A stretch of 42,154 bases of DNA, from positions 1 through 42,154 of the forward strand of contig VYCT01000216.1 of assembly GCA_009843785.1 (NCBI GenBank). Reading direction: 5' to 3'. A model generated the notes under the pieces. The model was not told the DNA's origin and did not search any database. It saw only the letters and a program-made list of their open reading frames with translations. The stretch comes from Candidatus Poribacteria bacterium (lineage in GTDB: Bacteria; Poribacteria; WGA-4E; WGA-3G). Made by a program: the position numbers and the translations under genes. The first letter of the stretch is position 1, and each line of letters opens with the position of its first letter. Shown here piece after piece: positions 1 to 42,154 of the stretch.

Positions 1-210
1 GATCTATTTATGGTATACTTATCACTATACTAAAGTTTGGACAATTCCTATCGCTTGTGAGTTGAGATTTCAAAAAGTTGTGTATTTTTCCGCAGGTTGC
101 ACACCTCACAGAACTCTGAGAAAATACTGCCAGTGGAAGAAAGGGTCATATCCATAGAAAACGGTATACCCATTCGCCCGCACTCCAGTTTTCAAAAAGG
201 AGTCTTGAAA

Positions 211-438
211 ATGGAACAGAATAGATTATCTATAGAAGAAATGTTTACCAAATATCCCGATCAATGGCTGTTTATAGTAGACTGTGAGCATGACGAAGCT
301 ACACAATTAGTATCAGGTGTTGTTGCGGTCCATAGTCCGTCCCGTGATGTAATTAATGACTTTTCATCAAAATATAAAGGTGGGGCAGCTATACGTTGGT
401 CCGGTAAACTACCACAGGGGAGATTATACCTTCTGTAA
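211..438 (+). CDS. Small DUF5678-like protein
   Basis: ORF 97-438; better start ATG211 after 'aaaaaggag'. Protein MEQNRLSIEEMFTKYPDQWLFIVDCE...AIRWSGKLPQGRLYLL resembles DUF5678-type small proteins. Stop overlaps next start (TAATG at 436-440). Confidence 0.6.
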   Translation: MEQNRLSIEEMFTKYPDQWLFIVDCEHDEATQLVSGVVAVHSPSRDVINDFSSKYKGGAAIRWSGKLPQGRLYLL

Positions 439-851
439 TGCAGAGTATTCGCTTTCAACCCGTATCTAATTTGATACTGATACCCATTAAAGTGATGGGT
501 ATTGATGGTAATAGTTTCCGTGATATTGAAGTTGTACTGGATACGGGGGCATCAATTACATCGATTTCAACAAATGTCGCTTCGAGTTTGGGATACGATA
601 TCTTAAATCCAGAGCGTACAGAGGAAGTAATAACAGGTAGCGGTATTGAAGAATTAGCAATTATTGAGGTCACAGCACTCACGGCAATAGGACAAACCGT
701 AGAAAATATTGATGTTATGTGTCTTGACTTACATCCGGAAATACACGCTGAAGGTGTGTTAGGTTTAAATTTTTTGTTGAATTTTGATGTTAGTATTTTC
801 TTTTCAAAGGGAATTATTGAACTTGTCAGTCCCGAATTAGATAGATTTTAA
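438..851 (+). CDS. Retropepsin-like aspartic protease (clan AA)
   Basis: 'VVLDTGASITSIS' catalytic DTGAS motif and 'GVLGLNFL' second motif in a 137 aa protein, as in single-domain retroviral-like proteases. Confidence 0.75.
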   Translation: MQSIRFQPVSNLILIPIKVMGIDGNSFRDIEVVLDTGASITSISTNVASSLGYDILNPERTEEVITGSGIEELAIIEVTALTAIGQTVENIDVMCLDLHPEIHAEGVLGLNFLLNFDVSIFFSKGIIELVSPELDRF

Positions 852-855
852 ATGG

Positions 856-886
856 AAAAGGCTGGTAGAAAATACCAGCCTTTTTT
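856..886 (+). terminator. Rho-independent terminator
   Basis: AAAAGGCTGGTA-gaaaa-TACCAGCC-TTTTTT directly after the stop at 851. Confidence 0.85.
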
Positions 887-945
887 ATATCACAGAGTCG
901 GAATTTATGTGTTCCTCGCGTTACACTCGCGAAATAGATTAAGAA

Positions 946-1308
946 TTGGGATTGCCAGCTGGTTCACGCGAACCCGAATTCACCGACAGCGGCGGATTCA
1001 AGACAATGATTTGGCGTGGCAAACTTCCAGAACAGATTAAGGTGCAGCCAGAGTTACACCGTGGCGACCTCGAATTGAGGGTAATAAACTTACTTGCCGA
1101 TGGTCCAATGTCAAGATCCGAATTGTCCCAAAAATTAGGACAGAAGAAGCCTACCGGTCATCTCTACAACGTTATTCGAGACCTTCGGGATGCTCAGATA
1201 ATTGAATACACGTTCCCAGATAAACCCAGAAGTCGAGGGCAGCAGTACCAATTGACAGACAAAGGAAGGAACGAACTCGCCAATCTGAAATCAGGAAATG
1301 CAGTATAA
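946..1308 (+). pseudogene. C-terminal remnant of an AlbA_2/RecG-like ATP-binding protein with winged helix
   Basis: 'GLPAGSREPEFTDSGGFKTMIWRGKLPEQ' resembles the C-terminal strand of AlbA_2-type proteins, followed by wHTH 'LRVINLLADGPMSRSELSQKLGQ'. In-frame stop at 940-942 and no N-terminal half upstream. Confidence 0.5.
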
Positions 1309-1310
1309 GA

Positions 1311-1353
1311 TGCAGCCAGAGTTGCAGCCAGAGTTGCAGCCAGAGTTGCAGCC
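1311..1353 (+). repeat. 12-nt tandem repeat (TGCAGCCAGAGT), about 3.6 copies
   Basis: tgcagccagagt tgcagccagagt tgcagccagagt tgcagcc read directly. Confidence 0.9.
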
Positions 1354-1386
1354 CAAGCTGCTACATGTTTCTAATCGTGTGACCGA

Positions 1387-1444
1387 AAACTAATAACTGA
1401 AAGATTTTTTGCAGAAAAATCGTACTGAAAACTGACAACCATTT
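1387..1444. repeat. Heptamer-type interspersed repeat, copy A
   Basis: 'aaactaataactgaaagattttttgcagaaaaatcgtactgaaaactgacaaccatt'; shares heptamers and the GATTTTT..GCAGAAAAATC core with copy E. Confidence 0.7.
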
Positions 1445-1475
1445 ATCTAACGTTCCGTGGATAGCGTAGCCAAAT

Positions 1476-1504
1476 TTGTTTTAATCCGCCAAAAGCAGTA
1501 TAAT
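1476..1504 (+). promoter_or_regulatory. Sigma70-type promoter
   Basis: TTGTTT-17 nt-TATAAT upstream of the 1579 CDS. Confidence 0.55.
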
Positions 1505-1578
1505 AGAACCAATCTTTCTTGTTCAACACGCTGTACGAAAAAATACGATTAAAACTATCCACGGAGAATATTGAAAAA

Positions 1579-3054
1579 ATGGCAGATTTTGATTCACTTT
1601 CATACACACCAACATATCCGGGGCCGAATGATGACGTGCTTGAGGCACAGGCACGCGTTTGCACAGGGCCGCATCAGACCCGTCCGTTGGGTGTGAACCC
1701 CTCGGATTTCCCGCAACCGGCACCGATTCTTGAAATAGTTTTAAAATCGATAACGGGTAAACTCGCAACATCGGATGCTGCGTCGGCGGCACAGATGGGT
1801 GCGTTCTTTGCGGCGATGACGCTCCGCGCCTACTTCCCAGAAGCAACACAATGGAGTCCGGCAGAAGCAGCGGCATTTCGTAAATATCACTCGGCATTGA
1901 CGGAACAACTGCCACCGGAAATTCGATACCTCATGAATCCTGAACAGGGTTATGTTCCCGCGAACGCGACAGAAGCGGTTGTCGTGAACGCACTGGAAAA
2001 GATTTTACGGGCAAAACATTTAAGTTATACCGAAACGCGTGAGATGTGCGAAGCGATCCTTAGCGACGCTGTTAACCCTGCGCTCAAAGGTGCCGCACTT
2101 ATCGGGCAACGGATGAACCGTGAAACTTACGAAGAGGTCAGAGGTTATCTTGACGCGTTCTTCGGACCGGAAGCCGTTCAGCCAATCAATGTTGACGGGT
2201 TAACGCATTTCGGGCAGCCCTACGATGGGGCAACGCGCTATTTTCGGCCGACACTGTTTGTCGCAGCAGTGCGCGCTGCACTCGGTGAGGCATCGCTCCT
2301 TCATAGTGTAGACGCAATGCCGCCGAAAAATGGTGTGACAGAGGAGACAATTTTAAAAACACTCGGTGCGAACACACACCTATCGCTCCCGCAGACAGCA
2401 TCACTGATTACAGACGCATCGGTGGGGTTTGGGTATATCAGTCAGCGTGAATATTGTCGTGCCGCATACGATTTGCGTGAATTGCGGGTGCATATCAAGA
2501 AACGTCCGCCTTGGGCAGCGACGGAAAAAGCACAGCAGTTCTTTACGGCACGGGAGTCGAATTATATGGTCCTTGGTTACTACCATATCGGTTATGAAAA
2601 ACCGCTGCTGCAATTGGCGTGGGAACGTGGTTGTGATGCGGCGGTTGCTATCAAAGGTGAGGAAGGCACAAGCCACTATGCGCTTCGTCTTGGAAAGCCT
2701 TCTACCAGCGATAGGATGGCGGTTAACTATTCACAAGGGTTTCGGTGTGTGAGTGATGTGCGCGAAGACTTCGCGATGGATATAGACCCAGGGGTTTATG
2801 GCTTCGAGTATACGCGGAGCCCACGTCCAGAAGTTGTCAGTGCAGAAGCGTTTGCGAAATTAGGCGTGGCGGCACTATCGGGTGAAAAAGGGCATATTTA
2901 CGATAGGATCCTGCTGAATACGGCGATGGTAGATTATCTGTTAGGGATTTGTCCTGAACCTGCGGAGGCACTTGCCCGGACGCGGACAGTGATGGATAAC
3001 GGGCGCGCGCTGGAACATCTGCGAGCGTATGTTAGAGAGAGCCATCGGGTATAG
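1579..3054 (+). CDS. Anthranilate phosphoribosyltransferase-like protein (glycosyl transferase family 3, TrpD2-like)
   Basis: C-terminal 'EYTRSPRPEVVSAEAFAKLGVAALSGEKGHIYDRILLNTA' and 'AIKGEEGTSHY' are TrpD-like; the PRPP GTGGDG loop is replaced by 'GQPYDGATRYFRP'. Start ATG1579 preferred over 1519 (ggag upstream). Confidence 0.7.
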   Translation: MADFDSLSYTPTYPGPNDDVLEAQARVCTGPHQTRPLGVNPSDFPQPAPILEIVLKSITGKLATSDAASAAQMGAFFAAMTLRAYFPEATQWSPAEAAAFRKYHSALTEQLPPEIRYLMNPEQGYVPANATEAVVVNALEKILRAKHLSYTETREMCEAILSDAVNPALKGAALIGQRMNRETYEEVRGYLDAFFGPEAVQPINVDGLTHFGQPYDGATRYFRPTLFVAAVRAALGEASLLHSVDAMPPKNGVTEETILKTLGANTHLSLPQTASLITDASVGFGYISQREYCRAAYDLRELRVHIKKRPPWAATEKAQQFFTARESNYMVLGYYHIGYEKPLLQLAWERGCDAAVAIKGEEGTSHYALRLGKPSTSDRMAVNYSQGFRCVSDVREDFAMDIDPGVYGFEYTRSPRPEVVSAEAFAKLGVAALSGEKGHIYDRILLNTAMVDYLLGICPEPAEALARTRTVMDNGRALEHLRAYVRESHRV

Positions 3055-3145
3055 CATTTTGTCTGCATCAACAAACAACTCGCCTCATAAGACAGAATGC
3101 GTAAGTCCTAATAAAATGTTTAAAACGAAATAGAGGTTACATTTA

Positions 3146-4060
3146 ATGCAACTCGGATTTGTGAGCGCGATTTTGCCGGAACAGTCGTTAGCAGAGGTTG
3201 TCCAATTCGCTGCGGATACCGGCTTTGATTGCGTCGAATTGATGTGCTGGCCCAAGGGAAAAGCGGAACGGCGTTATGCCGGTGTTACACACGTTGATGT
3301 ATCGGAACTTTCCGAAGCGGAAGCCGATAAAATCCTACAATGCGTCTCGGATGCGGGGATAACGATCAGCGGTTTAGGCTACTATCCAAACCCACTCACA
3401 CCTGATGAAACCGAAGCGGCGATCTACAGCGAACACCTCAAAAAGTTGATTCTGGCAGCAGAACATCTCTCGCTGGACATCGTGAATACGTTTATCGGCA
3501 GAGATCAGACACGCACGATAGATGAGAATTGGCACCGCTTTAAGCAGGTCTGGGTGCCGCTCATTCAATTTGCTGTCGACCACGGCATCCGTATCGGGAT
3601 TGAGAATTGCCCGATGTTTTTCACCGAGGACGAATGGCCCGCTGGTCAAAACCTTGCTTACTGCCCCGCCATCTGGGAACGGATGTTTGAGGAGATCCCC
3701 GCCCCGAATTTCGGACTCAATTTCGACCCGTCCCACTTTATATGGCTCCAGATGGACTATCTGAAACCGCTCGTTACCTTTGCTGATCGCATCTTTCATG
3801 TGCATGCGAAGGATGTCCGGTTAGACAGGACAAAACTTGATGAAGTCGGTATCCTCGCAACCCCCTTGTCTTATCATACGCCGAAACTGCCCGGACTTGG
3901 CGATGTCGATTGGGGACGTTTCTTCTCTGTCTTGAGCGATACGGGGTACAACGGTGCGGTTTGTGTTGAAGTGGAAGATCGGGCTTATGAGGAGACGTTA
4001 GAGACACGGCAGCGGGCTTTAAGCCAAAGTCATATCTTTCTGAGACAGTTCATAGGTTGA
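3146..4060 (+). CDS. Sugar phosphate isomerase/epimerase (AP endonuclease family 2 TIM barrel)
   Basis: '[10 protein letters not shown]', '[11 protein letters not shown]', '[16 protein letters not shown]', '[10 protein letters not shown]', '[11 protein letters not shown]' motifs. Confidence 0.85.
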
Positions 4061-4068
4061 GACGGGAG

Positions 4069-4179
4069 TAGTTAATAGTTAATGGTTAATAGTTATAAGT
4101 TAAAGAAGATTTGGGGACATCAAGTCCCATGGGGTCCCCTTAACGGTCTCTTAACTTATAATTTATAACTTATAACTGA
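4069..4179. repeat. Heptamer-type palindromic repeat, copy B (diverged)
   Basis: tagttaatagttaatggttaatagttataagttaa ... ttaacttataatttataacttataactg; inner ggggac..gggtcccc. Confidence 0.7.
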
Positions 4180-4185
4180 ATAACG

Positions 4186-5361
4186 ATGAATAGCCAGGAT
4201 TGGTTGGACACAGAATGCGCGGCACTGGAACAAGCAGGCTTACGCCGTCACCTCCGTACGGTCATGAGTGCGCCCACAGGCACAATCCATCTTGATGGAC
4301 GCGATGTCGTGCTGCTCGGCTCAAACAATTATTTAGGTTTAAGCACACACCCGCAGGTGATTGCCGCTGCTGTTGAGGCGACGCAAGTTTTCGGCACAGG
4401 CGCAAGCGGCTCGCGTCTCATCTCCGGGAACAGTGAACTCTATACAACATTAGAAACCAACCTCGCCAAAACGAAGAATACCGAAGCCGCACTCGTCTTT
4501 AGTTCAGGATATGCTGCCAATACAAGTATCATTCCGGTCCTTGCAGGCGATGGTGATCTCATCTTAAGCGACACGCTCAACCACGCCAGCATCATTGACG
4601 GATGTCGGCTCAGTCGCGCCACAACCCAGGTTTATCAACACTGCGATGTCGAACACCTTAAGATCTTACTCTCCGAAGCCGCGGCGTTTCGGCGGAGGCT
4701 TATCGTGACAGACGGCGTTTTCAGTATGGACGGCGATATCGCGCCACTCCCGGATATTTACGAAGTCGCTACACGCTACGACGCGATGTTACTGGTAGAT
4801 GATGCTCACGGGTTTGGTGTGTTAGGGAAAGATGGAAGCGGAACTGTCTCACATTTTGGGTTGGATGGCGAAGGCATCATTCAGATGGGTACCCTTAGCA
4901 AAGCTATCGGCACACTCGGCGGATATATTGCGGGAAGGCACGCGTTGGTTGAATTGCTCATCAACAAGGCGCGCGGTTTTATCTTTACAACAGGGCTGCC
5001 ACCTGCGACTTTAGCAGCAGCGAATGCTGCCCTTGATGTGATACGTTCTTCACCGGATTTACGACAACGTCTGTTCTCGCACGCGAAATGTCTCAAAACG
5101 GCGTTGACCCATTTAGGGTATACATTATTGCCGAGTGAAACACAGATCCTTCCGGTCGTATTGGGAAGTCCGCAACGGGCAACAAGAATCGCGGATGCCT
5201 TACTCGTCAAGGGCGTGTTCGCCCCAGCGATCCGCCCCCCAGCGGTGCCGCCGAACACGAGTCGTTTAAGGCTTACCCTCATGGCAACACACACCGATGC
5301 AGAGATACAGCAAGCAATTACGGCATTTACGGCGGTTTCCTCAAATCCTAGTCATCAGTAG
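4186..5361 (+). CDS. 8-amino-7-oxononanoate synthase / 2-amino-3-ketobutyrate CoA ligase family (alpha-oxoamine synthase)
   Basis: 'LGSNNYLGLSTHPQVI', 'FGTGASGSRLISGN', 'LLVDDAHGFGVLG', 'GTLSKAIGTLGGYIAG' PLP-enzyme motifs. Confidence 0.88.
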   Translation: MNSQDWLDTECAALEQAGLRRHLRTVMSAPTGTIHLDGRDVVLLGSNNYLGLSTHPQVIAAAVEATQVFGTGASGSRLISGNSELYTTLETNLAKTKNTEAALVFSSGYAANTSIIPVLAGDGDLILSDTLNHASIIDGCRLSRATTQVYQHCDVEHLKILLSEAAAFRRRLIVTDGVFSMDGDIAPLPDIYEVATRYDAMLLVDDAHGFGVLGKDGSGTVSHFGLDGEGIIQMGTLSKAIGTLGGYIAGRHALVELLINKARGFIFTTGLPPATLAAANAALDVIRSSPDLRQRLFSHAKCLKTALTHLGYTLLPSETQILPVVLGSPQRATRIADALLVKGVFAPAIRPPAVPPNTSRLRLTLMATHTDAEIQQAITAFTAVSSNPSHQ

Positions 5362-5366
5362 TCCCC

Positions 5367-5395
5367 TTGAATTTTTTCTTCCTTCGTGCTAAACT
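5367..5395 (+). promoter_or_regulatory. Sigma70-type promoter
   Basis: TTGAAT-17 nt-TAAACT in front of the cupin gene. Confidence 0.45.
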
Positions 5396-5426
5396 GGGGC
5401 AAATCTTAAGAAAAAGCGACGGATCA

Positions 5427-5843
5427 ATGATGCCTACAAAAGCACATGTCATCGATTTTGGAAAACAGAACCCTATTGACCGCGGGACCGGCGTGAAAAC
5501 CGTCCCGTTAGCCGGTAAATGGCTCGACTCCACTTCACTCACCAACGGTGTGACGATGTTTGAACCGGGTGCAGCGATCGCACGCCACTACCATAACTGT
5601 GATGAATCTGTCACGATTCTTGAAGGCGAAGCCGCCTGCGAGGTTGATGGCGAAGTCTTTACGATGAAAGCATACGATACGACCTTCGTCCCCGCTGGCA
5701 TCCCGCATCGGTTCTGGAATGATAGCGACGCGCCTATGAAAATTTTGTGGACGTATGCCTCTGTCACCGTGACCCGAACGTTTACGGAGACCGGTGAAAC
5801 AGTAGGGCACTTGTCAGCTGGAGATCAGGCAGTCGTTACCTAA
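5427..5843 (+). CDS. Cupin domain protein
   Basis: 'PGAAIARHYHNCDESVTILEGEAACEVDGE' and 'VPAGIPHRFWN' cupin motifs; start ATG5427. Confidence 0.85.
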   Translation: MMPTKAHVIDFGKQNPIDRGTGVKTVPLAGKWLDSTSLTNGVTMFEPGAAIARHYHNCDESVTILEGEAACEVDGEVFTMKAYDTTFVPAGIPHRFWNDSDAPMKILWTYASVTVTRTFTETGETVGHLSAGDQAVVT

Positions 5844-5864
5844 CAGCGACTCAGGAGACCTAAA

Positions 5865-7103
5865 ATGCCCGTACAAGACTATATCAAGGACAATCAAGCC
5901 GCGCTTTGTGCGTTGCTGCAGCAACTCGTCAGGATTCCTACTGTCAATCCGCCCGGCGAAAATTATGCCGAGATTGTTGGGCTACTTGCGGCAAAATGCA
6001 AGGCGTTGGGGATGCGTACACAAATTGCCAAGGTCCCGAAACGGCGTGCTGAGCAGATTATCCCAAACGCCGATAGCCATCCACGGCTAAACCTCATCGC
6101 GCGTTGGGATGTCGGCGCAGAAAAGACAGTGCATTTCAACGCACACTACGATGTCGTCCCCGTTGCAGGGGAGTGGCGGTTCGGTGATCCGTTCAGCGGT
6201 GAGATTGATGGCGAGTGGCTTTACGGACGCGGTGCTGATGATATGAAGGATGCCATTGCTGCACTCCTATTTGCAATCAAAGCCGTTCAAGAGACCGACA
6301 CAAAACCGAAGTTCAACGTTGAATGCTCATTTACCTGCGATGAAGAGACCGGCGGACAGTTGGGGGCGGGGTATATTGTCGAAGAAGGTTTGGTTAATGC
6401 GGACTATGTTGTTAATTGCGAGGGCGGTGCGGAGATGAACATCGGTAACGGACACAACGGTGTCCTCTGGTTGGAAATTGAGGTCAAGGGCAAAGCCGCG
6501 CACGGCGCCCAGCCGGATAAGGGCATAAACGCCTTTGAGAAGACTGCAGAACTTGTTACAGCACTCCAACGGGTTAAACGGAATTTAAAATCGCCGGAAC
6601 GAGCATTTAAACTCCCCGATGGCAGCGATCGTTATCCGACGTTGAACATCGGTGGGACGTTTCGTGGCACCGATGGCGACAAAGTCAACACTGTCCCGGC
6701 AAGCCTCACGTTCTCGATTGACCGACGGATTACGCCGAATGAGGAACTTGAGTTTGCTGAACTCGAATTGCGGGAGGCGATTTCTGGGGCATGCCAATAC
6801 TATCCGGATCTGGAGGCAGAGGCACGCGCGATCCTGCGCATTGAACCGTGCTTGACAGATACCGCTTCGCCAATAGCACAAGCGTTCGCCGATGCGGTAC
6901 GTATTGTCCGCTTCAATCAACCAAAATTTAAAGGCACTACAGGGTTTACGGACTTGCACTATTTCGTCAATTCAGGCTTGCCCGGAGTTGGCTATGGACC
7001 ACGCGGTGAGGGCGGACATGCCATCAATGAGCGCGTAAATATTCCCGATCTCGTCAGAACCTCCGCTATCTATGCAACCTTCATGACCCGCGCTGAATTG
7101 TAA
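5865..7103 (+). CDS. M20 family metallopeptidase (ArgE/DapE-type)
   Basis: 'VHFNAHYDVVPVAGEW', 'GRGADDMKDAIAALL', 'CDEETGGQLGAGY', 'KGKAAHGAQPDKGINA'. Confidence 0.9.
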   Translation: MPVQDYIKDNQAALCALLQQLVRIPTVNPPGENYAEIVGLLAAKCKALGMRTQIAKVPKRRAEQIIPNADSHPRLNLIARWDVGAEKTVHFNAHYDVVPVAGEWRFGDPFSGEIDGEWLYGRGADDMKDAIAALLFAIKAVQETDTKPKFNVECSFTCDEETGGQLGAGYIVEEGLVNADYVVNCEGGAEMNIGNGHNGVLWLEIEVKGKAAHGAQPDKGINAFEKTAELVTALQRVKRNLKSPERAFKLPDGSDRYPTLNIGGTFRGTDGDKVNTVPASLTFSIDRRITPNEELEFAELELREAISGACQYYPDLEAEARAILRIEPCLTDTASPIAQAFADAVRIVRFNQPKFKGTTGFTDLHYFVNSGLPGVGYGPRGEGGHAINERVNIPDLVRTSAIYATFMTRAEL

Positions 7104-7113
7104 TCTTGAAGAT

Positions 7114-9060
7114 ATGATGCAAAATCCAAAGCCAGCACCGTTCAATATCGTACCAGGCGACACCACAGGAGCCACATGGGCATTACCCGAAGGTGCAATA
7201 GTTCGATTTGGAAAAGGGATACGCAACTCGTCTCCAGATTTGGATAGTGTAGCACTTTCACCAGATGGCACATATTTTGCCGCTGGAACTGGAATGGGAT
7301 TGTGGTTCTATGATGTTTCAACAATGTTGCCGATTGCCTTGTGGGAGCCAGAACGTGGGCTTATTTCCTCTGTGGATATTTCAACCGATGGTAAGTTAAT
7401 CGCCATTGCAAATTGGGATGGAATAGTAAAAGTACTGAATATCCAAAGCGGAAAGATCATCACACAGATGGAAAGATACGAATTATCTTCTTTTGTTGAT
7501 TTTCTCGTTTTTTCACCGGATGGTCGATTGATTGCCTCAGCACCATGGCAACAAGGCGTTGAGGTCTTAGATATTCAAAATGGTGAATGCATCACGCAGA
7601 TGCAGTTAGAACCCATAAACGCAAAGTTCAATATCTATGCAGGTGTCGAATTCTCCCCCAATCGACAATACCTTGCTGTAACAGAGACACCCATTAACAC
7701 TGACAACGGAGGATATACACCTTCGCGAGACGGTTCGCAAACTGCTGTTTGGGATCCTTGGACAGGTGCGTTAATTACGAAGTGTCCAAGTAAAAAGTTT
7801 GCGTTTTCGCCAGATAGCCGATTAATCGCATGCGCGTGTCCAGACGACACTGCTAAAGACGACGATGACTTACATCAACTTTTCATTTCAGTTTGGGACA
7901 TAGCAACAAGCAAACGCGTTGCGTATTTCAAAGCACATGAGCATTGGATAGATAGTGTCACCTTTTCACCGTGCGGCCACTTCATTGTATCAGCAGACAG
8001 AGGCGGCAATTTACGAGTTTGGGAAATCCCAAAAGGCGCACGCAAGGAGGATTGGACACATAATGGTATTGATGCCAAACGTTGGGACATGGACTATTGG
8101 AACACTAAATATTACGTTCCTGAATTCAGAATGACTCGCTTAGTCCCCTCATATTCGCTGGAAGGGGAACTATTTGCTGTTGTATTTCCTGATAGCACGA
8201 ATACTGTTGAAGTATGGAATGTAGAACGTCGTGAAAAGTTAAAATCAATAGAACGATTACCGGGGAGTATCGGTTCAACATGGTTAGCGAAATGCCCAGC
8301 GTTAGCAACAGCATGGGTCCTTCATAACAAATCAGGAAGTTCTGAGAAGATAAACGCATGGGGAACACTTCGTGAACCTACATTTCGACCCCGAACAGAT
8401 TCGGATCTGGATTCAATGCGATTTTCAAGAGATGGACAGACAATGGTGAGTGACAGTTATGGTGGTGGATCCGTATTATGGGAAATACCACAGAAACATA
8501 AACAAAGTTTCGTTGAAAAGTTACAAGCGAAAATCAATCGAGTTAAATATTCAGACCTTGCACGGAAAAATACTTTTGCAACATTAACTTCCGAACAGAA
8601 AGCAGAACAGAAGCAGGCATGGGAAACATTGAAGACAGATCCTCGTTTTGCCGCTATTGATTGGTCCGAGAAGAAAGATTCACGTACCTATTCAATAACA
8701 GTTTCGCCAGATGGTAATATTATTGCGACTGGACATTACGGAGAAATACATTTATGGAACATTGAAGAACCCATACCGCTGGATACTATACCCCAACCTC
8801 AGAACAGTATAAAACCGTACGCACTCGCCTTTTCGCCTTGTGGAAAATATCTTGCTTCCGGCACTTGGTGGCAGAAAGGGATGGAGAAGATGGCAATCCG
8901 TTTATGGGACGTTGCCACGGGTGAGAATATTCATACCTTCTGGGGACATACAACGGACGTGCAGTCGCTCGACTTTTCTCCGGATGGCACACTGCTGGCG
9001 AGTGGGAGTTTTGACGGCACAATCCTATTGTGGGATGTGAAATCCTTTATCGGTTCTTAA
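7114..9060 (+). CDS. WD40 repeat protein, tandem copy 1
   Basis: Many 'FSPDG..LASGS.D.T..LWD' blades; N-terminus PAPFNIVPGDTTGATWALPEGAIVRFGKG shared with the next two genes. Confidence 0.9.
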   Translation: MMQNPKPAPFNIVPGDTTGATWALPEGAIVRFGKGIRNSSPDLDSVALSPDGTYFAAGTGMGLWFYDVSTMLPIALWEPERGLISSVDISTDGKLIAIANWDGIVKVLNIQSGKIITQMERYELSSFVDFLVFSPDGRLIASAPWQQGVEVLDIQNGECITQMQLEPINAKFNIYAGVEFSPNRQYLAVTETPINTDNGGYTPSRDGSQTAVWDPWTGALITKCPSKKFAFSPDSRLIACACPDDTAKDDDDLHQLFISVWDIATSKRVAYFKAHEHWIDSVTFSPCGHFIVSADRGGNLRVWEIPKGARKEDWTHNGIDAKRWDMDYWNTKYYVPEFRMTRLVPSYSLEGELFAVVFPDSTNTVEVWNVERREKLKSIERLPGSIGSTWLAKCPALATAWVLHNKSGSSEKINAWGTLREPTFRPRTDSDLDSMRFSRDGQTMVSDSYGGGSVLWEIPQKHKQSFVEKLQAKINRVKYSDLARKNTFATLTSEQKAEQKQAWETLKTDPRFAAIDWSEKKDSRTYSITVSPDGNIIATGHYGEIHLWNIEEPIPLDTIPQPQNSIKPYALAFSPCGKYLASGTWWQKGMEKMAIRLWDVATGENIHTFWGHTTDVQSLDFSPDGTLLASGSFDGTILLWDVKSFIGS

Positions 9061-9103
9061 AACGTAAGACACTGAATATCAAATCTGTTAAGGAGTGGAT
9101 ACC

Positions 9104-11155
9104 ATGCAAAGCCTCAGACCCGCACCATTTAACGTTGTTTCGGGTGACACCGAAGGAACAACATGGGCATTGCCGGAAGGTGCAATCGTCCGGTTAGGGA
9201 AAGGATTTCAATCTTATCAAAACGATAGCGATATCGCACTTTCTCCTGATGGCGCGTATTTTGTTGTTGGAACGTGTGTAGGGCTCTGGTGGTATGATGT
9301 ATCATCCATGTCTCCCATCGCGTTGTGGGAAACAGAGCGAGGCATGATCTCGGCTGTCGATTTTTCGCCGGATGGTAAGTGGGTTGCTACCGCGAATTGG
9401 GATGGCGTTATTAAGATGCTGGATATTCAAAGCGGTGAGTGTGTCGCTCAAATGAAGCCGTCAGAGGAGCATAATATCTATAAACACATTGCCTTTTCTC
9501 CTGACAGCAAATGGATTGCCACCGCGAGTATTGCCACTGCGAAGCAGGTGGGTATTATTGAGGTATTGGATGTTCAAAACGGTGTCTGCATCGCGCAGCT
9601 GGAACGGGAATCGCATGATGGACGATCAAACTATATTCCTCAACTCGGATTTTCGCCGGATGGACGGTATGTCGCTGCTACAGTAGGAAAGCAAACCTAC
9701 ATCTGGGATCCGAGGACAGGTGCGCCAATCGCCAAATTTACAGGTATAAAATTTGCCTTTTCCCCGGACAGCCGCCTGCTTGCGTGCGAGAATCCTTATA
9801 CAATCCCTCATACGACTCCCCCTCGCGGTGCCAGCCACATCTCAGTGTGCGATATAGCGACAGGCGAGCGCATCGCTCACTTCACGGAGCATAGCGATAC
9901 ACTGAGGACTATCACATTTTCACCCTGCGGCCAGTTCCTTGCCGCAAGTGATGAAAACAGTAAACTACACGTATGGAATCTCACAGAGGGTTTACTGACG
10001 GAAACTCATACGGATTATGAAATGTCGCGGGTAGAGCCCATCTACTTACCAGACGGAACGCTACTTGCAACTGTGTTTACGCGTGAAACTATTGAGGTAT
10101 GGAACGTCCAACAGCGGCGAAAACTATGGACTTATGAACCGCAACCTGAAAGTATTGGTGATCAATGGTTTTCAGAATGCCCGGAGCTCCCTATTGCTCA
10201 TTTCCAGTCTGATGAACCGAAGCCGATTGACGAAAAACACACCTTCCCAACACTTCATGAGCCTCTGTGTTATCTATATCCGGCAGTATTTTCTCCTGAT
10301 GGAGAGACACTTGCCAGCGGGAGGGCTCTAAAAGGTCTGGTGCTATGGGATATTGGACGTAAGCAGGCGCGTGATATATTCATCCATGATAAACTTTTTG
10401 TTTGTTTCGATGTTTTGGATTTTTTACCTTGTGGAGACATATTAGCTGTCAGCAGAAATCACGACACCTTCAAAGTGTGGCGCATTAGTGAAACAGAAGA
10501 AGTTTCAATTGCTGAGTTCACGTCTCCCACAGAGTTAAGACGACATGTCTTGGCGGTCTCAGGCTATCAAGTTGCCTGTGGCGGTGGCACGCTTTATCTA
10601 TGGGACCTTGAGCACAACCAAAAACCGAAATCACTTATGGGACATACAGAGCACATCTGGTCGTTGGCGTTTTCGCCGGATGGCAAACGACTTGCGAGTG
10701 GATCAAGCGATAAAACTGCACGGATTTGGGATGTTGAAGCAGGCGAAGAAATAGCCATGCTGCCTTTGGATAGGCCTCGCAGGACTATGGCACTTGCCTT
10801 TTCGCCGTGTGGCGGTGTAATTGCTACAGGGATGCAAGGCGAACTTCGGTTGTGGTGTGCTGAAACGCTGACAACGCTTTTTGCGATACCACAGCCACAG
10901 ACAGCGGATCCGTATGCTCTCGCTTTTTCGCCGTGTGGTAAGTATCTTGCATCTGGAACTTGGTGGCAGAAAGGGATGGAGAAGATGGCAATCCGTTTAT
11001 GGGACGTTGCCACAGGCAAGAATATCCATACCTTCTGGGGACATACAACGGATGTGCAATCACTCGATTTCTCTCCGGACGGCACACTGCTGGCGAGTGG
11101 GAGTTTTGACGGCACAATCCTACTGTGGGATGTCAAACCCTTTATTGGCTCTTAA
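9104..11155 (+). CDS. WD40 repeat protein, tandem copy 2
   Basis: Same N-terminus and blade layout; ATG9104 after 'taaggagtggatacc'. Confidence 0.9.
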   Translation: MQSLRPAPFNVVSGDTEGTTWALPEGAIVRLGKGFQSYQNDSDIALSPDGAYFVVGTCVGLWWYDVSSMSPIALWETERGMISAVDFSPDGKWVATANWDGVIKMLDIQSGECVAQMKPSEEHNIYKHIAFSPDSKWIATASIATAKQVGIIEVLDVQNGVCIAQLERESHDGRSNYIPQLGFSPDGRYVAATVGKQTYIWDPRTGAPIAKFTGIKFAFSPDSRLLACENPYTIPHTTPPRGASHISVCDIATGERIAHFTEHSDTLRTITFSPCGQFLAASDENSKLHVWNLTEGLLTETHTDYEMSRVEPIYLPDGTLLATVFTRETIEVWNVQQRRKLWTYEPQPESIGDQWFSECPELPIAHFQSDEPKPIDEKHTFPTLHEPLCYLYPAVFSPDGETLASGRALKGLVLWDIGRKQARDIFIHDKLFVCFDVLDFLPCGDILAVSRNHDTFKVWRISETEEVSIAEFTSPTELRRHVLAVSGYQVACGGGTLYLWDLEHNQKPKSLMGHTEHIWSLAFSPDGKRLASGSSDKTARIWDVEAGEEIAMLPLDRPRRTMALAFSPCGGVIATGMQGELRLWCAETLTTLFAIPQPQTADPYALAFSPCGKYLASGTWWQKGMEKMAIRLWDVATGKNIHTFWGHTTDVQSLDFSPDGTLLASGSFDGTILLWDVKPFIGS

Positions 11156-11201
11156 AACGTCGGACATTGAATGCCAACCTATTTTTTAAGGAGTGAATAT
11201 C

Positions 11202-13289
11202 ATGCAAGACCGCAGACCAGCACCCTTGAATATAGTATCAGGGGACCCCGAAGGAATAACATGGGCCTTACCCGAAGGCGCAATCGCCCGATTGGGAAAA
11301 GGAATTGCATCGTCTGGTCCGGGACCGAAACTGGCACTCCCACCCGGCGGCGTGTATTTCGCAGTTCAAACCCGCATAGGACTCTGGTGGTATGAAATGG
11401 CATCAAAGTCACCGATCGCGCTGTGGGAAACAGAACGAGGGTTGATAGGGAGTGCTGATTTTTCACCCGATGGCGAGTGGATCGCTATCGCCAATTGGGA
11501 TGGTATCCTCAAGGTGATAGATGTTCAGAGTGGTGAGTGCATCGCACAGATGAAGCGGATGGAAGAACAGAATATCTATGCACATGTTGTCTTTTCTCCA
11601 GATCGCAAGTGGATTGCCACCGCGAATCAGAACGGCAATGTTGAAGTCTTGGATGTTCATCAGGGTGTGTGCATCGCGCAGATGGATCGGGGTGAACGTG
11701 ATACGCAATCGAATGACGTTTCTCGGCTTGAGTTTTCGTCAGATGGCAAATTTCTTGCTGCTACTGTGCAAAATCCTAAAATTTATTCGTTCCGCGACGG
11801 TGAACGTAAACTCGTTAACCCTCATACAGAAGGCACGCAAACTTACGTATGGCATCCGGAGACGGGGACACCTATTGTCAAGTTTACAGGTAGTAAACTT
11901 ACCTTTTCTCCGGACAGTCGATTGCTTGCTGGTGCAGCTGCTGATGCAGCTATGCGTAATGATGATCGCGTTGACCGCTGCGTCTCGGTGTGGGATGTAA
12001 CAACGGGTGAACGCATTGCTCACTTCACAGGACATGGTGATTGGGTAAGTTCTGTCGCTTTTTCACCCTGCGGTGAGTTTCTCGTGTCGAGTAGTAGAGA
12101 TAAAAGCCTGCGCGTCTGGGATGTCAAGAAAGGCGCACAAAAGATGGTTTATACGGACTTTGAAGAGTCTTGGGTGGAGCCGTTTTACTCATTAGAGGGC
12201 GAGCTACTTGGAATTGTAAATACACAAAACACCATTGAGGTCTGGAATATCGAATGTCATGAGAAACTATACACTTTAGAATTACCCCCGCGAAGCGTTT
12301 ATGCTAATTGGTTTAAAAAATTTCCGCAACTGGCTATTGCGAACAAAAAGGCTGAGGTTGGCGATGGGCATACATCTTCAACACTTCGTGAGTTTGCCTG
12401 TTATCCAGATCCCGTAATGTTTTTGCCGGATGGAGCAACCCTTGCCGCAAAGGGCTATCGCATGGGGGTTGTGTTATGGAATGTTGGACATAAGCAGGCA
12501 CGGAAAACATTACTGGAGGATAAACGTATCGCCTCTTTTACTGTTTTGCCGTGCGGAAACATGCTGGTTGGCACTTCACGAGACGGAAATGTCACTGTGT
12601 GGGATGCTGAGAAGCATGATGAACCGATTGCCGAATTTACCGAACAGACACAATCGGGATGGCGTATGGTGTTCGCACCGACAGGGGATCGGTTTGCAGT
12701 CGGAAGTAGAGAAGGCACAATCTACTTATACGATCTCAAACATAATGAGAAGTTGAAGCCTCTCACAGGACACACCGATTTGACCTGGTCGGTATTGTTC
12801 TCACCAGATGGCAAGCGACTGGTAAGTGGTTCAAGCGATAAAACTGCCCGTTTGTGGGATGTTGCGTCGGGTGAACAAATTGGGACATTTCCGTTGGATG
12901 AACCTCGGATACTTATGGGGGTAGCATTTTCACCGTGTGGCAATGTGATTGCTACAGGGATGTTCGGCGGACTCCGCTTGTGGTGTGCTGAAACATTGAC
13001 AATGCTTTTGGAGATACCGCAGCCACAGACACAAAAGCCGTACGCCCTCGCTTTTTCGCCGTGTGGTAAGTACCTCGCATCTGGAACTTGGTGGCGGAGA
13101 GAGGAACAAATGGAGAAGATGGCAATCCGGTTGTGGGAGGTTGCTACCGGTGAGGAGATCACGACCCTTTGGGGACATCCAACGGATATACAGTCACTCG
13201 CCTTTTCGCCGGACAACACGCTTCTCGCAAGTGGAAGTCACGACTGCACTATCCTGTTGTGGGATGTGAAACCCTTCATCAGTTCGTAA
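11202..13289 (+). CDS. WD40 repeat protein, tandem copy 3
   Basis: Same N-terminus (PAPLNIVSGDPEGITWALPEGAIARLGKG); ATG11202 after 'taaggagtgaatatc'. Confidence 0.9.
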   Translation: MQDRRPAPLNIVSGDPEGITWALPEGAIARLGKGIASSGPGPKLALPPGGVYFAVQTRIGLWWYEMASKSPIALWETERGLIGSADFSPDGEWIAIANWDGILKVIDVQSGECIAQMKRMEEQNIYAHVVFSPDRKWIATANQNGNVEVLDVHQGVCIAQMDRGERDTQSNDVSRLEFSSDGKFLAATVQNPKIYSFRDGERKLVNPHTEGTQTYVWHPETGTPIVKFTGSKLTFSPDSRLLAGAAADAAMRNDDRVDRCVSVWDVTTGERIAHFTGHGDWVSSVAFSPCGEFLVSSSRDKSLRVWDVKKGAQKMVYTDFEESWVEPFYSLEGELLGIVNTQNTIEVWNIECHEKLYTLELPPRSVYANWFKKFPQLAIANKKAEVGDGHTSSTLREFACYPDPVMFLPDGATLAAKGYRMGVVLWNVGHKQARKTLLEDKRIASFTVLPCGNMLVGTSRDGNVTVWDAEKHDEPIAEFTEQTQSGWRMVFAPTGDRFAVGSREGTIYLYDLKHNEKLKPLTGHTDLTWSVLFSPDGKRLVSGSSDKTARLWDVASGEQIGTFPLDEPRILMGVAFSPCGNVIATGMFGGLRLWCAETLTMLLEIPQPQTQKPYALAFSPCGKYLASGTWWRREEQMEKMAIRLWEVATGEEITTLWGHPTDIQSLAFSPDNTLLASGSHDCTILLWDVKPFISS

Positions 13290-13356
13290 AAGTTCATTAG
13301 GCGTAATTTCCTTGTTATCCTACCTCTCTAAGGCGGGACAGGCTATCCGTTTTGGT

Positions 13357-13385
13357 TTGATTTCCTGCCTTGGATATGTTATTAT
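13357..13385 (+). promoter_or_regulatory. Sigma70-type promoter
   Basis: TTGATT-17 nt-TATTAT upstream of the ATPase gene. Confidence 0.5.
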
Positions 13386-13436
13386 TTTTATATCACATTC
13401 GCGGAAATAGCAATTTTTTAAACGGAGCCGCTCGTT

Positions 13437-14591
13437 ATGATTATCAATCGGCTTATTGTCAAAAACTGGCGGAATTTTCAGCATACTGATGTTCCGCTTA
13501 GGGAGCGGCAATTTATTGTCGGTCCGAATGCTTCAGGTAAATCCAACCTGTTAGACATTTTTCGTTTTCTGCGCGATATCGCCAAAGCCGAAGGTGGAGG
13601 ACTCCAAAAAGCAATCAATGACCGAGGCGGTGTTTCCCACATTCGGTGCCTGGCCGCGCCACAGGACGTAGAGGTTTCTATTGAAATTCATATTGCCGAC
13701 ACGCCTGATGCCGCTGCAACATGGCGATATGGTGTCGGGTTCCAACAAGAACCGCGGGGGCAGCGCCAAACCCATCTCACATACGAACGCGTCTGGAGAG
13801 CGGATGAACTCCTTCTTGATAGACCTGATGCAGACGACAACGCAGATCCAGATCGTCTTACGCAGACCGCGCTTGAACAGAACGCTGCCAACGCGAAGTT
13901 TCGAGAGATTGGACGCTTTCTTCGCGATGTCACCTATCTTCATCTGGTACCGCAACTCATCCGTTTTGGGGACGCGATTCAAGGCAAAGTTATTGAAGAC
14001 GATCCGTTTGGTCAGGCTTTTATGCAAAGAGTCGCGGGCGTGCATCCAAGCACACGCCGCGCTCGTCTCAAAAGGATTGAACGTGCCTTGAAGATTGTGG
14101 TGCCGCAGTTTGAGGAATTGGCGTTTATTCGGGATAAACGCACAGGGCATCCGCATTTACAAGCGCGTTATTCCGACTGGCAGTTGAACAAAGAGTGGCA
14201 GCGCGAAGACCAATTTTCGGATGGGACGCTTCGGTTGATTGGGCTTTTGTGGGCACTCCTTGAGAATGACTCGCTTATTTTGCTGGAGGAACCTGAACTC
14301 TCCTTAAACGTAGGCATTGTCTCTAAACTCGCACCGCTGTTTGCCCGTATACCGAGAATCCACCAGGGGCAAGTGCTTGTTAGCACACATAGCAGTACGC
14401 TTCTAACAGAACCGTGCATTGACGGCACAGAAGTGCTTTTGCTCACACCTGCCAAAAAGGGAACATCGGTTAAAGTCTCGTCTGATATTGAGGACATTCG
14501 CATCCTTTTAGAAAATGGGTTCACAGTAGGTGAGGTTGTCCTTTCACGAACCAGACCTAAAGATACTGCCGGAGTCAGTCTGATACAATGA
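13437..14591 (+). CDS. AAA_21/OLD-like ATPase (RecF/SMC-type)
   Basis: Walker A 'VGPNASGKSNLLD', signature-like 'QFSDGTLRLIGLL', Walker B 'DSLILLEEPELSL', 'VLVSTHSSTLL'. Confidence 0.88.
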   Translation: MIINRLIVKNWRNFQHTDVPLRERQFIVGPNASGKSNLLDIFRFLRDIAKAEGGGLQKAINDRGGVSHIRCLAAPQDVEVSIEIHIADTPDAAATWRYGVGFQQEPRGQRQTHLTYERVWRADELLLDRPDADDNADPDRLTQTALEQNAANAKFREIGRFLRDVTYLHLVPQLIRFGDAIQGKVIEDDPFGQAFMQRVAGVHPSTRRARLKRIERALKIVVPQFEELAFIRDKRTGHPHLQARYSDWQLNKEWQREDQFSDGTLRLIGLLWALLENDSLILLEEPELSLNVGIVSKLAPLFARIPRIHQGQVLVSTHSSTLLTEPCIDGTEVLLLTPAKKGTSVKVSSDIEDIRILLENGFTVGEVVLSRTRPKDTAGVSLIQ

Positions 14592-15199
14592 GATTAAAGC
14601 ACGTAATTCTCGCAGTTGAGGATGAACTCGGTGAAGCAGTTTCAACGCAAATTCTTAAGAGGTTTGACATCGAAATTTGGAACACAGTCTTCGGTGAAGG
14701 TTATACTTATCTTCAACGCAAAGCAATGGAGTTCAACCGTTCTGCTAACGGCGTAGCTATTTTTATGTTGACCGATTTAGATTCACCCCAAAATTGTCCA
14801 CCACGACTCATCCAATCTTGGATTAAAGGGGCTCTAAATCCTCAGTTTTTCTTCCGCGTCGCAGTCATGGAGGTCGAATCTTGGGTGATGGCAGATCGGA
14901 ATGGTACAGCGAATTTTCTATCAATACCTGTTAATCGCATCCCGCGAAATATTGATGAGATTCCGAATCCTAAAGAATTTCTGGTTTCACTTGCACGTCG
15001 GAGCCAAAAGAGAACGGTGCGTGAGGCATTGATTCCGGCACAGGGCGCGATTCTTCCTGTGGGCAATGAATACAACGCATTTTTGAGTAAATTTGTCAAA
15101 GAACACTGGAATTTAGAACGCGCCGCTACCACCTCTCCCAGTCTAAAACGAACATTAGACCGACTCGCACAAGGCAAAAATGTGAGTGCTAACCAGTGA
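14588..15199 (+). CDS. DUF4276/TOPRIM-like protein
   Basis: 'ILAVEDELGEAV' (acidic), 'FMLTDLDSPQ' (DxD), 'VAVMEVESWVMADR' resembling the DUF4276 'EFEAWLLAD' motif; ATGA overlap with the ATPase. Confidence 0.6.
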   Translation: MRLKHVILAVEDELGEAVSTQILKRFDIEIWNTVFGEGYTYLQRKAMEFNRSANGVAIFMLTDLDSPQNCPPRLIQSWIKGALNPQFFFRVAVMEVESWVMADRNGTANFLSIPVNRIPRNIDEIPNPKEFLVSLARRSQKRTVREALIPAQGAILPVGNEYNAFLSKFVKEHWNLERAATTSPSLKRTLDRLAQGKNVSANQ

Positions 15200-15501
15200 A
15201 CAAAAAATTTCAACGCCACATTGAAGATTTCACCTGCGCACAGTGCGGTGCTGCTGTCAACGGAAACGGCTACACCAATCACTGTCCAGAATGCCTCTGG
15301 AGTCGACACGTTGATGTCAATCCCGGCGACCGATCCGCAACCTGTCAGGGTTTAATGGAACCGGTTGGGTTTACCGTAAAACACGGCAAGTATATCCTTA
15401 CGCACCGCTGCACGGCGTGCGGCATACACAAAAATAACAAAACCTCAAAGAATGACAACTTTGAGGCGATCCTTCGCTTACAAGGAGAAATAGATGTCTA
15501 A
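15196..15501 (+). CDS. RNHCP domain protein (zinc-ribbon-like)
   Basis: 'EDFTCAQCGAAVNGNGYTNHCPECLWSRHVDVNPGDRSATCQGLMEPVGF...HRCTACGIHKNNKTSKND'; GTG start overlaps previous stop. Confidence 0.85.
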   Translation: MNKKFQRHIEDFTCAQCGAAVNGNGYTNHCPECLWSRHVDVNPGDRSATCQGLMEPVGFTVKHGKYILTHRCTACGIHKNNKTSKNDNFEAILRLQGEIDV

Positions 15502-16417
15502 AGAAAAAATTCTGGCGATCGTATCCATCTCTGTTCTCGCTATTGCTACCGTCGTTTTGGGCATCCTGTTCTATTCAACTTCAAACGGACTCGAACAGAC
15601 GCAAGCAGAATTAGCGACGACCCAAACCACACTCCAAGAAACTGAGACTGCAAAAGCGGATATCGAAAAGAAGTTAGCGGAAACCGAAAGCACATTGTCT
15701 GAAACGCGAAAGAACTTGGCAGAGACACGTTCCGAACTCGATCAAACCAAAGAGATATTGCAAAACGCAAGCGAAGCCGCTCGAAAAATCGCCGCTGAAC
15801 GGAACACGCTCCAGCAGGACAAAAGTGCGCTTGAACGCGAAAAAGAGAGTCTTCGCGCAAAACTCACCGAGATTGAATCCGAATTACAACGGATCCGGGA
15901 GCAATCACAACGTTCAATTACGGCTATCCAAGAGCGGTTTAAAGATACAGTCGGTGCCGTGTTAGATGACGCAGGACGGTTGAAACTTGATGTTAAGGGG
16001 AAAATCTTGTTTGAAACAGGCAGCGCGATTCTAAGTACAGATGGGAAAGAACTTTTGGATGCAATCTCGGAAGAGGTTTTACTCAACGCAGACTATTCAG
16101 CTTACGCCATTCGGGTTGAGGGACACACAGATAACACACCCATCGGCGGCGACGCACTGCGGAACTGGAACCTCTCCACCGAACGCGCAATCGCGGCGGT
16201 GAAATACTTGCAGGAACATGCGAATGTGAGTGCGGAACGTCTGGCAGCCACTGGCTACGCCTTCTACCAACCCATAGATACTGCCGAAACGCCGGACGCG
16301 AAAGCCAAAAATCGGAGGATCGAAATTATACTCGTGCCACCACAAGATTTTCTGTCCGAACTCCTAACATCGCTCCAAAATGTGATGCAATCTATTGAAG
16401 CGAAGGCATCTCAGTAG
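15494..16417 (+). CDS. OmpA/MotB-family protein with N-terminal TM helix and coiled coil
   Basis: TM 'ILAIVSISVLAIATVVLGILFY', heptad-rich coiled coil, OmpA motif 'RVEGHTDNTPIGG...NWNLSTERAIAAVKYLQ'. Confidence 0.88.
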   Translation: MSKEKILAIVSISVLAIATVVLGILFYSTSNGLEQTQAELATTQTTLQETETAKADIEKKLAETESTLSETRKNLAETRSELDQTKEILQNASEAARKIAAERNTLQQDKSALEREKESLRAKLTEIESELQRIREQSQRSITAIQERFKDTVGAVLDDAGRLKLDVKGKILFETGSAILSTDGKELLDAISEEVLLNADYSAYAIRVEGHTDNTPIGGDALRNWNLSTERAIAAVKYLQEHANVSAERLAATGYAFYQPIDTAETPDAKAKNRRIEIILVPPQDFLSELLTSLQNVMQSIEAKASQ

Positions 16418-16427
16418 TGTTATCTGC

Positions 16428-17270
16428 CTATTCTTTTTCTGCACTCGCGCGTTTTGCTTGTACCGCAAGTTCTGTCGCAAGTTTGATGAGGCGTCTCGTT
16501 TCATCAATCTGTTCGAGTATCTGCGCGTTTGTCCACGAAACAGAAGCGAGGTAACGCAACTCGTCTGGGTTGTTCAAGGTTTCAGCACCGAGTGCCACCT
16601 GAAGTCCGCTTGATGCAGCGTATCGCACACCGAGGTTCACACCAGCACCATCGAATTCCAAACTCGTCGTAATGTTGCCCCTGGCGAAAGCTGGTCGAAA
16701 TTCTTTACGCAACCCAACAAACAGACCGATAGGACGTTCCGAAAACGCAAACCGCTGCGTGCCGATCCCGATGTGTCCAGAAAATTGGTGAATCCGTGGC
16801 AGATTAAAAGTTTTACTGATAGCAAGAAACGCTGAGGCACTTTCATCGGCTTCCGCTTCTGAATCCCACAAGACGATATCCCTACCAAGTTTCTCTATAC
16901 CTATCGCTATACTCGGGATCGCGCCAGTCTCCGGCTCTTTTAAGAGTTGGAACTTTAAGTTCGCAGTCCGATCAGCAGAAGGTCGCTCACCATATTCGTT
17001 CCACAGGTGTGTCAACCCGACTTCAACGCGATCAAACAGTCCAAAGTTAAGACGAACCGCAACGGCATCACCCAGGTTTGTTGTAGAATGGTCCATCATC
17101 CGTTGTTGAAAACCGAGATAAGTGCCTGCTTCAAATATTCCGTGTTGCAATACTCTACCTGTTGGAATATCTACCAATCCGCTCCCTGTAAACACTTCAC
17201 TGCTGACAGGCTTAGAAACCGTGATGGATGCCAAAACAATCAAGAAAAGGGAAATCGTGTGTCGAAGCAT
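16428..17270 (-). CDS. Outer membrane beta-barrel protein (YjbH-like)
   Basis: Signal peptide then 'GSGLVDIPTGRVLQHGIFEAGTYLGF' and barrel-like alternation. Confidence 0.55.
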   Translation of the reverse strand: MLRHTISLFLIVLASITVSKPVSSEVFTGSGLVDIPTGRVLQHGIFEAGTYLGFQQRMMDHSTTNLGDAVAVRLNFGLFDRVEVGLTHLWNEYGERPSADRTANLKFQLLKEPETGAIPSIAIGIEKLGRDIVLWDSEAEADESASAFLAISKTFNLPRIHQFSGHIGIGTQRFAFSERPIGLFVGLRKEFRPAFARGNITTSLEFDGAGVNLGVRYAASSGLQVALGAETLNNPDELRYLASVSWTNAQILEQIDETRRLIKLATELAVQAKRASAEKE

Positions 17271-17275
17271 TGATG

Positions 17276-17965
17276 CTACTCCATATACCGGATGCCGGCA
17301 GGCGTGCCGATGATAATTTTGTCAGCACGATTGACAAAAATCCCGTTCTCTACCACACCCGGAATATTATTTAACTGCATCTCTACCACTTGCGGTTCAG
17401 GGATACCGTCAAAGTGGCAGTCAAGGATATAGTTGCCGTTGTCGGTGATGAGTGGGGATACCTCTCCGTTTTGTGAGGTATCCTGTCGGAGTGTTGATTT
17501 TCCACAAATCCGATTGACTTCGGTCTGTGTGGCTTCCCATCCGAACCGCACGATTTCCACAGGGAGCGAGAAGGTCGTGCCGAGGACACGTGATACCTTG
17601 CTTTCATCGACCACAATTAATATCTCTTTAGATGCATGAGCGATGATTTTTTCTCTAACGAGCGCGGCACCGCCACCTTTAATCAGATTAAGATGTGCGT
17701 CCACTTCATCGGCACCGTCAATAGTTAAGTCAATAGTAGGATGTGTAGCGAGCGTTGTCAAGGGTATCTTTTGTGCTATAGCGATTTTCTCGGTTCCCTC
17801 GGAGGTAGGGATTCCGATAATATCAAGTCCTTCGCGTACCATCGCTCCAAGTTTTAAGAGTGCGTAATAGACGGTGGAACCTGTCCCCAATCCTACGATC
17901 ATACCGGACCGAACATCTTCTGTCGCTTTTTCTGCAGCTATTTTTTTCTGGTTTTCAGTATTCAT
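17276..17965 (-). CDS. rpiA: Ribose-5-phosphate isomerase A
   Basis: 'GMIVGLGTGSTVYYALLKLG', 'DLTIDGADEVDAHLNLIKGGGAALVREKI', 'VVDESKVSRVLG'; likely start ATG at 17965. Confidence 0.93.
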   Translation of the reverse strand: MNTENQKKIAAEKATEDVRSGMIVGLGTGSTVYYALLKLGAMVREGLDIIGIPTSEGTEKIAIAQKIPLTTLATHPTIDLTIDGADEVDAHLNLIKGGGAALVREKIIAHASKEILIVVDESKVSRVLGTTFSLPVEIVRFGWEATQTEVNRICGKSTLRQDTSQNGEVSPLITDNGNYILDCHFDGIPEPQVVEMQLNNIPGVVENGIFVNRADKIIIGTPAGIRYME

Positions 17966-18020
17966 GATGCATACAAGTTTACCAAACAATCTTCTGAAAA
18001 GCAAGTTTTTATATGGTATT

Positions 18021-18108
18021 CGGTCATCGGTTATCGGGAACAAACGGGTTATGTGGTTAACAAAATCACCTCTTAACTGATAACTGATAACTCACAACTG
18101 ACAACTAT
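18021..18108. repeat. Heptamer-type palindromic repeat, copy C
   Basis: cggtcatcggttatcgg ... ttaactgataactgataactcacaactgacaactatt. Confidence 0.8.
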
Positions 18109-18124
18109 TCCTCCAACAAAACAT

Positions 18125-18153
18125 TTGATTCTTTTTACCGGTTGTGCTATAAT
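18125..18153 (+). promoter_or_regulatory. Sigma70-type promoter placed directly before the ATG
   Basis: TTGATT-17 nt-TATAAT, ATG at 18161. Confidence 0.65.
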
Positions 18154-18160
18154 ACCCGTT

Positions 18161-19147
18161 ATGAGGAATAATATTCGCCAGAGCAGCTTGGTGGTTGGAC
18201 ACTTGGTCGCTGAACCCGCAACTCGAATGGAAGGTTACCTCAAAGTTGGTACGATGCCTGACGGAACTGCTGTCCGACTGCCTATTGTACTCATCAACGG
18301 GAGGCACCCCGGCAAAACACTTTATATCCAAGCGATTAGCGACGGAGATGAACTCAACGGTATCGCCGTTATTCATAAAATTCTCCGGACAATCACGCCC
18401 GAGCAGTTGCACGGTAAGATTATCGCTGTGGCGATTGTTAACTTCCACGCGTTTCATGCCAAACAGGCCTTCAGTCCTGTAGATAACAGGAAAATGAACC
18501 GCTGTTTCCCGGGCAGGCGCGATGGCACGTCAAGTGAACGGATCGCCTATCATCTTTTCCATCAGGCTGTACAACAAGCAGACTACTGCCTCGATCTGCA
18601 CCAAGGCGGTGTACAGCCGATGATTGATGAAGTGCGTGTCCGCGTTGATCAAAAACATACACTCCACAAGGCGTGTCTCGAACTTGCCCGCGTCTTCGGT
18701 ATCGGACACATTCTCGATCAGAAGGGCCCGAAGGGACAACTCGCGCAAGCAGCACCGGAGGTCGGTATTCCAACGATCGATCCTGAATTGGGTGGAACGC
18801 ACGGATGGGATGCGGCAAGCATCGAAAAAGGCGTGCGCGGCGTGCGCAATGTGCTACAATACTATCAATTTATCTCCGGAACCCCAGAGATTCCTGAGCA
18901 GCAAATCGTTGTCAAAAAATTCGCGACGCTCGTCAGTAATGAAGGCGGTTTTATTTACTATAGAGCAGAATTATATGAGCACCTTACAGCGTCTCAGCCG
19001 GTTGCTGATATTTGCGATGTCTTTGGGAATGTCCGGGAATCCATATCTTCACCCGTTGACGGTGTTTTCTGGGCGAAACCTATCTATCCGATGGTTGCGA
19101 GTGGCGGCACGGTCGGCAAAATCGGCACGCCTATTGGGTATCTCTAA
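18161..19147 (+). CDS. Succinylglutamate desuccinylase/aspartoacylase family protein
   Basis: 'IQAISDGDELNGIAVIHKIL', 'DNRKMNRCFPG', 'DYCLDLHQGG' zinc-site motifs; later 'SPVDGVFWAKPIYPMVASGGTVGKIG'. Confidence 0.88.
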   Translation: MRNNIRQSSLVVGHLVAEPATRMEGYLKVGTMPDGTAVRLPIVLINGRHPGKTLYIQAISDGDELNGIAVIHKILRTITPEQLHGKIIAVAIVNFHAFHAKQAFSPVDNRKMNRCFPGRRDGTSSERIAYHLFHQAVQQADYCLDLHQGGVQPMIDEVRVRVDQKHTLHKACLELARVFGIGHILDQKGPKGQLAQAAPEVGIPTIDPELGGTHGWDAASIEKGVRGVRNVLQYYQFISGTPEIPEQQIVVKKFATLVSNEGGFIYYRAELYEHLTASQPVADICDVFGNVRESISSPVDGVFWAKPIYPMVASGGTVGKIGTPIGYL

Positions 19148-19168
19148 CATCCACGAGGAGGACACGGC

Positions 19169-20479
19169 TTGCACAAACAGAATCGTAAAGCCTTTATAAA
19201 AAAAATGGGGCGAGGGGGTGTTGCTATCTTCGCCAGCGCACCGCCCGCGCGGTGGAACCACGACACCGAATATCTTTATCGTCCGGATCCGAATTTTTAT
19301 TACCTTACAGGGTTTGAAGAACCGGAGTCAATTTGTGTTATCGCACCTGAACATCCGAAGCACCAGTATGTCCTATTTGTGCGTCCGAAAGATAAACAAG
19401 CAGAAATCTGGAACGGCAAGCGCGTCGGTGTTCGAGACGCACGTAGACGCTACGGCGCAGATAAAGCGTATCCGATAGAGAAATTCGATGAAAAAATTGG
19501 GGAATATCTGCAGGACGCGGAACGACTCTACTATACGCTCGGTTCTAATGAAGACGTTGATACCGAGATACTTGCCCGATTTACACGCTCCGTCAAGTCA
19601 AAGGTTCGATCTGGTAAAGGGTTTGATACGCTTGTTGACCCGAGTCCCATTCTTAGCGAGCTGCGACTCATCAAAAATGAGACGGAACTGCAGCGTATCC
19701 GACAGGCAACGGAGATTACGGTCGCCGGTCATGTCGCAGCGATGAAGGCGGTTCGACCTGGACTCTATGAATACCAGTTGGAATCTCTCGTTGAATCCAC
19801 GTTCCGTATGAACGGTGCTGGTGGTGCAGCGTTCCCGACGATCGTCGCAAGTGGTGGAAACGCCACAACGCTCCACTACACCACAAATGACTGCGAAATT
19901 GAGGACGGAAATCTCGTGCTCCTCGACGCAGGCGCGGAGTACGGTCGGTACGCCGGCGACGTAACCCGCACCTTCCCGGCAAGCGGCACCTTCACTGAGG
20001 CACAGCGAGAAATCTATCAGATTGTCCTTGACGCACATAAGACTATTATCGACGGTATCCGTCCAGGTGTTTCTATTGACGAACCGCACCAAAAGTCGAT
20101 TGAATTGTTGACAGAGGGGATGCTAAGTCTCGGTCTTCTAAAGAAGAAGAAAAAAATAGAGAAATTGATAGAGGACGGCGCGTACCGGCAGTTTTACATG
20201 TACCGGATCGGACACATGCTCGGTTTAGATGTACACGACGTCAATTGTGTCCGCGAAGCAAACGGCGATTACAAGACCTTCCAACCCGGAATGGTAATCA
20301 CCATTGAACCGGGGCTCTATGTCGCTGAAGGTACCAAAGGCGTTCCACCGCAGTACTTAGGCATCGGTGTCCGTATAGAGGACGACATCCTTGTCACAGA
20401 ATCCGGCAGCGAAAACCTAACCAGCGGTGTCCCGAAAGAGATTGATGAAGTCGAAGCACTTGTCCGTGGGGCAAAGTAA
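19169..20479 (+). CDS. Xaa-Pro aminopeptidase, M24B (PepP-like)
   Basis: 'RPDPNFYYLTGFEEPES', 'VLLDAGAEYGRYAGDVTRTFP', 'RIGHMLGLDVHDV', 'GMVITIEPGLYV'; TTG start. Confidence 0.93.
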   Translation: MHKQNRKAFIKKMGRGGVAIFASAPPARWNHDTEYLYRPDPNFYYLTGFEEPESICVIAPEHPKHQYVLFVRPKDKQAEIWNGKRVGVRDARRRYGADKAYPIEKFDEKIGEYLQDAERLYYTLGSNEDVDTEILARFTRSVKSKVRSGKGFDTLVDPSPILSELRLIKNETELQRIRQATEITVAGHVAAMKAVRPGLYEYQLESLVESTFRMNGAGGAAFPTIVASGGNATTLHYTTNDCEIEDGNLVLLDAGAEYGRYAGDVTRTFPASGTFTEAQREIYQIVLDAHKTIIDGIRPGVSIDEPHQKSIELLTEGMLSLGLLKKKKKIEKLIEDGAYRQFYMYRIGHMLGLDVHDVNCVREANGDYKTFQPGMVITIEPGLYVAEGTKGVPPQYLGIGVRIEDDILVTESGSENLTSGVPKEIDEVEALVRGAK

Positions 20480-20500
20480 CTGTTCACTCTAATTCGCAAT

Positions 20501-20808
20501 TTGAAGGAGTATGTCATGATTGAAAACTTGAGAACAACAGTAGTAGAGATGAAGGACGTAATCCGCGAAAAATACAAAGCCGAGATTAAGGGTATCTTCG
20601 GTTCCTATGTTCGGAGTGATTTTCACGCAGACAGCGATCTGGATCTCTTGGTAGATTTCGATGACGGTGCCGATCTGATGGATCAGGTCAATCTTCAACG
20701 ATTTTTAGAGGATAAATTGGAATGCAAGATTGATGTAATATCACGACGCTCATGCCGAGAGAAGAAAAACTTCATGCCTCTGTTTTCAACAATGTGATTA
20801 GCCTATGA
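20501..20808 (+). pseudogene. MNT-type nucleotidyltransferase (MntA-like), probable C-terminal frameshift
   Basis: 'GIFGSYVRSDFHADSDLDLLVDF' MNT motif. Open frame stops at 20797, but another frame from about 20746 gives TLMPREEKLHASVFNNVISL*, a better MNT-like tail. Confidence 0.6.
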
Positions 20809-20922
20809 ATATTGTGTGATTATAAAGGCTTGCGGAGGTAGATCTGTGTATTTTTTATATGTGTTGATTAACTGGAAAAAGCTGAAAAACCTGTGTTACA
20901 ATTCTAATAACGGAGGCAACAG

Positions 20923-21489
20923 ATGCCGAAACATGGAATTCCAAAACAAAAAAAGATGAGAGGCATGAACAAGCATCAGAAGAAAGCGCATCGTCGCGGT
21001 GAAGATCGCTTGCGTGGCAACGAAGTTGAATACTATCTTGAACTTGCTTACTCTTCCAACGCGGAGGATCGCGTCGAGGCGATGGACAATCTCTGTCCCT
21101 GTCATGTTCGGAAAAGCATCGACAAAGTTTGGGTGGCACTCTACAAAGGTATGGTCGATCCCGATCTGCGGGTCCGCAGAGCCGCATGGCACACGCTCGA
21201 TGACGGCGGAAACCCGAACGATCCGAGACTCCAACCGCTCCTCGAAAAAATCGCTAAAGAGGAAACCGATGCCAAGTTACGTCAACGCGCACTTGACCTC
21301 ATCGCCGCGACGCGGAAGGTCGAAGATCAGAAAGAAATGTTGTTGGCACAAAAAACGCACACCTTCTCTGGACGCTGTGATTGGTGTGGCGCATCAAATG
21401 TGCCTGTCAGTTATGATTATGAAACAGAGTTTGAAACGAACGGGACCAAACGTTTCGCCTTGGTCTGTGAAGCGTGTGAAACCGTATAG
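20923..21489 (+). CDS. HEAT-repeat protein with C-terminal CxxC...CxxC zinc-binding region
   Basis: 'DPDLRVRRAAWHTLDDGGNPNDPRLQPLLEKIAKEETDAKLRQRALDLI' HEAT-like; 'CDWCG...CEAC'. Confidence 0.6.
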   Translation: MPKHGIPKQKKMRGMNKHQKKAHRRGEDRLRGNEVEYYLELAYSSNAEDRVEAMDNLCPCHVRKSIDKVWVALYKGMVDPDLRVRRAAWHTLDDGGNPNDPRLQPLLEKIAKEETDAKLRQRALDLIAATRKVEDQKEMLLAQKTHTFSGRCDWCGASNVPVSYDYETEFETNGTKRFALVCEACETV

Positions 21490-21548
21490 ACCTCTGGCAG
21501 TTAGGTTTCACGCACGATTTGTAAAGAATAAAGTTTGTGAAAGGTGCT

Positions 21549-22043
21549 ATGGCGACCCAAAACCAATTATTTGAAGGATACACCGATTTCATCGCGACTC
21601 GCGGCGTTAAAGAATATCGCGAGACGATTCCTGTCTGGATAAACGCTGACGATGTTGTGTTAGAAATCGGTTGTGAGTGGGGAACAACGACAACCTTGAT
21701 CGCGCCGCATTGTCAGAAAGTTATCGGCACCGACATCAGTCCTAAATGTATTGAACGTGCAAAGGAAAAGCACCCCGAACTCCATTTTGAGGTGCTTGAC
21801 GGCTTCGATGTCAGAGCAGCGTTAGACCTCGGCGAACCGTTCAGCAAAATTTACATTGATATGTCTGGCATATCAGGCTACAACTCGCTACTTGACACAA
21901 TTGCACTCCTTACGTCGTACGCCACTGTGCTACGTCCAGAGGCGATCATTGTTAAAAGTAGCGCGTTGAAACGTTTCGCTGGACACTGTAATCCGTGGCG
22001 TTCCCCGCCCAAAGAATCTCACACGGTCCCAAACCGCTCTTAA
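21549..22043 (+). CDS. Class I SAM-dependent methyltransferase
   Basis: 'DVVLEIGCEWGTTTTLIAPHCQKVIGTDISPKCIERAK' motif I; ATG21549 or GTG21537. Confidence 0.8.
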   Translation: MATQNQLFEGYTDFIATRGVKEYRETIPVWINADDVVLEIGCEWGTTTTLIAPHCQKVIGTDISPKCIERAKEKHPELHFEVLDGFDVRAALDLGEPFSKIYIDMSGISGYNSLLDTIALLTSYATVLRPEAIIVKSSALKRFAGHCNPWRSPPKESHTVPNRS

Positions 22044-22076
22044 CTCTCACTGCGAGGCAAACTGACAACTCTAAAA
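22042..22076. repeat. Partial heptamer-type repeat, copy D
   Basis: ctctcactgcgaggcaaactgacaactctaaaaaaa, near-identical to the right end of copy E. Confidence 0.6.
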
Positions 22077-22141
22077 AAAAATGAAGGGAAGTTGATTTCA
22101 ATGCAACGAACTAAACAACACCCAAATAAAGTGAGTTTTAT

Positions 22142-22717
22142 ATGATACCAGATGATGTGTACGTACACCAAACGGTAGAGGGTGATGCCGAGGCATTCAA
22201 CGAGCTCGTGAATCGGCATCATTCAAAGATTTATGGGCTCGCATATCGGATGCTCGGTAATCCCGATGATGCCGCCGATGCGACCCAAGAAACATTTTTA
22301 GAAGCATACAAGTCCGTTAAAACGTTCCATTTTCAGTCGCAGTTCGGCACTTGGCTATATCGCATCGGTATCAATACATGCCAGCAGTATATCCGTAAAT
22401 CGCAATCAAACGATCGGAAGCTGACCGCTTACACCAGAGAAGCGGAAATCCATGGGCCCGCTTCTGAGAACGATTCGCCTGAACGCATGGCGATTCAAAC
22501 CGAGCAGAATGAGATCGTTCAAGATGCGATCGGTCAGTTGCCGCCAAAGCAACGCGAGGTTGTCACGCTCTATTACATGCAACACCTCAAGTATCGCGAA
22601 ATTGCGGAGATACTGAAATGTTCAGAAGGCACGGTCGCCTCTCGGTTGAACCAAGCCCTGAAAAATCTCAAGCGGAAGCTGAGCAAATATTATCTCCAAG
22701 GAGGGGTACCACAATGA
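22142..22717 (+). CDS. RNA polymerase sigma factor, ECF family
   Basis: Region 2 'HHSKIYGLAYRMLGNPDDAADATQETFLEAYKSV', region 4 'LPPKQREVVTLYYMQHLKYREIAEILKCSEGTVASRLNQALKNLKRKL'. Confidence 0.95.
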   Translation: MIPDDVYVHQTVEGDAEAFNELVNRHHSKIYGLAYRMLGNPDDAADATQETFLEAYKSVKTFHFQSQFGTWLYRIGINTCQQYIRKSQSNDRKLTAYTREAEIHGPASENDSPERMAIQTEQNEIVQDAIGQLPPKQREVVTLYYMQHLKYREIAEILKCSEGTVASRLNQALKNLKRKLSKYYLQGGVPQ

Positions 22718-23433
22718 ATTGCGAACAGACGCTTAACAATTTGCCTCACTTCGTCGTAGAAGAAAATCCAAAAACGACGGATCGAGTTTCTGCGGGGACG
22801 TCGCAGCGTGCAGTATTGGAACACCTTCGGAGCTGCCCAGAATGTCAGATGGCATACGAAGCGTTGTGGCACACCGCCAGTGTACTGGAGAGCACAGATG
22901 AACCTGTCCCACCACCGGAATTGGCGGGTAACATTCATGCGCGCGTACGCGAACTCCATCAACGGAAGCAACTATCATTTTTTGCGAATCCATTGGCGTG
23001 GTGTCTCAATCGGTTGGCACTGGATTTCTCACCGCGGGTCGTTAACGCTACCGCATTAATTTTTTTGCTCATGGTCACCGGCTTTGGCGCGAAACTTGTG
23101 TTTTTTACAAACCCGCCCGAACCAGATTCTGGCTTGATAGCGATGAAACAGACAATGCTCAATAACATCAGAATCTCCACGGCTCCATGGGCGGTGCTTA
23201 AAGATACTGAAACGCACACGGAAGATGGACGGACATCGCAGCAATCAATAGTGGCTGTCGAAGGTGCGCATAATCACTTCTTTAATCCAACGCGAAATTC
23301 ATCGAAGATATGGCATACGGAGACTCCAGATGCTAACGGACACACGGGTGAAACGAGCGTTGCTAATTATCTACAAAACAAGGTGAGCGAAAAACTAACC
23401 GTGTTTTGGAATAACATTAAAACAGAATTGTAG
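22714..23433 (+). CDS. Anti-sigma factor-like membrane protein (zf-HC2-like)
   Basis: ATGA overlap with the sigma gene; 'LEHLRSCPECQMAYEAL' and one TM segment 'ATALIFLLMVTGFGAKLVFF'. Confidence 0.75.
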   Translation: MNCEQTLNNLPHFVVEENPKTTDRVSAGTSQRAVLEHLRSCPECQMAYEALWHTASVLESTDEPVPPPELAGNIHARVRELHQRKQLSFFANPLAWCLNRLALDFSPRVVNATALIFLLMVTGFGAKLVFFTNPPEPDSGLIAMKQTMLNNIRISTAPWAVLKDTETHTEDGRTSQQSIVAVEGAHNHFFNPTRNSSKIWHTETPDANGHTGETSVANYLQNKVSEKLTVFWNNIKTEL

Positions 23434-23555
23434 GAACGTGAAGATGGATAGGTTCTCCTCAACTTCCCTCTCCTTTGCTGGCGCGGTTTAAAACGGTGTT
23501 GGTGCCGTGTTAATCCGAGATGTTACGACGGCGTATTTCCTAAATACAAATTGTT

Positions 23556-23579
23556 AGGCGAGGTCCTTGTGCCTCGCCT
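23556..23579. repeat. Hairpin (terminator-like or repeat-derived)
   Basis: AGGCGAGG-tccttgtg-CCTCGCCT with flanking AATAC/GTATT. Confidence 0.6.
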
Positions 23580-23631
23580 GTATTATTTATAAGTACAGGG
23601 CTTAGGCAAATTGCGTCCCTCTGAAAAAAGA

Positions 23632-23660
23632 TTGACATATAACCATTTTTCATTTATAAT
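23632..23660 (+). promoter_or_regulatory. Perfect-consensus sigma70 promoter
   Basis: TTGACA-17 nt-TATAAT upstream of the ABC operon. Confidence 0.85.
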
Positions 23661-23698
23661 AACGCAAAATCTGGCACGCTGGAAAGTAAAGTAAGAGA

Positions 23699-24727
23699 AT
23701 GGCCTCAACACAAGAAACATCTTACCAAGAACCGCTTCTGGAAATTTCTGGATTAAAGACAGTCTTCCCAACAGACGATGGCATCGTAAACGCCGTCAAT
23801 GATGTCAGTTTCTCTATTGCACGTGGGCAGACTGTAGGCGTTGTCGGTGAAAGCGGTTGTGGGAAAAGTATCACCGGACTTTCGCTGCTCCAACTCGTAC
23901 CATCGCCGGGCAGAATTGAAGCCGGTGAAATTCTATTTTATCGCAATGGTGGTGACGAACCGTTGGATATTGCACAGGTGCAACCAAAAAGCGAGTTGAT
24001 ACGCCAGATCCGAGGCAACGAAATAGCCATCATTTTCCAGGAACCGATGACCTCGCTGAATCCGGTTTATACCGTTGGAGACCAGATCGCCGAAGCTGTC
24101 GCCTTACATCAACAGGTAGATAAAAAAACTGCCCATGAACGCGCAATTGAGATGCTCGTCCGCGTCGGTATCCCCGCGCCAACACAACGCGTCGATGAGT
24201 ACCCACACCAACTCTCAGGTGGCATGCGTCAACGCGTCATGATCGCAATGGCACTCTGCTGTTCACCGACACTGCTCATTGCAGATGAACCGACGACTGC
24301 GCTTGATGTAACCATCCAAGCACAGGTACTCGGACTTATGCAAGAACTCCAAGCGGAAATGGGGATGGCAATTATGCTTATCACACACGACCTCGGCGTG
24401 ATCGCGGACCTCGCTGATGAGGTGGTCGTCATGTACGCAGGACGTGTCGTTGAAAGAGGGCGCGTTGATGACATCTTCTATAATCCGTTGCATCCGTACA
24501 CACAAGGCTTGCTCAGGTCTATTCCTGTTCTCGGTAGAACGGTGCAGAAAACCTTACCCTCTATACCGGGGACAGTGCCACACCCGCTGGCATTGCCAAC
24601 AGGGTGTTCGTTTCAGCCTCGCTGTCCCGAGCGGATGCCGGAATGTGAGCAGATGCCCGAACTTGAGATAACGAGTGATGGCACGCAAGCTGTGCGATGT
24701 TGGCTTCACGCCGATTCAGCAACATAA
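23699..24727 (+). CDS. Oligopeptide/dipeptide ABC transporter ATP-binding protein (DppD/OppD-like)
   Basis: '[20 protein letters not shown]', '[38 protein letters not shown]', C-terminal '[14 protein letters not shown]'. Confidence 0.94.
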
Positions 24728-24822
24728 ACCGCAAACTGCCAAGTACGCTACAAATTAGTCAGAAACCGGTTTTCGACAACGGAGAAAACCGAGCGGAAAC
24801 CCTATATTTAAAAAATAAAAAT

Positions 24823-25818
24823 ATGAAATTGCTTCAGGTGAACGACCTCCGAAAATACTTTCCTATACAGAAAGGGATCTTTCAACGCACCGTCGGTTAT
24901 GTAAAAGCGGTGGACGGGATTAGTTTTGATGTGCAACGCGGCGAAACGCTTGGGCTTGTCGGCGAAAGCGGCTGTGGAAAGACGACTGCAGGCCGATGTC
25001 TCCTCCGGTTAATACCGGCTACCAGTGGCAGTTTCATTTTCGGTGAGGAACAGGTGGATTTGGCGAAATTGACGCACCGCGAGATGCAACCTTTTCGGAA
25101 ACGCATCCAAATGATCTTCCAAGACCCGCATGCGTCGCTCAACCCACGAATGACGGTAGCAGATATCGTCGGGGAACCGATGCGGGTCAATCGGACCGAA
25201 AAAGGGACAGCACTTCAGGATCGGATCGTGGAACTACTTGAATCTGTTGGCTTGCGATCCCAAGATATGCGCCGGTATCCACACGCTTTTAGCGGCGGTC
25301 AACGCCAGCGCATCGGCATCGCGCGGGCGTTAGCACTCCAACCGGAACTTATCGTCGCAGATGAACCTGTCTCAGCGTTAGATGTCTCGGTGCAAGCGCA
25401 AATTCTCAACCTATTGGCAGAACTCCGCGAACAGTTCAATCTCTCTTACATCTTTATCGCACACGATTTGAGCGTTGTCGAACACATCAGTGACCGCGTC
25501 GCAGTCATGTATCTCGGCAAAATTGTAGAGATTAGCGATGCCGAGACGCTCTATCAATCACCGCAGCATCCGTATACAGAGGCGTTAATATCCGCTGTGC
25601 CGCTCCCGGATCCGAATGCGCAGCGGAAACGTGAGCATATTCGCCTTGAGGGGGATGTGCCTGATCCTTCGCAGCCGCCGACTGGCTGCTATTTTCATCC
25701 GCGCTGTCGTTACGCAACCGATCTATGCAAACAGGAAACACCAAAACTCCGAGAAGTTACACCGGGGGTTCAGGTAGCATGTCACCACAGTGATACGTTG
25801 GAGTTACAGGGAGTTTAG
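24823..25818 (+). CDS. Oligopeptide/dipeptide ABC transporter ATP-binding protein (DppF/OppF-like)
   Basis: '[20 protein letters not shown]', '[34 protein letters not shown]'; ATG24823. Confidence 0.94.
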
Positions 25819-25820
25819 CG

Positions 25821-26765
25821 ATGTCAAAGCAGAAAATGTCTCCAGATGAACTCTCAGCATGCAGAAAACGGCTGGAACAAGTATGGAAAAACCGAGTGAT
25901 GGACGAAGGGTTGCTCCATCAGGCATGGCACGCGGCGCATGAGGTCGCTGCACTACTTTACGACGACTTCAACGCAACCCAAGTCTTCGTCTTCGGTTCA
26001 CTCACAGAACCCATGTGGTTCACAAAGGGATCGGATATCGATATCGCTGTGTCCGGCCTCTCCAACGATGCCTACGATAAAGCGTACGGAAAGATCATAT
26101 ATTTCGATGCTCCGTTCAAAATAGATTTCATCAATTTTGATAGGACGAAGGGACTTTTCAGAGAGCGAGTGAAATATCAAGCGATTCCTATCGAAAGGGG
26201 CGTACGTCTTGTATTGTGGCAGACGCTTTATAAACACCTTCAGCGACAGGTTTTTTCGACCGAGGATGGAGATATTTACGAAATGAACCGAAAAAGGTTG
26301 ACACAACGTATTAATGATGAACTTGAAAAAATAGAATCTACCGCTGGTGGCATCACCAAAGCCCTGGAAGATATTGAAGTACTTCCTGTTGCTGCCAGAC
26401 CCTATATACAAGAGTCGATGGAAAAAAAACTTGCTGATGTCTACAACGGTATAGAGAACATTTTTACGAGAGTTGCCCGTGAAGTGGATATGCACGTGCC
26501 GACTGGTGATAGTTGGCATAAGGACCTACTGGCGCAAATGACAGAACAGCGACCAGAACGGCCGCCCGTGATTTCCGAAAATAACTTTCTTCCATTAGGA
26601 ACTCTCTTGAAATTTCGTCATGCGTTCAATAATATCTACGGCGAAGAATTGGTTTATGAAGAAATCGAACCACATGCGAAGTCCATTGACGAACTGTTTG
26701 CAAGCGTATCTCAAGACCTAAATACGTTCACTGACTTCCTCAAAAGGCGTGAAGAGGACGCTTAA
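25821..26765 (+). CDS. MNT nucleotidyltransferase fused to HepT-like HEPN domain
   Basis: 'VFVFGSLTEPMWFTKGSDIDIAVSG' ... 'FKIDFINFD' (MNT), then helical C-terminus with 'LLKFRHAFNNIYGEELVYEEI' resembling the HepT-like 'FRHRFRHVYGFEL' segment. Confidence 0.7.
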   Translation: MSKQKMSPDELSACRKRLEQVWKNRVMDEGLLHQAWHAAHEVAALLYDDFNATQVFVFGSLTEPMWFTKGSDIDIAVSGLSNDAYDKAYGKIIYFDAPFKIDFINFDRTKGLFRERVKYQAIPIERGVRLVLWQTLYKHLQRQVFSTEDGDIYEMNRKRLTQRINDELEKIESTAGGITKALEDIEVLPVAARPYIQESMEKKLADVYNGIENIFTRVAREVDMHVPTGDSWHKDLLAQMTEQRPERPPVISENNFLPLGTLLKFRHAFNNIYGEELVYEEIEPHAKSIDELFASVSQDLNTFTDFLKRREEDA

Positions 26766-26766
26766 A

Positions 26767-28722
26767 ATGCGAAAACCAACAAAAACATCTCAGATTGCAA
26801 TTTGGCATTTCATTCAAGGATTGTTCATCTTACTAATTTTCATCACTGGATGCTCAGGCAGCCGATTAGAAGATACTTCCGATTTTCCGAGTGGGATTGA
26901 GGCGAAAGAGGCACCGATGTGGGCAAAATGGGTCGCGGCAGGTAAACTCCCGCCGCTGTCAGAACGGCTCCCAGAGAACCCGCTCGTCGCCAAAATGGAT
27001 TTCGACGGATATGAAGGGCCGGGACCCTACGGTGGGACATGGCACCGGTTTCACACACATCCGGATTTAGGGACGTGGAAGATGACAGCAGGATATGCCC
27101 CGCTCATCCGCTGGAAATTTGATGCCTCTGGTTTGGAACCCGGTTTAGCAGAGTCGTGGGAATTCAATGAAGACGGGAGTATGTTGACGTTGCATCTACG
27201 CAAAGGGGTCAAATGGTCGGATGGGTATCCTTATACTTCTGCCTCGTTCGCTTACTATTATCAACTTTGTCTTGATGAACGGCACAAATACGGTGCACCT
27301 GTCTGGTGTAAGGTCAACGGCATTCCGATGGAAGTTGAAACACCCGATGACTATACAATCGTGATGAAATTCGCCGGTCCCAACTGGCTTGTACCGCTTT
27401 GGTTGGCGACCGGTTTTTGGTGGTGTAATCAATACAACATCCCAGCGCACCACATGCAGCAGTTCCACCCAGACAGCAACCCAGCGTATACCGATTTCAT
27501 CCGATTCGAGAAAGAAAATATCCCACATCAAAACCCGGAGCGTCCGACGCTGTGGCCCTGGCGCGTGACAAAATACGAAAAGGGTGGCTTTCGCGTTGAG
27601 CTTGAACGAAACCCCTATTATTACGTCGTCGATACGCTCGGCAGACAACTCCCTTACATCGACAAAATCAAGACGAGTTTGGTCCCCGAACCCCAAGTGC
27701 GCGTGCTTAAAATCCTCGCGGGCGAGATTGACTGCCAATACCGCGGGATGGAACTCCGCGATCTCGCGCTCTATCTGAAAGGACAGGAGAAAGGCGGCTA
27801 TAAGGTCCGGCGCTGGAAAAGCACGGCTGGTGCGCAACCGGCTATCCTGATAAACTGGACCGCGCCCGACCCAGTGTTAAGAAAACTTATCCGCGACCAA
27901 AGGTTCCGCAAGGCACTCGCTTATGGTATTGACCGCGTGAAATGTAACGAAATCGCATGGCGTGGGTTGTTGGAACCGCAGGCAGCGACAGTTAGCCAAG
28001 AGGGATGGCATTTCGCTGATGAAGACGGGCAAACCCTCTTTGAGGAATGGAAACGCGCGGATGCGGATTTCGATATCGCCGCGGGAAATCGCCTCTTAGA
28101 TGAAATGGGACTCACCGCGCGGGATAAAGACGGTTATAGACTACGTCCTGATGGGAAGCGGATTGAGATACTCATGGATGTTCCGAGTTCCAATCTCAAC
28201 AGCCAAGAAAACGATATCGGGTTGATTATTCAAGAGGGATGGGAGCAGCTCGGTCTGCAAACCTTGCTCTATACGCCGCCCGGCGCCGAATTGAGTCTCC
28301 GCCGTACACTCGGCAAATTCACAATCAGTATGCACGGTGAAGCAGAGATGGACCTTTTTACGTATCCAGATTGGGTATTTCCAACACTCGCAAAGTACTG
28401 GCACCCGAAGGTCGGGAAGTGGTATGAAACCGGTGGTGAAAAGGGGGAACCTCCCACTGGACCGCTAAAGAAACTGCTTGACTTATACGATGCAATTAAA
28501 CGCGAACCTGACGAGAAACAGCGGCACCAATACGTTCGGGATGCTGTTAGGATTCACATTGACGAGGGACCGTTTCACCTCGGTTCCGCAGCGCGCTCGC
28601 CCTCGCTCTTGGTCGTCGCTGACCATTTCCACAACGTACCAAATGACGGCATTTTAGGGCCGTGGGCGATTGTCACACCCGCGACCCATTATCCCGAACA
28701 GTGTTGGATAGCTAAGGAATAG
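26767..28722 (+). CDS. ABC transporter substrate-binding lipoprotein, family 5 (oligopeptide)
   Basis: Lipobox 'FITGCSGS'; 'GLAESWEFNEDGSMLTLHLRKGVKWSDGYP', 'FRKALAYGIDRVKCNEIAWRG'. Confidence 0.92.
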   Translation: MRKPTKTSQIAIWHFIQGLFILLIFITGCSGSRLEDTSDFPSGIEAKEAPMWAKWVAAGKLPPLSERLPENPLVAKMDFDGYEGPGPYGGTWHRFHTHPDLGTWKMTAGYAPLIRWKFDASGLEPGLAESWEFNEDGSMLTLHLRKGVKWSDGYPYTSASFAYYYQLCLDERHKYGAPVWCKVNGIPMEVETPDDYTIVMKFAGPNWLVPLWLATGFWWCNQYNIPAHHMQQFHPDSNPAYTDFIRFEKENIPHQNPERPTLWPWRVTKYEKGGFRVELERNPYYYVVDTLGRQLPYIDKIKTSLVPEPQVRVLKILAGEIDCQYRGMELRDLALYLKGQEKGGYKVRRWKSTAGAQPAILINWTAPDPVLRKLIRDQRFRKALAYGIDRVKCNEIAWRGLLEPQAATVSQEGWHFADEDGQTLFEEWKRADADFDIAAGNRLLDEMGLTARDKDGYRLRPDGKRIEILMDVPSSNLNSQENDIGLIIQEGWEQLGLQTLLYTPPGAELSLRRTLGKFTISMHGEAEMDLFTYPDWVFPTLAKYWHPKVGKWYETGGEKGEPPTGPLKKLLDLYDAIKREPDEKQRHQYVRDAVRIHIDEGPFHLGSAARSPSLLVVADHFHNVPNDGILGPWAIVTPATHYPEQCWIAKE

Positions 28723-28858
28723 TTGTCAGTTGTCAGTACCCAGTTGTCAGTTAAGAGGACTCTTGTAACTGAAAACTGTTAACTATTAAAACTGACAACT
28801 GAAGATTTTTGCGCAGAAAAAATCGTATTCTCACTGCGAAGCAAACTGACAACTTTAA
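28719..28858. repeat. Heptamer-type palindromic repeat, copy E
   Basis: atagttgtcagttgtcagt...cagttaagaggactcttgtaactgaaaactg...actgacaactgaagatttttgcgcagaaaaaatcgt...actgacaact. Confidence 0.85.
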
Positions 28859-28875
28859 AAAAAGGAGACACACCC

Positions 28876-29862
28876 ATAATTACCTATATTATTCGCCGAT
28901 GTCTCATCGCTGTTCCGACACTTCTGGCGATTTCTATCATCTCTTTCATTATTATCCAACTGCCCCAAGGCGATTACCTCGATCGCGAAATTCAACGGTT
29001 AGAGGAGGAGTTCGGCGACAGCAGTTCGCTCGCACAAGTCGAGGAATTGCGCGAACGGTACGGGTTGAACGCGCCGTTGTGGAAGCGTTACCTCATCTGG
29101 ATCAGTGGCTTTGTTCGCGGTAATTTCGGTGAATCATTTGAGTATAAACGCGAAGTCGATGAACTGATATGGGACCGAATCGCCTTTACGCTTATTATCT
29201 CTGTCGGATCGCTCATCTTTACCTACGTTATTGCTATTCCGCTCGGGATTTATTCCGCAACGCATCAATACAAATGGTCAGATCACTTCCTTACCTTCCT
29301 CAGCTTTGTCGGCATGTCGATACCAGCGTTTCTCTTGGCACTCTCATTAATGGTGTTTGCGTTTGACATCTTTGGCGTTCCACTGTTCGGGCTATTTTCG
29401 GCTTACTATGAAGGCGCGCCGTGGACCTGGGGCAAACTGGGCGATCTTTTCAAACACCTCTGGATTCCAGTGATTGTTGTCGGTATTAATGGGACTGCAA
29501 GTTTAATGCGGATTATGCGGGGTAACCTGCTTGATGTGTTAGGGCAGCCCTTTGTTCAAACAGCACGTGCAAAAGGACTCAAAGAAATTGTCGTAGTCGG
29601 GAAACATGCCGTGCGCATTGCGATTAATCCACTCATTAGTATTTTAGGCATGAGCCTGCCCGGTATCCTTTCGGGTTCAGCGATTGTCTCAATCGTCTTG
29701 GGCTTGCCGACTGTCGGCCCGATCCTTTTACGGAGTCTGTTGAACGAGGATATTTATCTCGCTGGGACGCTGATTATGATGTTGAGTCTCCTTTTAGTTA
29801 TCGGCAACCTGCTCGCAGATATAGCCTTAGCGTGGGTAGATCCGAGGATTCGTTATGAATGA
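28876..29862 (+). CDS. ABC transporter permease (DppB/OppB-like), non-canonical start
   Basis: Frame from ATA28876/ATT28879 reads (I/M)ITYIIRRCLIAVPTLLAISIISFIIIQLPQGDYLDREI..., 8 nt after AGGAG; continues into ORF 29047-29862 with no upstream in-frame ATG/GTG/TTG. Confidence 0.85.
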   Translation: MITYIIRRCLIAVPTLLAISIISFIIIQLPQGDYLDREIQRLEEEFGDSSSLAQVEELRERYGLNAPLWKRYLIWISGFVRGNFGESFEYKREVDELIWDRIAFTLIISVGSLIFTYVIAIPLGIYSATHQYKWSDHFLTFLSFVGMSIPAFLLALSLMVFAFDIFGVPLFGLFSAYYEGAPWTWGKLGDLFKHLWIPVIVVGINGTASLMRIMRGNLLDVLGQPFVQTARAKGLKEIVVVGKHAVRIAINPLISILGMSLPGILSGSAIVSIVLGLPTVGPILLRSLLNEDIYLAGTLIMMLSLLLVIGNLLADIALAWVDPRIRYE

Positions 29863-30070
29863 TTTTTTATATTACCTTGCGGTTGAATGAAACGGGTTTG
29901 GCACTTAATGCGCTATTGTGTAATCCGCTCTCTATTTTGCGGCGTACTTGAAGAAACACTGTCGTCGCATTGGATTTTAGCGTTTGCAAAAACTCATAAG
30001 CGATCTGCTTCATTACGAGCTACGTTTTTGGTTCTTTTCATTGGAGCAGAAACCCAATAGTTAAAAAAAT

Positions 30071-31165
30071 ATGAAATCTACAATCGAGACAGCAGAAGAG
30101 ATTAAGGGGACAGGCGACCCGTGGACAGATGGGGGGCAGCTAAGTTACCGACAACTGATCTGGCGGCGGTTCCGCAAGAACCGAATGGGGGTCATTGCTG
30201 GCGCGCTTTTGCTTCTTTTTTACATGCTCGCGATCAGCGCAGACTTTTTCGCACCTTATCACTATAACGAAATCAACATGCGACTGCGGCACGTACCGCC
30301 GCAACGCCTCCATTTCTCAGTCAGCGATGGGTTCTATGTCCACGGTTTGAAATCGGTCCGCAATCCAGAAAGTCTTGAGTTAGAGTTCACGAAAGATATG
30401 GAGCAACGGCATCCGGTTGAATTCCTTTTCAAGGATGCCGACGGTAGGCGACACCTGTTCAGTTCCGCGGGGCCGATGTTCCTATTAGGCACTGACCGGA
30501 TGGGGCGCGATCTGTTTTCACGGATCATGTACGGCGCGCGTGTGTCGATGACAATCGGCTTGGTCGGTGTCTTTTTGAGTATCGTCCTCGGTTCTATCCT
30601 CGGCACTGTATCTGGATACTGGGGTGGATGGGTCGATAACCTGATCCAACGGATTATTGAGATTCTATCGGCATTCCCTGACATCCCCCTCTGGATGGCA
30701 CTCGGTGCCGCACTTCCACCGGGTTGGTCAAGCATCCAAATATACTTCGGGATTACGATTATTTTGTCGATTATCCGTTGGGGTGGATTGGCGCGGCAGG
30801 TGCGTGGAAAGGTCTTGGCGTATCGGGAGAGCGATTTCGTGATGGCGGCGCGTGCCGCCGGCGCGGGGCATTGGCACATCATCACAAAGCATCTGTTACC
30901 GGGATGTTATAGCCATATCATCGTTATCGCAACACTTGCGATCCCCGGTATGATTTTGGGGGAGACCGCGCTCAGTTTCTTAGGCCTGGGGATCCGTCCA
31001 CCGATGACGAGCTGGGGCGTACTCTTAGAAGAGGCGCAACGCGTCACTGTTCTGCTGCATTACCCGTGGCTCATTTTCCCAGCGGTACCAGTGCTTGTCG
31101 TTGTCATCGCTTTTAACTTCTTAGGAGATGCACTCCGCGATGCCGCAGATCCATACTCAGATTAA
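30071..31165 (+). CDS. ABC transporter permease (DppC/OppC-like)
   Basis: 'LLGTDRMGRDLFSRIMYGARVSMTIGLVG', 'MAARAAGAGHWHIITKHLLPG', 'ETALSFLGLGIRPPMTSWGVLL'. Confidence 0.94.
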   Translation: MKSTIETAEEIKGTGDPWTDGGQLSYRQLIWRRFRKNRMGVIAGALLLLFYMLAISADFFAPYHYNEINMRLRHVPPQRLHFSVSDGFYVHGLKSVRNPESLELEFTKDMEQRHPVEFLFKDADGRRHLFSSAGPMFLLGTDRMGRDLFSRIMYGARVSMTIGLVGVFLSIVLGSILGTVSGYWGGWVDNLIQRIIEILSAFPDIPLWMALGAALPPGWSSIQIYFGITIILSIIRWGGLARQVRGKVLAYRESDFVMAARAAGAGHWHIITKHLLPGCYSHIIVIATLAIPGMILGETALSFLGLGIRPPMTSWGVLLEEAQRVTVLLHYPWLIFPAVPVLVVVIAFNFLGDALRDAADPYSD

Positions 31166-31170
31166 AAATG

Positions 31171-31250
31171 GTCATCAGTTATCGGTTATCGGTTTTCAGT
31201 TACAAGAGTCCTCTTAACTGAAAACTGAGTCCTGACAACTGACAACTATT
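31171..31250. repeat. Heptamer-type palindromic repeat, copy F
   Basis: gtcatcagttatcggttatcggttttcagttacaagagtcctcttaactgaaaactgagtcctgacaactgacaactatt. Confidence 0.85.
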
Positions 31251-31280
31251 CCCCTGACAACTACCAAAAAAGGAAACAAC

Positions 31281-32108
31281 ATGTCAACAAACACAGACCT
31301 CGGATTCTTTGCAACAGATGTTTCGTTCACAGACAAGTCCGCAATTGTGACGGGTTCCAGTCGCGGGATCGGACGCGCAATCGCTATTGAATTAGCGCGC
31401 CAAGGCGCTGACGTGCTTATCAACTACAACCAAAATCGTGATGCCGCTGAATCCGTTCAGCAAGAGATAGAAGCACTCGGCAGAAAAGCGGTTATTATTC
31501 AAGCCGACATCAGTGACCTTGATTCACACGAAAGACTGCTTAACACCGCGCACGATGCCTTCGGGAAGGTGGACATCCTCATCAACAACGCCGGTATCAC
31601 GCGTATCGCTGATATTCTTGAGGAGACACCGGAACAGTTTGATCTGATTGTCAATACCAATCTCAAGGCGACCCATTTCCTCACGCAGCGCGTCGCGAAT
31701 TACATGGTCGCAAACGCGGTTCGCGGGTGTATCATCTATACGCTCTCAATCTCCGATACAGTGGCATCCGACAACCGCACTGCCTATTGTATCTCGAAAG
31801 CGGGGTTAGAGATGAGCATGCGCGCCTACGCTGGACGCTTAGCACCGCACGGCATTAAAGTGAACGGCATCGCTGCGGGTGTGATTGATACAGACCTCTC
31901 GCGTGTCCGTATCCCGGATTATGAGGAAGCGGCGGAGAAAGGTTACATCTTTATGGTCCGCGCCGGCGCGCCTGAAGATGTCGCACACGCCACCATTTCT
32001 GCGATGAAACTTTACGATACGGGGGTTGTTCTCCCCGCTGCAGGTGGCGTGATGACCCCCCTATTGAATCTTAGGTCTATGGCGGAGCTAAATATGAATA
32101 AATCTTAG
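31281..32108 (+). CDS. SDR family oxidoreductase (FabG-like)
   Basis: 'AIVTGSSRGIGRAIAIELARQGADVLINY', 'DILINNAGITRI', 'YCISKAGLEMSMRAYAGRLAPHGIKVNGIAAGVIDTD'. Confidence 0.93.
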   Translation: MSTNTDLGFFATDVSFTDKSAIVTGSSRGIGRAIAIELARQGADVLINYNQNRDAAESVQQEIEALGRKAVIIQADISDLDSHERLLNTAHDAFGKVDILINNAGITRIADILEETPEQFDLIVNTNLKATHFLTQRVANYMVANAVRGCIIYTLSISDTVASDNRTAYCISKAGLEMSMRAYAGRLAPHGIKVNGIAAGVIDTDLSRVRIPDYEEAAEKGYIFMVRAGAPEDVAHATISAMKLYDTGVVLPAAGGVMTPLLNLRSMAELNMNKS

Positions 32109-32227
32109 AGTGGGTGTTGGAACATCCGTTATTCTTTCTTCAAATTCCGGGGATTTTTGTGGTACAATAAGTTAGTAGGAGCGTTGCGCGTATAGAAGCA
32201 GAAAAACATTTTTTTCAGGAGGTAACT

Positions 32228-32593
32228 ATGTCAGAAGATATTAGAATATCCATGTTTGAAGTTGTGGGCAGCCCTTTCTGCGTTGCCTCCGATGATGGGG
32301 AAAAGATTCATAAGCACCTTGACGCTGCGCTGAGGGCAAATCAAGAGGTTGTACTCTCGTTTCATAATGTTACAGCACTAACTGGGGCTTTCTTAAGTGC
32401 CGCGATCGGTCAGTTATATGGCACATTCAGTGAAGAAAAAATAGAATCTCTGTTGAAGGTAGAGGATGCAAAGTCAGATGATCTTAGATTGTTGAGGAGT
32501 GCTGTTAACAATGCCAAGTTGTACTTCAAAAACCCTGAACGATTCAACCAAGCGATACGAGAAGTAATGGGCGACGAGGTTGGTGATGTATAA
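32228..32593 (+). CDS. STAS-like (DUF4325) protein
   Basis: 'GSPFCVASDDGEKIHKHLDAALRANQEVVLSFHNVTALTGAFLSAAIGQLYG'. Confidence 0.7.
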   Translation: MSEDIRISMFEVVGSPFCVASDDGEKIHKHLDAALRANQEVVLSFHNVTALTGAFLSAAIGQLYGTFSEEKIESLLKVEDAKSDDLRLLRSAVNNAKLYFKNPERFNQAIREVMGDEVGDV

Positions 32594-32708
32594 AGCACAG
32601 GTCATAACGGCTCTCTGCAAGAACAACGGATTCACCTTAATAACAAACGACAGCGATTTCAAAACCCAGGATATCCCCATCCTTACTGCGAATTCCAATC
32701 TCCTTTAG
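32586..32708 (+). pseudogene. 40-aa fragment resembling the C-terminus of a PIN-like domain
   Basis: ATG32586 overlaps the STAS-like stop; MYKAQVITALCKNNGFTLITNDSDFKTQDIPILTANSNLL*. Confidence 0.45.
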
Positions 32709-32788
32709 TTGGAGGCAGAACAACAAAAGACAATCTCAATTGTTCCGCCAAATGTAGTGCAATTTCGCTTAACACCACATCAAACGCG

Positions 32789-33709
32789 TTACATAATCCC
32801 AATATCCCGTAATATTGACTTCTTGATTTTGCAGACCATCGTATACGCCGGATCGAAGACGTTACCCATATCATACTCTACGGCTTGCCCTAATAGGATG
32901 TGCGCTGCGCGTTTCTCTAAACCGAGTTCACCCAACCATCGGAGGAGTTCTGTCGTGGCGTGTTGTACCGCCTGATCTAACGGTCGTGCATTGCCCGCCG
33001 TGAGGATATAATCACTGTTCTCGGCACGGGGCCAATTGATGCCCTTCCCCTTGAGCACTTCAACTGTAAACTGCACATCAAACGAGATTTCGATACCGGT
33101 ACCAACGATTTCGCCATCACCCTGCACAGCGTGTCCGTCACCGAGATGGAAAAGTGCGCCGGGGACAAAGACAGGCAAGTAGACGGTGACACCCTCTTTA
33201 AAACCGCGATAGTCCATATTGCCACCGTGTGTTGAGGAAGTTGCTGTTGAGATCGCTTGACCCCGCGGTGGCGCGACACCGAAACATCCGACCATCGGTT
33301 CGAGCGGGAGCGTCAGTTTACCCAACTGCGTCTCTGGTGTCATCAACGTCGCTGTCCACTGCTCCACGTCCACATGCCACTCAGCGAGACCGCCTTCCGG
33401 CATCTCGGACGCGACATAGTGCGGATCGAGAACATTGGGCGCAACAACCATAGCCGTCCGTCCGATTGAACGATTCGGGACGATCCGATCAAAGTGGACT
33501 GATAACGTATCACCGGGTTTTGCTGATTCTATGTAAAAAGGACCTGTTTGTGGGTTCCCTCTTTCGGTTACCTGTGTATCCGTGGCATCGTACCCGGCGT
33601 TATCCACCGTAGTTGTGAAAACGGTATCGCCGCTCTCAATATGTAGCACCGGTTCGTGTGCACCAATTGCTGTGTAATAGACAGTCGGTTCAAAGTGATG
33701 TGTCGCCAT
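32789..33709 (-). CDS. Acetamidase/formamidase family protein
   Basis: 'NPQTGPFYIESAKPGDTLSVHFDRI', 'PMVGCFGVAPPRGQAISTATSSTHGGNMDYRGFKEGVTVYLPVFVPGALFHLGDGHAVQGDGEIVGTGIE'. Confidence 0.93.
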   Translation of the reverse strand: MATHHFEPTVYYTAIGAHEPVLHIESGDTVFTTTVDNAGYDATDTQVTERGNPQTGPFYIESAKPGDTLSVHFDRIVPNRSIGRTAMVVAPNVLDPHYVASEMPEGGLAEWHVDVEQWTATLMTPETQLGKLTLPLEPMVGCFGVAPPRGQAISTATSSTHGGNMDYRGFKEGVTVYLPVFVPGALFHLGDGHAVQGDGEIVGTGIEISFDVQFTVEVLKGKGINWPRAENSDYILTAGNARPLDQAVQHATTELLRWLGELGLEKRAAHILLGQAVEYDMGNVFDPAYTMVCKIKKSILRDIGIM

Positions 33710-33742
33710 TTTAAAATCCCTCCAAATTTTCCCCAATTCCGA

Positions 33743-33810
33743 TTTTCCCCAGGCCGGTAGGTGCGGTTTACCGAATTAATCTTTTAATCTTCATCAAACC
33801 CCGCCTACCG
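33743..33810. repeat. Second interspersed repeat family, copy 1
   Basis: ttttccccaggccggtaggtgcggttt ... aaaccccgcctaccg; imperfect inverted arms. Core shared with 42071. Confidence 0.7.
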
Positions 33811-33906
33811 AATACGGTAGTGTAAAACCAATTTCGTGAACAATATACCATGTTTGAGAGGCACCGTCAAGATAGGAATATTCAGTTTCAGGTTTCCAAA
33901 AAACAT

Positions 33907-33935
33907 TTGACATCCCGAAGTCCCTATGCTAAACT
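33907..33935 (+). promoter_or_regulatory. Sigma70-type promoter
   Basis: TTGACA-17 nt-TAAACT upstream of the protease gene. Confidence 0.6.
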
Positions 33936-33975
33936 CTTAAAAAATCCAAACAATCCAACCGGAAAAGGATATATC

Positions 33976-35403
33976 ATGAAGCAAATTTTTAAATGCACAA
34001 ATAGCGTGGTTTTGGCAGTTATTGCGCTTTTTATTTTTCTTGCGAACGCCAACGCCGAACACGACTGGACAGACCAGATTGCCGCCTATAAACCGATGGT
34101 GGTGAATGTCGAAACCTCCTCAGAGGTTGTTTTTGAAACAGAAGTGAAAGGCACAAATTTTGCCACCGGCTTTGTTGTAGATGCGGAACACGGGATTATC
34201 GCCACGAACCGCCATGTCACCGGCAGCAGCCCTTCTTATGTCAAAATTAACTTCCACGACGGCAGTTTTACGGAAGCACGGATTCTCTACTACGATCCGA
34301 CACACGACTTCGGGTTTTATCAGATTGATCCCGCCGAGGTTGATTTTGAACTGCAAGCCGTTGAACTCGGCGAATGGGATGCACTCTCCCTTGGCGATGA
34401 ACTCCTGCTCATCGGGAACAACGAGAAAGAGGAATATACGATCAAATTCGGAAGGATCACGAACCTGAATGTTAACAAAGGTGACCGGCACTCCAGTTAC
34501 ATTCACACCACATTCGACCGGACAGGCGGCTCAAGCGGAAGTCCGGTGTGGAATACCGCGGGGCAAGTGGTCGCTATCCACGCACGTGGGACGGATACCT
34601 CCAGCTTTGAACTCCCGATCGATTACCTCTATGATGCGCTTGAGTTAATTCGGAACAAGATAGCGATCCAACGCGGCGAAATCGGCGTAGATCTGGAACT
34701 CATCTCTATCGGCGAAGCCATCAAACACTTCAATTTCCCCGCGGAGTTGCGGAAAGAGATTGGGCCTTCTAAGGCAGGAACGCCAAAAGTCATCCAAATT
34801 GAATCTATTGTACCGAGGACAACGGGTGAAGCAGACCTTCGTGCATCCGATATTATCTATCGCATCAATAACAAACCCATCAAGGACGACCTCTATACCT
34901 TCGATGCTGTCCTGAATCAGAATGTTGGAAAAAGCGTCAATCTCGACATCTATCGGAACGGAGAAAATCTGAGTATTGATGTGCCTGTGGAGGATTTGGA
35001 GGCGAAGAAGGTGACTCGGTTCGTCAGGTTTGGCGGTGCAATCTTTCACGATATTACACCGCAATTGCGCCGTATCCTTTTCTTGGAAGCCGACGGTGTC
35101 TATCTACCGCATGCTGTTGCGGGGAGCAGTTTTTCGCGCGTCGGTCTACAAGAGCGGAATGGGAACTCTAAAATTGTGATCCTCGATATAAATGGGAAGC
35201 AGATCCGTAATCTCGACGACTTCATTGAAGCGTGCCAAGCGATTACGGATGGGCAGCATACTTATGTTGTTGTCCGAGATTTCAACCTGTTCGACAGCTC
35301 ACCGACACCGAAGAGTTTAACGCTCAACCTCAAATTCGGTCCCTTGCAGCAGTTTGAGTGGAATCAAGCGGTATTGGACTGGAAAGAGGTAGGTGATGAA
35401 TAG
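33976..35403 (+). CDS. Secreted trypsin-like serine protease with PDZ region (HtrA-like)
   Basis: Signal peptide; triad context 'IIATNRHVTG', 'DPTHDFGFYQ', 'RTGGSSGSPVWN'; PDZ-like 'GEADLRASDIIYRINNKPI'. ATG33976. Confidence 0.88.
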   Translation: MKQIFKCTNSVVLAVIALFIFLANANAEHDWTDQIAAYKPMVVNVETSSEVVFETEVKGTNFATGFVVDAEHGIIATNRHVTGSSPSYVKINFHDGSFTEARILYYDPTHDFGFYQIDPAEVDFELQAVELGEWDALSLGDELLLIGNNEKEEYTIKFGRITNLNVNKGDRHSSYIHTTFDRTGGSSGSPVWNTAGQVVAIHARGTDTSSFELPIDYLYDALELIRNKIAIQRGEIGVDLELISIGEAIKHFNFPAELRKEIGPSKAGTPKVIQIESIVPRTTGEADLRASDIIYRINNKPIKDDLYTFDAVLNQNVGKSVNLDIYRNGENLSIDVPVEDLEAKKVTRFVRFGGAIFHDITPQLRRILFLEADGVYLPHAVAGSSFSRVGLQERNGNSKIVILDINGKQIRNLDDFIEACQAITDGQHTYVVVRDFNLFDSSPTPKSLTLNLKFGPLQQFEWNQAVLDWKEVGDE

Positions 35404-35497
35404 TTGTCAGTTATCGGTTATCAGTTATCAGTCAAAGAGGTTTTGGCTTAACTGTAGCATATCTTAACTGACAACTGACGACTAAAAACTGATAACT
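35400..35497. repeat. Heptamer-type palindromic repeat, copy G
   Basis: atagttgtcagttatcggttatcagttatcag ... ttaactgacaactgacgactaaaaactgataactat. Confidence 0.85.
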
Positions 35498-36282
35498 ATG
35501 CCAATGAAATCGGACGCGAAATGCTTTTCAAAAATTCGGGCATAGTCGATATGGATGCCTTTCCACGCAACACCTATTCCAACTGTCCATGCCCCGTTTG
35601 AAAAGCCGAGTCGGATAGGGACAATAGGGAACCGATCCCACTCGGCACCGATGTACACCTCCGGCGTTGTTCGGTCAGTAGGGAAGGCAATATCTACTGA
35701 GAATTGGTATGCGTCGTAGCGATAAGCGGTGCCGAGTGTCAGCCATTGGATACCAGAACCTTCAAGGTTTTGTGCAAGACATCCGAATTTGAGGTTTCGG
35801 CGCAGTTTGAAAAGCAGTCCGATGTCGTAGTTTGCCTGATACCCGAAGAATTGATAGACATCGGAGGGATGTCTTCTCTTAAACTTGAGGCTTAGTCCTG
35901 CGGCGGCGAACGGACCGAGTTGACGTGCGATGCTATAATAGTTGAAATCGGGAACACCGCTGTCAACGCCGATGGCGATTTTGTTGCCCCAGAAAAGACT
36001 ATAACCGCGGTAGCTATAGCCGATCCCTTTTGGGTCGAACCGATAATCCTCTCGGTTGTAAAACTTATTGACCCCGAAAAGTTTCACACCTTGCCACTGG
36101 CTCAGTCCAGCAGGGTTCCAAAAACCGGCAGTGGCATCGTCAGCAACAGCGGTGAAAGCGTTTCCTATTCCTAACGCACGCGCACCGACGTAGAGCGGAC
36201 GAGATACCTCTATCGGAAACGCCGCTTGCAGTGCCAACGGGCACATCAACAACAGACAGAGAAAAATGTATACGGTTCGCAT
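35482..36282 (-). CDS. PorV/UPF0164-like outer membrane protein
   Basis: Signal peptide; 'GARALGIGNAFTAVADDATAGFWNPAGLSQWQGVKL' typical N-terminus. Confidence 0.8.
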   Translation of the reverse strand: MRTVYIFLCLLLMCPLALQAAFPIEVSRPLYVGARALGIGNAFTAVADDATAGFWNPAGLSQWQGVKLFGVNKFYNREDYRFDPKGIGYSYRGYSLFWGNKIAIGVDSGVPDFNYYSIARQLGPFAAAGLSLKFKRRHPSDVYQFFGYQANYDIGLLFKLRRNLKFGCLAQNLEGSGIQWLTLGTAYRYDAYQFSVDIAFPTDRTTPEVYIGAEWDRFPIVPIRLGFSNGAWTVGIGVAWKGIHIDYARIFEKHFASDFIGIVISF

Positions 36283-36393
36283 CGCTAACAATTTAGCACG
36301 AAAGAAACAACATCGCAAGGAGAAATGAAAATTAAATCACTTGACAGCCATCGTGGACTTCTGTTATCCTAATAGGTAAAAGGAGAAAACCTC

Positions 36394-36879
36394 ATGGCAA
36401 ATCACTTTAATGACCTATTATTACAAACACTGAAAGAGGTCAGCATCCGATTAGAACGCCTTGAAGGCCGCGTAGATCACATCATAAATGAAAAAGCCGA
36501 CAAGGCAGATGTACAGAACCTGAAGGCGGATGGACAGGAATTTAAGGCAGAACTCAAATCCATTACCGAAAAACTCGACCAAAAAGCCGACAAGACAGAT
36601 GTAGAGGACCTGAAAGCAGAACTCAAATCTGTCACCGAAAAACTCGACCAAAAAGCCGACAAGACAGATGTAGAGGACCTGAAAGCAGAACTCAAATCTG
36701 TCACCGAAAAACTCGACCAAAAAGCCGACAAGACAGATGTCAATACACTTAGCGACGAAGTCCGGTCACAGGCCCAACGGCTTGATCGCATTGAGACAGG
36801 GATTAAAACCCTCCAATGGACAATGACAGCTGGTCTCGCTATACTTGGCATCATTCTCGCTTTCGTCCGGTCATGCTAA
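36394..36879 (+). CDS. Coiled-coil protein with C-terminal TM anchor
   Basis: Repeats 'KADKTDVEDLKAELKSVTEKLDQ' then TM 'MTAGLAILGIILAFV'. Confidence 0.75.
   Translation: MANHFNDLLLQTLKEVSIRLERLEGRVDHIINEKADKADVQNLKADGQEFKAELKSITEKLDQKADKTDVEDLKAELKSVTEKLDQKADKTDVEDLKAELKSVTEKLDQKADKTDVNTLSDEVRSQAQRLDRIETGIKTLQWTMTAGLAILGIILAFVRSC
36547..36740 (+). repeat. 69-nt tandem repeat within the coiled-coil gene, about 2.8 copies
   Basis: Units start at 36547, 36616 and 36685, near-identical. Confidence 0.92.
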
Positions 36880-36904
36880 CACGGCACAAAAGACCCAAAA
36901 TAAA

Positions 36905-37606
36905 ATGCAAAATACACCCATCGGCACCCTCTATCTTGTTAGCACACCGATCGGGAATTTAGAAGACATTACCCTGCGTGCGCTCCGCATCCTCAAAGAG
37001 GTAGACCTCATCGCCGCTGAAGACACACGTCAAACACGCCGTCTTCTAACACACTACAACATTCAGACCCCTCTCACAAGTTACTTTGAAGGCAACCAGC
37101 AAGTGAAATGCGGCAAACTGATTGATCGCATGAAAACAGGTGAGAGGATTGCGCTTGTTTCAGATGCTGGCACGCCTATCATTTCAGACCCTGGGTATCC
37201 ACTCCTGCGTGGCTGTATCACCTCAGAAATCCCGATTGTCCCGATTCCGGGGGCATCAGCAGTTATCACAGCAGCATCGGTTTCTGGATTACCCCTGCAT
37301 AACTTTACCTTTGAAGGCTTCCTCTCCCCAAAATCGGGAAAAAGAAAACGTCAATTAAGTGTACTCACCGATGAAGAAAGGACGTTAATTTTCTTTGAAT
37401 CTCCGCACCGTCTCTGCCGCTTCCTTGAAGATGTCTTTGAAGTGATCGGTGAACGCGACATTGTCGTTACCCGCGAGTTGACCAAAAAATTTGAAGATAT
37501 ATTCCGTGGGAATGTGAGTGAAGCGTTGGAGAAATTCCGAGGGATCGAACCGCGCGGGGAGTTTACGATCCTTATTGCGGGGAAACGGAGGAAAAATGAC
37601 AATTGA
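36905..37606 (+). CDS. rsmI: 16S rRNA (cytidine(1402)-2'-O)-methyltransferase
   Basis: 'GTLYLVSTPIGNLEDITLRALRILKEVDLIAAEDTRQTRRLLTHYNI', 'LVSDAGTPIISDPGYPLLR', 'FEGFLSPKSGKRKRQL'. Confidence 0.95.
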   Translation: MQNTPIGTLYLVSTPIGNLEDITLRALRILKEVDLIAAEDTRQTRRLLTHYNIQTPLTSYFEGNQQVKCGKLIDRMKTGERIALVSDAGTPIISDPGYPLLRGCITSEIPIVPIPGASAVITAASVSGLPLHNFTFEGFLSPKSGKRKRQLSVLTDEERTLIFFESPHRLCRFLEDVFEVIGERDIVVTRELTKKFEDIFRGNVSEALEKFRGIEPRGEFTILIAGKRRKNDN

Positions 37607-38534
37607 TGCAATCTCACAAATTTCCGTTATCGGTGCCGGTCTGATGGGTCACGGCATCGCGCAGGAATTCGCAAGCGCAGGCTATCATGTCCTTATGCAC
37701 GATGTCACCGAGACACACCTCGAAACAGCACGTATGCAAATTGAGAACAACCTGGGTGTGCTTGCTGAAAACGGAGTTATCGTCAAAGAGAATATCGCGC
37801 CGACGTTACAACGAATCCAGACTGCCAGCGAACTGTCCGTAGTCGCCGAAAACGCCGATTTTGTTGTTGAAGCCGTCACCGAGAATTTGGCACTAAAACA
37901 GCAGATATTTGAGGAATTAGATGTCATCTGTCCATCCCATACAATTTTGGCGAGCAATACGACCGCATTGATGCCGAGCCAGATCGGTGTGAAGGCAAAG
38001 CGCAAAGATAAGATACTCAACACACATTATTTTAATCCACCCTACTTGATTCCATTGGTCGAACTTATTCGGAGTCCTGATACCTCTGATGAAACCGTTA
38101 CAGTGACGTTCGATCTCTTGACCACCATCGGGAAAACGCCTGCGATTATTGAAAAAGAGGCACTCGGTTTCGTTGGACCGAGGTTGCAAGCCGCCCTCAT
38201 TCGAGAAGCGTTCGCTATTGTCGAGCAAGGCATCGCCAGTGCGGAGACCGTTGATCTTGTCGTCCGGAATAGCTTCGGACGAAGGCTCAGTGTCGCCGGC
38301 CCTTTTGAGGTATTTGAACTTGCAGGATGGGACCTCGTGCTTGCCGCCTTTGAAGCACTTTATAAAGACCTCAACAGCTCGTCTGACATCAATCCGCTTC
38401 TTCGACAAATGGTTGAATCCGGTAAACTCGGTGTAAAATCTAAGGAAGGTTTCTACAATTGGACAGATGATAAAATACAAGAACTGCGAGACCGGATGAA
38501 TCGCGCATTAATACAGCAAGCAAAAGATGTCTAA
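37596..38534 (+). CDS. 3-hydroxyacyl-CoA dehydrogenase (3-hydroxybutyryl-CoA dehydrogenase-like)
   Basis: 'SVIGAGLMGHGIAQEFASAGY', 'DFVVEAVTENLALKQQIFEELD', 'ILASNTTALMPS', 'HYFNPPYLIPLVELI'. Confidence 0.92.
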   Translation: MTIDAISQISVIGAGLMGHGIAQEFASAGYHVLMHDVTETHLETARMQIENNLGVLAENGVIVKENIAPTLQRIQTASELSVVAENADFVVEAVTENLALKQQIFEELDVICPSHTILASNTTALMPSQIGVKAKRKDKILNTHYFNPPYLIPLVELIRSPDTSDETVTVTFDLLTTIGKTPAIIEKEALGFVGPRLQAALIREAFAIVEQGIASAETVDLVVRNSFGRRLSVAGPFEVFELAGWDLVLAAFEALYKDLNSSSDINPLLRQMVESGKLGVKSKEGFYNWTDDKIQELRDRMNRALIQQAKDV

Positions 38535-39237
38535 GGTATTAGATAGACACCGTTCTATCGTCCAGACCAAGCGTCACATTATATTACTATTTGTGCTACT
38601 CATCGGTTTAATGTTGCTCGGAGTCTACCATAAACCGGTTTGGGCATATCTCTTGGAGCTCACTGCTGCTTTTCAGAGTATTGAAACGGCACGTGCCTAC
38701 ATCGCCGGGTATGGCGCGCTCGCCCCTGTTGTATCAGCGATGCTCATGATCTTTCAGAGTGTGATTGCGCCGTTGCCAGCGTTCTTGATTACCTTTGCAA
38801 ACGGTACACTCTTTGGGTTCTGGTGGGGGTCGCTCCTGTCTTGGAGCAGTTCAATGGTCGGCGCAGCATTCTGCTTCTATATCGCTCGCTACCTCGGTAT
38901 CCAACGTTTGACACGGCTCATTAGCCAGCCGGTCGTTGACAAAACGAATGATTTCTTTGAAAAATATGGGACTTATGCTATCCTTGTTGCGCGCTTGATG
39001 CCGTTCATTTCTTTTGATGTCGTTAGTTATTTTGCGGGGGCGACGCGGATGCGGTTTCTCGGTTTTTGGATTGCCACCGGCATCGGTCAACTGCCAGCCA
39101 CCTTGGTTTATTCTTATCTTGGGGACAGAATTTCTGCACACATCAAACTGATATTGTGGAGTTTCTGTATTTTAATTTCGTTATCAATTATAATATGGCT
39201 CGTGAAAACTCGAACCCGTAGCAGGGGAACCTTGTAA
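38527..39237 (+). CDS. TVP38/TMEM64 (VTT/SNARE-associated) membrane protein
   Basis: 'ITFANGTLFGFWWGSLLSWSSSMVGAAFCFYIARYLG', 'FFEKYGTYAILVARLMPFISFDVVSYFAGATRM'. Confidence 0.9.
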   Translation: MSKVLDRHRSIVQTKRHIILLFVLLIGLMLLGVYHKPVWAYLLELTAAFQSIETARAYIAGYGALAPVVSAMLMIFQSVIAPLPAFLITFANGTLFGFWWGSLLSWSSSMVGAAFCFYIARYLGIQRLTRLISQPVVDKTNDFFEKYGTYAILVARLMPFISFDVVSYFAGATRMRFLGFWIATGIGQLPATLVYSYLGDRISAHIKLILWSFCILISLSIIIWLVKTRTRSRGTL

Positions 39238-39293
39238 GTCCGATTTATTAAAACAGGCATCGGGGTTAGAAACCCTTCACACAATACGATGTT

Positions 39294-40064
39294 ATGAAAC
39301 TACACATTGTCCTTTCCCTCACCTTCATCATGATCTGCGCTTGTCAGTTAACGGACCCACAAAATTTCGCGGACAAACAGCGAAGATACCCTCGCGTCCG
39401 GGCAGCGTTTGAAGAGAAAGACGGTCCACTTCGCAGCCTGTTTGCAGCCCAAGGTATCCCCTATCCACCACGGAAACTCTTTATCCGAGTCTTCAAACAA
39501 GAAAAGATTTTGGAAGTCTGGGCATTTTCAACATCCGATGCCGTTTTCAAATTCGTGAAACACTATCCGCTCTGCCGCACGTCAGGAAATTTAGGGCCCA
39601 AAAGACGTGAGGGCGACTTGCAAATTCCGGAGGGTTTCTATTATATCGATAGATTTAACCCCAAAAGCAACTTTCATCTATCGCTTGGCATTAATTATCC
39701 AAACCAGGCAGATAGAATTTTGGGCAAAAAAGGCGAACTTGGGGGCGATATATTTATACACGGCGGATGTGTTACGATCGGCTGTGTTCCAATCACTGAT
39801 GAATATATTAGGGAAGTCTATTGGTTGGCAGTGCAAGCAAAATCAAACGGGCACTCAAAAATCCCTGTGCACATTTTTCCAACAAAATTGGACGAGCAGA
39901 CAATGGAACGCTTAAAAACCACTTTTCCAAATGACGAAACTCTGATAAACTTTTGGAAAAACCTGAAAATCGGATATAATTGGTTTGAAAAGTCTCGGGA
40001 ACTGCCGAATATCTCTGTAAATCGGCAGGGTGTGTATCAGTTTTCAGACCCTTCATTGGAATAA
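39294..40064 (+). CDS. L,D-transpeptidase (YkuD/YafK-like)
   Basis: Lipobox-like 'IMICACQL'; 'GDLQIPEGFYYIDRFNPKS' and 'GDIFIHGGCVTIGCVPI'. Confidence 0.87.
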   Translation: MKLHIVLSLTFIMICACQLTDPQNFADKQRRYPRVRAAFEEKDGPLRSLFAAQGIPYPPRKLFIRVFKQEKILEVWAFSTSDAVFKFVKHYPLCRTSGNLGPKRREGDLQIPEGFYYIDRFNPKSNFHLSLGINYPNQADRILGKKGELGGDIFIHGGCVTIGCVPITDEYIREVYWLAVQAKSNGHSKIPVHIFPTKLDEQTMERLKTTFPNDETLINFWKNLKIGYNWFEKSRELPNISVNRQGVYQFSDPSLE

Positions 40065-40077
40065 AGGAGAATTCAAA

Positions 40078-41052
40078 ATGGTTCGTATCGGTGTAGTTGG
40101 AGTCGGCGGCATGGGAAACGGCCATTGCAACGCGCTCCCGAATGTTGAAAATTGTGAATTTGTAGGTGTAGCAGATCTTCGTTTGGAAGCGGCGGAAGCC
40201 GTTGCTGAACGGCATCAGATTCGCGCCTTCCAAGATTATCAAGAGTTATTTGCTGTCGTGGACGCTGTCGTCGTAGCGACACCCCCTGTTGCGCACACAC
40301 AGGTCGTCGTTGATGCAGCAGAGGCAGGCGTGCATGCTTTCTGCGAAAAACCGCTCTCCTTGACGCTCGCTGACGCAGACGCGATGATCGAGGCATCGGA
40401 TAAGGCGGGGACGCATCTGATGGTCGGGCAGGTGTTACGCTTCTATCCTGTCCATGAACTCGGTAGACAGATGGTGGACAATGGCGACATCGGAGACATC
40501 ACCTACATCGAGACCGACTATTCGGGTCCATATAACGCCCCGCGCGGTAGACCTGAAAGTTGGTACGGCACCGTTGGTGGACTCTTGGAGAACGGCATCC
40601 ACAAATCCGATCTGATTAACTGGTTCGGTGGCACTGCGCTGACCGTCGCCGCTGAGGTAGGAAGTTTCTCTGGCCACGACGATTGGGAGGATTACACGAT
40701 CTCGCTCATTCGTTACGATTCCGGCGCGGTCGGTATCTTAAGGTGGGGCGGTTTCCTCGGCGCGCGCGGCACCAACGATACGATTATTGACGGGACCGAA
40801 GGCTCGCTCCGTTTGAATATGTCAGCTGATCTCGCCTATCTCAAAAAACGCGGCGGCGACTGGGAGGAAATCGTCCCCAATCGCGAGGGGCCGCACGGTG
40901 TCGTCGGCGAATTGACGCATTTTGTTGACTGCGTCCGAGAAGATAGAACCCCTATGATTGACGGTAGAGGCGGGAAACACGCCGTAGAGGTCGTTTTGGC
41001 GACTTACGAATCAGCGAAAGAGAAGACTAAGGTCACGTTACCGATGGCATAA
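40078..41052 (+). CDS. Gfo/Idh/MocA family oxidoreductase
   Basis: 'RIGVVGVGGMGNGHCNALPNVENCEFVGVADLR', 'AGVHAFCEKPLSLTLADADAMIEASDKAGTHLMVGQVLRFYP'; ATG40078. Confidence 0.94.
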   Translation: MVRIGVVGVGGMGNGHCNALPNVENCEFVGVADLRLEAAEAVAERHQIRAFQDYQELFAVVDAVVVATPPVAHTQVVVDAAEAGVHAFCEKPLSLTLADADAMIEASDKAGTHLMVGQVLRFYPVHELGRQMVDNGDIGDITYIETDYSGPYNAPRGRPESWYGTVGGLLENGIHKSDLINWFGGTALTVAAEVGSFSGHDDWEDYTISLIRYDSGAVGILRWGGFLGARGTNDTIIDGTEGSLRLNMSADLAYLKKRGGDWEEIVPNREGPHGVVGELTHFVDCVREDRTPMIDGRGGKHAVEVVLATYESAKEKTKVTLPMA

Positions 41053-41065
41053 TGGCTATCAGAAG

Positions 41066-41187
41066 AATAGTTGTCAGTTATCAGTACGGTTTTTCTACAA
41101 AAAACCTTTCGGTTATCAGAAAGAGACTTTAGAATCATTAAAAACCTCTTATAACTGACAACTGATAACTGACAACTGACAACTATT
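41066..41187. repeat. Heptamer-type palindromic repeat, copy H
   Basis: aatagttgtcagttatcagtacgg ... ataactgacaactgataactgacaactgacaactatt. Confidence 0.9.
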
Positions 41188-41192
41188 TTAAA

Positions 41193-42062
41193 ATGCTCTT
41201 CCTTGTTCTCAATATCGTCCTGCTCTCAGGCTTTGGGCTTTTCCTCAAGCACGCCAAAAACAACCAACAACGCCTAAACCCTATCGGTTTTGTTAACTAC
41301 CTCACCGCGTTCTTCATCAGCGTCTGGGTCCTTTCCCAAGAACAGGATTTTGAATTCTCAAGGCTGACTTTCGCATTAGGCATCTCAAATGGCGTGACGT
41401 ATGCTGTTGGGTTTGAACTGTTCACTATCGGTATCCGGCTCAGTGGGATTGTCGTCACGGCTGCACTCGTCAGACTGTCGATCGTGCTACCGATTCTGGT
41501 GGCGATGATATTCTGGCAAGAGATTCCAAATCTATGGCAAACCATCGGACTTCTCTTGACCTTCGTAGCGATTCCACTCCTCAGCCAGCGGGAGAAAGAG
41601 CCAACTTATGCATTCACACCTGACAAGCCGGAAGTGCCTCAAGGTTTAGGGTTCGCGATTGCTATTACGATTTTGTTGGTCACTGGTATCTCACGGCTCA
41701 CCATGAAAGCCTTCAACGAAATGTGTCCTATTGACGAAAAATCGCTCTATATGAGTCTGCTTTTCGGTGTCGCCACAGTTATCTATTTGGGTATATGCCT
41801 CTACCAGAAAATATGGCCGAATTGGTGGGAAGCCTTCTACGGCGTGCTGATAGGTGTCTGTAATGTCGGTGGGAGTTGGGCACTCCTTATCGCATTGGAT
41901 CAAGTTAGCGCGTTAATCGCTTTTCCGATGTCAAGTTCAGGTGGTGTCCTATTCACGATGTTTGTTGGTATGGTATTTCTCCATGAGCGGCTGAGCCGTA
42001 CCTCTCTCATCGGTGCCTTGGTTGCAACCATTGCATTAATCTTTGTCAATTTGAAGCCATGA
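41193..42062 (+). CDS. EamA/DMT-superfamily transporter-like membrane protein
   Basis: About 10 hydrophobic segments; C-terminal 'GVLFTMFVGMVFLHERLSRTSLIGALVATIALIFVNL' is DMT-like. Confidence 0.75.
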   Translation: MLFLVLNIVLLSGFGLFLKHAKNNQQRLNPIGFVNYLTAFFISVWVLSQEQDFEFSRLTFALGISNGVTYAVGFELFTIGIRLSGIVVTAALVRLSIVLPILVAMIFWQEIPNLWQTIGLLLTFVAIPLLSQREKEPTYAFTPDKPEVPQGLGFAIAITILLVTGISRLTMKAFNEMCPIDEKSLYMSLLFGVATVIYLGICLYQKIWPNWWEAFYGVLIGVCNVGGSWALLIALDQVSALIAFPMSSSGGVLFTMFVGMVFLHERLSRTSLIGALVATIALIFVNLKP

Positions 42063-42070
42063 TTTGCAAC

Positions 42071-42109
42071 TTTTCCCAGGCCCGGTAGGTGCGGTTTGCA
42101 ACCGCACCA
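42071..42109. repeat. Second interspersed repeat family, copy 2
   Basis: ttttcccaggcccggtaggtgcggtttgcaaccgcacca; hairpin GGTGCGGTT-tgc-AACCGCACC. Confidence 0.7.
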
Positions 42110-42154
42110 TAGGTGTCAATTTAGTAGGAATTAATGTTGTATTTCGTGTAAAAA

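Follow-up and report, generated by a model that had tools for sequence, protein, structure and literature searches.

The window, a stretch of 42,154 nucleotides from a Candidatus Poribacteria bacterium, carries two overlapping genes (13437-15199) that are, by near full-length matches to both PADLOC models, a HEC-01 candidate-defence pair: an ABC-type ATPase followed by a divergent DUF4276 protein. Their properties are best explained by a HEC-01 conflict module of the split OLD type, made of two components, in which an ATPase gates a nuclease and part of the pair is exchanged as a cassette, a reading we consider probable. The pair type is already catalogued; sponge-symbiont Poribacteria keep it at one site, often lose it and exchange it as a cassette. 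With intact, half-decayed and empty states at a single site in about 60 related genomes, the locus offers a natural experiment on a candidate defence family that has hardly been studied.

The ATPase-DUF4276 pair

The first-pass annotation had described four genes with overlapping stops and starts. All four reading frames are confirmed in the window at these coordinates, with successive overlaps of 4, 4 and 8 nt; in Pfam their products are AAA_21, a weak DUF4276, RNHCP, and OmpA with a coiled coil. The 4-nt overlap of the ATPase and DUF4276 genes is kept at 23 of 27 intact syntenic loci and that of the DUF4276 and RNHCP genes at 21 of 27, so the overlaps are not due to chance. The features are the following.

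13437-14591, + strand: HEC-01A-type ATPase (AAA_21; OLD/RecF/Rad50-like ABC ATPase), 384 aa; from PADLOC, Pfam and the predicted model
13521-13547, + strand: Walker A GPNASGKSN, residues 29-37; G29, G34, K35, S36 and N37 invariant in 31 homologues
14190-15090, + strand: approximate recombination cassette, the 3' part of the ATPase gene and most of the DUF4276-like gene; limits vary among genomes; from correlations, permutation and sister-pair identity
14214-14225, + strand: ABC signature FSDG, residues 260-263; F260, S261 and G263 invariant, D262 at least 90% (31 homologues)
14274-14297, + strand: Walker B LILLEEPE, residues 280-287; no variation from L282 to E287 across 31 homologues
14588-15199, + strand: HEC-01B-type protein, divergent DUF4276, putative TOPRIM-like nuclease, 203 aa; from PADLOC, hhalign and the predicted model
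14618-14620, + strand: candidate catalytic glutamate E11, in the loop after strand 1; invariant in 32 homologues, position from the model
14774-14782, + strand: candidate DxD, D63-L-D65, at the end of strand 3 of the model; D63 invariant, D65 at least 90% (32 homologues)
14870-14878, + strand: second acidic motif E95-V-E97 in MEVESW, just past strand 4; invariant in 32 homologues
15196-15501, + strand: RNHCP-domain, zinc-ribbon-like protein, a resident neighbour outside the pair; Pfam RNHCP 4.9e-30 and distribution
15494-16417, + strand: coiled-coil OmpA-domain protein, a resident neighbour outside the pair; Pfam OmpA 4.2e-18 and distribution

The one promoter-like site that had been annotated, TTGATT-17-TATTAT, is present at 13357, but such sites show no excess in the region (two found against 2.9 expected in shuffled DNA). 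As the 150 bp upstream are, in addition, often poorly conserved in sister-species comparisons, a single promoter is unproven. Upstream of the pair, tandem WD40-repeat genes form an array (9095-13289) whose copy number and identity vary among relatives: the interval from the conserved p5865 gene to the pair, or to RNHCP, holds from none to several copies. One genome only (G047, locus L093) has about 1.4 kb of extra sequence between gene 2 and RNHCP.

The first product matches the HEC-01A model PDLC04180 over residues 1-381 of 384 (E=5.9e-144, PADLOC-DB) and AAA_21 in Pfam (E 3.5e-33). Its structure is predicted with a pLDDT of 83; the best Foldseek matches of the model are PtuA, of Septu and retrons, which is the closest, then Rad50, SMC and GajA.

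The second product matches the HEC-01B model PDLC04194 over residues 1-197 of 203 (E=2.2e-60, PADLOC-DB), directly adjacent to the HEC-01A match. Its score against DUF4276 (PF14103) is 23.5 bits (E 7e-5), for a curated cut-off of 30.2. All 32 aligned homologues match this family, the best one with 5e-8, and the profile of gene 2 aligns with bona fide Poribacteria DUF4276 proteins in hhalign (prob 92, E=7.5e-7), which contain the same pattern of E, DxD and ElEaW. By profile match and shared motifs, the product is a DUF4276 protein.

The predicted structure of this protein (pLDDT 89, pTM 0.87) contains strands at residues 5-10, 29-34, 58-63 and 87-92 with helices between them. Its core follows a beta-alpha-beta-alpha-beta order, with E placed after strand 1 and DxD after strand 3: this is the TOPRIM arrangement of acids. 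A TOPRIM fold with E..DxD, proposed for verification in the first-pass annotation, is supported by the motif and by the strand and helix order of the predicted fold, but not by structural or profile statistics. No significant Foldseek match was obtained between the model and solved TOPRIM structures. The profile aligns E and DxD with those of OLD/DUF4435 TOPRIMs, yet with a non-significant prob of 0.6 (hhalign); OLD-like_TOPRIM is matched by one of the 32 homologues (E=0.056), and when the DUF4276-like profile was searched against the sequences of solved structures, only chance matches came up. Judged from the motif and the predicted topology, the gene 2 product is likely a TOPRIM-like nuclease.

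HEC names denote genes found embedded within known defence clusters (PMC11411939), and HEC-01 itself is a candidate category. It is mentioned in one genome listing (PMC12724379); in the literature searched we found no experimental test of HEC-01, and essentially nothing on DUF4276, RNHCP or HEC-01 altogether. In at least five lineages outside Poribacteria (Binatia, Gammaproteobacteria, Myxococcales, Thermoanaerobaculia, Dehalococcoidia, Desulfobulbaceae), the two genes keep together with neither RNHCP nor OmpA, as they do at further Poribacteria sites. The proposal of a split-OLD pair thus stands as a conserved ATPase and TOPRIM-like pair, catalogued as HEC-01, present across phyla and conflict-like in its behaviour, but with TOPRIM statistics short of significance.

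Further, more divergent HEC-01 copies are found at non-syntenic Poribacteria sites (L094-L100), one of which (L097) adjoins a type IIG restriction-methyltransferase-like gene. Among about 15 loci scanned, the contexts of distant copies include known defence genes only sometimes: type III/IIG methyltransferases at L059 and L097, argonaute and SspD near some others. In terms of neighbourhood, then, the two-gene pair is conserved across phyla, the four-gene order is not, and a defence island surrounds the distant copies only partly. Carriage by mobile elements was rejected: no copies of the pair were found in phage, plasmid and viral collections, so it has no direct link to such elements.

Most genomes of the window's family contain several more DUF4276 proteins (at L128-L157 and elsewhere). 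At nearly all intact loci, the bona fide DUF4276 genes are directly preceded by an ORF of some 400 aa, and the two such ORFs that were scanned are AAA_21 ATPases. One type among these further DUF4276 proteins forms a second, unrelated pair, which follows the species background weakly or not at all along its whole length, as an independent mobile pair. Pairs of an ATPase with an AriB-like DUF4435 protein, possibly PARIS, are present in the Poribacteria genomes G082, G054 and G028 (L159:158-2313, L160:80-2310 and L162).

Cassette exchange and decay at one site

Gene trees were compared across 24 genomes. The tree of gene 2 contradicts seven of eight well-supported splits when set against OmpA and YjbH, six of eight against RpiA and four of eight against RNHCP; the neighbour genes, set against each other, give 0-2 contradicted splits. 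Sliding windows locate the disagreement along the sequence. Codons 1-160 of the ATPase follow the species background (r 0.70-0.86), the signal is lost from about codon 260 onward and over codons 1-140 of gene 2, and it is back at the C-terminus of gene 2 (partial r 0.51) and full in RNHCP (r about 0.9).

The data points of these correlations are genome pairs, with label permutation as the control. Given the background, the 3' part of the ATPase correlates with gene 2 (partial r 0.88, p=0.0005); given gene 2, its partial r with the background is -0.03, and that of the 5' part is 0.82 (p=0.0005). The same mosaic is sharply visible in sister pairs such as G030/G046, where the 5' part of the ATPase is mostly 93-100% identical, its 3' end and most of gene 2 just 60-75%, and the gene 2 tail with RNHCP 84-100%. 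Faster divergence was rejected as its cause: mean distances are similar in the cassette and its flanks, and third codon positions alone repeat the 5'/3' split. The simplest reading is that a cassette of about 0.9-1 kb would be replaced by homologous recombination between conserved flanking arms. The joint exchange of the ATPase 3' part and the putative nuclease suggests a sensor/effector interface.

The RNHCP site was scored in 57 genomes, the relatives being metagenome-assembled genomes. Both genes are intact in 27, decayed in 12, and neither is present in 18. On the tree of the flanking genes, about 19 losses are required if the pair is never regained; since cassettes are exchanged between lineages, the true history includes regains.

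Six of the decayed loci have a full-length ATPase and a broken gene 2 (G069, G064, G054, G079, G062, G032), two have a late stop in the ATPase in addition to a broken gene 2 (G049, G036), and in four both genes are broken. The converse state, an intact gene 2 beside a broken ATPase, occurs in none of the 57 genomes. Decay of a single partner thus always strikes the putative nuclease, 6:0 for a length-expected share of 0.35; these are few events. On length alone, gene 2 would break first in all six with a probability of 0.0017; counting the two sister genomes among them as one event gives 0.005 for five of five. The pattern fits gene 2 as the costly partner. The ATPases that survive without an intact gene 2 keep an ordinary low dN/dS of about 0.1-0.23, so the decay may be recent. 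Single frameshifts could be assembly errors in metagenome-assembled genomes; large deletions and mosaics recur across many assemblies.

Proposed mechanism and rival readings

The site-wise loss pattern and the cassette exchange point toward a conflict function. In PARIS, AriB is restrained by AriA up to the moment a phage protein is recognised, after which AriB cleaves tRNA (PMC12409363); dyads of OLD-ABC and TOPRIM proteins are described as suicidal back-up effectors (PMC12839542). By analogy with both, we propose an ATPase-gated toxic nuclease. Most likely, the ABC-type (OLD/Rad50-like) ATPase would hold the separate DUF4276 protein, a TOPRIM-like metal-dependent nuclease, in an inactive state. 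Once infection is sensed, the ATPase would release or activate the nuclease, which would cut nucleic acid and stop the infected cell, on the pattern of an ATPase plus separate nuclease known from PARIS and Septu.

The nuclease would bind at the C-terminal part of the ATPase, and the two would together form one interface and specificity unit. Lineages would exchange this unit by homologous recombination in the flanks on the ATPase and RNHCP sides, the RNHCP side being the right-hand anchor. Tentatively, the whole may be seen as a split immune pair at a fixed site that changes its specificity by swapping a cassette of about 1 kb, the N-half of the ATPase and the RNHCP-side tail being the arms, and that loses its toxic nuclease first. 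Allelic cassettes would then reveal the ATPase segment that must match the nuclease, and both the interface and the toxic partner become directly testable.

A role of the pair in housekeeping or DNA repair, of a RecF/OLD-like type and outside defence, is improbable. The likeness of the ATPase to Rad50, SMC and RecF, the low dN/dS of the orphan ATPases and the location at one chromosomal site off mobile elements would all agree with it, but a repair gene would hardly be lost so many times independently, decay nuclease first or pass between lineages as a cassette; the weak or missing background correlation of the other DUF4276 pair type that these genomes carry speaks against it as well.

It is also unlikely that the two genes are a toxin-antitoxin-like addiction pair, kept selfishly and without specific phage sensing, as the AbiEii-type naming of AAA_21 might imply. 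That description is a mere family label, no AbiE components were detected, gene 1 encodes a complete ABC-type ATPase, and a defence catalogue lists the family. Such a pair would have two overlapping genes, as here, and a putative toxin that decays first; its bulky ATPase "antitoxin" would parallel AriA in PARIS, so that the addiction reading overlaps with the ATPase-gated nuclease.

The distribution of the last two genes separates them from the pair. Among 85 genomes of the phylum Poribacteria, 59 of them in the window's family, RNHCP is limited to this family, where it is present in 57 of 59 genomes, normally in a single copy, and is retained where the pair is gone. At most loci it is followed by OmpA, YjbH (- strand) and RpiA (- strand), pair present or not; the OmpA gene is present at pair-less loci and was not detected at some pair-carrying ones (L014, L024). 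RNHCP and OmpA are therefore resident neighbours, as the first-pass annotation had allowed for, and the system is the pair alone, since each persists without the other.

The four-gene module that the same annotation put forward as a candidate, with RNHCP and the membrane- and peptidoglycan-associated OmpA protein as working defence parts in the manner of ZorB in Zorya, is thus very improbable: the overlaps are conserved at most intact loci and the gene order holds at nearly all Poribacteria loci with the pair, but RNHCP-OmpA-YjbH-RpiA stay together in pair-less genomes, the pair occurs without RNHCP and OmpA both in other phyla and elsewhere in Poribacteria genomes, its history differs from theirs in trees and distance correlations, and OmpA is undetected at the two loci named above. 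Gene overlap alone is insufficient evidence for a defence operon, as the two resident neighbours among these four coupled genes show.

Comparison with known systems

With HEC-01, the pair shares full-length model matches for both proteins and an identical two-gene order. It differs in its single fixed site in the Poribacteria core genome, its cassette exchange and its nuclease-first decay; to our knowledge, this combination has not been described for HEC-01.

PARIS, composed of AriA and the DUF4435 TOPRIM tRNase AriB, resembles the pair in having a separate OLD/ABC-type ATPase and a small TOPRIM-type effector in one operon, and in the proposed sensor/effector logic. The second protein is here, however, DUF4276/HEC-01B instead of DUF4435, and the ATPase fits HEC-01A (5.9e-144) far better than AriA (1.9e-29). 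Membership in PARIS was rejected, as the window's second gene has no DUF4435 or AriB match.

Septu and the retron PtuA-PtuB systems also combine an ATPase with a separate nuclease, and PtuA is the best structural match of the ATPase model; PtuB is an HNH nuclease, whereas the partner here is a DUF4276 protein. The N-terminus of the ATPase is related to that of Gabija GajA and the OLD nucleases (an E of about 6e-11 to solved GajA), and the ATPase-TOPRIM logic is shared. The ATPase (384 aa) and the putative nuclease (203 aa) are separate here, in contrast to the fused GajA, and no UvrD-like GajB helicase follows, for which Gabija membership was rejected.

Gene 4 shares with ZorB of Zorya an OmpA/MotB C-terminal domain. 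It has no ZorA, ZorC or ZorD neighbour: no ZorA-type partner stands beside it, its flanks being RNHCP upstream and YjbH and RpiA downstream, and a Zorya-like role was rejected in favour of that of a resident core neighbour. As for the proposed cassette swap, it is comparable to the exchange of specificity subunits in restriction systems.
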